A stretch of DNA of 64,000 bases from Agromyces mangrovi (GTDB taxonomy: Bacteria; Actinomycetota; Actinomycetes; Actinomycetales; Microbacteriaceae). The notes under the pieces were generated by a model. That model was not told the DNA's origin and ran no database searches. It saw only the letters and a list, made by a program, of their open reading frames with translations. Shown one piece after another: positions 1 to 64,000 of the stretch (position 1 is its first letter; each line of letters opens with the position of its first letter). The position numbers and the translations under genes were made by a program. The DNA is taken from the NCBI RefSeq assembly GCF_030296695.1, contig NZ_AP027737.1, forward strand, positions 744,001 to 808,000. Direction: 5' to 3'.

Positions 1-766
1 TCTGCAGGATCGTCACGACGATGAGGATCGGCCGCAGGAACGGCACGATCACCAGGAAGAACCGCTTGAACGGGCCGGCGCCGTCGAGCTGCGCCGCCTC
101 GAGCACCTCGTCGGGGACCTGGGTGAGGCCCGCGAACACGGTGAACGCGACGAACGGGATGGCGCCCCAGACGATCACGATGCCGGCGACGAAGAAGAAG
201 CTGAGGGGCTCGAGCAGCCACGAGTGGCCGCGGAAGTCGAGGCCGAACCACTCGGAGAGCGCGTAGTTCAGCACGCCGTACTGCGAGTCGAAGATCCAGC
301 CCCAGACGATGGTGGCCGACAGGGGCGGCATCGCCCAGGCGAGCAGCAGGCCGACCGAGACGAGCAGGCGCCAGCCGGCGGCCAGCTTGCGCATGAGCAG
401 GGCGACCAGCACGCCGACGACCATGGTGATGACGACGCACGCGGCGGCGAAGAGCACCGAGCGGCCGAGCACCTGCCAGAACTCGGGGTCGCTCAGCACG
501 CCGAGGTAGTTGCCGAGCCCGACGAACTCGGGCGGTGCGCCGAAGACCTGCGCGCGTCCGAACTCCTGGAACGACATGATGACCAGCTGCAGCAGCGGCC
601 AGCCGATCACCGCGACGAGGATGATGAGCGCGGGAACGAGCAGCGCGTAGGGCGTGAGGCGTGCGCGGGTGCCGCCGCGGCGCTTCGGGCGGGGCGGGCG
701 GCCGTCGGGCAGGGCGGCCCCGGCGTCGTCCCGGGCGGGCGCCTCGGGTCGAGTGACGGTGCTCAT
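1..766 (-). CDS. Sugar ABC transporter permease, MalF/UgpA type (3' end outside window)
   Basis: Inner-membrane permease of a carbohydrate ABC importer. The start is the ATG at 766 and the reading frame stays open to the window edge, so about 255 residues are present and the C-terminus is missing. A basic N-terminal tail (RPPRPKRRGG) leads into a first hydrophobic helix (TPYALLVPALIILVAVIGWP), which is typical of MalF-like subunits; several more hydrophobic segments follow. The end in view (QLDGAGPFKRFFLVIVPFLRP) matches the cytoplasmic EAA loop that docks on the ATPase. It lies downstream of the binding-protein gene in the same direction, separated by a 195-bp gap holding two hairpins. Substrate is inferred only as a sugar or oligosaccharide. 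Confidence 0.9.
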   Translation of the reverse strand, partial: MSTVTRPEAPARDDAGAALPDGRPPRPKRRGGTRARLTPYALLVPALIILVAVIGWPLLQLVIMSFQEFGRAQVFGAPPEFVGLGNYLGVLSDPEFWQVLGRSVLFAAACVVITMVVGVLVALLMRKLAAGWRLLVSVGLLLAWAMPPLSATIVWGWIFDSQYGVLNYALSEWFGLDFRGHSWLLEPLSFFFVAGIVIVWGAIPFVAFTVFAGLTQVPDEVLEAAQLDGAGPFKRFFLVIVPFLRPILIVVTILQ

Positions 767-832
767 GGGGGTGACTCCTGGTTCGAGCGGGTGGTGCTGC
801 CATGATGCGCGCGGCGGCACGAAAAGAACAGG

Positions 833-873
833 GATGCCCGGCACGACGTGTGGTGCCGGTCGTGCCGGGCATC
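833..873 (-). promoter_or_regulatory. Intercistronic stem-loop between binding-protein and permease genes
   Basis: A perfect 15-bp inverted repeat (arms 833-847 and 859-873, 11-nt loop) lies between the binding-protein stop at 962 and the permease start at 766. Hairpins here are known in malE-malF type operons, where they protect the upstream mRNA or partly stop transcription, so that more binding protein than permease is made. No T-tract follows, so this role is inferred. Confidence 0.6.
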
Positions 874-920
874 GGCGGGCCCTGGGGCCCGAGGGTGGCC
901 GCGGTGCGGCCGGTTCCGGA

Positions 921-946
921 TCGGCGGCGTGTGTGGGCGCCGCCGA
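921..946 (-). promoter_or_regulatory. Second stem-loop just after the binding-protein stop
   Basis: Arms 921-929 and 938-946 form a 9-bp G+C stem with an 8-nt loop, about 16 nt past the binding-protein stop. In transcript order it comes before the 833-873 hairpin, giving two serial structures between the two cistrons. Confidence 0.5.
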
Positions 947-961
947 CCCGGAGTGCGGGGA

Positions 962-2203
962 CTAGCCGTTGAGGATGTCCTCGATCTTCTCGTCGACCTC
1001 GGCCGCGAGCTCGGCGACGTCGCCGCCCTGGGCGATCTTCACGAAGAAGTCCTCCAGGACGCGCGAGGCCTCGACCTCGGCCCAGTTCGGCGATGCCGGG
1101 GTGAGCTTCGCGCTGCCCGCGGCGGCGGTGAAGGCCTGGGCCTCCGGGCTGTCGCCGAGGGTGGTCGCGAGCGACTGCTTGGCCGGGATGAGGCCGTTCT
1201 CGCCGTAGATCGTCTGGAACTCGTCGCTCAGGATGATCGCGAGGGCGCTCTTGGCGAGCTCGGGGTGCTCGGAGTTGGCCGAGACGCCGATGTTCGAACC
1301 GCCGGCGAAGGCCTGCGCAGCGCCGCCGTCGGCACCCGGAAGCGCGTAGACGAGCGGAGCGGCCGGGGCGTTCTCGGTCTCGCAGCCGCTGGCCAGGCCG
1401 AGGGCCCAGTTCGGGGCCGAGAACTGGATCGCGTCACCCTCGCAGTACGGGGTCCACGGCTCGGCGTTGTCGCCGTCCTTCGGGGCGACCGAGGCGTTGA
1501 GCATGAGGTCCTGCACCTGCTCGAGGCCGACGATCGACTCGGGCGAGCTCAGCTGCGCGTCCCAGCCGTCACCCTCGGGAACGGCGATCTCGCCGCCGGC
1601 CTCCCAGATGAAGGGCAGGGCGTTGTACCAGTCCTGGCCGGCGAAGTAGATGCCCGACTTGCCGTCGTTGGCGGCGGCGAGCTCCTTGGCCTGCGCGATG
1701 TAGTCGTCGAGCGTGGCCGGGGCCTCCGACACGAAGGCCGGGTCGGCGAACACGACGCGCGCACCCGCGTAGAGCGGAGCAGCGTAGAAGGCGCCGTCGT
1801 ACGAGCCCGCCTCGACGAAGCCGGGGAGCAGGTCGTCGCCGCCGAGCGCCTCGTAGTCGTCCGAGATGTCGAGCAGCGCGCCGACCGAGGTGAACGCCGG
1901 GGCCTGCGTGTTGCCGAACTCGACCAGGTCGGGGCTGTCGGAGGAGGAGAGGCTGGTGGTCAGCTTGTCGACCAGGCCGTCCCACGACTGCTCCTCGATG
2001 GTGAGGGTCGAGCCGGGGTTCTCCGCCTCGAACGTCTCGACGAGGTAGTCGCGCGCGTCCTGGGGCGTGTCCGCGCCGACGAGCCAGACCCGGAGGTCAC
2101 CGGTCTCGGGCTCGCTCTCGGAAGCAGCGTCGCCTCCCGAGGCGCAACCGGCGAGGGCGAGCGCAGCAGCGGCGCCGAGCGCCACGATGCCGAGTTTCCG
2201 CAT
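962..2203 (-). CDS. Sugar ABC transporter substrate-binding lipoprotein (family 1)
   Basis: Extracytoplasmic solute-binding protein that delivers a sugar to the membrane permease. The start is placed at the ATG at 2203, where a GAAAGGAAA ribosome site sits upstream; an in-frame ATG at 2257 would add 18 polar residues before the signal peptide. The mature lipoprotein begins at Cys20 of a clear lipobox (LALAGC), so it is tethered to the membrane. Total length is about 413 aa, usual for the family. The body has the family look (FEAENPG early, then DDYIAQAKELAAAN, and AGGSNIGVSANSEHPELAKSA near the hinge). It is probably co-transcribed with the ROK repressor upstream and the permease downstream. 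The sugar cannot be named. Confidence 0.92.
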   Translation of the reverse strand: MRKLGIVALGAAAALALAGCASGGDAASESEPETGDLRVWLVGADTPQDARDYLVETFEAENPGSTLTIEEQSWDGLVDKLTTSLSSSDSPDLVEFGNTQAPAFTSVGALLDISDDYEALGGDDLLPGFVEAGSYDGAFYAAPLYAGARVVFADPAFVSEAPATLDDYIAQAKELAAANDGKSGIYFAGQDWYNALPFIWEAGGEIAVPEGDGWDAQLSSPESIVGLEQVQDLMLNASVAPKDGDNAEPWTPYCEGDAIQFSAPNWALGLASGCETENAPAAPLVYALPGADGGAAQAFAGGSNIGVSANSEHPELAKSALAIILSDEFQTIYGENGLIPAKQSLATTLGDSPEAQAFTAAAGSAKLTPASPNWAEVEASRVLEDFFVKIAQGGDVAELAAEVDEKIEDILNG

Positions 2204-2272
2204 TGCTGTGTTTCCTTTCGTGGGGGTGTGGTCACCGGCCGGGGCGCCGGAGTCCATGGTGCAGGAGTCTCC

Positions 2273-3532
2273 TCAAGAGACCCCGAGTTGGCCGGAGAGG
2301 ACCATGACGGCCGCGCCGCGCAGGACGATGTCCTGCCCGTGCGTGGTCATCCGGATCCGGAGATCGCGGTTCACGTCCGCGATCGTCCGGTTCCGGAGCG
2401 TCTCGACGGCCGCCTCTCGCAAGGGGCCGTCAAGCAGTTCGGCCGGACCGCTCAGCACGACCTCGGCGAGGTTGAGCGCTCCGACCACGGGGGCGAGCAC
2501 GATGCCGAGTCGGCGGCCCGCCTCCCGAAGGATGGTGTCGCGCGCCGCAGCACGCGAGTCGTCGCCGGCGGCGGCCGTCGCGGCCGCCAGCTCGGCGGTC
2601 AGGCGCGGCTCGGCGAGCCAGGCCTCGAGGCAGCCGTGCTTGCCGCACGCGCAGGCCGGGCCGCCGTCGGTGCCGACGACGACGTGGCCGATCTCGCCGG
2701 CCGCGTAGGCGCCGCCGATGAGCGGCCGGCCTCCGACGATGAGCCCGGCGCCGACGCCTCGGCCGACCTTGACGAGGATCACGTCGTCGTCGCCGTCGCG
2801 CGTGGCGTGCTCGGCGAGCACCGCGGCGTTGGCGTCGTTGGCCACGTGCACCGGCACGCCGGCCGCCTGGCGGATGCGCGCGCGGAGGTCGAGGTCGGTC
2901 CAGCCGAGGTTCGGGGCGCGGCGCACGACGCCCGCGTCGTCGACGACACCGGGCGAGCCGACGCCCACGCCGAGCAGCGGGGCGGATGCGGCGGACGCGA
3001 GTCGCTCGACGAGGGCGATGACCAGTGCGATCGCCTCCTCGCCCGTCGCGCCGGCGAGCTCCACCTCGGCGCGCTCGAGCACGGCGCCCTCGAGGTCGAG
3101 CACGGCCCCGCGGAAGACCGAGGCGTCGGAGAGGTCGACGCCGATGATCTGGAACGCGTCGCGGGCGATGTCGATGAGGGTCGCGGGCTTGCCCGGTCGC
3201 GCGGACTCGCGCTGGCCCAGCTCGACGACGAGCCCCTCGCCGATGAGGTCGGCGACCAGGTCGGAGACGGTGACCCGGGTGAGGCCCGTCTCGCGGGCGA
3301 CGTCGGCGCGGCTGCGGGCGCCGGCGGTGTAGAGCGTCTGGAGCACGAGCGCGCGGTTGTGGTGGCGCGCATGCTCGGGGAGCCGCTTGCCGCTGGGGCG
3401 CAGCGCGCGACCGAATCCGGCGGCCACCGACGTCGTGTCGAGCCGCAGCTGCGGGGCCTGGGCGGCGCGCCCGGCGGCAGTGTCGGCCGGCACCTCGATG
3501 AGGGTGCTGCGCTGCTGATCCGCCGTGGTCAT
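2273..3532 (-). CDS. ROK-family transcriptional repressor
   Basis: Sugar-responsive repressor of the ROK (NagC/XylR/Mlc) family, 419 aa. An N-terminal winged helix-turn-helix (about residues 60-115, RSRADVARETGLTRVTVSDL) is followed by the ROK sugar-kinase-like fold. The zinc-binding signature CACGKHGCLE is intact, and the glycine-rich GVGSPGVVDD segment matches the ATP/sugar region. It is the first gene of the uptake operon and very likely represses it until a sugar ligand binds. The ATG at 3532 has no Shine-Dalgarno and sits 5 nt after a TACTAA -10-like box, so the message may be leaderless. The start codon itself lies in the operator-like palindrome. An unusually long, roughly 55-residue tail precedes the DNA-binding domain; a later start is possible. 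Confidence 0.93.
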   Translation of the reverse strand: MTTADQQRSTLIEVPADTAAGRAAQAPQLRLDTTSVAAGFGRALRPSGKRLPEHARHHNRALVLQTLYTAGARSRADVARETGLTRVTVSDLVADLIGEGLVVELGQRESARPGKPATLIDIARDAFQIIGVDLSDASVFRGAVLDLEGAVLERAEVELAGATGEEAIALVIALVERLASAASAPLLGVGVGSPGVVDDAGVVRRAPNLGWTDLDLRARIRQAAGVPVHVANDANAAVLAEHATRDGDDDVILVKVGRGVGAGLIVGGRPLIGGAYAAGEIGHVVVGTDGGPACACGKHGCLEAWLAEPRLTAELAAATAAAGDDSRAAARDTILREAGRRLGIVLAPVVGALNLAEVVLSGPAELLDGPLREAAVETLRNRTIADVNRDLRIRMTTHGQDIVLRGAAVMVLSGQLGVS

Positions 3533-3560
3533 GTTTGTTAGTAAACCTTACGAACAAACA
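3532..3560. promoter_or_regulatory. Operator-like palindrome over the ROK gene start
   Basis: Arms TGTTTGTTAGTAA (3532-3544) and TTACGAACAAACA (3548-3560) match at 12 of 13 positions around a 3-bp centre. This AT-rich block stands out sharply in GC-rich surroundings, covers the TACTAA -10-like box (3543-3538, minus strand) and runs into the A of the start codon. It is placed and shaped like an autoregulatory ROK operator. Confidence 0.75.
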
Positions 3561-3660
3561 TCCCACAAGGGTTCGCCGCGAATTCGTGCGGCCGTTACCG
3601 AGTCGTGACCTGCACTCCGCCGTGGGCTGCGGCCGCCGCACCCACTGGGGCGCGGACGCG

Positions 3661-3697
3661 CCGAGGGCGCCGGATGCCACGCATCCGGCGCCCTCGG
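3661..3697 (-). terminator. Terminator of the subtilisin gene
   Basis: A perfect 17-bp inverted repeat (3661-3677 and 3681-3697) with a 3-nt loop lies 18 nt beyond the protease stop. No T-run follows, as is common for GC-rich actinobacterial terminators. Confidence 0.8.
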
Positions 3698-3714
3698 CGG
3701 CGTGTACGAGCCGC

Positions 3715-6700
3715 CTACTCGGTCCCGACCTCCAGGGTCGTGCCGAAGCCGGACTCGCCGTAGGCGACGTACCCGAGGTACGTCTCACCCGCGTCGAGGC
3801 CCGACCAGGACAGCGTGTAGGTCGCCTCCTCGCCCTGGACACCCGGCAGCGGGTTCGGCGACGCGGCCAGGTCGCCGACGCCGCCCGGCATCACGGAGTA
3901 CGAGTCGAGGTCGTACTGCTCGTTCGAACCGGCGTACACCTGTGCGACGACCTCGTAGTACCCGGGCTCGGGTGCGAAGAGGTCGACACGCTCGTCGGCG
4001 GAACCCGTTGCCGAGTACCAGAGCGCGACGCGGGCGCCGCGCTTGCCGTCGAGCTTGTAGACCAGCAGGTCGAGGTCCGCCGCGTCGTTGTACGCGTCCA
4101 GATCCCAGCGCTGGTAGGCCACGCCCTCGGGGATCTCGACCACCCAGGTCGCCTCGTCACCGGTGCTGCCCGAGCCGCTGTAGGCCTTGTTCGGCCCACC
4201 CTTCTTGACCTTGAGCTGCTCGGCCGGAGCCAGGCCGCTGACGACCAGCGGGATGTCCCCGGTGGAACCGGGCGTCACGTTCACGTCGGCCGACCCGCTC
4301 GTGCCGCTGCCGAGGACCCCCGCGGGTGCCTCGAGCGACACGGGCTGCACGGCGACCGGGCTGTGCACGACGGTGTCGCCGCTCACCCAGTCGATCGAGC
4401 CGGTCGTGAACGCGTCCACGGGCGCGTCGGTGCGAGTGAAGGTCACCGTGTAGGTGGCCTGCTCCCCCGCCGCTCCGAAGACCAGCGACGACGGCTCGAT
4501 GCTCACGTCGATGCCGGCGAGGCCGTTCACCGTCGGCGTGAAGGTTCCCGCCTGGGTGGCCGTGGCGGTGCGCGTGACGGTCTCCGAGTCGGTCAGCGAG
4601 CCGATCGCGATCGACGCCTGGTTGAGGTCGCTCGGGTCGACCGGCCCGACGCCGAAGTCCGCGTAGCCGAGGGCCTCGACGTACGCCAGCCAGTCGTACA
4701 CGTCGGAGTCGTAGACGAAGCCCGGGTCGAAGAACGACGTCGGGTCGACGTGACCGGCGCCCTGCGTGAACGGGTCGGTGACCGCGTCGCCCGCGGCGTC
4801 GACCGTGTCGTAGGCCGTGGTCATCATGGCCGACTTCACGGCCATCGGCGACTCGGTCGGCGACTCGCCCAGGTAGAACGCGGCGAGGCCCGCGACGTGC
4901 GGAGAGGACATCGACGTACCCGAGAGGAACTGGTAGGTCCCCTCGTCGCCGTCGGCGTTGGCGCCTGCGGCCAGGATCGCGACGCCCGGCGCCGAGATGT
5001 CCGGCTTCAGCACGTCGCTGCCGTCGGCGAGCACCGGGCCGCGCGACGAGAAGCCCGCGACCTGCGGGGTCGCCGGAGCCGTGCCGACCTCTCGGCCCTG
5101 CGCGAACGTGATCGTCGCGCCGGCGGTGCCGGCGTAGGCGAAGAGCGCGTCCCGCTCGGTGTCGGGCACGTGGATGGTCGGCACCGAGTGCAGGTCGAGG
5201 TCGATCGAGTTCGCCGACGGGTTCGCGAGGATCATCCCGATGCCGCCGGCGCGGGCGACCTCGGCCGACTTGTCGACACGCGCGTAGACACCGCGGTCGC
5301 AGTAGACCACCTTGCCGGCGACCTGCGCCGGGTCGAGGGTTCCCGCCGCGCACAGCAGCGCCTCCGAGGTCGACGCCTTGCGCGTCTTCACGAGGTCGCC
5401 GCGCACGAAGTCGCCCGAGACGCCGGCCGCGGGCACCGTCACGGAGCCGCCGACGGCCTTCGAGCCGCCGTCGAACGTGGCGGTCGCCTCGTAGCTCGGA
5501 ATCGTCGACGCCGCGACCGTGGTGATCCACGGTGCCGCGTTGTCGAGCGTCGATGCGCCGGGCCCGGAGTTGCCCGCCGAGGCCGCGACGAACACGCCGA
5601 CCGATGCGGCGTTGAGGAACGCCCAGTCGGTTCCGACCACGGTCGACGTGGCCGCGCCGCCGCCGATCGAGAAGTTGATCACGTCGACGCCGTCGGCGAC
5701 CGCGTCGTCGATGCCCGCGAGCAGGTCGCTGCCTGCGCAGCCGTCGTCGTCCTGGCTTGCGGGGTCGGGACCCGACCAGCACACCTTGTAGGCCGCGATC
5801 TTCGCCGCGGGCGCGACGCCGACCACGCCGTCGAACGCGTTGCTGCCGACGGTCACCTCGCCGACGGGGTCGCCCGCCGCGGTGCCTGCCGTGTGCGAGC
5901 CGTGGCCGTCGCCGTCGCGCGGCGAGACGTACTCGCCGACGCTCGCGTCGCCGATCGCGGCAGCGCCGAAGCCGTCGAGGTAGTAGCGCGCGCCGACGAC
6001 CTTCGTCGAGCAGTCGCTCGCCTCGAACTGCTCGCCGACCTGGCAGGTACCGGTGAAGGTGCCGCCGTCGGCCTTCGCGTAGGCGATCACGTCGCCGTCG
6101 AGGTAGGGCTCGTCGCCGGCGGTCGTGCCCAGCGGGTCGCCCGCGAAGGAGGCGTTCTCGGGCGCGATGCCGGTGTCGAGGATGCCCACGACGATGCCCT
6201 CGCCCGCGGTGTCGCGACCGCCCGTGGCATCCCACACCCCGCCCGTGCCATCGGCGCCCGCGCCGAGGCCCAGGAACTCCGTCGACGGGGTCGCGTCGAG
6301 GTGGTAGATCTGGTCGGCTTCGACCGTCACGCCGCGCATGCCGGCGAGCGTCGCCGCCTGATCGGCGGTGAGGTCGGCGGCGAAGCCGTTGAGCGCGACC
6401 GTGTACGAGGTCGCGACCTTCGCGCCGACGCTCTTGGCCAGCTTGTCCTGCTTGGCCTCGAGGTAGTTCGCGTACGCCCGCGCATTCTTCGACGTCGCCT
6501 CGAAGGCGCGGCCGTTGCCCGGAGCGGTCGGGGCGATGCCGGAGACGCCGCCGTCGTACGTGGTGACCGGCGACTCGTCGAGCAGGACGATGTAGCGACC
6601 GTCGGTGAAGTCGGTCAGGTCGACGTACCCCGTCGCCCCCGACACCGCCGCAGGCCCCGTCGAGGTCGGTGCCGCCAGCGCCGCTCCCCCGACGCCGAGC

Positions 6701-6789
6701 GCCCCGGAAACGACGACGGCACCGCTCAGCGCTGCCGCCGCGATGCCGCGAATCCTGACGGGCCGAGCCCGTCGCTGTGTTGCATGCAA
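3715..6789 (-). CDS. Secreted S8 (subtilisin-like) serine protease with PA domain
   Basis: Large exported protease, 1024 aa. A Sec signal peptide covers about residues 1-40 (arginine-rich start, then alanine/valine core, cut near ALAAP). An inhibitor-I9 propeptide follows (about 64-165). The S8 domain carries the catalytic triad Asp205 (GILDTGIAP), His296 (GDGHGSHTAG) and Ser626 (SGTSMSSPHV), with the oxyanion Asn at 407 (AGNSGPG). A protease-associated insert (about 455-570, GKVVYCDRG) sits between His and Ser, as in plant and actinobacterial subtilases. The C-terminal 350 residues look like fibronectin-like and beta-sandwich domains. No LPxTG or terminal helix is seen, so it is probably released. 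The start has AGGGGATT upstream. The likely role is extracellular protein degradation. Confidence 0.95.
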   Translation of the reverse strand: MHATQRRARPVRIRGIAAAALSGAVVVSGALGVGGAALAAPTSTGPAAVSGATGYVDLTDFTDGRYIVLLDESPVTTYDGGVSGIAPTAPGNGRAFEATSKNARAYANYLEAKQDKLAKSVGAKVATSYTVALNGFAADLTADQAATLAGMRGVTVEADQIYHLDATPSTEFLGLGAGADGTGGVWDATGGRDTAGEGIVVGILDTGIAPENASFAGDPLGTTAGDEPYLDGDVIAYAKADGGTFTGTCQVGEQFEASDCSTKVVGARYYLDGFGAAAIGDASVGEYVSPRDGDGHGSHTAGTAAGDPVGEVTVGSNAFDGVVGVAPAAKIAAYKVCWSGPDPASQDDDGCAGSDLLAGIDDAVADGVDVINFSIGGGAATSTVVGTDWAFLNAASVGVFVAASAGNSGPGASTLDNAAPWITTVAASTIPSYEATATFDGGSKAVGGSVTVPAAGVSGDFVRGDLVKTRKASTSEALLCAAGTLDPAQVAGKVVYCDRGVYARVDKSAEVARAGGIGMILANPSANSIDLDLHSVPTIHVPDTERDALFAYAGTAGATITFAQGREVGTAPATPQVAGFSSRGPVLADGSDVLKPDISAPGVAILAAGANADGDEGTYQFLSGTSMSSPHVAGLAAFYLGESPTESPMAVKSAMMTTAYDTVDAAGDAVTDPFTQGAGHVDPTSFFDPGFVYDSDVYDWLAYVEALGYADFGVGPVDPSDLNQASIAIGSLTDSETVTRTATATQAGTFTPTVNGLAGIDVSIEPSSLVFGAAGEQATYTVTFTRTDAPVDAFTTGSIDWVSGDTVVHSPVAVQPVSLEAPAGVLGSGTSGSADVNVTPGSTGDIPLVVSGLAPAEQLKVKKGGPNKAYSGSGSTGDEATWVVEIPEGVAYQRWDLDAYNDAADLDLLVYKLDGKRGARVALWYSATGSADERVDLFAPEPGYYEVVAQVYAGSNEQYDLDSYSVMPGGVGDLAASPNPLPGVQGEEATYTLSWSGLDAGETYLGYVAYGESGFGTTLEVGTE

Positions 6790-6930
6790 ATCGAATCCCC
6801 TGTCTTCGGATGATGCGCAGACCCCCGATCAGGGGGTTGCACAGTGTCATCGAACCTATCCCAAGGAATTCGCAGGATGAAGGCACTCCACACGCAGATT
6901 CGCTGCGTATCATGCACGATCTTTGCCTCG

Positions 6931-6956
6931 TCGAGGATTGCTCGAAGAATCCTCGA
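6931..6956. promoter_or_regulatory. Inverted repeat upstream of the subtilisin gene
   Basis: Arms TCGAGGATT (6931-6939) and AATCCTCGA (6948-6956) flank an 8-nt spacer, about 150 bp upstream of the protease start. The AT-content and position suggest a regulator site for the protease gene; a weak terminator for the gene upstream is the alternative. Confidence 0.35.
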
Positions 6957-6982
6957 ATGGATCTGAGGTTCCCTCAGGGTCA

Positions 6983-7012
6983 GGCTCGGTGCCCGACGTC
7001 GGGCACCGAGCC
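6983..7012 (-). terminator. 30-bp perfect palindrome after the membrane-protein gene
   Basis: Positions 6983-7012 are a perfect 30-bp palindrome (GGCTCGG at one end, GACGTC at the centre), starting 11 nt after the stop of the membrane protein at 7023. As RNA it would form a long stem with a minimal loop, so a terminator is the simplest reading. A symmetric protein-binding site cannot be excluded. Confidence 0.6.
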
Positions 7013-7022
7013 GAGTGACACG

Positions 7023-7616
7023 TCAAGCCGTCGTCACCGAGGCGACTCGCCCGGCACGACTCGTCGCCCGGACGGCGGGAAACCCGAGCAGCGCGAGCCC
7101 GAGATTCGCGAGCGTCTCCGCGTACCCGGGGTGCGCCGCGACCGCAGGCAGCACGAACATCAGCACGACCGCCGGCAGCGTGAGCGTCAGCAGCCAGGCG
7201 GATGCCGAACGGTCGCGCTGGATGAGCATCGTGACGCCGAGCGCGAACGGGAAGAGCAGCATCCCGAAGAAGCCGATGTTGACGATGAGCTCGAGGACGC
7301 CGGTGATCTCGAGGCCGAACAGGCTCGCCCCGAGGCCGACGGCCATGGCACCGTAGACGAACGCCAGCGCCCAGCGCACGACGTTGCGCCACGGTCGCCC
7401 GCGGAAGCCGGGCGCTGCGACCGTGAACAGCACGACCACGATCAGCGCGTAGCAGGCGACGTGGATGATGCCGCCGACCGTCTCCACGACCGGGAGCGCA
7501 CTCCCGTAGGCGAAGACCGAGTCTCTACCGGTGAAGATGCGGATGAGCGCATCGGTGAGGGCGATCGCGGACGTGGCGATCGCGGCGACGAGGGCGGCGA
7601 TGCGGATGCGGGACAT
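7023..7616 (-). CDS. Hypothetical integral membrane protein
   Basis: A 197-aa protein with about five to six hydrophobic helices (for example IRIAALVAAIATSAIAL, VACYALIVVVLFTVAAP and LPAVVLMFVLPAVAA) and a short basic C-terminus. I recognise no catalytic motif; it looks like the uncharacterised small polytopic proteins often found beside sensor kinases. The ATG at 7616 has a strong GGAGGAG ribosome site. It is divergent from the sensor kinase at 7821 across a 204-bp gap, so it may be a target of, or input to, that two-component system. Confidence 0.8.
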   Translation of the reverse strand: MSRIRIAALVAAIATSAIALTDALIRIFTGRDSVFAYGSALPVVETVGGIIHVACYALIVVVLFTVAAPGFRGRPWRNVVRWALAFVYGAMAVGLGASLFGLEITGVLELIVNIGFFGMLLFPFALGVTMLIQRDRSASAWLLTLTLPAVVLMFVLPAVAAHPGYAETLANLGLALLGFPAVRATSRAGRVASVTTA

Positions 7617-7807
7617 GACGGACTCCTCCGGTCGGTGCGTGCGGCGGCGATCGGTCGACCGCCCTCGATCAGGCTGCCGCTGAGCGGTCGGAGGCGGATC
7701 CGTCCCGCGGACCGCCCGGGTCCTCCAGCCCGCACCGACTGGACTCCTCCGTGTGCACGGCGCAGGGGTCCTCCCCGAGGAGGATGCGCCCGTGACCGGC
7801 GGACCAG

Positions 7808-7813
7808 TAGCGT
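7808..7813 (+). promoter_or_regulatory. -10 box for leaderless sensor-kinase transcript
   Basis: TAGCGT ends 7 nt before the ATG at 7821 and no ribosome site is visible, so transcription probably begins at or beside the start codon. Confidence 0.5.
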
Positions 7814-7820
7814 GCGTCCC

Positions 7821-9454
7821 ATGGGCCCGCGGATCCTGTCGTACGCCGTCGTCGCGGTCGTCGCGGTCGTCGCCGCGACCGGCGCCGTCGGCGCGCTGCA
7901 CGGCGGCGAACTGCCACCCCTCGACGTCGTCTTCGTGTCGATCCTCTTCGCCTTCCTCGGGCTCGGCGTACGCGCCGCGATCCTGGCGTGGCGCTCCGCG
8001 CGCCTCGCCGCGGTCCACGCGGAGCGCACGATCGGCCGCAGGCCCGAGGACGCCGTGCGGGCCGCGGTCGACGAGGAGCGCGCCCGGATGTCGGCCGACA
8101 TCGAGGCCGTGGTCCGGCGAGCGGTCCTCGGCATCCGATCGCGCGCCATCGGGCTCGGGGAGTCGACCGCCACGGCCGACGTGCCCGCCGTCCTGCGCGC
8201 CATCCAGCGCGAGGGGCGGGCCGCCACCGCCGAACTGCGCCTGCTGCTGGAGCTCCTCCGGGCACCCGGCGGCGACGGCGAGCCCACGCCGCCCGATGCG
8301 CCGGCCCGCACTCGTCGGCGGCGTCCCCGCGGCCTCGACATCGCCCTCGCCTGCATCGCGGTCGCCGTCTGCCTGGTCGAGGCGACCACCGGCCCGACGC
8401 TCGCCCCGGAGGGCATGCGAACCGTCGCCGTGCCGCTCGGCGCGTTCGCGGCCGCCGCGACGATCGCCTGGCGCACCGACCCCGGTGCGACGCTCCTCGT
8501 GCAGGCGGTCGCGATCGCGTTCGGCTCGGCCCTGGGAGCCCCGGTGTCGTTCGGCATCTGGACGGTACTGGCCTTCGGCCTGCCGATGTGGGCGGCGGTG
8601 AGCCACCCCTGGCGCGGCCCGAAGGCCGTCGCCGGCCCTCTCCTGCTCGTGGTCGCCGGCGTCTGGTCGCAGGCCGTGTGGTCGCCCGACAACGTCGGGA
8701 TCCTGATCGTGATCCTCGCCGCCGCTGCGCTCACGGGGCTCGCGAGCCGCCTGCTCGACGCACGCCGACGCCGCAGCGCCGCCCGGGCGGCCGCCTACGA
8801 CGCGCTCCTGGCGAAGGAAGCTGCGGCCGCGGTCCGCCGCGACCGGGTCGCGACGGCCCGCGAGCTGCATGACGCGGTGTCGGGCACGATCGGCGTGATC
8901 GTGATGCAGGCGGGCGCAGCGGAGTTGCGCTGGGCCGACGACCGACCGGGTGCGCTGCGGGCGATCGACGTGATCGTCGCGGCGGCCGACCAGGCGGTCG
9001 GAGAGCTCGACGACCTCATGCCGCGGCTGGCGGGCGCCGCGATCGGCGGGTCGGCGGACCGCGGCCCCGAGGACCTGCCGGACCTCGTGGAACGGATGCG
9101 TCGCGCGGGCGTCGATGTGAGGGCATCGCTGCCGGACCCGCTCCCCCGCTCCCGGGCGGCATCGCCGAGACCGCGTACCGGATCGCGCAGGAGGGCGTGG
9201 CGAATGCCGCCCGCCACGCACCGGGGTCGCGCATCCGCGTGCGGGTCGCGCTGGTCGACGGCGCGCTCGAGGTGACCGTGGAGGACGACGGCGCGACGAC
9301 CACGCCGGACCCGGGCGGAGGCTACGGGCTCACCGGCCTCGGCGAGCGGGTGGCCGAGGCGGGCGGTGCCTTCGCGGCCGGCCCACGCGACGGTGGCGGG
9401 TTCGCGCTCGCCGCCCGGCTGCCGCTCACGGCGGGAAGCGGGGTGCCGGAGTGA
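7821..9454 (+). CDS. Two-component sensor histidine kinase (NarL-partner type), frame-shifted
   Basis: Membrane sensor kinase of the HisKA_3 class, about 544 aa once one base is restored. There are two N-terminal hydrophobic segments, a cytoplasmic stretch, then more helices (about 165-290) before the phospho-acceptor box TARELHDAVSGTIG. The ATP-binding domain ends with VEDDGATTT and GYGLTGLGERV. The frame breaks near 9143-9147: the upstream frame reads DPLPRSRAAS, while the family sequence GGIAETAYRIAQEGVANAAR is in the next frame. Adding one C to the five-C run joins them cleanly. The stop overlaps the GTG of the response regulator (GTGA), showing coupled translation. The start at 7821 follows a leaderless-type -10 box. 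Stimulus unknown. Confidence 0.85.
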
Positions 9455-10094
9455 CACGGGTGCTCCTCGCCGACGACCACGAGCTGCTCCGGAGCGGCCT
9501 CGTCTCGATCCTCGAGTCCGACCCGGAACTGGAGGTCGTCGGCGTCTGCGACGACGGCCCCGCGGCAGTGCGCGAGGCGGCGCGCCTCCGACCCGACCTC
9601 GTGCTCATGGACGTCGAGATGCCGGGCGGAGACGGCATCGCCGCGATCGGGCCCGTGCTGGAGGCCGTGCCGTCGACCCGGGTCATGGTGCTCACGATGT
9701 TCGACCTCGACGAATACGTCGCGGGGCGCTCCGCGCCGGGGCATCCGGATTCCTCATCAAGACCACTCCGCCCCGCGAGCTCATCGCGGCTGTGAAGGCC
9801 TGCGCGTCCGGCGAGTCGAGGTTCGGGCCGAGCGTGGTGAGCCGGCTCGTGCAGAGCTACGTCGAGCGTCCGGCGCCGGTGGGCGCCCCGGCCGGCGCAG
9901 CCGAGCTCACCCCACGCGAGCGGGACGTGCTCCGTGCGCTGGCGCGCGGCCTCTCCAACGCGGAGATCGGCGCGGAGCTCTTTCTGGCCGAGACGACGGT
10001 GAAGACCCACGTCACCCGCGTGCTGCTGAAACTCGGGGTGCGCGACCGCGTCCAGGCGGTCGTCGTCGCGCACACGTCGGGCCTCGCCGGCTGA
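9451..10094 (+). CDS. Response regulator, NarL/FixJ family, frame-shifted
   Basis: DNA-binding partner of the kinase just upstream, about 214 aa after restoring one base. The receiver domain has acidic DDHE and the phospho-Asp in RPDLVLMDVEMPG; the C-terminal LuxR-type helix-turn-helix reads LTPRERDVLRALARGLSNAE and ETTVKTHVTRVLLKLG. The frame breaks at the four-G run 9723-9726, after DLDEYV; the continuation ALRAGASGFLIKTTPPRELI lies in the next frame and one extra G joins them. Start is a GTG overlapping the kinase stop. It ends 8 bp from the convergent ATPase gene with no visible terminator. Regulon unknown; the divergent membrane-protein gene at 7616 is the obvious candidate. Confidence 0.85.
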
Positions 10095-10102
10095 GCCGCC
10101 CC

Positions 10103-11997
10103 TCAGCGCGTCCGGCCGGGAACGACTCCCGACCGCTCTGCAGGTGCGGACACCGCGTCCGCCGCCCGGGCGTCGCGTCGCCCGCCGATCGCCCGCAGCG
10201 CGGCGAGGATCGTGATGAGGTCGACGACCTCCTGCAGCAGCGCGCCCACGGTCGCCGGGATCACCCCGAACGTGGCGACGAGCATGAGCGCGATCGACAC
10301 GACGATGCCAATCCAGATGCTCTGCAGCGCGATGCGCACGGTGTCGCGCCCGATCTCGACCGCCTTCGCCGTGCGGGACAGGTCGTCGACCAGGATCACG
10401 GCACTCGCCGACTCGCTCGCCGCGGTGGCGCCCCGTGCGCCCATCGCGATGCCCACGTCGGCCGCCGCGAGCACGGGCGCGTCGTTGACGCCGTCGCCGA
10501 CCATGATCACCGGCCGCTCGGCGATGCCGGCGACCTCCGCCACCTTGTCCGCCGGCAGGCACTCGGCCCGCACGCGCTCGATGCCGAGCTCGGCCGCGAT
10601 GTGGTCGGCCGTCGCCTGCGCGTCGCCCGTGAGCATCCGGGTGTGGTGCACGCCGAGCTCGTCGAGGCGTGCGAGCGTGTCACCGGCGTTGTCGCGCACG
10701 CGGTCGCGGGCGAGCAGCGCACCGGCGTAGACGCCGTCGACCGCGACGTAGACGGCGAGCTCCCCGGGTCGATGCGCGTGCGGTCCGCCGCCGGCGCGTG
10801 CGTCCGGACGAACGCGAACTTCCCGACGACGACCTCGCGGCCGTCGATGCCGGCGACGACGCCGTTCGTCGCCTCCTCGCGCGCACCCACGGCATCGTGC
10901 AGCGACAGGCCGCGCGAGCGCGCCGCATCGATCATCGACTCCGCGAGCACGTGCGACGAGTACTGCTCGGCGGATGCCACGAGGCCGAGCAGCTCGTCGG
11001 CCTCGAACCCGGTCTCGGGTCGCACCGCGACCAGCTCGGGGGTGCCGTGCGTGAGCGTGCCGGTCTTGTCGAACACGGCCGTGCGCGCCCGAGCGAGCTG
11101 CTCCAGGACGCCGCCGCCCTTCACGATCACGCCGTTGCGCGCCGCGCGGCTCATCCCGCCCATGAACGCGACCGGGGCGGCGATGAGCAGCGGGCACGGC
11201 GTCGCGAGCACGAGCACCTCCGCGAAGCGCACCGGATCTCCCGACACCCACCACGCGACGCCGGCCAGCAGCAGCGAGAGCACCGTGAAGGGCACCGCGT
11301 ACCGATCGGCGAGCCGAACCACCGGCGCCCGGCTGGCCGCGGCCTCGGCGACGAGCGCGACGATCTGCTGGTACTGGCTGTCGGCGGCGCGCGCGGTCGC
11401 GGCGAGCTCGATCGCGACGGGTCCGTTCACCGACCCGCTCAGCAACGCGTCTCCCGCCCGTCTCTCGACCGGCACGCTCTCACCCGTGATCGACGACTCG
11501 TCGACCGACGCCTCGGGCGAGCGCAGCGTGCCGTCGACCGGCACGATCTCGCTGGGTCGCACGAGCAGCACGTCGCCCGGTCGCACCTCGTCGACCGGCA
11601 CGTCGGCGAACCGGTCGCCCTCCACCCGGTGTGCGTGCTGCGGCGCACGGGTCAACAGCGCGTCGAGCTCGCGCTTCGCTCGCCGCCCGGCGTAGTCCTC
11701 GAGCGCCTCGCCGCCGGTGAGCATGAGCACCACGATGAGCGCGGCGACGTACTCCCCCACCACCACGGTCGCCACGATCGCAGTCACCGCGAGCACGTCC
11801 AGCCCCCAGTGGCCGCGCAGGATGTCGCGCACCATCCCGACCGCCTGCCAGGCCGCCACCCCGAGCGCGTAGAGCGAGCAGAGCCACGCGACCGCGTCGC
11901 CGGCGCCGGCCAGCGCGAGCAGGATCGCCACGAGCCCCACCGCGAGCGTCGCGGCGACGAACGGATAGCGCCGTGCGGCGCGGAGCACGCTCCCCAT
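10103..11997 (-). CDS. Heavy-metal-translocating P-type ATPase (P1B), frame-shifted
   Basis: Membrane pump that exports metal ions using ATP, about 631 aa after restoring one base. Domains in order: paired N-terminal helices, actuator domain with SSITGESVPVER, the metal-channel helix with TPCPL instead of the usual CPC/CPH, the phosphorylation site DKTGTLTHG, and the hinge GDGVNDAPVLAAADVG. There is no N-terminal metal-binding (HMA) domain. The frame breaks near 10762-10768: RIDPG is followed in the other frame by ELAVYVAVDG, and one extra base in the run joins them. The start is ATG 11997 rather than an upstream in-frame ATG at 12078, because the first helix begins soon after. TPCP-type pumps are common in actinobacteria and their metal is not settled. 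Confidence 0.88.
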
Positions 11998-12053
11998 GCC
12001 CCGAGTCTGCCCCAGCCGGGCGCGGTGCGGACCGCACGCGCCGCGGAGACGAC

Positions 12054-12089
12054 GACGGGGCCGGATGCCCCGTGGCATCCGACCCCGTC
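12054..12089 (-). terminator. Terminator of isocitrate dehydrogenase
   Basis: Arms 12054-12069 and 12074-12089 pair at 15 of 16 positions (one C/A mismatch) around a 4-nt loop, 15 nt past the icd stop. It also separates icd from the ATPase gene that follows in the same direction. Confidence 0.75.
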
Positions 12090-12103
12090 TCGAGCGGTTC
12101 CGC

Positions 12104-13321
12104 CTAGGCGGCCAGGCGCGCCTCGAGGTTCGCCGCGAGGGTCGAGAGGAACTCCTCGGTCGTCTGGTACGGCTGGTCGCCGCCGACGAGCAGCGCGAGG
12201 TCCTTCGTCATGGCGCCCGATTCGACGGTCGTGATGACGACGTCCTCGAGCGTGTGCGAGAAGTCGATCAGCTCCTGGTTGCCGTCGAGCTTGCCGCGGT
12301 GCGCGAGGCCGCGCGTCCAGGCGTAGATCGAGGCGATCGGGTTGGTCGAGGTGGGCTTGCCCTGCTGGTGCTGGCGGTAGTGGCGGGTCACCGTGCCGTG
12401 CGCCGCCTCGGCCTCGACGACCTTGCCGTCCGGCGTGGCGAGCACGCTGGTCATGAGGCCGAGCGAGCCGAAGCCCTGCGCGACGGTGTCCGACTGCACG
12501 TCGCCGTCGTAGTTCTTGCAGGCCCAGACGTAGCCGCCCTCCCACTTGAGGCTCGCCGCGACCATGTCGTCGATGAGGCGGTGCTCGTAGGTGAGGCCGG
12601 CCGCCTCGAACTTCTCCTTGAACTCGGTGTCGAAGACCTCCTGGAAGAGGTCCTTGAACCGGCCGTCGTAGGCCTTCAGGATCGTGTTCTTGGTCGAGAG
12701 GTAGACCGGGTAGTCGCGGGCCAGGCCGTAGTTGAGCGAGGCGCGCGCGAAGTCCTTGATCGACTCGTCGAGGTTGTACATGCCCATGGCGACGCCGGAA
12801 CCCGGCGACTGGAACACCTCGAAGGACTGCGGCTCGGAGCCGTCCTTCGGGGTGAAGGTCATGGTCAGCGTGCCCTCGCCCTCGAACTTGAAGTCGGTGG
12901 CGCGGTACTGGTCGCCGAACGCGTGGCGGCCGACGATGATCGGCTTGTTCCAGCCGGGCACGAGCCGCGGGATGTTCGAGATGATGATCGGCTCGCGGAA
13001 GATGACGCCGCCGAGGATGTTGCGGATGGTGCCGTTCGGCGACCGCCACATCTTCTTCAGGCCGAACTCCTCGACACGCGCCTCGTCGGGCGTGATGGTC
13101 GCGCACTTGACGCCGACGCCGTGCCGCTTGATGGCGTTCGCCGCGTCGACCGTGATCTGGTCGTCGGTCTCGTCGCGCTTCTGGATGGAGAGGTCGTAGT
13201 ACTCGAGGTCGATGTCGAGGTACGGGTGGATCAGCTGGTCCTTGATCGCCTGCCAGATGATCCGGGTCATCTCGTCGCCGTCGAGTTCGACGACGGTGCC
13301 TGCAACCTTGATCTTGCTCAA
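12104..13321 (-). CDS. icd: NADP-dependent isocitrate dehydrogenase, homodimeric type
   Basis: TCA-cycle enzyme that oxidises and decarboxylates isocitrate to 2-oxoglutarate with NADP+. The 405-aa length and the opening [20 protein letters not shown] match the eukaryote-like dimeric class, not the 740-aa monomeric enzyme of many actinobacteria. Diagnostic stretches include [16 protein letters not shown], the substrate-loop [13 protein letters not shown] and [20 protein letters not shown]. The true start is a TTG at 13321: homologues begin exactly there and AAGGAG lies 9 nt upstream, whereas the in-frame ATG at 13609 would add an unrelated 96-residue tail. A strong hairpin follows the stop. 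It is divergent from the GNAT gene. Confidence 0.96.
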
Positions 13322-13383
13322 GTCGGTGCGCTCCTTGGGATCGGGAGTGGAAAGTCGGGATGGGCGGGATCTCGCCGCCGACC

Positions 13384-13419
13384 AGCTTACCGGTTCCGGA
13401 GATTCTCTCGACATCGAGA
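13384..13419 (-). promoter_or_regulatory. Candidate icd promoter with 14-bp palindrome
   Basis: A TAAGCT -10-like box (13389-13384, minus strand) lies about 63 bp upstream of the TTG start. A perfect 14-bp palindrome, TCTCGACATCGAGA read on the plus strand at 13406-13419, overlaps where a -35 element would be. It could be a regulator site shared with the divergent GNAT gene. Confidence 0.35.
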
Positions 13420-13495
13420 CAGTTGCCGGGGCGTTCGATGACGTCGCGAGGCGCGGCCCCGAGGCATCCGCGGGCCGGATCGGGCACGGAACGGC

Positions 13496-13501
13496 TACCC
13501 T
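13496..13501 (+). promoter_or_regulatory. -10 box for leaderless GNAT transcript
   Basis: TACCCT ends 7 nt before the ATG at 13509 and there is no Shine-Dalgarno, which fits a leaderless message. Confidence 0.5.
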
Positions 13502-13508
13502 TGCGTGT

Positions 13509-13961
13509 ATGGGTGATCTGCGTCTGGAAGAACTGTCGGCCTCGAACGTGGTCGCCGCGAACAGCCTCTCGCTGAAGCCCGGCCAGGAGCAGTTCGTCGC
13601 CCCGGTCACCTACTCGGCAGAGACGACGGTCGTGAACCCCGCCACCACGTGGCAGCGCGTCGTGCTGCAGGGCGACCGCGTCGTCGGCTTCATCCACGGC
13701 AACTTCGACCCCGACGAGGAGCGCGAGGAGTTCCGCGCCTGCCTGTGGCGCATCAACGTCGACGCCGACGTGCAGGGCAAGGGTGTCGGCCGCTTCCTCG
13801 CCGAGGCGCTCGCCCGCGAGGCGAAGGCGCGCGGCTTCGACCACGTGACCGTGATGTGGGAGCCGGGCGACCAGGGCCCCGGCGAGTTCTTCCACCGCAT
13901 CGGCTTCCGCGACGTCGGCGAGTCGGAGTACGGCGACATCATCGGCACCCTCGCGCTCTGA
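13509..13961 (+). CDS. GNAT-family N-acetyltransferase
   Basis: Small acetyl-CoA-dependent acetyltransferase, 150 aa. The acetyl-CoA binding motif A is seen in the middle ([18 protein letters not shown], with the QGKGVG pyrophosphate loop), followed by the helix [15 protein letters not shown] and the C-terminal [13 protein letters not shown]. The substrate amine cannot be told from sequence. The ATG at 13509 follows a leaderless-type promoter. The gene is separated by one base from the alkyltransferase-like gene, so the two are almost surely co-transcribed. Confidence 0.88.
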
Positions 13962-13962
13962 G

Positions 13963-14319
13963 ATGGCGGATGCTCCGCAGGAGCCGGCCGTCCCGCCGGA
14001 GCCGGCCGGCGGCTTCGGGGAGCGCGTGCTCGAACTCGTCGCCGAGATCCCGCCGGGTCGCGTGCTGACCTACGGCGACGTCGCCGCGCTGCTCGGCTCG
14101 CGCGGCGCACGCGCGGTCGGCACGGTCATGGCGCGGTCGGGTCACCTCGTGCCGTGGTGGCGCGTGCTGCGCGCCGGCGGCCACCCGCCGAGCGGGCACG
14201 AGGACCGGGCGCTCGCGCACTACCGCGACGAGGGCACCCCCGTGCTGCCGGCGGCGACGGATGCGACCTACCGCGTCGATCTCGCGCGGGCGAGGTGGCG
14301 ACCCGGGCGGGAACGCTAG
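13963..14319 (+). CDS. Alkyltransferase-like (ATL) DNA-damage recognition protein
   Basis: Related to the DNA-binding domain of O6-methylguanine-DNA methyltransferase, 118 aa. The helix-turn-helix PPGRVLTYGDVAALLGS and the following GARAVGTVMAR are conserved, but the active-site PCHR of MGMT is replaced by PWWR (VPWWRVL, about residue 65). In the ATL family a tryptophan replaces the reactive cysteine; such proteins cannot remove the alkyl group but bind O6-alkylguanine and hand it to nucleotide excision repair. The N-terminal MGMT domain is absent, as expected for ATL. It is the second gene after the GNAT and overlaps the stop of the convergent sensor kinase by a few bases. Confidence 0.9.
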   Translation: MADAPQEPAVPPEPAGGFGERVLELVAEIPPGRVLTYGDVAALLGSRGARAVGTVMARSGHLVPWWRVLRAGGHPPSGHEDRALAHYRDEGTPVLPAATDATYRVDLARARWRPGRER

Positions 14320-16211
14320 CCGCGCGACGCCGGGTCGGCGAACTGCGCGGGGTCGGCGTACTTCGCGTTCGCCGACGGAGTGGTCGTGTCGGGCAGGGCC
14401 GCCAGCGGCAGCTCCACCCGGATCGAGGTGCCGCCGCCCGCCGGGCTCTGCATCTCGAACGAGCCGCCGACCGCCTCGGCGCGGTCGGCCATGCCGACGA
14501 TGCCGGTGCCCGCCCGATCGGCGCCGCCGACGCCGTCGTCGCGCACGACGAGGCGCACGACCTCGCCGGGGTGCGCCCCGTCGCCGTCGGACTCGAGGTC
14601 GGGCACGTCGACGGTCGTCATGTCGACCGTCACCCACACCCGGGTCGCCCGGGCGTGCTTGGCCAGGTTCGCGAGCGCCTCCGAGAGCACGAAGTACGCG
14701 GTCGACTCGAGCAGCTCGGGCAGCCGCCCGACCTCGACGTCGACGGTCGCGGGCACCGGGCAGCGCCCCGCGAGCTCGGGCACCGCGAGCGCCAGCCCGC
14801 CCGCCGAGAGCAGGCTCGGGTGCAGGCCGTGCGCCAGCTCGCGCAGTTCGCGCAACGCCACGTTCGACTCGGTGATCGCCGCCTCCGCGCGCTCGGCGAG
14901 CTCGGCCTCGCCCGACGCCGCCGCACGGTCGGCGAGCACGCGCAGCTGCAGCGCGAGCGCCACCAGGCGCTGCTGCGCCCCGTCGTGCAGGTCGCGCTCG
15001 ATGCGGCGCCGGGTCTCGAGGCCCGCGCGGACGATGCGCTCGCGCGACTCGCGCACCTGGGCGAGCGTGGCCTCGACCTGCGCCCGGAGCCGGCCGTTGT
15101 CGACCGAGAGGCGCAGCGCGCTCGAGACGCCGTCGAGCAGGCGCGTGTTGTCGGTCAGCGCGAGGTCGTGGCGGATGAGCGCCAGGCGCGCGCCCGAGGG
15201 CGACGAGATGGGCAGCATGCCCCGGCCGGCGCTGTCGGTGCGATCGAGCGGCTCCCCCGCGGCATCCGTGTACGCGCCCTCGCGGTCGTCCCACCAGTAG
15301 ACGCGCACCGACGGGTCGCGCAGGGTGCGCGCGAGCGACTCGGCCCAGAGCGTGCGGTCGGCGCTCTCGCGGGTGATGCGCATCAGGTCGGCGACGCGTG
15401 CGCGCAGGTTGCGGGTGTGCGCGATGCCCGCGACGAAGCAGACCGGGATGGTCGCGATGGCGATGAGCGAGATCGTCGCCGCGACCTCGTCGAACTCGGT
15501 GTCGATCGCGTAGCTGACCACCTGGATCGCGAGCGTCGTGGCCCATGCGAGCAGCGCGACGGGCATGAGGAACACGATCGTGCGCGCCGGCACGCTGCCG
15601 CGCACCCAGCGCATGAGCATGCGGATCGCGACGACCACCACGAGCGCGCCGCCGAAGAGGCGGAAGCCCGCGTCGATGACCGCGAAGGCGGTGGGCGCGT
15701 CGAGGAACGAGTACGGGTTCGGGGCGCAGTCGCAGGGCACCGCGTCGGGCACGGCCAGCAGCAGCACGGCCGCGAAGTTGACCGCCGAGACCGCGAACGC
15801 CGAGTACGCGATCGCCCTGTCGGTGAGGTCGTCGAACGTGCCGCGCGGGTAGATGAGCACGAGCACGCCCGCGAGCACGCCCCAGAGCAGGTCGACGCCG
15901 CGCACGATCGGCCAGAGCCAGCCGAGCGGCGCGATGACGTTGTAGATCGTCTGCGGGATCCACAGCAGCGGGAACACCGCCATCAGCCGGGCGGCCGCGG
16001 GCGCGACGTCGAGCCGCCAGGCGATCGCTGCGCAGATCGCGAAGACGAGCGGCACGATGGCGTGCAGCGTGGCGTAGCTGGGGGCGAACCGCTCGTCGGG
16101 CGGCGTGGCGGCCCAGCCGCCGATCGACATGGCGAGGCTGGCCGCGATCACCCCGGCGATCACGAGCGATCGGCGGGTGACCAGCGAGCGGATCGTGGGC
16201 CCTGCGGGCAT
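14316..16211 (-). CDS. Two-component sensor histidine kinase, multi-helix sensor
   Basis: Sensor kinase of the HisKA_3 class, 631 aa. The first 270 residues form about eight hydrophobic helices with little extracellular sequence, suggesting a membrane-sensed signal. A GAF-like stretch (about 290-365, VRVYWWDDREGAYTD) precedes the phospho-acceptor box RRRIERDLHDGAQQRLVALA. The ATPase domain has SEALANLAKHARATRVWV, VVRDDGVGGADR and GTGIVGMADRAEAVGG. The stop of the response-regulator gene upstream overlaps its ATG by one base, so translation is coupled; a GTG three bases earlier could also be used. Signal unknown; the topology resembles LiaS/DesK-like cell-envelope sensors, which is only an analogy. 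Confidence 0.92.
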   Translation of the reverse strand: MPAGPTIRSLVTRRSLVIAGVIAASLAMSIGGWAATPPDERFAPSYATLHAIVPLVFAICAAIAWRLDVAPAAARLMAVFPLLWIPQTIYNVIAPLGWLWPIVRGVDLLWGVLAGVLVLIYPRGTFDDLTDRAIAYSAFAVSAVNFAAVLLLAVPDAVPCDCAPNPYSFLDAPTAFAVIDAGFRLFGGALVVVVAIRMLMRWVRGSVPARTIVFLMPVALLAWATTLAIQVVSYAIDTEFDEVAATISLIAIATIPVCFVAGIAHTRNLRARVADLMRITRESADRTLWAESLARTLRDPSVRVYWWDDREGAYTDAAGEPLDRTDSAGRGMLPISSPSGARLALIRHDLALTDNTRLLDGVSSALRLSVDNGRLRAQVEATLAQVRESRERIVRAGLETRRRIERDLHDGAQQRLVALALQLRVLADRAAASGEAELAERAEAAITESNVALRELRELAHGLHPSLLSAGGLALAVPELAGRCPVPATVDVEVGRLPELLESTAYFVLSEALANLAKHARATRVWVTVDMTTVDVPDLESDGDGAHPGEVVRLVVRDDGVGGADRAGTGIVGMADRAEAVGGSFEMQSPAGGGTSIRVELPLAALPDTTTPSANAKYADPAQFADPASRG

Positions 16212-16888
16212 CACCGCGACCCGAGCAGCATGAGCACGGCCAGCACCCGGCGATGCGTCTCGGGCGACTCCTCGAGGTCGAGCTTCTGCAGGATGCTCCG
16301 CACGTGCGTCTCCACGGTCTTGACGCCCAGGAAGAGCTCCTGTGCGATGCCCGAGTTCGAGCGGCCCTCGGCCATGAGCTCGAGCACCGACCGCTCCCGC
16401 GGCGTCAGGCGCGCGATCGGGTCGTCGGCGCGCGAACGCGAGACGAGCTTCGAGACGACCTCGGGGTCGACGACGGAGCCGCCGGATGCGACGGTCTGCA
16501 CCGCCCGCACGAGCGACTGCGGCTCGGACACGCGGTCCTTCAGGAGGTACCCGGTGCCGGCCCCGGCGCCCATCACGCGCACGGCGTACTCGGGCGTGGC
16601 GTACATCGACAGCAGCAGCACGCCGATCGTCGAGCCGGACTCGCGCAGGCGCTCGAGCGCACTCACGCCCTCGTCCGAGTAGTCGGGCGGCATGCGGATG
16701 TCGAGCACGGCCGCGTCGAGTTCGTTCGCGTTGATCACGGAGAGCAGCTCGGGCGCCGTGCCGACGGAGGCGACGACCTCCATGCCGGCATCCGCCAGCA
16801 CCTTCTCGATGCCCTCGCGCAGCAGCAGGGCGTCGTCGGCGATCGCCACGCGGAGCGCCGGCGCCTCATCGTGGTGCGGGTCCATCAT
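16211..16888 (-). CDS. Response regulator, NarL/FixJ family
   Basis: Partner of the downstream kinase, 225 aa. The receiver domain has acidic ADDALLLREG, phospho-Asp in LDAAVLDIRMPPDYSDEG, and the switch Ser/Lys region LLSMYATPEYA and GTGYLLKDRV. The LuxR-type DNA-binding domain is complete (LTPRERSVLELMAEGRSNSG, VKTVETHVRSILQKL). Two adjacent ATGs (16888 and 16885) are possible starts; GAGG lies 2 or 5 nt upstream, slightly favouring the second. The PPDYSDEG receiver loop is characteristic of regulators paired with many-helix actinobacterial sensor kinases. Confidence 0.93.
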   Translation of the reverse strand: MMDPHHDEAPALRVAIADDALLLREGIEKVLADAGMEVVASVGTAPELLSVINANELDAAVLDIRMPPDYSDEGVSALERLRESGSTIGVLLLSMYATPEYAVRVMGAGAGTGYLLKDRVSEPQSLVRAVQTVASGGSVVDPEVVSKLVSRSRADDPIARLTPRERSVLELMAEGRSNSGIAQELFLGVKTVETHVRSILQKLDLEESPETHRRVLAVLMLLGSR

Positions 16889-16983
16889 CACCTCGTACCG
16901 CAATGCCGGGTTGTGCGGTTGAGTCGAGAATACCTCGCGGAAGCGCTCTCCCGTGGAAGTTCCGCGCCGCAACGCGGAAGTGC

Positions 16984-16998
16984 CACCCCTTCGGGGTG
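16984..16998. other. Short hairpin in the divergent RR/patatin gap
   Basis: CACCCC (16984-16989) and GGGGTG (16993-16998) with a TTC loop lie about 60 bp upstream of the patatin start and 96 bp upstream of the response-regulator start. It could be part of a promoter region; no firm -10/-35 pair was found. Confidence 0.25.
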
Positions 16999-17057
16999 CG
17001 CGCCGCCGGGTGTCCGGGCGGGATACTGGGGGGATCCGACGGTGGGAGAGGCGGGTC

Positions 17058-20000
17058 ATGGCGGTCGAGGTCGACGAGGCGACGGAGTCCGCCGACGGTC
17101 GACGGGCGGTGCGGGGCGGCCCGCGGGTCCCCGTCGTCCCGGTGCAGGGCGACACGCGGCTCGCGCACGCGGCCGCGGGGGCCGTCCCGGCGTTCGGACG
17201 CACGCTGCGCGTCTCGCTCGCGATGCGCGGCGGCGTCAGCCTGGCCGTCTGGATCGGCGGCGCGGTCGCGGAACTCGACCTCTTCCGGCGCATCCGCGTC
17301 TTCGAGCGCGACGGGAGCCCCGTCGCCTACCTCCTGACCCCCGGCGACGAGCCGCCGACGCCCGCGGTCCTGGAGCGCGCGGCCGTGTACGCCGAGCTGC
17401 TGTGGCTGACCGGCTACGACCAGGTGGAGTTCGACCTGCTCGCCGGCACGAGCGCGGGCGGGCTGAACGCCGTGGTCTACGCGGTCGCCCAGCGCGCCGG
17501 CGCGAGCCTCGACGCGCTCCGCGGCATGTGGTCGGGCGTGGGCGGGCTCTGGGGGCTGCTGCAGCTGCCCGGCCACGCGGAGATCCGCGCGCTCATGCGG
17601 GGCGAGGACCTCTTCCGGCGCGAGGTGCACCTGGGGCTGCGCGACATCTACGGATGCCGGCCGAGCCACCCCGACCTCGTGGCGACGCAGGTCGACATCG
17701 ACCTGTCGGCGACCGCGATCGACGCCCGCGAGGAGCTCGAGCCCGACAGCAGCGAGGGCCGCGCGCACTTCCGGTTCCGGTCGGGGGTCGAGCCCGGGCG
17801 GACGAACCGCATCCCGGGCCGCCACGACCCCGGCGCCGATCGCGACGACGACGACCTGAGCCTCGAACGGCTCGCCCTCGCCGCACGCGCCACGTCGTCG
17901 CTGCCCGGCGGGTTCGAGCCGGCGGAGGTGGCCTCGCCGGTCGCGGACGGCGCGACCCGGTCGGCCGATCGCAACGACCTCCACCACGCGTTCAGCGGTC
18001 ACCGCGACCCGGTCGACCTCGACGGGCTGCCGCGCGACGTGCCCTACCGCATCGTCGACGGCGCGGTGTTCGACAACGTGCCGATCGAGCGCGCCATGCG
18101 CGCGGCACGGGCCCGCGCGTCGGACCGCAACGCCGACCGCGTGCTGCTGTTCCTCGACCCCGACCCGGACCCCGGCCCCGACGACGAGTTGGTCTGGGAC
18201 GACGGCGCATCGAAGTTCTTCCGCGCGCTGCGCGCCCAGTTCACGCGCATGTTCCGGCAGGAGCCGGTCTCGCGCGAGACCGCCGAGGTGCAGCGCTTCA
18301 ACGCGGAGCGCCGCGTGGACGAGGCGCGCCGACGCGCGGCGGTCTCGCTCGTGGAGAGTGCCGGCTGGTCCGAGCCGCAGGTCGACGCGCGCCGGACGGC
18401 CTACGTGCGCTCGCTCGGCGCCGTCGTCTCCGAGCAGCTCGCCGAGGCGATCTCGGGGCCGTCGCTCTGGCAGGTCTCGACCGACCTCCCCCACCGGCAC
18501 CGCTACCTGCCGATCGCGCGCACGCGGCTGATCGCGTTCACCGAGCTCGTGGTGGCCGACTACGCGACCGCGGCGGCGTCGGCCGAGCCGATGGAGGCGC
18601 GACTCGGGTCCGCCTCGGCACTGGCCGACGCGGCGAACTGCGTGCTCGCCTGGGTGCGCGATCTCGAGCGGGTGCCGGAGGCCGCGGGGTCCCGCCGGTT
18701 CCGCGCCTTCCCGCACGAGCGCGCGCACGCCTACGCCGCCCTCGAGACGGCGGTCGCGCACGGCGACCGGGCCACCGCGCGGGTGCTCGAGCAGGTGCGC
18801 CGGTTCGTGCACGACGCGCACCCCAAGCGGCTCGCCCAGCCCACGCCCGAGACCGCGCGGCCGTGGATGCACGAGTGGCGCGACGCCGACGCGGGCGATG
18901 CGGGGATCGCCCGCGCGCACGCGTCGCTCGACCACTGCGTCCGCCTGCTGCTCGAGGAGAACGCGCGGCTCCGGGCGCGCATGGGCGACCTCGACGCCGA
19001 GACGGCCGCCGAGGCGGAGCAGTCCCCATGGCTGCGGCTGGCGGCGCCGACCGGCGGTGCGACGCCGCGCGCCGTCGACCTCGCGGCGCTCATGTGCCCG
19101 GCAGGCATCCCGCCGGCGCTCTCCAGCGTGCGCTACTGGAGCATCGGCGTCGACGAGCGCCCGGACTCCCCGAGGCGTTCACGGCCCTCGTCGACGGCCA
19201 GCGGCGGGCCGCCCTGCAGGAGGCGCTGCGCGCATCCGCCGACCGGGCCGTGCCGCGCGACCTGCTCGAACGGCTGACCGCAACGGGCGACGCCGCCACC
19301 CTCACGCCGCAGTCGAAGCTCGCCGGGTACGGCCTCGGAAACTTCCTCGGCTTCCTCAGCGCGAGCTGGCGCGTCAACGACTGGCTGTGGGGGCGCATGG
19401 ACGCGGCCGCCGGCGCCGTGCGGTTCTTCGACGCCGTCGAGCCGAACCGGGTCGATGCGAGCGCCGCGATCCGCATCGTGCAGGACGCGATCCTGCACGA
19501 CGCCGACCGCGACGGCGAGGTCATCGAGCCCGCCGAATGCGACTGGTCGCCGGCGGAGCCGCTGCGTGTGCCGCCGGTCGTCGAGCCGCCGTTCCGCGGA
19601 TCGGTGCCCGTGCGCGAGCGGCTGCGCGGCGGCGTCGACGCGCTCGGCGACCTGCCGCCCGGCTACCTGGTCGGCATCGCCTCGCGCGGGCTGCGGCTCA
19701 TCGACCGCGCCGCGCTGCGGCCGGGCGGCGTGCTCGTGCGCATCGTCGTCGGCGCCGTGCTCGCGGTGCTGCGCCCCGTGCTCGCGGTGCTGCCGTCGGT
19801 CATCGACCCGCCCCGCGCCGCCGCGATCGCCGGGGTCGTCGGCGGTGCGGGCTGGCTGCTCACCTGGCGCGCGTTCGAGTCGTTCTCGTGGGGCCTCGCG
19901 ATCACCGCGCTCGCGGTCGCCGGACTCCTCGTCGTCTGGCTGGTCGCGGCGGCCGGGGGCGCCGATGCGCGCTGGCGCGGCGTGCGCGAGGACGCCGCCG

Positions 20001-20704
20001 CTCGCGCGCCCGGCGGGGCGGCCGCGGCGGAGCGCATCGACGCCGCCGCGCGCGCGAGCCGGCAGGCGGCGACCGCACCGGTGTTCCGGGCCCTCGCCGC
20101 GATCGGCGTCGCGGGGTTCGCGATCCTCGCCGGCAACCTGCCCATGTCGCTGCTCGCGGCCGGTACCGCCGTGGTGCTCGTGGTCGCCGCGATGCGGGCG
20201 TGCACGGCCGTGGTGCGCCCGGCGCCGCGCGCGACCCGGGCGCGCGCCGTCGCGGGTTCCACGACGCTCGTGGTCCTCGGCGGCGGGGTGCCGTTCGTGC
20301 TGCAGGCATCGGGTGCCGCGGACGCCGCCGAGGCGCTCGCCCTGTTCGCACCCGGCGACGTCGCCCCGTGGTGGGTGCCGCTCGCGGTGCTCGGCCTCGC
20401 GGCATCCGTCGTCTCGGTGCTGCTGCTCGCCGGCTGGCTGCCGCCGCTGTGGCGCCGTGCGTGGGCGCGGCCGATCGACCTGGTCGGGGTGACCGCGGGC
20501 GCGGCGCTCGCGGGCGGATTCGCCTGGCTCGCCGTCGCGGCAGCCGTCGCGCTCGGCGGGGGCGCTCCCTTCGCCTTGCCCGGCTGGCAGGCCGCCGCGT
20601 TCCTCGTGGCCTGGGGCAACCTGCTGTGGTGGGCACCGGCGTGGGCGGGCGCGGACTTCTCGCCCGACGACACGCCCCGCCGGCCGCCCGCCCGGAGGGG
20701 GTGA
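17058..20704 (+). CDS. Patatin-like protein with C-terminal membrane region, frame-shifted
   Basis: Very large patatin-related protein, about 1215 aa after restoring one base. The N-terminal patatin domain has the nucleophile elbow GTSAGG (Ser132) and the dyad aspartate in VDGAVFDN (Asp334), so lipid acyl-hydrolase activity is plausible. Its overall form fits the patatin-related family with a DUF3376-like extension (roughly 400-850), whose function is unknown. Beyond about residue 880 there are at least six hydrophobic helices, suggesting membrane attachment. The frame breaks near 19160-19162 (residue about 700), where GVDERP continues in another frame as GLPEAFTALVDGQRR; one added C repairs it. 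ATG 17058 has a GGGAGAGG site. It converges on the ABC exporter with one base between stops. Confidence 0.82.
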
Positions 20705-20705
20705 C

Positions 20706-22511
20706 TCAGACCAGGCTGTCCCGCCAGGCCGCGTGGAGCCGCGCGAACCGTCCGTCGCCGCCGATCAGCTCGGCCGGCGAGCCGTCCTCGACGATGCGGC
20801 CCCACTCCATGACGAGCACCCGGTCGGCGATCGCGACCGTCGAGAGACGGTGCGCGATGATCACCGCGGTGCGGTCGGCGAGCAGGGTCGTGAGGCCCTC
20901 CTGCACGGCGCGCTCGCTCGGGATGTCGAGCGAGCTCGTCGCCTCGTCGAGGATCAGCACGGCCGGGTCGGCGAGGAACGCGCGCGCGAACGAGATGAGC
21001 TGCCGCTGCCCGGCGCTCACCCGGCCGCCGCGCTTGTTCACGTCGGTGTCGTACCCGTTCGGCAGGCCCTCGATGAACTCGTGCGCGCCGACCGCCTTCG
21101 CCGCCGCGACGATCTCGTCGAAGCTCGCGTCGGGCTTGCCGAGGGCGATGTTGTCGGCGACCGAGCCCGAGAACAGGTACGCCTCCTGCGTGACCATGAC
21201 GATCGCGCGGCGGAGGTCCTTCGGGTGGAGGTCCCGCAGGTCGACGCCGTCGAGGCGCACCGCACCGCTGCTCGGGTCGTAGAACCGCGAGATGAGCTTG
21301 GCGAGCGTCGACTTGCCCGCACCGGTGGACCCGACGAGCGCGATCGTCTGCCCCGCCGGGATCGCGAGGTCGAACGTCGGCAGCACGACGCGGTCATCGG
21401 TGTAGGCGAACTCGACGCCGTCGAACGAGACGTCGCCGCGCGCGGTCCACAGGTCGACCGGGCGCACCGGGTCGGGCACGCTCGGCTCCTCCTCGAGCAC
21501 GCCCGAGATCTTCTCGAGCGCGGATGCGGCGGACTGGTACGAGTTGTAGAACATCGCCATGTCCTCCATCGGGTCGAAGAACCGACGGGTGTAGAGCACC
21601 GCGGCGAGGAGGAACCCGATCTCGAGCGAGCCGTCGACCACGCGGAAGCCGCCCCAGAGCAGCACCATCGCGACCGTCACGTTGCCGATGAGCACCAGGC
21701 CCGGGTCGTAGACGCCGAACACCTGGATGACCTTCGCGTTCACGTCGCGGTAGTCCTCGACGAGGTCGCCGAACTCCCGCTCGTTGCGCTTCTCCTTGCG
21801 GAACGCCTTGACCGCCCGGATGCCGGTCATGGTCTCGACGAAGTGCACGATGAGCTTCGCGGAGGACTCGCGCGAACGCCGGAACAGCACCTGCGAGCGC
21901 TGCTGGAACCAGCGCGTGAGCACGAACAGCGGCACGAGCGCGACCGCGAGCACGAGGCCCGACTGCCAGTCGAGCGCGATCAGCGCGATCGCCGTGAACG
22001 ACATGTACAGCACGCCCTGCACGAGCTGGTTGATGCCCGAGTCGAGCAGCTCGCGGATCGCGTCGAGGTCGCTCGTCTGACGCGAGATGATGCGGCCCGA
22101 CGTGTACGACTCGTGGAACTCGAGGCTCAGCTTCTGGGTGTGCAGGAAGACGCGCTTGCGCAGGTCGATCAGGATCGCCTGGCTGATGCGCGCCGACTGG
22201 CGGATGTAGACGGCCACGAGCAGCGCGCCCACGACCGCGGTCGCGAGGTACGCCGCGCCGGCCCATGCCAGCGGCAGCCAGTCCTGGTCGAGCAGGGCCG
22301 GCAGGCCCTCGGCCACGCCGTAGCCGATCAGCGCCGGGCCAGCGACCTGCGCGCCCGTCGAGATCGTGACGACCAGCGCCGTCCACGCCACCTGCCACCG
22401 GAGGGGCTTCAGCAGCGAGCCCAGCAGGCGCAGCGAACGCCGGCGGATCTGCCGCGACTCCTCCTTCGTGAAGTCGTGCCGCTCCTCGCCCTGTACGCCG
22501 ACGACGCTCAT
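20706..22511 (-). CDS. ABC exporter half-transporter B (multidrug/lipid type)
   Basis: ATP-driven exporter subunit with fused membrane and ATPase domains, 601 aa. The membrane domain (about 30-320) has six predicted helices and the family stretch [20 protein letters not shown]. The ATPase domain has Walker [10 protein letters not shown], a signature written VSAGQRQL in place of LSGGQ, and Walker [14 protein letters not shown], followed by the H-loop AHRLST. The glutamate after Walker B is present, so this half is likely the active ATP site. Its ATG overlaps the stop of the upstream subunit (ATGA), giving a heterodimeric exporter. The substrate is unknown; drug, lipid or peptide export are all possible. 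Confidence 0.93.
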
Positions 22512-24457
22512 CGGGTCACCTCCTGCTCCTCGATGCCGGTCTCGGATTGCGCGGTGCTGCCGGCCCCGTCGCGCGGATCGGGACCGATGATCGGGATGGC
22601 GGCCGTGTCGAGTTCCTCGGCCTTCCGCTCGCGCTCCTCGTCCTCCAGGGACGAGATCACGAAGCGGTAGTGCTCGCTCGAGGCGAGCAGGTGCGAGTGC
22701 GTGCCGACCGCGGTGATGCGGCCGTCCTCGAGCAGCGCGACCCGGTCGGCGAGCATGACCGTCGACGGGCGGTGCGCCACCACGAGCGCGGTCGTCGTCG
22801 CGAGGATCTCCCGCAACGCGTCCTCGACGAGGGCCTCCGTCTCGACGTCGAGCGCCGAGAGCGGGTCGTCGAGCACGAGCACCGCGGGGTCCGCCGCGAC
22901 CGCGCGTGCGAGCGCGAGGCGCTGCCGCTGGCCGCCCGAGAGGCTCATGCCCTCCTCGCCGACCTTCGTGTCGACGCCCTCGGGCAGGTCGTGCGCGAAC
23001 TGCGCCTGCGCGATCTGCAGCGCCTGGGCGAGCACGGCGTCCGCCTCGGCCCGCACGGCCGGGTCGTCGCCCGCCAGCTCGGGCCGGCCGAGCAGCACGT
23101 TGTCGCGCACCGACGCCGAGAACAGCGTGGCGTCCTCGAACGCCATCGCGACGTGCGTGCGCAGTTCCTCGCGCCGGAGCGCGCGGATGTCCACGCCGTC
23201 GAGCGTCACGGCGCCGCCGGTCACCTCGTACAGGCGCGTGGTGAGCGACGTGAGCGTCGACTTGCCGCTGCCGGTGAGTCCGACGAGCGCCATGGTCTCG
23301 CCGGGCTGCAGCCGGAGGTCGACGCCGTCGATCAGGTCGGGCGTGTGCCCCGGGGCATCCGCATACCGGAAGTGCACGCCCTCGAACGCGAGCTCGCCGC
23401 GCGGCGCGTCGACCGTGGTCGGCCGCTCGGGGTCGGTGATCTGGTTGACCTCGTCGATGACCTCGAAGAAGCGGTCGGTCGCGGTGCGCGTGTCGAGCGC
23501 GAACGCGAGCAGGAAGCCGATCGACTCGATCGGCCACGACAGCACGGTCGCGGTCGCGAAGAACGCCACGACCTGGCCCACGCTCATCACGTCGATCGAG
23601 GCGAGCCACACGCCGAGCACGAGGCACACCGCGAGGGCGACGTTCGGGATGAGCAGCAGCCAGAGCCAGATGTTCGACTCGAGCTTCGCCTTCTCCATCT
23701 CGGTGCCGCGCAGCTCCTCGGCCTGCGCCGTGAACGTGCCGAGCGCGTGCTTGCCGCGACCGAAGGCCTTCAGCACGCGGATGCCGTGCACCGACTCCTC
23801 GACGGCGGTCGCGAGGTCCCCGGCCTGGTCCTGGCTGCGGCGCGCGACCTCGGAGTAGCGGCCCTCGAACCGGAACCCGATGATCCACAGCGGCAGCGAG
23901 AGCACCATGAACACGAGGCCGAGCAGCCAGTTCATCCAGATCAGGATGCCCACGCCGACGACGATCGTGACGAGGTTGACGATGAGCAGCACGAGGCCGA
24001 ACGAGAGCCAGCGACGGATGCGACCGAGATCGGAGACCGCGCGCGAGAGCAGCTGCCCGCTCGGCCAGCGGTCGTGGAAGCTCACCGGGAGGTCCTGCAG
24101 CTGCGCGTAGAGCGAGTTGCGCATCTCGGCCTCGACGCGCGTGCCGGGCGTCAGCACGAACCAGCGCCGCAGCGCGATCATGATCGCCTCGGTGATGCCG
24201 AGCGCGAGCACGACGAGCACGGCGGGCACGATCTGGCCGGGGTCGCCCTCGGAGAGCGGGCCGTCGACCAGCACCTGCAGCACCTGCGGGATGGCGAGCG
24301 CGACGAGGCTCGCGATCATCGCGGCGGCGGTGCCGAGCGCGAGGAACGGCACCGCGGGTCGGGCGTAGGGGTACAGGCGCGCCAGCGTGCGCGGCGTGCT
24401 CAGCCGCGGCGGCGGAGTCGGGGAATCGGGTCGGTCGTCGGCCGTGATGGCGGGCAT
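22508..24457 (-). CDS. ABC exporter half-transporter A (multidrug/lipid type)
   Basis: Partner of the downstream subunit, 649 aa, six-helix membrane domain plus ATPase domain. Walker A is GLTGSGKST, the signature is a canonical LSGGQRQR, and Walker B is [12 protein letters not shown], where the catalytic glutamate is replaced by aspartate. That pattern of one degenerate and one consensus site is typical of asymmetric heterodimeric exporters such as BmrCD or TM287/288. A charged C-terminal tail ([12 protein letters not shown]) is unusual. The ATG at 24457 has an AGAAGGACT ribosome site. It sits behind a 143-nt leader containing three hairpins and a tiny ORF, suggesting control of elongation or translation. 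Confidence 0.93.
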
Positions 24458-24480
24458 GACGGGAGTCCTTCTGGGCGGCC

Positions 24481-24566
24481 GGGCGCGCGAGGGCGCCCGG
24501 GTCGTGCGAGGTGGGGAACGCGACGGGAACGCGGCGTCCCGTCGGGGCTGCGGCGAGGAGCCGCAG
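24481..24566 (-). promoter_or_regulatory. Attenuator-like series of hairpins ahead of the ABC exporter
   Basis: Three hairpins lie between the leader ORF stop (24600) and the exporter start (24457): arms 24548-24554/24560-24566 (7 bp), 24522-24528/24537-24543 (7 bp) and 24481-24486/24493-24498 (6 bp). A hairpin-rich region right after a short translated ORF is the layout of ribosome-mediated attenuation. Mutually exclusive pairings were not modelled. Confidence 0.45.
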
Positions 24567-24599
24567 GGGCGGCCGCCGAGTGCGGCCGCGGGCGCGGCG

Positions 24600-24686
24600 C
24601 TAGGCCGCGCGGCGCCCGGGTCGAATGAGCGAGACGACCCCGCCGACGGGGCCGGTGCCGGCAGTCATGCCATCTGTCGTCTTCAT
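24600..24686 (-). CDS. Putative 28-aa leader peptide of the ABC exporter operon
   Basis: A 28-codon ORF starting [10 protein letters not shown] and ending RPGRRAA. It has one of the best ribosome sites in the window (GGGAGGAAGCG before the ATG at 24686), lies about 70 nt downstream of a good promoter, and is followed by serial hairpins and then the exporter genes. Its C-terminal Arg-Pro-Gly-Arg-Arg codons are a plausible stall point. Drug-inducible exporters in actinobacteria are often controlled through such translated leaders, so this is inferred to be a sensor peptide, not a functional protein. It may instead be a small membrane-interacting peptide. Confidence 0.55.
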
Positions 24687-24761
24687 CGCTTCCTCCCGGG
24701 CGCTTGTGGTGGATGTCCCTGTGCCCGCGCGTGTCTGGTGGACGGCGGCGGGCAGCCTTAC

Positions 24762-24791
24762 AGGATACGCCCGCGTCTCGCGCGTGTGCAA
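24762..24791 (-). promoter_or_regulatory. Promoter of the ABC exporter operon
   Basis: On the minus strand, TTGCAC (24791-24786) and TATCCT (24767-24762) are separated by 18 bp, a good housekeeping-sigma match. Transcription would start near 24755, about 70 nt before the leader ORF and just after the stop of the dimethylargininase-like gene. Confidence 0.6.
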
Positions 24792-24810
24792 GGGATTTCT
24801 GCGGACCGGT

Positions 24811-26069
24811 TCAGCGTACCCGCACGGACAGGCAGGTCACGCATCCCTCGAGCTTCTCGAACTCGCTGATGTCGACCGTGACGACCCGGTAGCCGAGGCC
24901 CGACACCATCGCCGCCGTCTCCGGGGCGGAGGACGCCATCAGCACGGTGTCGTCGGCGAGCTCGACCACGGCCACCCCGGTCGGCTCGGGCACCTCGAGG
25001 AACCGGGGGAACAGGTCGCGGTGCTCGACGAGGTCGGGGTGTCCCAGCACCGTGCCGTCGGGCAGCGCCGTGACGGCGCTCTTCAGGTGCAGCGTGCGGG
25101 TCACGGGTACGGCGACCACGGTCCATCCGCTGGTCAGCAGCAACTCCCGCAGCTGACGGATTCCCTCGGCGTTCGTGCGCGACGAACTGCCGACGTAGAC
25201 CGTTGAGCCGACCTTCAGCACGTCGCCGCCGTCGAGCGTGCCCGGCTCCGCGATGTGCGCCACCTGCACGCCCTTGAGCGACCGCACGACCCGCTCGACC
25301 GCCTCCGCCTCGCCCCGCCGCGACTCCGCGCCCGATCGCGTGATCACCGCGAGGTCGTCGAACAGCACCACCTGGTCCTCGACGAAGACCGAGTCGGCGA
25401 GGTCGGGCGCGCTGTCGACCTCGACCGTGCGCCATCCCTCGGCGACGAGCGCGGCGCAGTAGTTGTCCCACTGCTCGTCGGCCAGCTCGGCGTCGACCGG
25501 CTCCCGCTCGAGGTGGGTGAGCTCGGCCTCGTCGAGGTTGCTGGCCGGGATGCGCACGAGCGCGAGGCGCTGCTCGGTCGAGCCGCGGCGCGGCGCGTGC
25601 GCGAGCACCGACCGCAGCACCCGCGGCGCGACGAACACCTCGGCGGCGACGACCGAGACGATGAAGACCAGGTTGATGCCGACGAGCGAACCGAGCACGA
25701 ACGCGAACATGCGCAGGTCGGGCGCCGCGCCGCCCGCGAGCACCGTGATCGTGGTGCCGACGAGCGCTGCGAGGCCCGCCGAGGTGAGCCCGGCGGCGGC
25801 CGCGAGGAACCAGGCGCGCGTCGCGCCGACCGCGTTCGCGGCCGACAGCAGCAGGAAGGTGAGCGTGGCGAGCAGCACGAAATGACCGCCGACCTGCCCG
25901 AACACCGTGGGCGCCTGGCCGCCGGCGATGAACACGCCGAGCAGCGCCGCGACCAGGCCGATCGCCGCCGGTGCCGCCGCGGAGGCGAACACGGCGAGCA
26001 CGCGCCGCCCGTGCACGCGGTCGCGCGGCGAGATCGTGCGGGCGGGGGAAGCTCGACGGAGTCGGTCAC
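24811..26069 (-). CDS. Membrane-anchored dimethylargininase/arginine-deiminase-like protein
   Basis: Two-part protein of about 419 aa. The N-terminal 160 residues hold about four hydrophobic helices; the C-terminal 250 residues are a guanidino-modifying hydrolase of the DDAH type, with the acidic EPGTLDGGDVL loop, catalytic His in TLHLKSAVTALP and catalytic Cys in GCVTCLSVRV. The usual product from (di)methylarginine would be citrulline plus an amine. I take GTG 26069 as the start because TAGGCT ends 6 nt before it; that frame must lose register at the five-G run 26044-26048 (plus strand), where one added base joins MTDSVELPP to ARTISPRDRV. If the sequence is exact, the start is GTG 26016, giving 401 aa. 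Confidence 0.8.
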
Positions 26070-26075
26070 GGCACG

Positions 26076-26081
26076 AGCCTA
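26076..26081 (-). promoter_or_regulatory. -10 box for leaderless dimethylargininase-like transcript
   Basis: TAGGCT (26081-26076, minus strand) ends 6 nt before GTG 26069; no ribosome site is visible. This spacing is the main reason for choosing that start. Confidence 0.45.
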
Positions 26082-26118
26082 GCGGCCACGGCGGGCCGCC
26101 CCGGGCGCGTGCCGGGGC

Positions 26119-27213
26119 TCACCGCGCGCGGTCGAGGCGGCCCCGCGCGAGGCGCTCGGCGGCGGCGAGCGTGGTCGTGCCGGAGGCCGCGGCCTCGCGG
26201 TAGACCGCGCGCACGGTGTCGCCGATCGTCGCGACGCGCGCGTCGATCGCGGCGGCGTCGGCGTCGGGCTGGGAGGCGAGGTCGAGGTAGATCACGCCAC
26301 CCGCGTTCACGACGAAGTCGGGCGCCCAGAGGATGCCGCGCTCGGCGAGCAGCGACGCCGACTCGCGCCGGGCCAGCTGGTTGTTCGCCGCACCCACGAC
26401 GGCGCGCACGCGGAGCTCGCCGATCACGTCGGCGGTGAGCACGCCGCCGAGGCCGCACGGCACGAACAGGTCGGCCTCGACCCGGTGCGCGCCGGCCGGG
26501 GCGACCCAGTCGGCGCCGAGCTCGTCGGCGAGCTCGCGTCGCGCGTCGACCACGTCGGTCACGGTGAGGCGCGCCCCCTCGGCGGCGAGGGCGCGCGCGA
26601 GGCGCCCGCCCACCTGGCCGAGGCCCGAGATCACGAGGTGGCGGCCCGCGAGGTCGGCGTCGCCGAACAGCTCGGCCACGGTCGCGCGGATGCCCGCGAG
26701 CACGCCCGCGGCGGTGGCATCCGCCGGCTCGCCCACGCCGCCCTGCTCGGGCGGGAGCCCGCAGACGTGGTCGGTGCGCTCGGCGACGACCGCCATCAGC
26801 TCGGCGCTCGTGCCGACGTCCTCCGCGGTCATGTACGCCCCGCCGAGGCTCTCGACCGCGTCGCCGAGGTCGCGCATGGCCGCGACGCGCTCGTCGGCGG
26901 TCAGCGTCACGCCCCGCGGCACGCGGATGACCGACTTGCCACCACCGCGGGCGAGGCCCGCAGCGGCGTTCTTCAGCGTCATCGCGCGCGACAGCCGCAG
27001 CGCGTCGGCGAGCGCGTCGGTCCAGTGGTCGTACTGCCAGAGGCGCGCACCGCCGAGGGCCTGCCCGAGCCGCGTCGAGTGCACGGCGACGATGATGGTG
27101 AGGCCCGACCGGGCACCCGTCGTGATGAGGATGCGCTCGTGGTCGGGAGTCTCCTCGGTGAGGATGTGGGCGGTCGCCGCGTCCGGCGTCGTTGCGGGGT
27201 GCGCGAGTGTCAT
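26119..27213 (-). CDS. Leu/Val/Phe dehydrogenase-family amino-acid dehydrogenase
   Basis: NAD-dependent oxidative deaminase of the Glu/Leu/Phe/Val dehydrogenase superfamily, 364 aa, the length of the leucine/valine class rather than 450-aa glutamate dehydrogenases. The catalytic lysine lies in LARGGGKSVIRVP, the substrate aspartate region in YMTAEDVGTSAELM, and the Rossmann fold in ISGLGQVGGRLA. The C-terminal CGLGGVLTADVIGEL and VGAANNQLA are standard. Likely role: branched-chain amino-acid catabolism or synthesis. The ATG at 27213 has AGGAGC upstream. A TATCCT box lies about 80 nt upstream. Within the family, the exact amino acid cannot be assigned. Confidence 0.9.
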   Translation of the reverse strand: MTLAHPATTPDAATAHILTEETPDHERILITTGARSGLTIIVAVHSTRLGQALGGARLWQYDHWTDALADALRLSRAMTLKNAAAGLARGGGKSVIRVPRGVTLTADERVAAMRDLGDAVESLGGAYMTAEDVGTSAELMAVVAERTDHVCGLPPEQGGVGEPADATAAGVLAGIRATVAELFGDADLAGRHLVISGLGQVGGRLARALAAEGARLTVTDVVDARRELADELGADWVAPAGAHRVEADLFVPCGLGGVLTADVIGELRVRAVVGAANNQLARRESASLLAERGILWAPDFVVNAGGVIYLDLASQPDADAAAIDARVATIGDTVRAVYREAAASGTTTLAAAERLARGRLDRAR

Positions 27214-27294
27214 GGGTGGGTCGCTCCTGGTCCGTCCGCCGGGTGGGCGGCATGGCTGTGATGGGCGGCGCCTCGTGAGCGCCGTGTTCCCCTC

Positions 27295-27300
27295 AGGATA
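27295..27300 (-). promoter_or_regulatory. Candidate -10 box for the amino-acid dehydrogenase
   Basis: TATCCT (27300-27295, minus strand), the same hexamer as in the ABC exporter promoter, lies 82 nt before the ATG. No convincing -35 was found. Confidence 0.3.
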
Positions 27301-27343
27301 CGCCGCGCCGGCACGAGCGAGCGCCCGCGACGCGGACCCGCGC

Positions 27344-28945
27344 TCAGTGGAAGAAGTGCCGCTCGCCCGTCAGGTACATGGTCACGCCCGCGGCCTTCGC
27401 CGCGGCGACGACCTCCTCGTCGCGCACCGAGCCACCGGGCTGCACGACCGCGCGCACGCCCGCGTCGAACAGGATCTGCGGCCCGTCGGCGAACGGGAAG
27501 AAGGCGTCGGATGCCGCGACCGAGCCGCTCGCGCGCTCCCCCGCCCGCTCGACCGCGAGCCGGCACGAGTCGACCCGGTTGACCTGCCCCATGCCGACGC
27601 CGACCGAGGCGCCGCCGGAGGCGAGCAGGATGGCGTTCGACTTCACCGCCCGGCAGGCGCGCCAGGCGAACTCGAGCTCGGCCGCGAGCGCCTCGTCGGC
27701 GGGCTCGCCGGCGGCGAGCGTCCACTCCGAGAACGGCGCGAACTCCCGGTCGGCCTGCTGCAGCAGCAGCCCGCCCGAGACCTGCTTCTGCTCGAGCACG
27801 GTCGGCTGGAAGCCCTCGGGCAGGGTGAGCAGGCGGATGTTCTTCTTCGTCGTCAGCACCTCGACCGCGTCGGCCTCGAAGGCCGGTGCGATGAGCACCT
27901 CGGTGAAGATGCCGCTGACGGTCTCGGCCATGGCCCGCGTGACCGTGCGGTTCGCGGCGATCACGCCGCCGAACGCCGACACCGGGTCGCACGCGTGCGC
28001 GCGCTCGTGAGCGCTCGCGATGGGGTCGGATGCCCCGGGCTCGCCCACCGCGATGCCGCACGGGTTCGCGTGCTTGATGATCGCCACGGCGGGCTCGTCG
28101 AAGTCGAACGCGGCCCGCACCGCGGCATCCGCGTCGACGTAGTTGTTGTACGACATCTCCTTGCCGTGCAGCTGCACGGACTGCGCGATGCCCCGCCCCT
28201 CGGGCGTGGCGTAGAGCGCGGCCGACTGGTGCGAGTTCTCGCCGTAGCGGAGCGACTGCGTGCGCTCCCACGTGCCGCCGACCCAGCCCGGGAAGCCCGT
28301 GCCCTCGTCGTCGGGCGCCACGACGTTGCCGAGCCAGGACGCGACGGCGACGTCGTAGCCGGCCGTGTGCCGGAACGCCTCGACCGCGAGGCGCTGCCGC
28401 TGCGCGAGGGTCGTGCCGCCCGCGGCGACCGCCTCGGCGATCTCGGCGTAGCGGTCGGGCGAGACGACGATCGCGACGTTGGCGTGGTTCTTCGCGGAGG
28501 CGCGCACCATGGCGGGCCCGCCGATGTCGATCTGCTCGACGACGTCGAGCGCGGGGGCGCCCGAGGCGACCGTCTGGCGGAACGGGTAGAGGTTCACGAC
28601 GACGAGGTCGAACGCGGCGATGCCGAGCTCGGCGAGCTGCTGCTCGTGGTGCTCGAGGCGCAGGTCGGCGAGCAGGCCCGCGTGCACCGCCGGGTGCAGG
28701 GTCTTCACGCGGCCGTCGAGCGCCTCGGCGAAGCCGGTCACGCTCGCGACGTCGGTGACGTCGTGGCCCGCGCCGCGGATGGTCGCGGCCGTCGACCCGG
28801 TCGAGACGATCTCGACCCCGGCCGCGGCGAGCGCGCCCGCGAGCTCGAGCAGTCCGGTCTTGTCGCTCACCGAAACCAGCGCCCGGCGTACCGGCACGAG
28901 GTCGCGCTCGCGGCAGAGGGAGTGGTCGTGGCTCGGTCCGCTCAT
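27344..28945 (-). CDS. purH: Bifunctional AICAR transformylase / IMP cyclohydrolase
   Basis: Last two steps of IMP synthesis, 533 aa. The N-terminal IMP cyclohydrolase (about 20-150) shows [31 protein letters not shown] and [15 protein letters not shown]; the C-terminal transformylase has [13 protein letters not shown], the catalytic [11 protein letters not shown] and a terminal [14 protein letters not shown]. Complete and uninterrupted. Its start overlaps the purN stop by 4 bases (ATGA), so the two formyl-transfer enzymes of the pathway are translationally coupled. The N-terminus carries about 18 extra residues before the conserved part; a start nearer VPVRRALVS is possible. Confidence 0.97.
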
Positions 28946-29532
28946 GCGCGCAGGTCCTCCAGGTCGATCGTTCCGTTCGCGATGTCGATCACGGCCTGCA
29001 CCAGCAGGCGTCGCTCGACGGGCTTGATGCGCTCGTGCAGCGCCTGCTCGGTGTCGTGGGCGTGCACCGGCACCCGCTCCTGCGCGATGATCGGCCCGCC
29101 GTCGACCGAGTCGTCGACGACGATGAGGCTCGCCCCGGTCTGGGTGACGCCGGCTTCCAGCGCATCGCGCACGCCGTGCGCGCCCGGGAACTCGGGCAGG
29201 TACGCGGGGTGGGTGTTGATCATGCGCGGCGAGAGGGCGTCGACCATGACCGGCGGCACGATGCGCATGAAGCCGCTCAGCACGACAAGGTCCGGCTGCC
29301 AGAACCGCACCTGCGCGAGGAGCTCCTCGCCCCAGCGGTCGCGGTCGGCCGGGCCGCGGAACGGCACCGTGAAGGTCGGGATGCCGAACTCCTCCCCCAG
29401 CACCAGCCCGTCGGCCTCGCGGTCGGCGCCGATCGCGACGACCCGAGCGGGGAACTCGGCGTCCTCCGACGCCTCGAGCAGGGCGCGGAGGTTCGATCCG
29501 CCGCCGGAGATCAGCACGACGAGCTTGAGCAC
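28942..29532 (-). CDS. purN: Phosphoribosylglycinamide formyltransferase
   Basis: Transfers a formyl group from 10-formyl-tetrahydrofolate to GAR in purine synthesis, 196 aa. Conserved features: [19 protein letters not shown] at the N-terminus for phosphate binding, catalytic Asn in the [16 protein letters not shown] loop with its His, and [15 protein letters not shown] near the C-terminus. It lies 10 bases downstream of the polytopic membrane-protein gene and overlaps purH. Confidence 0.97.
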
Positions 29533-29542
29533 GTCGTCGAGC

Positions 29543-30901
29543 CTACTCGGTGGTGCGGATCACGTCGGTCGCGGAGAGGTCCGACGGGGTGGGGCGAGCG
29601 GATGCCCCGGGGTCGCGTCCGCCCTCCGGGCCGGGGCGCGCTCCGGCGACGACCGCCGCCACCGCACCCAGCGCCGCGGGCACGCCGACGAGCGCCGCGG
29701 TCGCCAGCGCGACCGGCCACCAGTCGGGCCCGACCTCTGCGAGCCGTCCGGGACCGACGGCACCCGACGACCACCACGCGAGCACGCCGAGCAGCACGCC
29801 CGCCACGACGCCCGCCGCCAGCCCCTCGCCGACAGTGACCGCGCCCGTCCAGAGCGCCGAGCGCGGAGCGGGTCGCTGCTCGGGCCGGCCGCTCGCGCGC
29901 CGTCGCCGTCGGGCGTCGACGCTGCGGTGCACGAAGTACCCCGCGGCGAAGCCGAGCAGCACCGGCACCAGCAGTGCGAGGTAGCCGAGGCCGGGGTCGA
30001 GCTTCGGGATCGCGCCCAGCACCGGCAGGCCGGGCACGGGGCCGAGCAGCGTGCCGCCGGGCGATACCGACGTGCCGGCACCCAGCGCGAAGCCGGGTCC
30101 CACGATCCACGACGCCGCCCAGGCGACGAGGTTCGGCAGCAGCGCGAGCTGGCCGATCGCCAGCGCGATGCCGCCGGGCACGTCCGCGCCGAGCGACTGC
30201 CAGAGGCCGGCCACGGTGGCGTAGTCGACCGCCAGGGCGACCGCGACGGCGACGGCCGCCGCCCCCACGATGCCGATCGCGGCCGCTGCGCCCGCGCGCA
30301 GCGCGACCCGCACGGCGTCGCGCCACGCCGGGTCGAGCGACACGAGCCGGCCGCGCACGACGCCCGTCGTCGCATCCGTGCCCCTGGCCCCGAGCCGAGC
30401 CGCCTCGATGCCCGCGCCGACCGCACCGCCCGCGACCACCAGCAGGCCCGGCACGATCGCGGCCTGCCAGGCCGACGGCACGACCCCGGGAACGCCCGCG
30501 GTGAGGGCGAACAGGGAGCCCGCCGCACCCGTGACGAGGGCCGTCGCGACCACGCCGCTCACGGCATGCCCTGCGGTCGCCGAGCGGCGCCCGACGTGCA
30601 GCCCGGCGCCGACCGTGAGCACCGAGAACCCCAGCAGCGCGATCGTGACGTCGAACGCCGCTGCCTCGCCCTCCACGCCGAGCGATGCGGCCACGACCGG
30701 ATCGAGCTCGACCGCCAGGTCGACCCCGTTCCCGACGAGCCACGCGAGGGCCGCCGCACCCCAGTAGTCGAGCGGATCGGCGGCCATGCCCGTGCTGATC
30801 GCCCAGACCAGCGCGAGGGGCACGACCGCGAGCCCGATGCCGACGGCCGCGACGACGAGCGCCTCGAGGGCGGCCAGCAGGATGGTGGTGGATCGTGACA
30901 T
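29543..30901 (-). CDS. DUF6350-type integral membrane protein
   Basis: A 452-aa protein made almost entirely of hydrophobic alanine/valine/glycine-rich helices (about ten to eleven) with a polar 35-residue C-terminal tail ([13 protein letters not shown]). There are no enzyme motifs. A protein of this type is encoded immediately upstream of purN in many actinobacteria, which supports the family assignment; its function is not known. The gene begins 12 bases after the preceding membrane-protein gene and ends 10 bases before purN, so it is inside the operon. Confidence 0.8.
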
Positions 30902-30913
30902 GCCGCGGTGAGC

Positions 30914-32365
30914 CTACCGGGCGCCGGCTCCCGTCACCGGCGCATCCGCCGACGCGTCGCCGGACCCGGGCTCGGCCGGCTCACCGGCATCCGCCTCGTC
31001 GTCGATCTCCTCGTCGTCGAGATCGCCGTCGACCGCGCGCTCGTCCGCTTCGGGCAAGCGCAGCAGTTCGAGCAGCGCCAGCAGCACCAGCACGATCACC
31101 ACCGTGCCGATGACGAGGCCCACCGTGACCGGACGGGTGAACAGCACCCCGCCGGCGCCGATCACCAGCACCGCGATGCGCACGAGCAGTGCCTGCCGGT
31201 CGAGCCAGCGCCCGAAGCCGCCGGTCGAGACGCCGCGCGCGAGCGCTGCCCGGCGTACGCTGCCGAAGCCCGCGGCGCCGAGCGCCCGGATGCGGCCGGC
31301 CGTCTCGGACCCGCCGGAGAACCACGCGATGACCGCGACCGCGACGCCGAAGAGCGCGAGCGCGACGGCGGTCGCCGCCATGCGGTCGACGATCTGGTCG
31401 TAGACGGCCTCGGCCGCGCCGAGCGGCATGAGCGACGGGGAGACGCTCGCGAGGAAGTAGAGGCGCGCGATGCCGAAGCCGCCGGCGAGCAGTCCCAGCG
31501 AGAGCGCGAGGCCGGCGCCCGTCCAGACCAGCGTGCGCGGCCGGTTGCGGGCGGCGAGCACGCCGATCACGAGCAACCCGATCACGACCCAAGGCAGCCA
31601 GGTGCCGGCGGTCACGGCCAGCGCGTAGACGAGCTGCACCGTGATCAGGGCGTCGGCCTGCGCGATCACGATCGTGCGGTCGACCTCGGGGATCGACGCG
31701 GCGAAGCCGACGCCCGCGTCGACGAGGCGCTCCTTGACCTCGGCGATCACCGGCGCGAGCTGGATGCCGATCTGGCCCGCGTCGTCGATGGAGAGGGCCG
31801 CGTCGGGGTCGCCCTGCATCGCGGCGACCAGCTGGGTGTGGCTCGAGCGCAGCGCGGTCTGGAAGACGTCGGCGAACGCCTCGGACTCGACCAGGCGTTC
31901 GACCACGGTGCCGACGAGGTTCTCGATGCCCTGCACCGCCGGGCCCTCGAGCAGCGTGAGCGCCTGCTTGGCGGCGTCGGGGATCTCGAGGTCGCGGATG
32001 CCGTCGAACACCGACCCGGTGAGGCCGGCCACGTCCACCTGCTCGAGCACGACCGTGGTGGCCTGGTCGGCCACGTACGCCTGCACCGCTGGGTCCTCGG
32101 CCAGCGGGCCGAACGTGGCGACGAACTGGTCGGTGTCGACCAGCTGCGCGCGCGCCCACCCGCCCAGCACGGCGACCGGCGCGAGCACGATGCCCACGAC
32201 CAGGAGGATCGCCGCGACCACCGCGCGCCCGCGACCGGAGCTGCGCCGGCGCTCGGGCGGCGCCGCGGGCGCCACGTCCTCGTCGATCGACGCGCGCAGC
32301 CGCGCGTTCTCCGCCTCGAGTTCCGCGATGCGCTCCGCGAGCGCGCGATCTGCTGCCGACGCCAT
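30914..32365 (-). CDS. Conserved multi-helix membrane protein with coiled-coil N-terminus
   Basis: First gene of the purNH operon, 483 aa. A short coiled coil (ADRALAERIAELEAENARLR) precedes one helix (VVAAILLVVGIVLAPVAVLG), then a 200-residue polar, probably extracytoplasmic domain (residues about 75-280, rich in acidic and valine residues), then four further helices and an acidic C-terminus (DGDLDDEEIDDEADAG). I recognise no catalytic motif and assign no function. ATG 32365 has AAGAGGG upstream; an in-frame ATG at 32440 would add 25 basic residues and is less likely. Confidence 0.78.
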   Translation of the reverse strand: MASAADRALAERIAELEAENARLRASIDEDVAPAAPPERRRSSGRGRAVVAAILLVVGIVLAPVAVLGGWARAQLVDTDQFVATFGPLAEDPAVQAYVADQATTVVLEQVDVAGLTGSVFDGIRDLEIPDAAKQALTLLEGPAVQGIENLVGTVVERLVESEAFADVFQTALRSSHTQLVAAMQGDPDAALSIDDAGQIGIQLAPVIAEVKERLVDAGVGFAASIPEVDRTIVIAQADALITVQLVYALAVTAGTWLPWVVIGLLVIGVLAARNRPRTLVWTGAGLALSLGLLAGGFGIARLYFLASVSPSLMPLGAAEAVYDQIVDRMAATAVALALFGVAVAVIAWFSGGSETAGRIRALGAAGFGSVRRAALARGVSTGGFGRWLDRQALLVRIAVLVIGAGGVLFTRPVTVGLVIGTVVIVLVLLALLELLRLPEADERAVDGDLDDEEIDDEADAGEPAEPGSGDASADAPVTGAGAR

Positions 32366-32641
32366 CCCCACCCTCTTCCGTCGGGCCCAGACTAGCGAGG
32401 GCGCGCGCCGCGCCGCGCGTGCACGGTGTGCAATCTTCATGAGTATCCCTCATTTTGGGGTAGCGGACGGCGGCCCGACCGCAGTAGGCTTCGACCGTCG
32501 TGACCCGTCGGCAGATGGGCTTCCCCCGACACCCGTCGGGAGGCCACATCACTCGACCCCCTCCGGTGCCCCCACCCGGCCGCAGGATCACCCATCCGGC
32601 CTGCCCGGGCCGGGTGACGTTCCGCACCACCGGAGGCGACG

Positions 32642-34414
32642 ATGCCCTCGTCCGAGTCCACCCCACGACCCATTCCACCCGGCACCGGCAGGCGCCGTGG
32701 AGCGCGGCGTCTCGCAGCAGCCGTCGCCGGGTTCGCCCTCATCGGCACCGCGTTCGTCGCGGGCCCCGCATTCGCGGCCCATCCGACCGTCAGCCTGACC
32801 GGCAGCGACTTCGAGATCGACGTCGATGCGAACCTCGTCACCGACGACGCGGATCCCTGGTTCGACTGGGACGAGGTCGACGAGACCCGCCAGCCCGACC
32901 TCGCCTCCGGCTCCGGCGACGACTCGTTCGGCCAGGGCTCGAAGGAGGACACCCAGGTGCCCGCGGTCGTCGACGGCAGCATCCCGCCGAACAAGAGCGA
33001 CCTGCTGAACTTCGGCGCCTACCTCGAGGAGCCCGGGAGCGGCTCGTTCCTGCACCTCTTCTGGCACCGCGTCCAGGAGCCGAGCGGCACGACGAACATG
33101 GACTTCGAGTTCAACCAGTCCGACGAGGTCTCGGACAACGGCGTGACGCCCGTGCGCACCGAGGCCGACCTGCTCATCCAGTACGACCTCGCGCAGGGCG
33201 GCACCAACCCCGAGCTGTTCCTCGCCTACTGGCTGACCGACGCCGACTTCGACGGCATGGCCGTGAGCAAGAACGACTGCGTCTCGTCGAACAAGCTGCC
33301 GTGTTGGGGTCTCCGCTCCAGCCTGACGGCGTCGGGTGACGCGACGGGGTCGATCAACACCTCGGCGATCGCCGCGGGCAACTCCGACGGGCTCGGTGCC
33401 ATCTCGCCGCGCACGTTCGGCGAGGCATCCGTCGACTTCTCCGCCATCGTCGGCAGCGACGAGTGCATCTCGTTCGGCAGCGCGTACCTGAAGAGCCGGT
33501 CCTCCGACTCGTTCACGGCCGCGCTGAAGGACTTCATCGCACCCGCCGACGTCGACCTGACGAACTGCGCCAAGGTGATCATCCGCAAGCAGACGGTGCC
33601 CGACGGCGACAGCACGTCGTTCGGATACACCACCGTCCTCGAGAGTCAGGACGACGGCACGAACCCACCGTTCAGCCTCTCCGACGACGGAGTGGAGACG
33701 ATCGACAACGTGTTCTTCGGCGACGACCTCACGGTCACCGAGACGATGCCGCTGCCCACCGGATGGGCGCTCACGTCGATCGACTGCTCGGCGAGCACCG
33801 GGGTGACGCCCGACTCGACGAACATCGGCACCGGGGTCATCACGTTCGACCTCGACGACGCGAGCGACATCCTCGACTGCACGTACACCAACACGCTGCA
33901 GACGGGGTCGATCCTGATCGAGAAGACGCGAAAGCACGCCGCGGCCGACCCACCGTTGACCGACCCGCACGCGGGCGTGACCTTCACGGTGACCGGCGGT
34001 GACCTCACCGAGGGCATCGAGGCCGTCACCGGCGACGACGGCACCGTGTGCGTCGACGACCTCATCATCTCGAGCGTGGCCGGCGACTACACCGTCACCG
34101 AGACGGTGCCCGACGGGTACGTCAGCGACGACGACGAGCAGGACGTCACGGTGACGCTGGGCGACGGATGCGGCGGAGCCGACGACTCGAACACGGTGTC
34201 GTTCCACAACACGCCGCTCACCGACCTCACGGTGAGCGTCGACTCCCAGATCGACGGCGGCACGTTCTCGAGCATCGAGTGCGACGCGACCGTCGAGGAG
34301 CCGGACGACGCAGCGCCCGACATCCCGCTGTCGGACGAGATCGACGACCCGAGCGTCACGATCGAGGACCTGCTGCCCGGCACCTACACCTGCGTGGTCG
34401 TGATCGACCCGTGA
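32642..34414 (+). CDS. Secreted prealbumin-fold (SpaA/Cna-B-like) surface protein
   Basis: Exported protein of 590 aa. The signal peptide spans about residues 1-45 (GRRRGARRL, then a hydrophobic core, cut near AFAAH). The N-terminal half (50-310) is acidic and asparagine-rich with no match I recognise. Beyond 315 come beta-sandwich repeats typical of SpaA/DUF11-like pilin modules: KVIIRKQTVPDGDSTSFGYT with TVTETMPLPTGWALTSIDC, and GSILIEKTRKHAAADPP with YTVTETVPDGYVS. The C-terminus (LPGTYTCVVVIDP) lacks LPxTG and a membrane anchor, so the protein is probably released or held non-covalently. Cysteine pairs recur at module ends. ATG 32642 has GGAGGCGACG upstream. Confidence 0.8.
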   Translation: MPSSESTPRPIPPGTGRRRGARRLAAAVAGFALIGTAFVAGPAFAAHPTVSLTGSDFEIDVDANLVTDDADPWFDWDEVDETRQPDLASGSGDDSFGQGSKEDTQVPAVVDGSIPPNKSDLLNFGAYLEEPGSGSFLHLFWHRVQEPSGTTNMDFEFNQSDEVSDNGVTPVRTEADLLIQYDLAQGGTNPELFLAYWLTDADFDGMAVSKNDCVSSNKLPCWGLRSSLTASGDATGSINTSAIAAGNSDGLGAISPRTFGEASVDFSAIVGSDECISFGSAYLKSRSSDSFTAALKDFIAPADVDLTNCAKVIIRKQTVPDGDSTSFGYTTVLESQDDGTNPPFSLSDDGVETIDNVFFGDDLTVTETMPLPTGWALTSIDCSASTGVTPDSTNIGTGVITFDLDDASDILDCTYTNTLQTGSILIEKTRKHAAADPPLTDPHAGVTFTVTGGDLTEGIEAVTGDDGTVCVDDLIISSVAGDYTVTETVPDGYVSDDDEQDVTVTLGDGCGGADDSNTVSFHNTPLTDLTVSVDSQIDGGTFSSIECDATVEEPDDAAPDIPLSDEIDDPSVTIEDLLPGTYTCVVVIDP

Positions 34415-34453
34415 TCGGAAGGAGCAGCGACATCGATCGCGCGTGAGAGAACC

Positions 34454-34486
34454 GAGGGCCCCGCAGGCGTTGCCTGCGGGGCCCTC
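34454..34486. terminator. Bidirectional terminator between secreted protein and sucD
   Basis: A perfect 15-bp stem (34454-34468 and 34472-34486) with a GTT loop lies between two convergent genes and can serve both. Confidence 0.85.
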
Positions 34487-34526
34487 CTCGTACGCCCCCG
34501 GGACGATTCACCGGGTGCGGACGGTC

Positions 34527-35429
34527 CTACAGCGCCTCGTAGACCTCGCGCAGCAGCGTGGCGGTCTCGGAGGGGGTCTTGCCGACCTTGACGCCGGCGG
34601 CCTCGAGGGCCTCCTTCTTGGCCTGGGCGGTGCCGGCCGAGCCGGAGACGATGGCGCCCGCGTGGCCCATGGTCTTGCCCTCGGGCGCGGTGAAGCCGGC
34701 GACGTAGCCGACGACCGGCTTCGTCACGTTGGCCGCGATGAAGTCGGCCGCGCGCTCCTCGGCGTCACCGCCGATCTCGCCGATCATGACGATCGCCTTC
34801 GTCTCGGGGTCGGCCTCGAACGCGGCGAGCGCGTCGATGTGCGTGGTGCCGATGATCGGGTCGCCGCCGATGCCGATGGCGGTCGAGAACCCGAGGTCGC
34901 GCAGCTCGTACATCATCTGGTACGTGAGCGTGCCCGACTTGGAGACGAGGCCGATCGGGCCCTTGCCGGTGATCGTGGCCGGGGTGATGCCGACGAGCGA
35001 CTCTCCCGGCGTGATGATGCCCGGGCAGTTCGGGCCGATGATGCGGGTCTGCTCGCCCTTGGCCTTGTTGTAGGCCCACGCCTCGGCGGTGTCCTGCACG
35101 GGCACGCCCTCGGTGATGACCACGAGCAGGCCGATGCCCGCGTCGATGGCCTCGATCATGGCGTCCTTGGTGAACGCGGGCGGCACGAACGCGATCGAGA
35201 CGTCGGCGCCGGTCTCGGCCATGGCCTCGGCGACCGAGCCGTAGACGGGCAGCTCGACCGGGGCGCCCTCGGCGTCGTGGTGCAGCACCGTGGTGCCGGC
35301 CTTGCGCGCGTTCACGCCGCCGACGACCTGGGTGCCGGCCTTCAGCATGAGCGCGGTGTGCTTGGTGCCCTCGCCGCCGGTGATGCCCTGGACGATGACC
35401 TTGGAGTCCTTGTTGAGGAAGATCGACAT
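34527..35429 (-). CDS. sucD: Succinate-CoA ligase alpha subunit
   Basis: TCA-cycle enzyme making ATP or GTP while converting succinyl-CoA to succinate, 300 aa. The CoA-binding N-terminal domain has [17 protein letters not shown], the middle [12 protein letters not shown], and the phosphorylated histidine lies in [13 protein letters not shown]. Full length and uninterrupted. It follows sucC by 34 bases and ends before a strong bidirectional terminator. Confidence 0.97.
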
Positions 35430-35463
35430 GGTTTCGCGGTGTCCTGTTCTCTGTCGTCGAGTC

Positions 35464-36629
35464 CTAGGCGGCGTTGGCGAGCTCGGCGGCCTTGGCGGCG
35501 CCCTCGTCCATCGTCGCGGCGAGCGTGACCAGCGGGTGGTTCGCCTCGTTCAGGATGCGGCGACCCTCCTCGACGTTGTTGCCGTCGAGGCGCACGACCA
35601 GCGGCTTGTTCGCGGTCGAGCCGAGCTCGGCGAGCGCGCCCACGATGCCCTTGGCGACCGCGTCGCACGCGGTGATGCCGCCGAAGACGTTCACGAAGAC
35701 CGCCTTGACCTGCGGGTCGCCGAGGATGACGTCGAGGCCGTTGGCCATGACCTCGGCCGAGGCGCCGCCGCCGATGTCGAGGAAGTTCGCCGGCTTCACG
35801 CCGCCGTGCTCCTCGCCCGCGTAGGCGACCACGTCGAGCGTCGACATGACGAGGCCCGCGCCGTTGCCGATGATGCCGACCTCGCCGTCGAGCTTCACGT
35901 AGTTGAGGTCCTGCGCCTTGGCCTTCGCCTCGAGGGGTCGGCCGCGGCCGCGTCCTCGAGCTCGGCGTGCATCGGGTGGCGGAACTCGGCGTTCTCGTCG
36001 AGCGAGACCTTGCCGTCGAGGGCGATGATGTCGCCCTCCTCGGTCAGCACGAGCGGGTTCACCTCGACGAGCGTGGCGTCCTCGCCGGTGTACACCTCGT
36101 AGAGCTTCACGAAGACCGGCGCGACCTTGTCGACGATCTCGGCGGGGAACTTCGCGGCGACCGCGATCGCCTTCGCGCCCTCGAGGTCGAGGCCCGTGTT
36201 CGGGTCGACCTCGATGCGAGCGAGCGCCTCGGGCTTCTCGACCGCGAGCTGCTCGATCTCCATGCCGCCCTCGAAGCTCGTGAGCGAGAGGTAGGAGCGG
36301 TTGGCGCGGTCGAGCAGCACGGAGAAGTAGTACTCCTCGGCGATGCGAGCGCCGCCGGCGACCATCACGCGCTGGACGACGTGGCCCTTGATGTCGAGCC
36401 CGAGGATCGCCTTCGCGGCCTCCTCCGCCTCGTCGGGGGTCTTCGCGACCTTGACGCCGCCGGCCTTGCCGCGGCCGCCGATCTTCACCTGGGCCTTGAC
36501 GACGACCACGCCGCCGAGCTGCTCGGCAGCGGCGCGCACCTCCTCCGGGGTATCCGCGATGATGCCCGGCAGCACCGGCACCCCGTACTTCTCGAACACG
36601 TCTCTGGCCTGGTACTCGTAGAGATCCAC
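35464..36629 (-). CDS. sucC: Succinate-CoA ligase beta subunit, frame-shifted
   Basis: Nucleotide-binding partner of SucD, 388 aa after restoring one base, exactly the usual length. The ATP-grasp domain starts [20 protein letters not shown] and includes [16 protein letters not shown] and [20 protein letters not shown]. The C-terminal domain begins [20 protein letters not shown] and ends [14 protein letters not shown]. The frame breaks after AAAADP at the four-G run 35934-35937 (plus strand); one added base restores a continuous family sequence. Because this is a central metabolic gene, a sequencing error is likelier than true loss. First gene of the sucCD operon. Confidence 0.93.
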
Positions 36630-36816
36630 GCTGTACTTCCTATCCGCTGGTCAACGCCTGCGTGGGGCTGGTGGGGTGAGCGGCCCATGCGCCTCGAGTG
36701 ACTCGACGTCGAGAGGGTTTCGGGCCAGCCAGTAGCCTACCCCTCCCCCGACGGACAGCACGAAACGTGGGGACGCAGCCGCGCGCAACCGCTGCGTGCA
36801 CGATGCGCAGCGGGCC

Positions 36817-37143
36817 TCACTCGAGGTCGATGTCGGGCAGCGGATGGCCGCTGTCTGGCACCGCCCTCGCATGGCCGTACGGCAGCGCGCGCTCGCCCAG
36901 GTCGGCCACGAACGCCTCGACGTCCGGGTCGTCGCTCCCATCGTCGATGCGGCGCGCGAGGATCTGGCTCGCCGGCCCGATCACCGCCCGCATCGTGCCG
37001 GTGCTGCCGTCGACGTCGACGATGGGCAGCTCCACGTGCGCTCCCTGGCGCGCACCCGCGGCGGACGCGGCGAAGTCGAACAACCCGACGACGGCGCGGT
37101 CGGCCATCATGAACGACGTTCCCCCATACCAGACCCGGTGCAT
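36817..37143 (-). CDS. Small conserved hypothetical protein
   Basis: A 108-aa protein with the opening MHRVWYGGTSFMMADRAVVG. It has no signal peptide, no membrane helix and no motif I recognise; the middle (VELPIVDVDGSTGTMRAVIG) looks like a beta-rich domain and the C-terminus is acidic. An alternative GTG start at 37161 adds six residues. No clear ribosome site precedes either. The gene is divergent from the small gene at 37263. Codon use is typical of the genome, which argues for a real gene. Confidence 0.55.
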   Translation of the reverse strand: MHRVWYGGTSFMMADRAVVGLFDFAASAAGARQGAHVELPIVDVDGSTGTMRAVIGPASQILARRIDDGSDDPDVEAFVADLGERALPYGHARAVPDSGHPLPDIDLE

Positions 37144-37262
37144 ACCGGCAGGTTGCCCCACTCGGACCGAGGAGCAAAGGGGTTGCGATCACGGGGTGGT
37201 CGCGGTACATGATGGGAGACGACCGTGCGCGGGGCGCGGTCCGATGGAGGTACCCGAACCCC

Positions 37263-37586
37263 ATGGGCAAGCTCACCTACGACTCGACGCTCACGGTCGA
37301 CTTCGACGACCGGGTGCTCGCGCACCTGCAGCTCGTCATCGGTGCGAAGCTCCGGCGGGGCGAGTCGTTCTACTTCTCGTGGCGCGACGACACGTCGATC
37401 GGCAACGGCCGGAGCGCACTCTGGATGCATCCGTCGATCTCGCTGCACTTCAAGTTCTCCGGCGGCCGGCCGCCGTCGATCAACCGCGCCTGGATCGACG
37501 CCCTGATGTCGACGGCGAACTCGTCGAGCGGCCTGCAGATCGTGCGCGAGCCCACCGGCAACGGCCCGGCCGAGGAGGCGAAGTGA
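37263..37586 (+). CDS. Small conserved protein, beta-rich (function unknown)
   Basis: A 107-aa protein starting MGKLTYDSTLTVDFDDRVLA. The sequence alternates in the way of a small beta-barrel (AHLQLVIGAKLRRGESFYFS, ALWMHPSISLHFKF) and recalls a family of short Microbacteriaceae proteins that databases often label as ATP-dependent DNA-ligase-like without evidence. It has no ligase motif. ATG 37263 is preceded by GGAGG at 12 nt. Its stop overlaps the GTG of the next gene, so the two are a translational pair. Confidence 0.75.
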   Translation: MGKLTYDSTLTVDFDDRVLAHLQLVIGAKLRRGESFYFSWRDDTSIGNGRSALWMHPSISLHFKFSGGRPPSINRAWIDALMSTANSSSGLQIVREPTGNGPAEEAK

Positions 37587-37867
37587 AGCGGATCAACATC
37601 GCCTACGACGGCGCGGTCTACTCGATCGGCGAGCAGGAGTTCGCCGAGTACCGCGAGCGCATCATCGCCGCGCACGAGCACAACGAGCCGTTCTGGCTCC
37701 GCGTCAACTACGGCGAGGGCAGGCCGCAGCCGGCGGACCTGCTGATCGCGCCGGGCGTCCCCATCGCGCTCATCCCGATCGCACCGGGCATCGACGACCT
37801 CGACCACCCCGAGCCCGACCCGGAGGACCCGAGCGACCACGGGACCGCACCGGATGACGCGGACTGA
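37583..37867 (+). CDS. Small conserved protein paired with the preceding gene
   Basis: A 94-aa soluble protein (starts MKRINIAYDGAVYSIGEQEF; includes EPFWLRVNYGEGRPQPADLL and an acidic Asp/Pro-rich tail). The GTG start overlaps the upstream stop (GTGA) with GAGGAGG upstream. The last 14 nt overlap the VIT-family gene in another frame, so all three genes are tightly linked. Function unknown; the pairing suggests a complex or shared regulation. Confidence 0.75.
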   Translation: MKRINIAYDGAVYSIGEQEFAEYRERIIAAHEHNEPFWLRVNYGEGRPQPADLLIAPGVPIALIPIAPGIDDLDHPEPDPEDPSDHGTAPDDAD

Positions 37868-38588
37868 CGGCCCGCCCGCCGAGCCCGAGCACGGCGCCGA
37901 CCCGCACTCGGGCGACGTCGCGTCGCGACTGAACTGGCTGCGCGCCGGCGTGCTCGGCGCGAACGACGGCATCGTCTCGGTCGCCGCCCTCGTGGTTGGC
38001 GTCGCGGCGGCCACGACCGACACCGCGGCGATCCTCATCGCGGGCGTCGCGGCGGTGCTCGCCGGCGCGATCTCGATGGGACTCGGCGAGTACGTGTCGG
38101 TGAACAGCCAGCGCGACACCGAGCGGGCCCTCATCGCGAAGGAGCGGTGGGAGCTCGAGCACATGCCCGAGCAGGAGCTCGCCGAACTGGCCGAGCTCTA
38201 TCGGGCGAAGGGGCTCTCGGCCGAGACCGCCGATCGGGTCGCGCGCGAGCTCACCGAGCACGACGCGCTCGCGGCGCACCTCGAGGTCGAATTGCACATC
38301 GCGGAAGACGAGCTCACCAACCCGTGGCACGCGGCCGGCGCCTCGGCGCTCGCCTTCACCATCGGCGCCGTGCTGCCGATGCTGGCCATCCTGCTGCCGC
38401 CGCCGGAGTGGCGCATCCCGCTGACGTTCATCGCGGTCGTCGTCGCGCTCGCGATCACCGGGTGGCTCAGCGCCTGGATCGGCGGCAGCCCGCGGCTGCG
38501 CGCGATCCTCCGCGTCACGATCGGCGGAGCGCTCGCGCTCGCCGTCACCTACGCGATCGGCGCGCTGCTCGGCGTGAGCGTGGCCTGA
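37854..38588 (+). CDS. VIT1/CCC1-family divalent metal transporter
   Basis: Membrane transporter of the vacuolar iron transporter family, 244 aa, likely moving Fe2+ or Mn2+ across the membrane. The family signature LRAGVLGANDGIVSVAALVVG forms the first helix, followed by GAISMGLGEYVSVNSQRD. A charged cytoplasmic segment (ERWELEHMPEQELAELAELY, EHDALAAHLEVELHIAED) is the expected metal-handling loop; three more helices follow. It overlaps the upstream small gene and converges on pcrA with four bases between stops. Confidence 0.93.
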   Translation: MTRTDGPPAEPEHGADPHSGDVASRLNWLRAGVLGANDGIVSVAALVVGVAAATTDTAAILIAGVAAVLAGAISMGLGEYVSVNSQRDTERALIAKERWELEHMPEQELAELAELYRAKGLSAETADRVARELTEHDALAAHLEVELHIAEDELTNPWHAAGASALAFTIGAVLPMLAILLPPPEWRIPLTFIAVVVALAITGWLSAWIGGSPRLRAILRVTIGGALALAVTYAIGALLGVSVA

Positions 38589-38592
38589 CCCG

Positions 38593-41040
38593 TCAGGGGT
38601 TCGCCGACAGCTTCTCGATCGGCGCGATCTTGATGAGCAGCTTCTTCTGCCCCGACGTGTCGAACGACACGTGCGCCACGCGCTTCGGCCCGATGCCCGT
38701 CACCTGCGTCACCCGGCCCTCGCCGAAGTCGGCGTGGCGGATTCGGTCGCCCGCCTCGAGCTCGAGGTCGCCGTTGTCGCGCACGGTCGCCGTGACGCGG
38801 TTCGTCCACTCGGTCTTCGCCTTGGTCGCCGACGCGATGCTGAAGCGGTCGCGTCGCTGCTGGTCGCGCGACTGCCGTGCGTTGAGCGCGCGCGGGCGCG
38901 TGCCGCCGCGCGAGGTCGCGTCGCCCGGCGACTGCCGCCAGTCGATGAGCCCGTCGGGGATCTCCTGCAGGTACCGGCTCGGCATGGCCACGGCGACCTC
39001 GCCGAACTGGGCGCGGCTCATCGCGAGCGAGAGGTACAGCCGCCGGCGGGCGCGCGTGATGCCCACGTAGAACAGGCGCCGCTCCTCGGCCGGGCCGCCG
39101 GGCTCGGTCGCCGACATCTGGTGCGGCAGCAGCCCCTCCTCGATGCCGGTGAGGAACACCGCGTGGTACTCGAGGCCCTTCGCGGTGTGCAGCGTCATGA
39201 GCGAGACCGTGCCCGACTCGTCGTCGATCTCGTCGGCGGCGGCCACGAGCGAGACCTGGGTGAGGAAGTCGAGCAGCGTCGCACCCGGGTTCTCGCGGTC
39301 GAAGTCGCGGGTCTGCGCGACGAGCTCCTCGACGTTCTCGGCGCGCGTCTCGTCCTGCGGGTCGCGGCTGCTGCGGAGCGTGTCGAGCAGCCCGCTGCCC
39401 GCCATGAGGTGCAGCAGCACGTCGGCGACCTTGGAGGGCCCGCTCTCGCGGGCCGGGTCAGCCAGCTCGGCGGCCTCGTCGAGCAGGTCGGCGAGCGCCG
39501 TGATCGCGCCGGTCACCTTCGGGCCGAGGCCCAGGCCGGATGCCACGCGCATCGCCTCGCGGAAGGTCATGCCGTTCTCGTCGGCGAAGTTCGCGAGCTG
39601 CGTCTCGGTGGCCGGCCCGATGCCGCGCTTGGGGGTGTTCAGGATGCGGCGGAGGGCGAGCTCGTCGAGCGGGTTGGCGACGGCGATGAGGTACGCCATC
39701 GCGTCCTTGATCTCGGCTCGCTCGTAGAACTTGGTGCCGCCGACCACGCGGTACGGCAGGGCCGACCGCACGAAGATCTCCTCCAGCGCACGGGTCTGGG
39801 CGTTGGTGCGGTAGAACACGGCGATGTCGCGGTAGGCGATGCCGGAGCGGTGCAGCGCGTCGATCTCGTCGGCGATGAACTGCGCCTCGTCGTGGGCGGT
39901 GTACCCGGTGTAGCCGACGATCTTCGCGCCGTCGCCGTCGGCCGTCCAGAGCTTCTTGTCCTTGCGGTCGAAGTTGTTGGAGATGACGGCGTTCGCGGCG
40001 GAGAGGATGTTCTGCGTCGACCGGTAGTTCTGCTCGAGCAGCACGACCTTCGCGCCGGGGAAGTCGCGCTCGAACTCGACGATGTTGCGGATGTCGGCGC
40101 CGCGGAACGCGTAGATCGACTGGTCGGAGTCGCCGACCACGGTGAGGCTCGCGCCCGGGATGCGTCCGTCGTCGTCGGCGAGCGCCCGCATGCGCACGCC
40201 GTGCGACTCGAGCTCGGCGACCACGTCGGGCTCGACGGGCCGGGTGAGCTCGCGGATGAGCGAGTACTGGGCGTGGTTGGTGTCCTGGTACTCGTCGACC
40301 AGGATGTGCCGGAACCGACGCTGGTAGAGCGCCGCGACCTTCGGGAAGGCGCGGAACAGGTAGACGGTCTCGGCGATGAGGTCGTCGAAGTCGAGCGCGC
40401 TCGCGTCGCGCAGGCGCCGGGTGTACTGCCGGAAGATGTCGAGGAACATCGCCTCCTGCGGGTCGTCGAGGTTCGCGTTGCGCGCGTACGACTCGACGTC
40501 GGCGAGCTCGTTCTTGAGCTTGGAGATCTTCGCGGCGGCGCCCGCGGGGGTGAACCCGAGGGTGTCGGCCGAGGTGTCCTTGATGATGCGCTTCAGGATC
40601 ACCCGCTGGTCGGCGGAGTCGTAGATCGTGAAGGTCTTCGACAGCCCGATCGCCTCGGCCTCGCGGCGGAGGATGCGCACGCAGGCCGAGTGGAACGTCG
40701 AGATCCACATGCCGCCGGCTGCCTCGCCGAGCAGCGCCTCGACCCGCTCGCGCATCTCGGCCGCGGCCTTGTTCGTGAACGTGATCGCGAGGATCTGGCT
40801 CGGCCACGCCTCCTTCGTCTCGATCAGGCTGGCGACGCGGTGCGTGAGCACGCGCGTCTTGCCCGAGCCGGCGCCCGCGACGATGAGCAGCGCCTGCCCG
40901 CGGTACTCGACGGCCTCGCGCTGCTGCGGGTTGAGCCCCTCGAGCAGGTGGTCGGAGACGCGCGGGGCCTCGTCGGTCGCGGCTCCTCCGGCGCGCTCGC
41001 GCCAGCCGCCGGGTTCGTCGGGATCGAGGATCAAGGTCAT
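38593..41040 (-). CDS. pcrA: ATP-dependent DNA helicase PcrA/UvrD
   Basis: Superfamily 1 3'-5' helicase for nucleotide-excision and replication repair, 815 aa. All motifs are present: Q-motif LNPQQREAVEYRGQALLIVA, Walker A AGAGSGKT, AITFTNKAAAEMRERVEALL, Walker B HILVDEYQDTNHAQYSLI, GDSDQSIYAFRGAD, EQNYRSTQNIL, VSLMTLHTAKGLEY and the arginine-finger GITRARRRLYL. The C-terminus has the RNA-polymerase-binding Tudor-like domain (EAGDRIRHADFGEGRVTQVT). ATG 41040 lies 9 nt after TAGACT. Confidence 0.96.
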   Translation of the reverse strand: MTLILDPDEPGGWRERAGGAATDEAPRVSDHLLEGLNPQQREAVEYRGQALLIVAGAGSGKTRVLTHRVASLIETKEAWPSQILAITFTNKAAAEMRERVEALLGEAAGGMWISTFHSACVRILRREAEAIGLSKTFTIYDSADQRVILKRIIKDTSADTLGFTPAGAAAKISKLKNELADVESYARNANLDDPQEAMFLDIFRQYTRRLRDASALDFDDLIAETVYLFRAFPKVAALYQRRFRHILVDEYQDTNHAQYSLIRELTRPVEPDVVAELESHGVRMRALADDDGRIPGASLTVVGDSDQSIYAFRGADIRNIVEFERDFPGAKVVLLEQNYRSTQNILSAANAVISNNFDRKDKKLWTADGDGAKIVGYTGYTAHDEAQFIADEIDALHRSGIAYRDIAVFYRTNAQTRALEEIFVRSALPYRVVGGTKFYERAEIKDAMAYLIAVANPLDELALRRILNTPKRGIGPATETQLANFADENGMTFREAMRVASGLGLGPKVTGAITALADLLDEAAELADPARESGPSKVADVLLHLMAGSGLLDTLRSSRDPQDETRAENVEELVAQTRDFDRENPGATLLDFLTQVSLVAAADEIDDESGTVSLMTLHTAKGLEYHAVFLTGIEEGLLPHQMSATEPGGPAEERRLFYVGITRARRRLYLSLAMSRAQFGEVAVAMPSRYLQEIPDGLIDWRQSPGDATSRGGTRPRALNARQSRDQQRRDRFSIASATKAKTEWTNRVTATVRDNGDLELEAGDRIRHADFGEGRVTQVTGIGPKRVAHVSFDTSGQKKLLIKIAPIEKLSANP

Positions 41041-41049
41041 GGCGGCTCA

Positions 41050-41055
41050 AGTCTA
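41050..41055 (-). promoter_or_regulatory. -10 box of pcrA
   Basis: TAGACT (41055-41050, minus strand) ends 9 nt before ATG 41040, with no Shine-Dalgarno between. Confidence 0.4.
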
Positions 41056-41083
41056 GGCGTGGCATCCGACGCCCGAGCGCGGC

Positions 41084-41089
41084 TAACCT
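41084..41089 (+). promoter_or_regulatory. -10 box for leaderless thrE-like transcript
   Basis: TAACCT ends 7 nt before ATG 41097; the only intergenic space is shared with the divergent pcrA promoter. Confidence 0.5.
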
Positions 41090-41096
41090 GTGCGGC

Positions 41097-42416
41097 ATGG
41101 AGACCCGGGACGAGGTCGACGCGGACACGCTGCGGCGGTTCCTGCTCGGCATCGCCGAGGGGCTGAACGCGGCGATGGAGTCGGTCGACCGGGTCGACGA
41201 GACGATGCGGGCGATCGCCTCGGCCTACGGCGCCGAGGACACCGACTTCGTGGTGCTGCCGACCGTGATCCTCGTGCAGTCGGGCCACGGCCGCACCGAC
41301 CGGGTCGCGCTGCGCACCAGCCGCGCGACCGCGCTGCGCTTCGACCAGATCGCCGCGCTGTACGACCTCGTCGGTCGTGCGCGCCGCGGCGAGGTCGACC
41401 CCGCCACCGGCATCGACGAGCTGAACGCGATCGGCACGTCGCGGCCCCGCTACCCGTGGTTCGTGCGCGTGCTCGGCCACGCGGTGCTCACGGCCGGCCT
41501 GTCGATGCTGCTCACCCCGACCTGGCAGGGCGCGCTGATCGCGTTCGGGCTCGGCGCGGTGCTCGGCCTCGCCAAGCTCGTGCGCTCCCCCACCCTGGCG
41601 CTCGTGTTCCCCGTGGTCGCGGCGTTCGCCTCGGCGACCGTGGTGTTCCTGATCGCGCCGTACGTGCCGGTCGGCGACCCCATCGTGCTGCTCATCGCCC
41701 CGCTCGTGACGTTCCTGCCCGGCGGGGTCATCACGACCGCGACCATGGAGCTCGCCGCCGGCCAGATGATCGCGGGCGCGTCGCGGCTGGTCACCGGACT
41801 CGTGCAGCTCGCGCTGCTGGCCTTCGGCATCCTCGCCGCCGGCACCATGCTGGGCGTCGGCGACGCGAGCTACGTCGCCCTCGACGCGCCGAGCCGCTTC
41901 CCCTGGTGGGTGGCCGTGCTCGGCGTGCTGCTCATCGCCGTCGGCGACCTGCTGCACTTCTCGGCCCCCGGGCGCACGTTCGGCTGGGTGCTGCTCGCAC
42001 TCTCCGTCGCGTACGCCGGGCAGGCGATCGGCGCCGGGATCGCCGGGCCGTCGGTGGGCGGCTTCCTCGGCGCGCTGGCGATGACGCCGCTCGTGCTGTG
42101 GATCTCGAGCCTGCGCATCGGGGCGCCCTCCCAGCTGCTCTTCCTGCCCGCGTTCTGGCTGCTGGTGCCGGGCGCGTCCGGGCTCGCGGGGCTCACCGAG
42201 GCGATCGGCACCACCGAGGGCCTGGCCGACTTCGCCTCCGCGCTCACGTCGATCATGGCGATCGCGCTCGGCGTGCTCATCGGCACCGCGGCGCACCGTG
42301 CCGCCCAGCGCGGCGTGCAGCAGGTGGCGAACCTCTACGTCGAGCCCGTCTCCCCCGAGGACGCGACGGACGACGACCGTCCCGCCTGGCTGCGCTGGCT
42401 GCCGCGCCGGCACTGA
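41097..42416 (+). CDS. Threonine/serine exporter, ThrE family
   Basis: Inner-membrane exporter of small amino acids, 439 aa. The N-terminal soluble ThrE domain is followed by ten hydrophobic helices, in the layout of Corynebacterium ThrE (cytoplasmic hydrolase-like domain plus ten helices). Seen here: METRDEVDADTLRRFLLGIA at the start, FDQIAALYDLVGRARRG, and helices such as VFPVVAAFASATVVFLIAPY. The substrate is inferred from family only. Starts at 41097 on a leaderless-type promoter; ends 63 bases before the amidohydrolase gene. Confidence 0.88.
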   Translation: METRDEVDADTLRRFLLGIAEGLNAAMESVDRVDETMRAIASAYGAEDTDFVVLPTVILVQSGHGRTDRVALRTSRATALRFDQIAALYDLVGRARRGEVDPATGIDELNAIGTSRPRYPWFVRVLGHAVLTAGLSMLLTPTWQGALIAFGLGAVLGLAKLVRSPTLALVFPVVAAFASATVVFLIAPYVPVGDPIVLLIAPLVTFLPGGVITTATMELAAGQMIAGASRLVTGLVQLALLAFGILAAGTMLGVGDASYVALDAPSRFPWWVAVLGVLLIAVGDLLHFSAPGRTFGWVLLALSVAYAGQAIGAGIAGPSVGGFLGALAMTPLVLWISSLRIGAPSQLLFLPAFWLLVPGASGLAGLTEAIGTTEGLADFASALTSIMAIALGVLIGTAAHRAAQRGVQQVANLYVEPVSPEDATDDDRPAWLRWLPRRH

Positions 42417-42479
42417 CCGCCCCGGGCCGCCGCCGACCGTTCACGAGCCCGACACACGGATGCTGCGAGAATCCAGCGC

Positions 42480-43766
42480 ATGCTCACCGTGACCGGCGCA
42501 CGTGCCGTCCTCGAAGCCCCCGGAGTCGTCCGCGACGGCGACGTCCACGCCGACAACGCGGTGATCGCCGCGTCCCAGGTCGACGGCGCCGAGGTGCTCG
42601 ACGCGACCGGCTGCGTCGTGACGCCCGGGCTCGTGAACGCCCACCACCACCTGCTGCAGTCGGCGTTCCGCACCCTGCCGGGCACGCGCAGCGTTCCCAT
42701 GCGCGACTGGCTGCCCGCCATGGCGAGCGCATATGCCGCCGCGGGCATCGACCCCGACCTGGCGCGGGCCGCCGCGCGGGTCGGCGTCGCCGAAGGGCTG
42801 CTCTCGGGGGTCACGACCGTCGCCGACCACCACCTCACCTGGCCGATGGGCGTCGACGATGTCGGCGTCGCGACGGCGGTCGCCGACGCCGCCCACGCGC
42901 TCGGCGGACGCCTGGCGTTCGTGCGCGGCTCGGCCCGTGACGACCCCGAGACCGCCGCGGCCTCGGCCGACGCGGTCGCCGAGGCGCTCGTGCCCTGGCA
43001 CGGCGGCGTCTCGGGTGACGGCATGCTGCAGGTCGCCGTCGGCCCGGCCGGCGTGCACAGCGACGTCGAGGCGACCTTCCGGCTCATGGGCGAGGTCGCC
43101 GCTCGGCGCGGACTGCGACGCCGCACGCAGTCGAACGAGCAGGTCGACGTCGAGGTCGCCGCCGAGCGCTACGGCCGCCGCCCGCTCGAACTGCTCGAGG
43201 AATGGGGCTGGCTCGCGCCCGACGTGACGCTCGCACACCTGTGCGACGTCGACGACGACGAGATCGGCCGCATCGCGGCATCCGGTGCCTCGGCCACGCA
43301 CGCCCCGGGCTGCGACGTCGTCATGGGGTGGGGCGTCGCCCCGGTCGCACGGCTCCGCGAGGCGGGCATCGCGGTCGGGCTCGGCACCTCGGGCGGCGGA
43401 TCCAACGACGCGGGCCACCTGCTCGCCGACGCGCGCCTCGCGATGCAGGTCTCGGGGCTGCGCGGCCCCGCGCTCGCCGCCGCCGACGTGCTGGCGATGG
43501 CGACCGCGGGCTCCGCCGACGGACTCGGGCGACCCGAGCTCGGCCGACTCACGCCGGGCTCGGCCGCCGACCTGTGCGTCTGGGACGTCTCGGGCGTCGC
43601 GGACGCGGGCGTCGCCGACCCGGTCGCCGGGCTGCTCTGGGCGGCGCCGGGGCGCCGTCCGCGCCACGTGGTCGTCGCGGGGCGGGTCGTGGTGCGCGAC
43701 GGCGTGCTCGTCACGGGCGACGAGCCGGAGATCGTCGCCGCACTGCGCGAGCGGGTCGGTCGTTAG
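42480..43766 (+). CDS. Amidohydrolase-superfamily deaminase-like protein with altered metal site
   Basis: A 428-aa TIM-barrel protein of the chlorohydrolase/guanine-deaminase branch. Present: the first-strand metal motif NAHHHLLQS (His55, His57), strand-5 Glu220 and strand-6 His253 (LAHLCDV). Missing: the strand-5 metal histidine (expected HTHxxE reads RTQSNE, Gln217) and the strand-8 aspartate (expected GTDG reads GTSGG, Ser304). Substitution of the strand-8 aspartate has a precedent in TrzN-like triazine hydrolases, but loss of the strand-5 ligand is unusual; metal use and activity are uncertain. It may follow a GAGAAT -10-like box 7 nt upstream. Its stop overlaps that of the convergent reductase. 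Best read as part of the adjacent catabolic cluster. Confidence 0.85.
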   Translation: MLTVTGARAVLEAPGVVRDGDVHADNAVIAASQVDGAEVLDATGCVVTPGLVNAHHHLLQSAFRTLPGTRSVPMRDWLPAMASAYAAAGIDPDLARAAARVGVAEGLLSGVTTVADHHLTWPMGVDDVGVATAVADAAHALGGRLAFVRGSARDDPETAAASADAVAEALVPWHGGVSGDGMLQVAVGPAGVHSDVEATFRLMGEVAARRGLRRRTQSNEQVDVEVAAERYGRRPLELLEEWGWLAPDVTLAHLCDVDDDEIGRIAASGASATHAPGCDVVMGWGVAPVARLREAGIAVGLGTSGGGSNDAGHLLADARLAMQVSGLRGPALAAADVLAMATAGSADGLGRPELGRLTPGSAADLCVWDVSGVADAGVADPVAGLLWAAPGRRPRHVVVAGRVVVRDGVLVTGDEPEIVAALRERVGR

Positions 43767-44710
43767 AGGTCGAGCACCAGCTTCGGGCAGGCCGAGCGCG
43801 AGCAGCAGATCATCATGCGGTCGTTCGCCCCCTGCTCCTCGTGGGTGAGGATCGAGTCGCGGTGGTCGACCTCGCCCTCGAGCACGGGCGTCTCGCACGT
43901 GCCGCAGGTGCCCTCGCGGCACGACGAGATCACGAACGCGTCGGTCTCCTCCTCGATCACGTCGAGGATCGACCGCTCGGGCGGCACGGTCACCGTCACC
44001 CCGCTCGCCGCGAGCTCGACCTCGAAGGACTCGTGCAGCACGGGCTCGCCCTGCTCGCGCGCCTCGAACCGCTCCACGTGCAGCGTGCCCGGCGCCCAGG
44101 ACGCCGACCGCGCCTCGAGCTCGTCGAGCAGGCCGTGCGGGCCGCACGCGAAGACCAGCTCGCCCGGCTCGGGCGCCACCGTCGCGAGGTCCATCCGGCC
44201 CGCGGCATCCGATGCGTGCACCCGCACCCGCTCGCCGAAGCCCGCGAGCTCGTCGAGGAACGCCAGGCCGCTCGCGCTCCGGCCGCAGTAGTCCAGGGTC
44301 CAGGGGGTGCCGGATGCCTCGGCCGCGGCCAGCATCGGCAGCAGCGGCGTGATCCCGATGCCGCCGGCGATGAAGCGGTAGGCGGGGGCATCCGTCATCG
44401 CGAAGTGGTTCCACGGGCCGCGGGCGCGCACGGCGGCGCCGTCGACGAGGTGCTCGTGCGCCCACGCCGAGCCGCCCCGGCCGTCCTCCTCGCGCAGCAC
44501 GGCGATGCGCCAGGCGCCGTCGTCGGCGGGATCGCCGCAGAGCGAGTACTGGCGCACCAGGTCGTCGCTCGCGAGCAGGTCCACGTGCGCGCCGGGCCGC
44601 CAGGCGGGGAAGGGCAGGCCGCCGACGCGGGCGAGCTCGACGACCGCGACCCGGTCGACGGGATCGGTGCGGCGACGCACCACGACGTCGAACTCGGGGG
44701 CGGCGTCCAT
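43763..44710 (-). CDS. Flavin reductase / ferredoxin fusion of the VanB/phthalate dioxygenase type
   Basis: Electron-transfer protein of 315 aa that passes electrons from NAD(P)H through a flavin to a 2Fe-2S cluster, normally to a Rieske oxygenase. Flavin binding is seen in QYSLCGDPADDGAW, nucleotide binding in RFIAGGIGITPLLPM and VFACGPHGLLDEL. The ferredoxin domain has Cys264, Cys269, Cys272 and Cys302/303 (SSCREGTCGTC then MICC). No oxygenase is in the window, so its partner must lie elsewhere or a cytochrome P450 may be used. It begins four bases after the stop of the XRE-cupin gene upstream, so both form an operon. Confidence 0.92.
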   Translation of the reverse strand: MDAAPEFDVVVRRRTDPVDRVAVVELARVGGLPFPAWRPGAHVDLLASDDLVRQYSLCGDPADDGAWRIAVLREEDGRGGSAWAHEHLVDGAAVRARGPWNHFAMTDAPAYRFIAGGIGITPLLPMLAAAEASGTPWTLDYCGRSASGLAFLDELAGFGERVRVHASDAAGRMDLATVAPEPGELVFACGPHGLLDELEARSASWAPGTLHVERFEAREQGEPVLHESFEVELAASGVTVTVPPERSILDVIEEETDAFVISSCREGTCGTCETPVLEGEVDHRDSILTHEEQGANDRMMICCSRSACPKLVLDL

Positions 44711-44714
44711 GCGG

Positions 44715-45314
44715 TCAGTCGTCCTCTCGTGCGGGCGCGGAACCCTTGATGTACAGGATGCGGAACGGCCGGCCGTCGCCCGAGCGCCAGCGGTGACGCG
44801 TGCCGCCCGGGTAGTAGATGGTGGTGCCCGCAGGCATGGTGATCGCGCGCTCGGCGATCTGCACCTCGGCGACGCCGTCGAGCACGTAGCAGAACTCCTC
44901 CTCGGGGTGCACGAAGTACTCCCCGAACACGGTGTTGTCGGCGGTGATCTCCATCGGGGTGAAGCCGTCGGGGCGTCCCGAGAACGCGCGCACCGACCCC
45001 TCGGCGTAGGTGCGGCCCGTCGTACCGCCGCCCGCGTCGACGACGACACCGTCGTCGCCGGGCAACTCGTCGGCACGTCCCGCGCGCGCGATCTCGGCGA
45101 ACAGCTCGAACTGCGTGGTCGAGAGCGCCGTGGCGATGCGGTCGAGCGAGGTGAAGCTGGGGCGCGCGCGGCCGTTCTCGACCTGGCTGAGGAAGGGGTG
45201 CGAGAGGCCGGAGCGCTCCGAGAGCTGCACGAGCGTGAGGCCGCGGTCGCGTCGGAGGGCGCGGATGCGACCACCGAGCAGCTCGGCCTGGTCGAGCGTC
45301 GCGTCCGTCGGCAT
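44715..45314 (-). CDS. XRE-family regulator with cupin sensor domain
   Basis: DNA-binding regulator of 199 aa: an N-terminal XRE helix-turn-helix (about 13-67, LVQLSERSGLSHPFLSQVEN) and a C-terminal cupin (about 110-190, VHPEEEFCYVLDGVAEVQIA, PGGTRHRW) that would bind a small ligand. Such proteins often control uptake and breakdown of amines and heterocycles. It is divergent from the CodA-like gene and importer, and lies next to a dyad in the shared promoter region. ATG 45314 has a GGAACGGAG ribosome site. Likely controls both flanking transcripts. Confidence 0.92.
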   Translation of the reverse strand: MPTDATLDQAELLGGRIRALRRDRGLTLVQLSERSGLSHPFLSQVENGRARPSFTSLDRIATALSTTQFELFAEIARAGRADELPGDDGVVVDAGGGTTGRTYAEGSVRAFSGRPDGFTPMEITADNTVFGEYFVHPEEEFCYVLDGVAEVQIAERAITMPAGTTIYYPGGTRHRWRSGDGRPFRILYIKGSAPAREDD

Positions 45315-45403
45315 CGGCTCCGTTCCTCTCGCTCATCGGGCGCTTTCCCCGGACCGAAATCCTCGGGAAACACGGTCGAAACGACCCATCCCTATCGTCG
45401 TCG

Positions 45404-45422
45404 ATGTTGACAGTATCAACAT
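45404..45422. promoter_or_regulatory. Operator-like dyad in the XRE/CodA-like divergent promoter
   Basis: ATGTTGA (45404-45410) and TCAACAT (45416-45422) form a perfect 7-bp inverted repeat over a 5-bp spacer. It overlaps a TTGATA -35-like box for the minus strand (with GATAGG 17 bp downstream) and contains TTGACA on the plus strand, so a protein here would cover both promoters. Probable XRE-cupin site. Confidence 0.6.
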
Positions 45423-45472
45423 TTCCGCACCGCTCGACGACGCGCGGCCCGCCACGTACCGAAGGTCATCGA

Positions 45473-46718
45473 GTGCACCCCCAGCCCGTCTCCCTGCTGC
45501 GCAACGCCCGACTCGCGACGGGCGAGCTGCGCGATGTCGCGCTCGACGGGGCGGTCGTGGCCGACGTGCTCCCGGCGGGCTCCGGGTCCGCCGCCGGCGC
45601 CGCGCTCGACCTCCGCGGGGCCCTCCTGCTCCCCGCCGGCGCCGAGCCGCACGCGCACCTCGACAAGGCGTACACGTGGGACGCGATCGAGCCGCCGTTC
45701 GGCGACCTGGTCGGCGCGATCGAGAGCTTCCACGCCTTCCAGGAGCAGATCACCGAGGACGACATCCTCGACCGCGCCCGCCGCGCCGCGCTCCGGCTGC
45801 TCGCCAACGGCACCACCGCGATCCGCAGCCACGTGAACCTCCTCCCCGGCGAGCGCCCGTTCCGCGGCGTCGACGCGATGGTGCGGCTGCGCACCGAACT
45901 CGACGGGCTGCTCGACCTCGAGCTCGTCGCGCTGCCGCCCGTCGGCATGGACGACGCGACGATCGAGGCGGCCCTCGACCGCGGGCTCGACCTGGTCGGC
46001 GGCGCCCCGCACCTCGACCCTGCCCCCGACGCCGACGTGCAGCGCCTCGTCGCCCTCGCCGAGCGCCGCGGCATCGGCATCGACCTGCACACCGACGAGT
46101 CGCTCGACGGCCCGGTGACCATCACGGGCTTCGCCGCCGCCGTGCGCGACTGGCCCGCCGACCGCGTGCGCACCGCCGGCCACAGCGTGCGGCTCGGCAC
46201 GCTCGGCGCCGACGACCTGCGCGAGGCGGTCGACGCCGTCGTGGCAGCCGGCATCGGCGTCGTCGGCCTGCCGATCACGAACCTCTACCTGCAGGGCTGG
46301 GAGCACCCCGTGTCGACCCCGCGCGGCATCACCGCGCTGCGCGCGCTCATCGATGCCGGCGCGATCGTCGGGGCCGGCGCCGACAACGTGCGCGACCCGT
46401 TCAACCCGATCGGCCGCAGCGACCCGTTCGAGACCGCCGCGCTGCTCGTCGCCGCCGGCCACCTCGGGCTCGAGGAGTCGTGGGACCTCGTCTCCACCGG
46501 CGCCAGGCGCGTCATGGGCCTGCCCGAGGCGGGGCCGACCCCGGCGCCGCCGCCGAGTTCGTCGCGGTCCCCGCGTCGAGCGTGGGCGAGGCGATCGCCG
46601 AGGCCCCGGCCACCCGCACCGTCATCCACCGCGGACGCGTCGTCGCCCGCAGCACCGTCGCACAGACCATCGCCACGCCGGGGGCAGTCCCGGCGGGCTC
46701 CCTCGAGGAAAGGGGTGA
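45473..46718 (+). CDS. CodA-like (cytosine-deaminase-type) amidohydrolase, frame-shifted
   Basis: Metal-dependent deaminase or hydrolase acting on a heterocycle, about 415 aa once repaired. All CodA ligands are seen: EPHAHLDK (His60, His62), LHTDE (His206, Glu209), GHS (His237) and GADNVRDPF (Asp304). The N-terminus is set at GTG 45473 (MHPQPVSLL) with AAGG 8 nt before; the ATG at 45404 is inside the operator. The frame breaks at the four-C run 46539-46542 (family frame continues GAAAEFVAVPAS), and a second base is needed near 46712-46715 to reach the TGA at 46716-46718. Read as given, it would fuse with the ABC ATPase, which I reject. First gene of the import and catabolic operon. Confidence 0.82.
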
Positions 46719-46726
46719 GCGCCGAC

Positions 46727-47500
46727 ATGGCCATCACCGAACCCGCCACCACGACCACGGAGACGAGCACGCTGCTCGACTTCCGCGACGTGCAGCTCAC
46801 CTATCCGAACGGCACCGTCGCGCTCTCGGGCGTCGACCTCACGGTCGAGCGCGGCGAGTTCGTCACCGTGGTCGGGCCGAGCGGATGCGGCAAGTCGACG
46901 TTGCTGCGCATCGCATCGGGGCTCGAGCAGGCGTCGCAGGGCGTCGCCTCGGTCGCGACCGACCGCGTCGGCTACGTCTTCCAGGATGCGACGCTGCTGC
47001 CCTGGCGCGACGTGCAGTCGAACGTGGAGCTGCTCGCCGAGCTGCAGTGGCAGACGAAGGCCGAGCGCCGCGCGAAGGCGAAGCAGGCGATCGACCTCGT
47101 CGGCCTCACCGGCTTCGAGCAGCACCTGCCCCGCCAGCTCTCGGGCGGCATGCGCATGCGCACCTCGCTCGCCCGCTCGCTCACGCTCGACCCCGAGCTG
47201 TTCCTCTTCGACGAGCCGTTCGGCGCGCTCGACGAGATCACCCGCGAGTACCTGAACGACGAGCTGCTGAAGCTGTTCGCCGCGCAGCGGTTCGGCGGGC
47301 TGTTCATCACCCACTCGGTCTCCGAGGCGGTCTACCTCTCGACCCGGGTCATCGTGATGTCGGGGCGGCCGGGCCGCATCGTCGAGTCGTTCGACGTGCC
47401 GTTCCCGATGCCGCGCGACCCCGAGATCCGCTACACCGCCGAGTACGCCGCCCTGGTCGGCGAGGTCTCGCACGCACTCCGGGAAGGACACGGCGCATGA
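46727..47500 (+). CDS. ABC importer ATPase, NitT/TauT type
   Basis: ATP-binding subunit of an importer, 257 aa. Walker A GPSGCGKST, Q-loop VFQDATLLPWRDV (typical of nitrate/taurine/pyrimidine importers), signature LSGGMRMRTSLARSL and Walker B LFLFDEPFGALDE, with THSVSEAVYLSTRV as the H-loop. ATG 46727 is preceded by GAGGAAAGGGG. It overlaps the permease start (ATGA), so all import genes are translationally linked. Confidence 0.94.
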   Translation: MAITEPATTTTETSTLLDFRDVQLTYPNGTVALSGVDLTVERGEFVTVVGPSGCGKSTLLRIASGLEQASQGVASVATDRVGYVFQDATLLPWRDVQSNVELLAELQWQTKAERRAKAKQAIDLVGLTGFEQHLPRQLSGGMRMRTSLARSLTLDPELFLFDEPFGALDEITREYLNDELLKLFAAQRFGGLFITHSVSEAVYLSTRVIVMSGRPGRIVESFDVPFPMPRDPEIRYTAEYAALVGEVSHALREGHGA

Positions 47501-48423
47501 GCAACGACACCGAGCAGGCCCGGGCGCAGGCCCCGGCGGAGGCGCAGGCCACCACCGATGAGCTGGCCGAGGAGGTCCCCACGCCCGAGGTCGTCGAGCA
47601 CGAGCTCTCGCCCGACACCGCCGCACCGGTGCCGCTGCGTCGTCGCCGCTCGCGCGGCTTCGCGACCTGGGGCCCGCCGCTCGCGGTCGCCGCGCTCATC
47701 ATCGGCCTCTGGTACTTCGTCGGCGCGGTCATCCTCGACCCGTCGAAGTCGTACCTGCTGCCGCCGCCGCACGACGTCATCGCAACCTACTTCGACCCGA
47801 ACCTCGGGCCGGAGATGTTCGAGGCGCTCTGGAACAGCGCGGTGGTCGCGCTCACGGGCCTCGCCATCGCGATCGTGCTCGGCGTCGTCTGGGCGATCGC
47901 GATGAACCAGGCGAAGTGGATCGAACGCTCGCTCTACCCGTACGCCGTGATCCTCCAGACCATCCCGATCCTCGCCCTCGTGCCGCTCATCGGCTTCTGG
48001 TTCGGGTTCGACTTCACGGCGCGCGTCATCGTCGCCGTGCTGATCGCGCTGTTCCCGATGGTGTCGAACACCCTGTTCGGCCTCCAGTCGGTCGACGCGG
48101 GCCAGCGCGAGCTGTTCACCCTCCAGCGGGCCAACCGCTGGACGGTGCTCAAGAAGCTGCAGTTCCCGGCGGCGCTCCCGGCCATCTTCGCCGGCATGCG
48201 CATCTCGGCCGGGCTCGCGGTCGTCGGCGCCATCGTCGGCGACTTCTTCTTCCAGCGCGGCACGCCCGGCATCGGTGCGTTGATCTCGAAGTACCAGGCC
48301 CGCCTCAACGCGGATCCCCTGTTCGCCTCGATCATCCTCGCGTCGCTGTTCGGCGTCGTCGTGTTCTGGTTCTTCGGCTGGCTCGGCAAGCGGGTCGTCG
48401 GCAAGTGGTACGACTTCGCCTGA
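47497..48423 (+). CDS. ABC importer permease, NitT/TauT type
   Basis: Membrane subunit of the importer, 308 aa. A 60-residue acidic N-terminal tail (EQARAQAPAEAQATTDELAE) leads to six hydrophobic helices, with the family stretch PYAVILQTIPILALVPLIGF and the EAA loop RANRWTVLKKLQFPAALPAI. A 100-bp space with a partial inverted repeat and three CACCATC copies follows, before the binding protein. Confidence 0.93.
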   Translation: MSNDTEQARAQAPAEAQATTDELAEEVPTPEVVEHELSPDTAAPVPLRRRRSRGFATWGPPLAVAALIIGLWYFVGAVILDPSKSYLLPPPHDVIATYFDPNLGPEMFEALWNSAVVALTGLAIAIVLGVVWAIAMNQAKWIERSLYPYAVILQTIPILALVPLIGFWFGFDFTARVIVAVLIALFPMVSNTLFGLQSVDAGQRELFTLQRANRWTVLKKLQFPAALPAIFAGMRISAGLAVVGAIVGDFFFQRGTPGIGALISKYQARLNADPLFASIILASLFGVVVFWFFGWLGKRVVGKWYDFA

Positions 48424-48523
48424 CCGACCGGCCGGATCCACCGGGGTGCACGCATCGCTCGTCGCCCCGGCGCACCACCTCACCATCGCACCATCACCGC
48501 ACCATCCACCAAGAGGAGAACCC

Positions 48524-49693
48524 ATGCGCAAGCACACGTCCCGGGCGGCCGTCGCCGTCGGCTTCATGGCCGGCACGCTCGCCCTCGCCTCGTGCGCGTC
48601 GACCGGCGACGCGGGCTCGGAGGACACCGGCTCCGACGAGATGACGATCGGCTCGATCGACCTCGCCGCGGCCGGCTGCCCCGCCGACATCCGCATCCAG
48701 ACCGACTGGAACCCCGAGTCGGAGCACGGCCACCTGTACGAGCTCGTCGGGCCCGACCCCGAGATCGACGACTCGATCAAGTCGGTCACCGGCCCGCTCT
48801 ACGCGTCCGGCGAGTACACCGGCGTCGACGTGACCATCCTCGCGGGCGGCCCGGCGACCGGCTTCACGCAGCCGAACGCGCAGATGTACAACGACGACTC
48901 GATCTTCATGGCGTACGTCGGCACCGACGAGGCGATCGCCCACGCGGGCGACCTGCCCACCGTCGGCGTCTTCGCGCCGCTGGAGAAGGACCCGCAGATG
49001 ATCATGTGGGACCCGGAGACGTACCCCGACGTCGACGGCATCGCGGGCCTCGGCGAGGAGGGCGTGACGGTCCGCGTCTTCCCGGGCGGCACCTACATCG
49101 ACTACTTCGTCGGCGTGGGCATCCTGTCGGAGGACCAGATCGACTCGACCTACGACGGCCTGCCCGCCGTGTTCGTGTCGGAGGACGGCGCCATCTCGCA
49201 GCAGGGCTTCGCCTCGGCCGAGCCGTTCATCTACGAGAACGAGGTCCCCGAGTGGGGCAAGCCGGTCTCGTACGAGCTGATCAACGACGCGGGCTACCCG
49301 AAGTACGCGGCCGTGATGTCGCTGCGTCCGGACGACGTCACCGAGTACAGCGACTGCCTCACCGAGCTCGTGCCGGTGCTGCAGCAGGCCGAGCTCGACT
49401 TCTTCGACGACCCGACCGAGACCAACGAGCTCATCCTCGAGCTGGTCGACGCGTACGACACCGGCTGGGTCTACTCGGCCGAGGTCGCGGAGTACTCGGT
49501 CGCGACGCTCCAGGCGGAGCTCGTCGGCAACGGTCCCGACGACACGCTGGGCAACCTCGACGAGGCCCGCGTGCAGGAGCTGTTCGACATCGTGGTGCCG
49601 ATCTACACCGAGCAGGGCTTCGAGATCCCCGAGGACCTGAACGCTGAGGACATCTACACCAACGAGTTCATCGACGAGTCGATCGGGTTCTGA
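48524..49693 (+). CDS. NMT1/THI5-like substrate-binding lipoprotein
   Basis: Solute-binding protein of the importer, 389 aa. A lipoprotein signal ends at Cys24 (LALASC). The opening of the mature domain, RIQTDWNPESEHGHLYELVG, matches the DWxPN/EHxGLY start of the THI5/NMT1 family, which binds pyrimidine- or flavin-like heterocycles; the later stretch ASAEPFIYENEVPEWGKPVS is also typical. The exact ligand is unknown, but the neighbouring deaminase fits a heterocycle. The ribosome site AGAGGAG lies 6 nt before ATG 48524. An imperfect hairpin (49701-49734) follows. Confidence 0.88.
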   Translation: MRKHTSRAAVAVGFMAGTLALASCASTGDAGSEDTGSDEMTIGSIDLAAAGCPADIRIQTDWNPESEHGHLYELVGPDPEIDDSIKSVTGPLYASGEYTGVDVTILAGGPATGFTQPNAQMYNDDSIFMAYVGTDEAIAHAGDLPTVGVFAPLEKDPQMIMWDPETYPDVDGIAGLGEEGVTVRVFPGGTYIDYFVGVGILSEDQIDSTYDGLPAVFVSEDGAISQQGFASAEPFIYENEVPEWGKPVSYELINDAGYPKYAAVMSLRPDDVTEYSDCLTELVPVLQQAELDFFDDPTETNELILELVDAYDTGWVYSAEVAEYSVATLQAELVGNGPDDTLGNLDEARVQELFDIVVPIYTEQGFEIPEDLNAEDIYTNEFIDESIGF

Positions 49694-49700
49694 TCGATTC

Positions 49701-49734
49701 GCGCGGCGGTCCGGCTCCGGCCGGGCCGCCGCGC
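49701..49734 (+). terminator. Hairpin after the binding-protein gene
   Basis: Arms 49701-49715 and 49720-49734 pair at 14 of 15 positions around a 4-nt loop, 7 nt past the stop. It may limit transcription into the enzyme genes that follow, so that binding protein is made in excess. Confidence 0.55.
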
Positions 49735-49772
49735 CCGTTCCCACCCACCCTTCCCCGCATCTGGAGCGCACC

Positions 49773-50516
49773 ATGACCGCAGCACGTCGCCTCGAGGGTC
49801 GCCGGGCGATCGTCACCGGAGCCGCGCGCGGCATCGGTCGCGCGATCGCCGAGCGGTTCGCCGCCGAGGGGGCGTCGGTCGCGGTGCTCGACCTCGATGC
49901 GGATGCCGCCGAAGCGACCGCCGCCGAGATCGGCGCACGCGCCTTCGGGGTCGACCTGGCCGACCACGACGCCGCCCGTGCGGCGGTGCACGAGGCATCC
50001 GCTGCCCTCGGTGGCCTCGACGTGCTGGTGAACAACGCCGGCATCCTGCGGCTCGGCCCCCTGCTCGAGATCACCCCCGACGAGTGGGACCTCGTGCAGC
50101 GCGTCAACGCCCGGTCCATGCTCTCCACGACCCAGGCGGCCGCCGCCGTCATGGTCCCCGCCGGCGCCGGCCGCATCGTCAACCTCGCGAGCATGGCCGC
50201 GAAGTCCGGCGGCGCGAACGAGGCCGCCTACGCCGCGTCCAAGGCGGCCGTGGTCGCGCTGACCCGCGCGACCGCCCTCGAACTCGGCCCGCACGGCATC
50301 ACCGCGAACGCGCTGTGCCCGGGCTACATCCTCACCGACATGGGCGCCGCCACCCGCACCGATGACGACGTCGCACGCTGGTCGGCCCGCTCCCCGCTCG
50401 GCCGGCTCGGCGACCCCGCCGACGTCGCCGGCGCCGCGCTCTTCCTCGCCTCCGACGACGGGGCCTACCTCACCGGGCAGGCCATCAACGTCACCGGCGG
50501 CATGATCATGCACTGA
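49773..50516 (+). CDS. Short-chain dehydrogenase/reductase
   Basis: Classical SDR of 247 aa that oxidises or reduces an alcohol/ketone with NAD(P). Motifs: TGAARGIGRA for the cofactor, NNAGIL, catalytic Ser in NLASMAAKSGG and YAASK in the active site (AAYAASKAAV). The usual C-terminal end is present (LTGQAINVTGGMIMH). In this cluster it may oxidise an alcohol intermediate. GGAGCG lies 4-5 nt upstream. Confidence 0.92.
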   Translation: MTAARRLEGRRAIVTGAARGIGRAIAERFAAEGASVAVLDLDADAAEATAAEIGARAFGVDLADHDAARAAVHEASAALGGLDVLVNNAGILRLGPLLEITPDEWDLVQRVNARSMLSTTQAAAAVMVPAGAGRIVNLASMAAKSGGANEAAYAASKAAVVALTRATALELGPHGITANALCPGYILTDMGAATRTDDDVARWSARSPLGRLGDPADVAGAALFLASDDGAYLTGQAINVTGGMIMH

Positions 50517-50530
50517 ACGGAGATCCACGC

Positions 50531-51874
50531 ATGTCCACGACCCCCGACCCGACCGCCCTCGTCGCGGAGCTCACCGAACTGCTCGGCGCACGCGGGGTGA
50601 GCGTCGACCGCGCGACCCGCGAGCGGGCGTCGGTCGACGGCTGCGCGCTCTCCCCTGTCGTCAGCGCCAAGCTGCCGCTCGGGCTCGCCGACCTGGTCGC
50701 ATACCCCGCGAACGCCGAGCAGGTGGCGCTCGTCGTGCAGGCCGCCGCCCGGCACGGCGTGCCCGTGACCCCGCGCGGCAAGGGCACCGGCAACTACGGC
50801 CAGGGCATCCCGATGTCGGACGGCCTCGTGCTCGACCTGAGCCGCGCCCGCGCGATCGTCGAGGTGGGCGACGGCTTCGTCACCGCCGAGGGCGGCGCGG
50901 TCATGGCGCAGATCGAGAACGCGGCGTGGGCGGCGGGGCAGCAGCTGCTCATGTACCCGTCGACCGCCCAGTCGACCCTGGGCGGCTTCCTCTCGGGCGG
51001 CTCCGGCGGCACCGGGTCCATCGCCCACGGCGTCATCGCCGGCGGACCCTTCGTGATCGCGCTCGACGTCGTGCACGCCGACGGCACCGGCCTGCACCAC
51101 GTGACGGGCGACGAGGCGCAGGAGTACCTGCACAACTACGGCACGGCGGGCATCATCGCCCGCGCCACGGTCGCGCTCGAGCCGCTGCAGCCGTGGCGCG
51201 CGTTCTACGCGAGCTTCGACGCCGACGCGTTCCCGGCGGCGCTCGGCCTCCTCATGCCGTTCGCAGACCTCGAGCCGACGCCCCGACTGGTCTCGACCGA
51301 CCTGCCGACGCTCGCCGACGCGCTGCCGTCGAACCCCGGCATCCCGGCCGGGCGGGTGAGCCTGCGCGGCATCCTCGACGAGGCATCCGTCGCCGCCGCG
51401 ACCGAGCTCGTGGAGGCCGCGGGCGGGCGGGTCGAACTGGTGACCGAGGGCGCCAAGGAGGTCATGCGGCTCAGCATGATCTCGTACAACCACCCGATCG
51501 AGTGGCTGCAGAAGGCGTACCCGGGCGAGTACTTCCACGTCGAGGTCGGCGGCATGGCGCTCATCGACCGCATCGACGAGGTGCACCGGGTGTACACCGG
51601 CGCGATGCTGCACGCCGAGGCCCAGAAGGGCCGCCCGATCGGCATGCTCGCGGGCCGCTACGAGAGCGAGGAGACCGTGCTCGCGGGCATGGCCGCGCTC
51701 GGCGAGCTCGGCGTGCACACGCACAACCCGCACCAGTGGTTCGTCGACGTCCGCGTCGAGGAGACCAGGGCGCGCAAGGCGGTGACCGACCCGGCGGGCA
51801 TCCTGAACCCCGGCAAGCTGCCCGAGGCGGATGCCGCGACGAACCCGCTCATGTACGGCAAGGCGTCGGCGTGA
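50531..51874 (+). CDS. FAD-binding oxidoreductase, VAO/GlcD type
   Basis: Flavoprotein dehydrogenase or oxidase, 447 aa. The PCMH FAD domain shows VAYPANAEQVALVVQAAARH, PRGKGTGNYGQGIPMSDGLV and STLGGFLSGGSGGTGSIAHG; the C-terminal cap ends AVTDPAGILNPGKLPE, which is the classic GlcD/D-lactate dehydrogenase ending. Substrate unknown, probably a hydroxy-acid or alcohol from the catabolic route. Its stop overlaps the next start (GTGA). Confidence 0.92.
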   Translation: MSTTPDPTALVAELTELLGARGVSVDRATRERASVDGCALSPVVSAKLPLGLADLVAYPANAEQVALVVQAAARHGVPVTPRGKGTGNYGQGIPMSDGLVLDLSRARAIVEVGDGFVTAEGGAVMAQIENAAWAAGQQLLMYPSTAQSTLGGFLSGGSGGTGSIAHGVIAGGPFVIALDVVHADGTGLHHVTGDEAQEYLHNYGTAGIIARATVALEPLQPWRAFYASFDADAFPAALGLLMPFADLEPTPRLVSTDLPTLADALPSNPGIPAGRVSLRGILDEASVAAATELVEAAGGRVELVTEGAKEVMRLSMISYNHPIEWLQKAYPGEYFHVEVGGMALIDRIDEVHRVYTGAMLHAEAQKGRPIGMLAGRYESEETVLAGMAALGELGVHTHNPHQWFVDVRVEETRARKAVTDPAGILNPGKLPEADAATNPLMYGKASA

Positions 51875-52643
51875 GCCGTCGTCTCGACGAGCGCAGCGGC
51901 CCGTGGGTCGCCGAGCACCTCACCGCCGATTCCATGGTCGTCGTGCCGACCGGCGCGATCGAGCACCACGGGCCGCACCTGCCGCTCGCGACCGACCGCA
52001 TCATGGCCGAGGCGGTCGCGGCCGCCGCGGTCGAGCGCGCCGCGGCGGCGGGCGTCGACGCGTGGCTGCTGCCGTCGCTGGCGTACACGAAGTCCGACGA
52101 GCACGCCTGGGCCGCGGGCACGATGTGGCTGTCGGCCGAGACGTTCCACGCCACGCTCGTCGACCTCGGCCGCTCGATCGCGGCGACGCCCGCGCGGCGC
52201 GTGGTGTTCCTCAACGGCCACGGCGGCAACGTGGCCCCGCTCGGCGTCGCGCTGCGCGAGCTGCGTCGGCGGTTCGGGCTGCAGACGTTCCTCACCGGCA
52301 TCCGAGTGCCCCCGGCGACGGCGACGAGGGCGGCGACGAGCTCGGCATGGGCATCCACGGCGGGCACGGCGAGACCTCGCTCCTGCTGCACCTGCGGCCC
52401 GATCTGGTCGACCTGTCGGCTGCGGAACGCGCCGTGCCCGAGCACCTGCTCGACACCCCGATGATCGGGTTCGCTGGTACCCCGGTCACGTTCGGCTGGT
52501 TGAGCGACGACTTCGGCACGGGCGGCGTGATCGGCGACCCGACCCGGGCCAACGCGGCGCACGGCGCGGCGCTGTTCGAGGCATCCCTCGACCAGGCCGC
52601 CCGCGCACTCGGCGAGGTGGCGCGCTTCCGCGCCGCCCGGTAG
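51871..52643 (+). CDS. Creatininase-family amidohydrolase, frame-shifted
   Basis: Metal-dependent hydrolase opening a cyclic amide or formamide, about 257 aa after restoring one base. Metal ligands are seen in VPTGAIEHHGPHLPLATD and NGHGGNVAPL; the C-terminal HGGHGETSLLLHLRPD belongs to the same fold. The frame breaks at the five-C run 52309-52313, after GIRVP; one added C gives the continuous GIRVPPGDGDEGGDELGMG. The GTG at 51871 overlaps the FAD-gene stop. In this setting a role in opening a heterocycle ring is attractive but unproved. The family also includes enzymes of mycofactocin and archaeal riboflavin biosynthesis, which do not fit here. Confidence 0.85.
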
Positions 52644-52653
52644 GAGAGGAACC

Positions 52654-53310
52654 ATGCACCACGACGACCCGGCGTTGCCGCCCGTCATCATCACGAGCAC
52701 CAACCGCTTCGGTCACGACCAGGAGCACCCCGACGAGGTGCTCGCCGACCCGATGGAGCTGCTCGCCGCGTGGCTGCCCGCCAACGACGACGAGCTGCGC
52801 CCCCTGATGACGCTCACGACCATCGGTGCCGACGGCTACCCGGACTCGCGCAGCGTGCTGCTCAGCGACCACGACGAGCGCGGCATCACGTTCCACACCG
52901 ACGCGCGCACCCGCAAGGCGCGCGAGCTCGCGGCCGACGGGCGGGTCTCGATCGTGGTCGCCTGGGTCGAGCACGCCCGACAGCTCACGATCGCGGGCGA
53001 CGCCGTGCAGGTGCCGGCCGAGGAGGCCGCCGCCGTGTTCCGCGCCCGATCGCGGTACCTCCAGCTGCTCGCGTGGATGAACTCGTCCGAGCTCGCGCAG
53101 CTGCCGCGTGCCGAGCGCGTCGCACGCTGGGAGGCGTTCGCGGCCGAGCACCCCGACGGCGAGCTCGACCCGCCGCCGCACTGGGTCGGCTACCGGGTGC
53201 GCCCGCACCGCCTCACGTTCTGGCGCGGCGACCTCGAGGGCCCGAGCAATCGGGTCGAGTACACGCGGGACGCCTCCGGTGGGTGGACGGCGGCACGACT
53301 GCCGGGCTGA
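52654..53310 (+). CDS. Pyridoxamine-phosphate-oxidase-like FMN protein
   Basis: Flavoprotein of the PNPOx split-barrel family, 218 aa, close in length and layout to PdxH: MTLTTIGADGYPDSRSVLLS for FMN binding, THRTD-like FHTDARTRKARELAAD, RQLTIAGDAVQVP and the C-terminal dimerisation stretch PHWVGYRVRPHRLTFWRGD. The substrate in this cluster could be a pyridoxine-like or other heterocycle, or it may simply make PLP. ATG 52654 has TAGGAGAGG upstream. It is last in the plus-strand operon and is separated from the convergent MTHFR-family gene by 27 bp. Confidence 0.88.
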   Translation: MHHDDPALPPVIITSTNRFGHDQEHPDEVLADPMELLAAWLPANDDELRPLMTLTTIGADGYPDSRSVLLSDHDERGITFHTDARTRKARELAADGRVSIVVAWVEHARQLTIAGDAVQVPAEEAAAVFRARSRYLQLLAWMNSSELAQLPRAERVARWEAFAAEHPDGELDPPPHWVGYRVRPHRLTFWRGDLEGPSNRVEYTRDASGGWTAARLPG

Positions 53311-53337
53311 GCGGATGCCGCTGGGCGAGCGCGGCGC

Positions 53338-54359
53338 TCAGGCCGCGACGCCCGTGATGCCGTCGGCCACCTCGGCGACCGCCTCCGCGAACGCCAGCTC
53401 GCCGCCCGGGCCCGAGCCACCCGACAGGTCGATGCCGTCGACCCCGTCGATCTCGAGCAGTTCCTCGGCGAGCGCGATCGCGGCGTCGATGCCCGCTCGA
53501 CGCGGGTCGGGCGCGCCGGCGATGCCCTGCATGAATCCTGCCGGCAGCACGAGGCCCGGGAAGGCGTCGAGCGCACTCGCGCTCTCGACGTCGAAGACGA
53601 CCGGCACGCACGCGATGAAGCGCAACTCCGAACCGGCGTCCTGCGCGGCGCGCACGAACCGGCGCACGGGGCGGTGCCGCCGCAGTGGTCGATGAAGCAG
53701 ACATCCGCGCCCGCCGCCTCCTTGACGCGCAAGCGCGCGACCCGATCGCCGACGGGCGGCGCCGCCGGCGCCTCGGCCACCGACACGAGGTGGCCCGCGC
53801 CGCGCGCCACCGCCGCCAGCTCGACCCCGTCGAGGTCGAACACGGGCATGGCGTCGGGGCGGTGCCCGGCGCTCGTGTGATCGCCCGTCACGCAGTGCAC
53901 CGCGGCGGCGCCCGCGACCGCGAGCCCCGCGACCTCGCCCTCCAGCGCGACCCGGTTGCGATCGCGGCAGTTCACGCCCGACCACACCGCGATGCCCTGC
54001 CGGCCGAGCAGCACGGCGCGCAGGCTCGGCGGGTACTGCACGCGCGCGTCCGGCGAGTCGCCCGCGAGCACCGCGTCGACGCGGCCCGACAGGATCGACG
54101 CGCACGCGGCGAGTGCGTGCTCGTCGGCCGCCCGCGCGGGCAGGTCGGCCACCACGAGCCGGCCCGCCGCGAGCCGTTGCATCGTCGCCTCCGCGGCCGA
54201 CGTGCGCGGCCCGGGCGGCACCGGGTGCACGCCGTCGACGCCCTCCCACGGCCGCGTCTCCCGGTCGAGGAAGGCGCACGGGAACGACCCCGCCTCGCAG
54301 CTCCCGTCGGCTCCCACCCCGCCGCACGGGCCGTACTCCATCAGCTTCGGACACCCCAC
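53338..54359 (-). CDS. Methylenetetrahydrofolate-reductase-family protein, frame-shifted
   Basis: About 340 aa after restoring one base. It starts with a cysteine-rich module (GCPKLMEYGPCGGVGADGSC, then PCAFLD) of the type fused to MTHFR-like proteins, followed by a TIM barrel with SGRVDAVLAGDSPDARVQYP, VHCVTGDHTS and VSVAEAPAAPPVG that suggests folate/C1 binding. The frame breaks at 53668-53671 (plus strand, four G): IDHCGGTAP continues in the other frame as VRRFVRAAQDAGSELRFI. The start is uncertain: GTG 54359 lies 14 nt past the stop of the upstream glycerophosphodiesterase gene. A role in disposing of one-carbon units released by the cluster is inference. Confidence 0.75.
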
Positions 54360-54370
54360 GAGTCCGAAGG

Positions 54371-55420
54371 CTAGCCGGGGGTCGTGTCCATCGTGTTTCG
54401 CGCGTCCGCGGCCAGGTCGGGGTGGTCGGCGAAGACCCCGTCGACGCCCGTCTCGAGGACGCGCGTGAACGCGCCGAGCCAGTCGCCCCAGGCCGACTTC
54501 GCGCTCCCGCGCCGGAACCCCTGCGGCAGGAACCGGTTCTCGGGTCGCAGGGTCCAGGCGAACACGTCGAGCCCGTGGCCGTGCGCGGCGTCCACGAGCC
54601 CGGCCCCGGCGAGCGGTGCGCCGGGCGAGGCATCCGCCCCCTGCCCCCGGCCCACGAGCCGGCCGGTGTCGACGCTCACGCCGTGCACGCGGCCGGCGAG
54701 CCCGGCGAGCCCGTCGTGCGTGGCGAACACATCGAAGCGCGGCGCCGCCTGCCCGAGCGCGCGCACGAGGTCGGCGGGGGCTCCGGATGCCTCGAGCAGG
54801 AAGACCCGCCGGCCCGCGACGCCCCGGCGGGTCAGCCGGTCGAGCACGTCCAGCTCGAAGGCCTCGCAGACGAGGCCGCCGCGGTCGGCCCAGCCGGCGT
54901 CGCCGAGCTCGTCGGCGAACAGCTCGTCGAGCGGGAGCCCGGCCTCGGCGAAGTGGCTCGCGTGCTTGAACTCGGCGACCAGCCCGACCTCGCGGCCGAA
55001 GCGCTCGGACTCGTGATCGAGCAGCGCGAGCAGGTCGCGCAGGCGCAGCAGCGGGAACCGGCCGTCGAAGCTCGCGCCCTGCGGACGCGTCTTCGGCATC
55101 CGCTCGCGGGCGCGGAGCGTGGCGAGCTCGGCCCAGGTGAAGTCCTCGGTGAACCAGCCCGCGACCCGACGACCGTCGATCTCGCGCGTGGTGCGTCGAG
55201 CGGCGAACTCGGGCCGGCTCGCGACATCCGTGGTGCCCGAGATCTCGTTCTCGTGCCGCACGACGAGCACGCCGTCGCGGGTCGCGACCAGGTCGGGCTC
55301 GACCGCGTCGGCGCCGAGGGCGACCGCCAGCGCGTACGCGGCTGCCGTGTGCTCGGGTCGGTACCCGCTCGCGCCACGGTGACCGATCACGAGCGGGGCC
55401 GAGCCGTGACCTGACGCCAT
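54371..55420 (-). CDS. Glycerophosphodiester phosphodiesterase
   Basis: Cleaves glycerophosphodiesters to glycerol-3-phosphate and alcohol, 349 aa. GDPD signature: VIGHRGASGYRPEHTAAAYA with active-site histidines, DAVEPDLVATRDGVLVVRHE for metal, and VDGVFADHPDLAADA near the C-terminus. A 90-residue insertion after the metal site (REIDGRRVAGWFTEDFTWAE) is typical of periplasmic GlpQ-like forms, but no signal peptide is seen. ATG 55420 lies 7 nt after a TACGCT box with no ribosome site. Confidence 0.93.
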   Translation of the reverse strand: MASGHGSAPLVIGHRGASGYRPEHTAAAYALAVALGADAVEPDLVATRDGVLVVRHENEISGTTDVASRPEFAARRTTREIDGRRVAGWFTEDFTWAELATLRARERMPKTRPQGASFDGRFPLLRLRDLLALLDHESERFGREVGLVAEFKHASHFAEAGLPLDELFADELGDAGWADRGGLVCEAFELDVLDRLTRRGVAGRRVFLLEASGAPADLVRALGQAAPRFDVFATHDGLAGLAGRVHGVSVDTGRLVGRGQGADASPGAPLAGAGLVDAAHGHGLDVFAWTLRPENRFLPQGFRRGSAKSAWGDWLGAFTRVLETGVDGVFADHPDLAADARNTMDTTPG

Positions 55421-55427
55421 GCGAGCA

Positions 55428-55433
55428 AGCGTA
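55428..55433 (-). promoter_or_regulatory. -10 box for leaderless glycerophosphodiesterase transcript
   Basis: TACGCT (55433-55428, minus strand) ends 7 nt before the ATG at 55420, again without a Shine-Dalgarno. Confidence 0.45.
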
Positions 55434-55616
55434 GGCGCGCGCGGCCGCGACGGGAACGCGCACGGGCTCCGCCCGCGGCGAACATCCCGTGAATCCGCCG
55501 GATTCGGGGTGCTCCCCCGCCCGTCGGACACCGCTCTCCGGTAGATTCGATGGTCAGGGACGTCCGCGACGACGGCCCGCCCCCTTCCCCAGCGAACGCA
55601 GAGGACACCAGACCTG

Positions 55617-56420
55617 ATGGCGATGAACAACCCGGCCTTCCGCAACGAGGCCTTCACGACCGGGCAGGGCCAGCTCGCGGCGGCGCAGAACGCCTCCGCA
55701 CAGGACCTGCACGAGATGTACAACCGCCCGTCGGCCCCCGTCGAGGAGCCGATGACCATGGAGGACACGATCGCGAAGTCCTCGGTCGCGTTCGGCGTGC
55801 TGCTGGTCGGCGCGGCAGTCGGCTGGCTCACGGTCGACACCATCCCGTTCCTCTGGATCGGCGCCGGCATCGTCGGCTTCGTGCTCGCCCTCGTCAACAT
55901 CTTCAAGAAGCAGCCCTCGGGCGGCCTCGTGCTCGCCTACTCGGCCGCGCAGGGCGTGTTCGTCGGCGGCATCTCCGCGTTCTACGAGGCGATGTACCCG
56001 GGCATCGTCGCGCAGGCCGTCATCGCGACCCTCGCGGTCGTGGGCGTCACGCTCGCGCTGTTCGCATCGGGCAAGATCCGCGCCTCGAAGCGCGCGACCA
56101 AGGTCTTCCTCGTCGCGATGATCGGCTACGTGCTCTTCTCGCTGATCAACGTCGGCCTCATGATCTTCGGCGTCTCCGACGACCCCTGGGGCCTGCGCAG
56201 CGGCGTGGAGATCTTCGGCATCCCGCTGGGCCTCGTGCTCGCACCGCTCATCGTCATCATGGCGGGCTACTCGCTCGTGCTCGACTTCGACTTCATCCAG
56301 CGCGGCGTGCGCAACCGCGCCCCCAAGGCCTTCGCCTGGTCGGGCGCCTTCGGCATCATGGTCACGGTCATCTGGCTATACCTCGAGCTGCTGCGCATCT
56401 TCGCCATCGCACGCGACTAG
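55617..56420 (+). CDS. Bax inhibitor-1/YccA-family membrane protein
   Basis: Seven-helix membrane protein of 267 aa from the BI-1/YccA group, associated in other organisms with membrane stress and Ca2+/proton leak. After a 55-residue polar N-terminus come seven helices, with the family stretches YSAAQGVFVGGISAFYEAMY and VTLALFASGKIRASKRATKV, ending with DFDFIQRGVRNRAPK and a final helix. A TAGATT box near 55542 suggests a 5' leader of about 65 nt. Confidence 0.93.
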   Translation: MAMNNPAFRNEAFTTGQGQLAAAQNASAQDLHEMYNRPSAPVEEPMTMEDTIAKSSVAFGVLLVGAAVGWLTVDTIPFLWIGAGIVGFVLALVNIFKKQPSGGLVLAYSAAQGVFVGGISAFYEAMYPGIVAQAVIATLAVVGVTLALFASGKIRASKRATKVFLVAMIGYVLFSLINVGLMIFGVSDDPWGLRSGVEIFGIPLGLVLAPLIVIMAGYSLVLDFDFIQRGVRNRAPKAFAWSGAFGIMVTVIWLYLELLRIFAIARD

Positions 56421-56450
56421 CGAGCGGATGCCGCGAGGCTGATCGATCTC

Positions 56451-56480
56451 GAACGGGCCGTCCTCCGGGGCGGCCCGTTC
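56451..56480. terminator. Bidirectional terminator between BI-1 and ECF sigma genes
   Basis: GAACGGGCCG (56451-56460) and its complement (56471-56480) flank a 10-nt loop in the 66-bp space between convergent genes; a T-containing tail follows on the plus strand. Confidence 0.8.
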
Positions 56481-56486
56481 GTCGTC

Positions 56487-57764
56487 TCAGGCGGTGACCG
56501 CGTCCGCCGCCTTGCGCTCGAGCACCGCGCGTTCGCGCTCGTTGCCGCAGCGCGCGGCCGCGTCGAGGAACTCGGCCCGCGCCTCGTCGCCCCGACCGAG
56601 CCGCGCGAGCAACTCGCCGCGCACGCTCGGCAGCAGGTGCGTGGTGCGCAGGGCACCGGATGCCGCGAGGGCGTCGACCATCCGCAGCGCCGTCGCGGGC
56701 CCCTCCGCCATCGACACCGCGACCGCCCGGTTCAGCTCGACGATCGGCGACGGGGCGATGCGGCCGAGCGCCTCGTAGAGCAGCACGATGCGCGCCCAGT
56801 CGGTGTCGTCGACCGACGCCGCGACGTCGTGGCACTCGGCGATCGCGGCCTGCAGCCCGTACGCGCCGCGGCCGCGGCCGGTCGCGTCGGCGCGCGCCAG
56901 CGCGGCGCGTCCGCGTGCGATCGCGCCGTGGTCCCACCGGCTCCGGTCCTGGTCGGCGAGCAGCACAGGCGTGCCGTCGGCCGCCACGCGCGCCGGGAAC
57001 CGGGCGGCGGTGAACTCCATCAGCGCGACGAGCCCGTGCGCCTCGGGCTCCGCGGGCACGAGCTCGGCGACCATGCGGGCGAGACGAAGCGCCTCCCGGC
57101 CGAGCTCCGGCCGCAGCAGCTCCTCGCCCGAGCTCGCCGAATGCCCCTCGTTGAAGATCAGGTACAGCACGCCGAGCACCGACCCGAGCCGCTCCGCGAA
57201 CTCGTCGCGCTCGGGCACCGCGAACGGCACGTGCGCGGCACCGAGCGTCTTCTTGGCGCGCACGATGCGCTGCTGCACGGTCGCGACCGGCACCACGAAC
57301 GCCCGCGCGATCTCCTCGGTCGTGAGGCCGCCGACCACCCGGAGCGTGAGCGCGACGCGCGCCTCGCGCGAGAGCACCGGGTGGCACGCGGTGAACACGA
57401 GCCGCAGCACGTCGTCGTCGATGCGGTCGGGGTCGTAGCCCGGGGCATCCGTCGCCTGCTCGAGGTCGCGGGCGAGCGCCCGGTACCGCTCGTCGAGCCG
57501 CTCGCGCCGGCGCCAGGTGTCGATCAGGCGCCGCTTCGCGGTCGTCGTGAGCCACGCCCCGCCGTTGCGCGGCACTCCGGTGCGCGGCCACTGCTCGAGC
57601 GCCTCGACGAGCGCCTCCTGCGCCATCTCCTCGGCGAGGTCGAAGTCGCCCGACATGCGCGTGAGCGTCGCGACGACATGCGCCGATTCGATGCGCCAGA
57701 CCGCGGCGACGGCCCGACGCGCCGCCGCCTCGTCGGGCGGGCGGCGCGTCGTCGCATCCGTCAT
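56487..57764 (-). CDS. ECF sigma factor, group 42, with C-terminal extension
   Basis: Alternative sigma factor of 425 aa. Sigma region 2 (DFDLAEEMAQEALVEALEQW) and region 4 (EEIARAFVVPVATVQQRIVR) occupy the first 180 residues; a 240-residue helical, TPR-like extension follows (RPELGREALRLARMVAELVP; LPSVRGELLARLGRGDEARA). That extension and the adjacent DGPF-domain gene define group ECF42, where the tail, not a separate anti-sigma factor, is needed for activity. It is downstream of its DGPF partner with a 22-bp gap. Confidence 0.93.
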   Translation of the reverse strand: MTDATTRRPPDEAAARRAVAAVWRIESAHVVATLTRMSGDFDLAEEMAQEALVEALEQWPRTGVPRNGGAWLTTTAKRRLIDTWRRRERLDERYRALARDLEQATDAPGYDPDRIDDDVLRLVFTACHPVLSREARVALTLRVVGGLTTEEIARAFVVPVATVQQRIVRAKKTLGAAHVPFAVPERDEFAERLGSVLGVLYLIFNEGHSASSGEELLRPELGREALRLARMVAELVPAEPEAHGLVALMEFTAARFPARVAADGTPVLLADQDRSRWDHGAIARGRAALARADATGRGRGAYGLQAAIAECHDVAASVDDTDWARIVLLYEALGRIAPSPIVELNRAVAVSMAEGPATALRMVDALAASGALRTTHLLPSVRGELLARLGRGDEARAEFLDAAARCGNERERAVLERKAADAVTA

Positions 57765-57786
57765 GGCCGTGCTCGCTCGGGCCCGG

Positions 57787-58203
57787 TCACTTCGTGCCGA
57801 GCTCCTCGCGCCAGCCCTCTTCCTTCCGGATCCACTCGTTGTCGGCCGGGAAGTCCTCTGGCCCGGTCACGCGGCGCACCTCGAGCTTCGACCCGGGGCC
57901 GAGCGGGCAGCGCTTCGCCCACTCCGCGGCCTCCTCCTTGGAAGACACCTCGAGGATCCAGAACCCGTTGAACAGCTCCTTCACCTCGCCGTACGGGCCG
58001 TCGGTCACGAGCGGCTCCTCGCCGTCGAAGTCGACCACGAACCCCTCGTCCGCCTCGGAGAGGCCCTCGCCGCCGACCATCACGCCGGCCTTCATGAGCT
58101 GCTCGTTGTAGGCGCCCATGCGCGCGATCACCTCGTCGAACGGCATGTCCTGGTACGCCTCGACCGCACGCTCGTCGGCCCGCATGATCAGCATGTACTT
58201 CAT
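57787..58203 (-). CDS. YCII/DGPF-domain protein, ECF42 partner
   Basis: Small soluble protein of 138 aa with the YCII-related fold: KYMLIMRADERAVEAYQDMP at the start and the name-giving DGPYGEVKELFNGFWILEVS. The function is unknown; in many genomes DGPF genes are the targets of the neighbouring ECF42 sigma factor. ATG 58203 has GGAGGT upstream. The promoter that ECF42 would read must lie in the 250 bp upstream, but I could not identify it with confidence. Confidence 0.9.
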   Translation of the reverse strand: MKYMLIMRADERAVEAYQDMPFDEVIARMGAYNEQLMKAGVMVGGEGLSEADEGFVVDFDGEEPLVTDGPYGEVKELFNGFWILEVSSKEEAAEWAKRCPLGPGSKLEVRRVTGPEDFPADNEWIRKEEGWREELGTK

Positions 58204-58467
58204 CGTTCTACCTCCGTGTCAGGGGTCGCGTTCTCGACCCTCTCACTCCAGACGTCGAACGGGAAGCCGCCGGATCGACATCGCGGCGCGGAAATCTGAC
58301 GATCTCCCACGCGCACACAGCGATGTGGATGAGCGTTCCTCGCTTCCGAACCGGACGCATAGGATCGATTCTCCTCCCGCCGTCGCTGTCCGGTCGGACC
58401 GCCACTGCGCAGGGGGTGACGCCGCTTCGGCTCGGAGTGGCCGACGGTGCAACCGAACGGAATCCCC

Positions 58468-60660
58468 ATGCCGTCGAGAACGACGACCTTCGCCTTGGCA
58501 GCAGTGCTCGCCCTCGGGGCCCTCGCCGCCCCACCGGTCGTGGCGGAGGAGGTCGATCCCGTCATGGTCGACATCGTCGGAACGGTCTCGCAGGCCGACG
58601 GGGCACCCGTGGCCGACATGATGGTGGTGCGATACGGGGTCCGTTCGTCGACCGGAAGTCTCTACCGATACTCGGAGACGTACACGGACGCATCCGGTCA
58701 GTTCCGATTCACCGCCCAGGCCGGGACCTCGGTGACGTTCGAGTTCCGGTGCACCGGCACCTGGTGCGCCGAGCCGTATGTCACCGAGTGGCTCGGTGAC
58801 GCGCGGACTGCGGATGAAGCGACCATCCTCGAGATCCCCGAGAGTGGAGAGGTCCTGCTCGACGTGGAGGTGTCGACCGGCGCCTCGATCTCGGGAGTCG
58901 TCACGAACATCGACGGAGAGGGCATCCCCGGCGTCTTCATCGAAGGGGACGGGTTCGGCTCCTCCAACTACACGGACGACGATGGGCGCTACGAGGTCAC
59001 CGGGCTGTGGCACGGGGACCACGTCATCGAGTTCATCCCACCGGAGGAGTCCGAGTACCTCGGCGAGTGGTGGAACGACGCATACACGGAGTCGCGCGCG
59101 GAGCCGCTCACACTCGCGCCGGATGAGTCGTACGCCGGGGCGGACGTCGTGCTGTCTCGGGGAGCAACGATCAGCGGACTGCTCCTCGATCACACCGGTG
59201 AGCCGCTGGAGGGGAGCGCCTCGATCTACTTGGACGAGGAGACCAGGTGGAGCTCGCCCGAGACGAATATCTTCCTCCCCGGGGAGGGCTACATCTTCCG
59301 CGATGTGCGTCCCGGCACCTACACCGCGGTCTTCGGGGCATCCTCTGCGGGGCACGTCAGCCAGTGGTTCGGTGGGATGCCAGAGCGTGCCGACGCGGAG
59401 CTGTTCGAGGTGTCCGACGGCGAACACGTCCAGTTCGACACGGTACTCTGGCCGGAGCGCGCGTCCATGTCCGAGCCGCGGTTCGTCGAGTGGCCACGAG
59501 TCGGCGCGGCCGCTCGGGTGGAGTTCTCCTCACCCACGCCCGGCGTCGAGTTCTCGTATCAGTGGTACGTGTCCAGCCAACCCATTCCGGGCGCCACGGA
59601 CGCCGAGTTCGTCCCCGGTCCCGAACATGCCGGACGCTTGTTGCGCGTCCGCGTGTTCGCCAGCGCTCCGGGGTACGCCACGTTCGCGGACAACTCCCCG
59701 AGCCTCACCGTCGACGATCCCCGAGTCCAGCGCCTCTCCGGTGACGACCGCTACGAGACCTCGGCGACGATCTCATCCACGTTCTTCTCCCCTGGAGTAC
59801 CGGTCGTGTACGTTGCGAGCGGGACGAAGTTCCCCGACTCGTTGTCGGCGGCCGCACCGGCGCTGCTTGTTGATGCGCCCGTCCTCCTGACCAAGCGGGA
59901 CTCCCTCCCGTCGGTGACGGCGTCGGAGATCGACCGACTCGCGCCCGAGCGAATCGTCGTGCTCGGCGGCGAGGCCTCCGTCGGAGCATCCGTGGAGTCA
60001 GCCCTCGCGGACCTCGCTCCCGGGGGCGTCACCCGGTTGGCGGGCGCCGACCGCTTCGAGACGTCCGCCGCCATCTCCCGCGCCACCTACGAGCCCGGAG
60101 TACCCGTCGCGTATGTCGCCAGCGGAACGAGCTTCCCCGACGCACTCTCGGCGGCACCACTCACCGTGAGGTGGACGAAGACCGGACCGATCCTGCTGGT
60201 GAAGCGCGACTCCATCCCGACGTCCGTCGCGGACGAACTCCGGCGCCTGCGCCCGGGCTGCATCACGGTCCTCGGCGGACCCGCGGTCGTGGACCTCTGG
60301 GACGAACTCCGAGAGTTCGCCTCCCCGCCCTGCATCGGTGTGCTCGCCGGCGAGAACCGCTACGAGACCTCGACGATCATCGCCGACCGGCTGAAGGTAT
60401 CCACATGCCCTTCGAGCGTCGCGGTCGCATACGTCGCCAGCGGAACGAGCTTCCCGGACGCGCTGTCGATCGCTCCGGTCACGCGTTCCCCGCTCGCGCC
60501 GATCCTCCTCACGTCGCGCGGGAGGCTCCCCGCAACGACCGAGGAATGGATCCGACGGTGCGCGCCCGACGAGGTCTTCATCGTCGGAGGGCCGGCGACG
60601 GTCAGCGACGACGTCGGTCGCACGCTCACGGACCTGCTCGCCGAGATCCACGGCGACTGA
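58468..60660 (+). CDS. Secreted surface protein with cell-wall-binding repeats (CWB2)
   Basis: Exported protein of about 730 aa. The signal peptide covers residues 1-28 (PSRTTTFALAAVLALGALAA, cut near VVAEE). The N-terminal half has carboxypeptidase-regulatory-like beta-sandwich repeats (SGVVTNIDGEGIPGVFIEG, ISGLLLDHTGEPLEG, RDVRPGTYTAVFG) and a PKD/Ig-like piece (FSYQWYVSSQPIPGATDAEF). From about 419, 520 and 623 come three CWB2 units (RLSGDDRYETSATIS, RLAGADRFETSAAIS, VLAGENRYETSTII), each about 100 aa, that anchor proteins to wall polymers. Base composition is visibly less GC-rich than neighbours. ATG 58468 is preferred because the signal peptide begins there; GTG 58447 is an alternative. 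Confidence 0.9.
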   Translation: MPSRTTTFALAAVLALGALAAPPVVAEEVDPVMVDIVGTVSQADGAPVADMMVVRYGVRSSTGSLYRYSETYTDASGQFRFTAQAGTSVTFEFRCTGTWCAEPYVTEWLGDARTADEATILEIPESGEVLLDVEVSTGASISGVVTNIDGEGIPGVFIEGDGFGSSNYTDDDGRYEVTGLWHGDHVIEFIPPEESEYLGEWWNDAYTESRAEPLTLAPDESYAGADVVLSRGATISGLLLDHTGEPLEGSASIYLDEETRWSSPETNIFLPGEGYIFRDVRPGTYTAVFGASSAGHVSQWFGGMPERADAELFEVSDGEHVQFDTVLWPERASMSEPRFVEWPRVGAAARVEFSSPTPGVEFSYQWYVSSQPIPGATDAEFVPGPEHAGRLLRVRVFASAPGYATFADNSPSLTVDDPRVQRLSGDDRYETSATISSTFFSPGVPVVYVASGTKFPDSLSAAAPALLVDAPVLLTKRDSLPSVTASEIDRLAPERIVVLGGEASVGASVESALADLAPGGVTRLAGADRFETSAAISRATYEPGVPVAYVASGTSFPDALSAAPLTVRWTKTGPILLVKRDSIPTSVADELRRLRPGCITVLGGPAVVDLWDELREFASPPCIGVLAGENRYETSTIIADRLKVSTCPSSVAVAYVASGTSFPDALSIAPVTRSPLAPILLTSRGRLPATTEEWIRRCAPDEVFIVGGPATVSDDVGRTLTDLLAEIHGD

Positions 60661-60672
60661 TGTCCCGGGCGA

Positions 60673-62267
60673 CTACTCCCACTCGATGGTGCCGGGCGGC
60701 TTCGACGTGATGTCGACCGTGACGCGGTTGACGTCGGGCACCTCGTTGGTGATGCGGTTCGAGATCTTCGCGAGCACGTCGTAGGGCACGCGGGTCCAGT
60801 CCGCGGTCATGGCGTCCTCGCTCGAGACGGGACGCAGCACGATCGGATGCCCGTAGGTGCGCCCGTCGCCCTGCACGCCGACCGAGCGCACGTCGGCCAG
60901 TAGCACGACGGGGCACTGCCAGATCTCGGCGTCGAGGCCGGCGGCCGACAGCTCCGTGCGCACGATCGCGTCGGCCTCGCGCAGGATCGCGAGCCGCTCG
61001 GCCGTGACCTCGCCGACGATGCGGATGCCGAGGCCCGGGCCCGGGAACGGCTGACGGCCGACGATGACCTCGGGCAGCCCCAGCTCGCGGCCGATCGCGC
61101 GCACCTCGTCCTTGAACAGGGTGCGCAGCGGCTCGACGAGCTCGAACTGCAGGTCCTCCGGCAGTCCGCCCACGTTGTGGTGGCTCTTGATGTTCGCGGT
61201 GCCCGAGCCGCCGCCCGACTCGACGACGTCGGGGTAGAGCGTGCCCTGCACGAGGAACCGGATCGGCTCACCGGCATCCGCCGCCTCTGCCACCAGGTCG
61301 CGCTCGGCCTGCTCGAACGTGCGGATGAACTCGCGACCGATGATCTTGCGCTTCTGCTCGGGGTCGCTGACCCCGGCGAGCGCGCCGAGGAACCGCTCCG
61401 ACGCGTCCACCGTGACGATGCGCACGCCGGTCGACTTCGCGTAGTCCTCCTCGACCTGGCGCCGCTCGTCCTTGCGGAGCAGCCCGTGGTCGACGAAGAC
61501 GCAGGTGAGCTGGTCGCCCACGGCCTCGTGCACGAGCGCGGCCGCGACGGCCGAGTCGACCCCGCCGGAGAGCCCGCAGATCACCTGGGCGGAGCCGACC
61601 TGGGCGCGGATGCGCTCGACCTGCTCGGCGATGACGTTGTCGGCGTTCCAGTCGTCCGGAATGCCGGCGGCACGGTGCAGGAAGTTCTCGATGACCTTCT
61701 GCCCGTGCTCGGAGTGCTTCACCTCGGGGTGCCACTGCACGCCGTAGAAGCCCAGCTCGTCGCTCGCGAACGCGGCGACCGGCGTCGACTCGGTCGAGGC
61801 GAGCACGTCGAAGCCGGCGGGTGCGACGGCGACCGAGTCGCCGTGGCTCATCCACACCGTCTGGTGCTCGGGCTGGCCCGAGAGCAGCGCGTTGCCGTCG
61901 TCGGTGCGCGCGGTGACCGGCGTCGAGCCGTACTCGCGGTGGCCCGTGCGCGCGACCTCGCCGCCGAGCTGCTTGGCCATGACCTGGAAGCCGTAGCAGA
62001 TGCCGAGCGTCGGTACCCCGAGCTGCAGGATGCCCTCGTCGAGCGACGGCGCACCCTCGGCGTACACCGAGCTCGGGCCCCCGAGAGCACGATGCCCACC
62101 GGGTTCTTCGCGGCGACCTCCTCGGCCGTGATGGTGTGCGGCACGATCTCCGAGTAGACGGATGCCTCGCGCACGCGCCGTGCGATCAGCTGCGCGTACT
62201 GCGCGCCGAAGTCGACGACGAGCACCGGCCGCTGCGCGGTGCCCGCGCCCTCCAGCTCCTCGCTCAC
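60673..62267 (-). CDS. guaA: GMP synthase (glutamine-hydrolysing), frame-shifted
   Basis: Makes GMP from XMP, 531 aa after restoring one base. The glutaminase domain has [20 protein letters not shown], the nucleophile GICYGFQVM and [11 protein letters not shown]; the ATP-pyrophosphatase domain has [15 protein letters not shown], and the C-terminal domain [20 protein letters not shown] and [11 protein letters not shown]. The frame breaks at 62078-62082 (plus strand, five C): GIVLSG continues in the other frame as [19 protein letters not shown] 62267 overlaps the stop of the DUF3817 gene (GTGA). Such a break in a core purine gene points to sequence error. Confidence 0.95.
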
Positions 62268-62716
62268 GCGTTGGCCCCCGTCGGCTCCGTGGCGGGTGCG
62301 GCGTCGCGCGCCTCGCGCCCGGCGAGGTAGGCGGTGACCTCGCGGCCGACTCGGGCCTCGAGGAAGAACGACAGGAACGGCACGATGCCGCCCGAGGCGA
62401 TGAGCAGGAACTTCCAGAACGGCCAGCGCATAAGGCTCCACAGCCGGAAGTCGCTGAACAGGTAGACCACGTAGAACCAGCCGTGCACCATGAGGATGCC
62501 GGTGGAGAGGTTCACCGCGGTCACCGAGTCGCCCGGCACGAACGCCAGGAAGCCCTGCGGGCCGGCGAGCTCGAGCTCGAGTCCGAACCCGTACTTCATG
62601 ATCATCTCGCCGACGAGCGCGAGCAGCAGCACGCCGGTGATGACCGAGCAGACCTGGTAGAAGCGGAGCGCGCCGCGGATGCGCGGCAGATCAGCGGACT
62701 TCGGCTCGAGGGGCAT
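62264..62716 (-). CDS. DUF3817 membrane protein
   Basis: Polytopic protein of 150 aa with three helices: [36 protein letters not shown] and [20 protein letters not shown]. The sequence [16 protein letters not shown] marks the DUF3817 family, of unknown role, which is regularly encoded beside guaA in actinobacteria. Overlaps guaA by four bases and follows the SURF1 gene by 9 bp. Confidence 0.9.
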
Positions 62717-62725
62717 GCGTCGATT

Positions 62726-63526
62726 CTACGCGGGCGGCGCCTCGGAATCGGCCGTGTCCGCGCCCGGCTCGGCCTCCTCGCGCTCGCGCTCGACCGCGTC
62801 GCGCACGAGCCGGTACCAGAGGTAGATCGCGAAGCCCGCGAACACCGCCCACTCGAGCGCGTAGAACACGTTCAGCCAGTTCAGCTCGCGCTCCAGCTCG
62901 GGCGCCGGCGCGGCGATCTCGGTGAGGCCGAGAGCGGATGCCGCGTCGGGCACGATCACGTACGCGAAGTACGCCGGGCGATCGTCGTAGTCGGCCCACA
63001 CGTTCACGAGCTGCGCGACCGCGAGCGTCGACATCGCGAACGGGTCGCCGTCCTCGTCGGGCAGTTCGGGCGCCTCGGTGGGCACGAACCGGCCCTCGAT
63101 GCGGCCGGGGTCGTAGCCGCCGGCATCCACCTCGGCCGCCACGGCGGACGCGGTCTCCTCGTCGGGCGCCCAGCCCAGCGCGAGCGGGATGCCGCCCGGG
63201 GTGCCGTCGGCCGCCACCTCGGCGTGCGCGACGACCCAGTAGCCCGCCTCGCCCTCGTGCAGCCGCCCCTCGAGCAGCACCGTGTCGCCCGCGACGACAT
63301 CGGCGTCGAACGCGACCATCTGCCCGGTCGACGCTTGGGTGGTCGGCCCGTCGGGCTCGGCCACGTCGGCCAGCGGCTGCACGTCCTCGGTGGGGCGCTC
63401 GACGACCGCGCCCTGCTCGACCGCCCGCTCGATCTGCCACTGGCCGAGCAGGGCGAAGGCGGCGGCGATGCCCAGCGCGAGCAGCAGCGCGAGCAGCCAC
63501 TGGGGGCGCAGCATCATCCGGAGCAT
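62726..63526 (-). CDS. SURF1-family cytochrome oxidase assembly protein
   Basis: Membrane protein of 266 aa with one helix near each end (LLALLLALGIAAAFALLGQW and NVFYALEWAVFAGFAIYLWY), flanking a periplasmic domain. The opening PQWLLALLLALGIAAAFALL and GQWQIERAVEQ match SURF1, which helps assemble aa3-type oxidase; the family's GRLHEGEAGYWVVAHAE and GIPLALGWAP follow. ATG 63526 lies 9 nt after TAGACT; two later ATGs (63517, 63514) are also possible. Confidence 0.9.
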   Translation of the reverse strand: MLRMMLRPQWLLALLLALGIAAAFALLGQWQIERAVEQGAVVERPTEDVQPLADVAEPDGPTTQASTGQMVAFDADVVAGDTVLLEGRLHEGEAGYWVVAHAEVAADGTPGGIPLALGWAPDEETASAVAAEVDAGGYDPGRIEGRFVPTEAPELPDEDGDPFAMSTLAVAQLVNVWADYDDRPAYFAYVIVPDAASALGLTEIAAPAPELERELNWLNVFYALEWAVFAGFAIYLWYRLVRDAVEREREEAEPGADTADSEAPPA

Positions 63527-63535
63527 CAGCCGGAG

Positions 63536-63541
63536 AGTCTA
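63536..63541 (-). promoter_or_regulatory. -10 box of the SURF1 gene
   Basis: TAGACT (63541-63536, minus strand) ends 9 nt before ATG 63526. The same hexamer is used at pcrA. Confidence 0.4.
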
Positions 63542-63570
63542 CCCGCGGCCGGCTGTGAGTCCGCGCTGGT

Positions 63571-63640
63571 GCGCTGCCGGGTCAGTCGGCGCTGCCGGGT
63601 CGGTCGGCGCTGCCGGTTCAGTCGGCGCTGACGATGTCGG
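63571..63640. repeat. 18-bp tandem repeat across the glpD stop codon
   Basis: Three near-identical 18-bp units (63571-63588, 63589-63606, 63607-63624) and a partial fourth share the core GCGCTGCCGG and run from the spacer into the last codons of glpD. The unit is a multiple of three, so read-through would add Ser-Ala-Asp-x-Pro-Gly repeats. This looks like slippage-type duplication of the gene end. Confidence 0.75.
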
Positions 63641-64000
63641 GTGCCTCGAGCCGCACCCGGTCGGCCGACGCGTCGTCGGGCTGTTCCTGCGACGCGACCT
63701 CGGCGGCGACCCGCTCCAGGTAGCGGTCGACCTCCAGCTGCTCGCGCGCGGCGTCCCAGCCGAGCACGCGGCCCATGAGCTTCGCGGCGACCGGTGCCGC
63801 GGAGACGCCCCGGTCCCACGCCTCGATCGAGATGCGCGTCCGCCGGGCCAGCACGTCGTCGAGGTGCAGCGCGCCCTCGTGCGAGGCCGCGTAGACGACC
63901 TCGGCGCCGATGTAGTCGTCGGCACCGGGCAGCGGCTCGACGAGCTCGGGGTCGTCGCGGATCAGGTCGAGGAGCTCGTCGGTGAGGGTGCCGTACCGGT
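63618..64000 (-). CDS. glpD: Glycerol-3-phosphate dehydrogenase, C-terminal part (5' end outside window)
   Basis: Only the last 127 codons lie in the window. The C-terminal domain of the FAD-dependent enzyme is clear: RYGTLTDELLDLIRDDPELV, GADDYIGAEVVYAASHEGAL, and the strongly conserved LDDVLARRTRISIEAWDRG, ending in an acidic tail. The enzyme feeds glycerol-3-phosphate to the quinone pool; this fits with the glycerophosphodiesterase at 54.4 kb. Its last codons lie inside an 18-bp tandem repeat. Confidence 0.92.
   Translation of the reverse strand, partial: RYGTLTDELLDLIRDDPELVEPLPGADDYIGAEVVYAASHEGALHLDDVLARRTRISIEAWDRGVSAAPVAAKLMGRVLGWDAAREQLEVDRYLERVAAEVASQEQPDDASADRVRLEAPDIVSAD

Follow-up and report, generated by a model that had tools for sequence, protein, structure and literature searches.

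A gene cluster of soil actinobacteria that appears to import and degrade a purine- or pterin-type nitrogen-ring compound

A gene set of the soil actinobacterium Agromyces mangrovi, grouped in many relatives, appears to direct the import and breakdown of a purine- or pterin-type nitrogen-ring compound, part of which is probably fed to one-carbon metabolism. It lies within a window, i.e. the whole stretch of DNA analysed, of 64,000 nt (forward-strand positions 744,001 to 808,000 of contig NZ_AP027737.1, assembly GCF_030296695.1, which is approximately 95% complete). The favoured reading, held at a probability of about one half, is a regulated unit that takes up and catabolises a purine-type base, whether a purine itself or a closely related bicycle such as a pterin; this base is quite possibly N-substituted. 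The gene set described in the initial annotation is confirmed here, and its interpretation as an import-and-degrade cluster for a nitrogen heterocycle is supported by the gene order kept in relatives, the shared operator, the THI5-type fold of the binding protein G and the CodA-type motifs of the amidohydrolase D. Scatter of the genes had been set beforehand as grounds for abandoning this claim; comparison across relatives found the order not to be scattered.

The loci compared were picked via G or the amidohydrolase A, hence part of the co-occurrence is a selection effect. A was found in two of 396 genomes in a sample of the phylum and 19 of 396 in a sample of the order, which implies that it is largely confined to one order. 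A third amidohydrolase (c4) adjoins the cluster in L038, L082, L139, L141 and L143, and has no close relative in the A. mangrovi genome, where the best match is 31%. No published account of such a cluster was found among the matches listed in open-licence PMC full text, although one may be in print.

The regulator, operator and importer

The XRE-cupin regulator C (44715..45314, minus strand) is separated from gene D by an operator dyad, ATGTTGA-N5-TCAACAT (45404..45422, without strand). This dyad is shared by two divergent transcripts, and its core, TTGA-N5-TCAA, is conserved in many relatives. The core was not found in the Kineosporia-like (L070-L075) and M. testaceum-like (L111-L120) loci, these group labels being guesses, or in several others, so regulation may differ there. 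Counting against a purine-type substrate, no TTGA-N5-TCAA site is present within the 19.9 kb examined at the A. mangrovi purine locus, approximately 130 kb from the cluster.

The importer comprises a NitT/TauT-type ABC ATPase (E, 46715..47500), a permease (F, 47497..48423) and the binding protein G (48524..49693), all on the plus strand. The THI5/NMT1-like character ascribed to G holds for its predicted fold, which matches that subfamily best among binding proteins, but not at the level of family searches: no Pfam or NCBIfam family, including Pfam NMT1, was matched at E 0.001. When the predicted structure was compared using VIA-align, ThiY, 4nmy and Thi5 entries took ranks 1-6 and 8. G nevertheless differs from the ThiXYZ importer (ThiY, PDB 3ix1) and the THI5 family in sharing at most 22% identity over the aligned part, and in its genetic company, which in many relatives is purine catabolism. 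As ThiY and THI5 proteins bind thiamin-type pyrimidines rather than purines, the fold itself counts against a purine-type ligand.

Enzymes of the cluster and the one-carbon link

Of the two amidohydrolases to which deamination had been attributed, D remains a credible candidate and A is less so. D (plus strand; first part 45473..46516 in frame 2, last part 46525..46716 in another frame) is CodA-like, and its orthologs retain the HxH-x-x-K, HxDE, H and D motifs shared with cytosine deaminase CodA and AtzC, although the first part reaches 148.6 bits where its best model requires 403. A (42480..43766, plus strand) is a COG0402-type protein of the same amidohydrolase subgroup as TrzN and 8-oxoguanine deaminase, but falls far below the 532-bit cut-off of the 8-oxoguanine deaminase model NF006055 (268.4 bits; 256.1 bits for the L016 ortholog). 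Of the ligand set HxH, His, His, Asp, which we take to bind metal in this family, the third His is replaced by Gln in all 57 orthologs with a residue there (one of the 58 having a gap), and the Asp by Ser in 58 of 58; in A itself these are Q217 and S304. The two 8-oxoguanine deaminases compared with these orthologs have H and D at both positions. With two metal ligands replaced in every ortholog that has a residue there, A is, judged by sequence, no ordinary deaminase. A separate A. mangrovi protein, which shares 71% identity with one that passes the NF006055 cut-off, is a better 8-oxoguanine deaminase candidate, and on these three grounds that function was rejected for A.

J (plus strand; 51871..52314 in frame 1, then 52311..52640 in another frame) does belong to the creatininase family, as had been proposed: both pieces match the Pfam Creatininase domain, and the L016 ortholog scores 222.7 bits against a cut-off of 31.3. 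The attributed opening of a cyclic amide is a guess, as 47 of 49 J sequences carry NGHGGN (the motif was not found in the other two) in place of the creatininase NGHxEN, which reads NGHYEN in the solved enzyme. K (52654..53310, plus strand) is a PNPOx/PhzG-like flavoprotein, rejected as a PNP oxidase at 124.7 bits against the cut-off of 180 for PdxH (TIGR00558); it is just 0.4 bits short of a broader subfamily model (NF004231, 128.6 against 129). The remaining plus-strand enzymes are a short-chain dehydrogenase/reductase (H, 49773..50516) and a FAD_binding_4 oxidoreductase of the GlcD/VAO type (I, 50531..51874), whose nearest solved relative is PDB 6v42; no paper containing this code was found in open-licence PMC full text.

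Gene X (53341..54359, minus strand, frameshifted near 53667) and the one-carbon link lie outside the cluster as initially delimited. In several relatives X adjoins K, or sits between A and K on one strand. Its predicted structure has the methylenetetrahydrofolate reductase (MTHFR) fold, with 30 of ranks 1-31 in the fold comparison being named MTHFRs and rank 22 an uncharacterised methyl-THF-binding protein. Most members share the RDRN and TGD motifs with the MetF type; X differs from it in being 11-18% identical to solved MTHFRs, in having an extra Cys-rich N-terminus, and in score, the L016 ortholog reaching 68.3 bits against a cut-off of 453. FchA-like and FolD-like genes are also neighbours in relatives. 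The FchA-like protein scores 50.2 bits against a cut-off of 275, which counts against the favoured reading, as does the possibility that the FolD and GlyA genes next to the cluster are just housekeeping genes. The labels FolD, GlyA, SucC, Suf and QcrA were assigned by eye.

Association with purine genes

The substrate class had been left open within nitrogen heterocycles; the heterocycle stands, but the neighbours in relatives, which include xanthine-dehydrogenase-like (XDH-like) and XdhC-like genes, xanthine permease, uricase and allantoinase, point to something purine-like. Family scores fix no substrate for the XDH-like and XdhC-like proteins themselves, which counts against the favoured reading: those scanned (XDH-like, 466.6 and 468.6 bits, cut-off 780; XdhC-like, 160.4 against 350 and 86 against 161.6) fall below the NCBIfam equivalog cut-offs. 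Without correction for shared ancestry, a molybdenum hydroxylase is found in all 54 Microbacterium genomes with A. Against the favoured reading, the two genes are far apart in several of these, e.g. G955, G861 and G988.

A further point against it is that uricase is rarer in Microbacterium genomes with A (4/54) than in those without (69/193; Fisher 1.8e-5, shared ancestry uncorrected), two of the 73 matches, both from genomes without A, being under the cut-off. Hence the product need not be urate, and feeding of uricase was rejected as a general rule for this genus. In Agromyces, uricase is present in 9/9 genomes with the binding protein and 35/51 without (p = 0.096, shared ancestry again uncorrected). 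Genes of the known aerobic purine degradation clusters (xdh, xdhC, uricase, allantoinase, HIU hydrolase and OHCU decarboxylase) lie near A-K in up to 11 of 58 loci, the highest figure being that of uricase. A-K differ from those clusters in being additional to that pathway, and uricase was not found in 50 of the 54 Microbacterium genomes with A.

A proposed route and its alternatives

The following order of catabolic steps is a guess. Acting at the dyad, C would repress transcription in both directions until its cupin domain takes up a ligand; G, F and E would bring in the base, D would take off an exocyclic amino group, and an XDH-like enzyme would hydroxylate a ring carbon. A, with its changed metal site, might displace a further substituent of the ring, I and H might carry out an oxidation or reduction at a side group or ring bond, and J might hydrolyse either a ring amide or a formamide. 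Tetrahydrofolate would carry a one-carbon unit derived from the substrate, for processing by X, joined elsewhere by the FchA-like and FolD-like proteins, and nitrogen would leave as ammonia or via a ureide route. It is tentatively proposed that this is an undescribed, largely uricase-independent route of the Actinomycetales for a purine- or pterin-type base, needing an XDH-like enzyme and combining A with its remodelled metal site, J as a ring or formamide hydrolase, and X as a dedicated MTHFR through which a one-carbon group (methyl, formyl or formimino) passes to tetrahydrofolate. On this proposal, N-methylated purines released by RNA turnover, 7-methylguanine for instance, would suit both the likeness of A to 8-oxoguanine deaminase and the presence of the one-carbon genes.

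Catabolism of pterins or folate fragments is possible, if unlikely. D (or A) would deaminate an imported pterin and the XDH-like enzyme would hydroxylate it; after rearrangement or opening by J, K and H it would join purine breakdown at the level of xanthine, X and the FchA-like protein being recruited pterin-binding enzymes. Xanthine dehydrogenases accept pterins and bacterial pterin deaminases exist; the predicted fold of X, the FchA-like and FolD-like neighbours, the molybdenum hydroxylase association and the dispensability of uricase in Microbacterium are all consistent with this. However, A matches TrzN (206.6 bits) and 3hpa (194.7) better than it does 2paj (142.3), which we take to be a pterin-type deaminase, no hydrolase specific for folates or pterins was noticed, and no paper found in open-licence PMC full text contained 'pterin deaminase' together with 'xanthine dehydrogenase'.

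Alternatively, the compound catabolised would be a thiamin-type pyrimidine (HMP, FAMP or thiamin fragments), imported by G in the manner of ThiY, deaminated by D, oxidised at its hydroxymethyl arm by H and I and opened by J. This would suit the fact that G is closest in fold to ThiY and a protein with bound thiamin, as well as its W-x-P-x-x-x-H motif, which aligns with 4nmy at a non-significant E of 0.1. Such a route is improbable, leaving unexplained both the purine-related neighbours and the 54/54 co-occurrence. The splitting in this assembly of D, J and X, three of the twelve genes of the cluster, could indicate a cluster decaying in the A. mangrovi strain through real frameshifts; this is distinctly doubtful, given that coding composition continues to either side of the breaks in D and J, that no break occurs in L015, which shares 96-98% identity over J and X, and that another gene of the window is likewise split.

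The reductase B (43763..44710, minus strand), a flavin/2Fe-2S protein of the phthalate-dioxygenase-reductase type, occurs in 45 of 58 loci. The solved chains that it matches best are the reductase half of self-sufficient P450s (258.9 bits) and phthalate dioxygenase reductase (172.6 bits), in keeping with a model in which the oxygenase noted as missing in the initial annotation is encoded elsewhere and attacks the ring first. The approximately 95% complete genome gave no P450 family match, and the PF00355 search gave no oxygenase component of the kind found in Rieske systems: its three proteins were judged on inspection to be a ferredoxin-like piece of the Suf type, a small Rieske protein and one similar to QcrA, none resembling an oxygenase large subunit. 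A scan of 1,202 called genes for Rieske and P450 motifs matched a single P450-like gene, in L043. With B also missing from the Kineosporia-like clusters (a guessed label), L017 and L026, this model is very unlikely and, as far as the P450 and Rieske classes searched are concerned, the missing oxygenase no longer stands as a gap in the core.

If the favoured reading of a unit for a purine-type base is true, many soil, plant-associated and marine actinobacteria would have a second route to purine- or pterin-type bases as a source of nitrogen and one-carbon units, now hidden by annotation under 'amidohydrolase family protein', 'FAD-binding oxidoreductase' and similar labels. Several enzyme subfamilies would gain testable roles, and the promoter-operator could be used to find the inducer.

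Gene content and reading frames

Family scans bear out the gene list that the initial annotation proposed for 42480..53310, in a host genome (G000, C1:744001-808000) that is 95.35% complete. The predicted products are a TrzN/8-oxoguanine-deaminase-like amidohydrolase (A), a reductase of the phthalate-dioxygenase-reductase type (B), an XRE-cupin regulator (C), a CodA-like amidohydrolase (D), an ABC importer (ATPase E, permease F and binding protein G), an SDR (H), a FAD_binding_4 protein (I), a creatininase-family protein (J) and a PNPOx-like protein (K). Just past the cluster's originally drawn end, on the opposite strand, lies a gene (X, 53341..54359, -) classed as MTHFR-like from a scan of its ortholog in locus L016.

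The reading frame shifts within each of D, J and X. Both J and X are unbroken in L015, which is 96-98% identical to the window over these two genes, and intact counterparts of D are found in L016 and L032 (71-73% identity). Because a succinyl-CoA synthetase beta-like gene outside the cluster (35464-36629, -) is also split into two frames, with a break at about 35895, these changes are likely to reflect indel errors of the assembly. A response-regulator-like gene (9460-10094, +) is likewise called as two abutting pieces.

Conservation and a candidate operator

The order and strands of the window (A+ B- C- D+ E+ F+ G+) are kept in 20 of the 36 loci retrieved with the binding protein, as the proposed import-and-degrade cluster had been expected to show in relatives; a 21st, L046, has the A-G set in pieces. 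Among the genera that these records name are Agromyces, Demequina, Rhodoglobus, Salinibacterium, Pseudolysinimonas, Herbiconiux, Microbacterium, Myceligenerans, Schumannella, Dietzia and Krasilnikoviella. One labelled Stenotrophomonas maltophilia (L027) bears the actinobacterial cluster and may be a contaminated assembly. P0015, a protein 77% identical to A that is assigned to the plant Rhynchospora breviuscula, is probably bacterial contamination of the plant genome. A itself was found in 19/396 genomes of an order sample, 2/396 of a phylum sample and 54/247 of a Microbacterium sample.

Besides the window, 69 loci were analysed, 58 with A at 60% identity or more, among which L080 and L127 seemingly repeat the genomes of L038 and L037. 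With the other genes scored at a 42% identity cut, and many loci incomplete at their ends, these 58 contain D in 55, E in 54, F in 51, G in 49, I in 49, B in 45, J in 44, K in 34, C in 29, H in 22 and the X family in 20. Across 35 loci, A, D, G, I and J correlate in their pairwise distances (r 0.62-0.86; none of 999 permutations as high), as expected for a jointly inherited unit; shared species history also yields such correlation.

A perfect dyad between C and D (45404-45422) occurs once in the window. Its core, TTGA-N5-TCAA, was detected at 33 sites in 31 of the 69 loci (1,249,053 bases searched), the two repeated genomes included. Thirty sites fall in the C-D interval or immediately upstream of either gene, those of L018 and L046 being assigned from gene positions and those of L081 and L050 adjoining one gene only; of the remaining three, two separate C from E (L048, L049) and the last is upstream of G (L036). 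Control searches of the same loci gave 0-5 sites for TTGA/TCAA with spacers of 2-4 and 6-9 bases, and 0-6 for three other palindromic words with spacers of 2-9. Among the 69 loci, the core was not found in Kineosporia-like, M. testaceum-like and some others. The dyad fits a putative autoregulated operator of C.

Variant loci and purine-catabolism neighbours

In three acidimicrobial-type loci (L041, L043, L045; families scanned in L041), D, E, F, G and J form a rearranged core accompanied by two luciferase-like genes and a fatty-acid-desaturase-like gene, possibly a different oxidative branch. A distant importer version (binding protein 35-36% identical) in Microbacterium lacus SDZm4 and Microbacterium sp. 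BR1 (L048, L049) has an XRE-cupin gene and a TTGA-N5-TCAA site, and adjoins enolase-superfamily-like, epimerase-like and malate-synthase-like genes, named by eye. Another variant, L139 (G1063), has a flavin-reductase-like gene, a second FAD oxidase-like gene and a third amidohydrolase (c4).

In relatives, the unit's neighbours include genes for uricase, allantoinase, HIU hydrolase and OHCU decarboxylase, which pass their model cut-offs, and for XDH-like, XdhC-like and guanine-deaminase-like proteins, which miss theirs. Across the 58 loci, the XdhC-like gene is present in 21 (adjoining A in 19), uricase in 11, XDH-like in 10 and allantoinase in 8. Beyond J, L141 has an MFS gene, a third amidohydrolase and an esterase-like gene, then H, X, K, XDH-like genes and a protein of the hydantoinase/carbamoylase family (TIGR01879, 269.5 bits, cut-off 204) that scores under the cut-off of the allantoate amidohydrolase model; L143 encodes a pbuX-type permease (532.9 bits, cut-off 414.15). 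In the window's own genome, a purine locus about 130 kb away from the cluster (651-660 kb) combines genes for uricase, allantoinase and XDH-like and XdhC-like proteins with one whose product is 71% identical to an 8-oxoguanine deaminase; the operator core was not found around it (19.9 kb examined).

Association with a molybdenum enzyme

By counts read by eye from lists of the 247 Microbacterium genomes, with Fisher tests that ignore kinship, a PF02738 molybdenum hydroxylase is present in 54/54 genomes with A versus 89/193 without (8e-16), and uricase is rarer with A (4/54 versus 69/193; 1.8e-5). At least 16 of the 54 have the hydroxylase gene within 8-93 kb of A; in others it is distant or on another contig. 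In Agromyces, uricase occurs in 9/9 genomes with the binding protein versus 35/51 without (p 0.096). The hydroxylase and uricase counts therefore tie the pathway to a molybdenum enzyme, and not always to uricase.

Conservation, the operator, predicted folds and co-occurrence uphold the import-and-degrade proposal in outline. The gap seen in the lack of an oxygenase for B is not a core feature, and the proposed range of nitrogen-heterocycle substrates can be narrowed. We infer the substrate, the order of steps and the reaction of each enzyme; the best-supported reading is that the unit carries out regulated import and breakdown of a purine-type base, yielding a one-carbon product.
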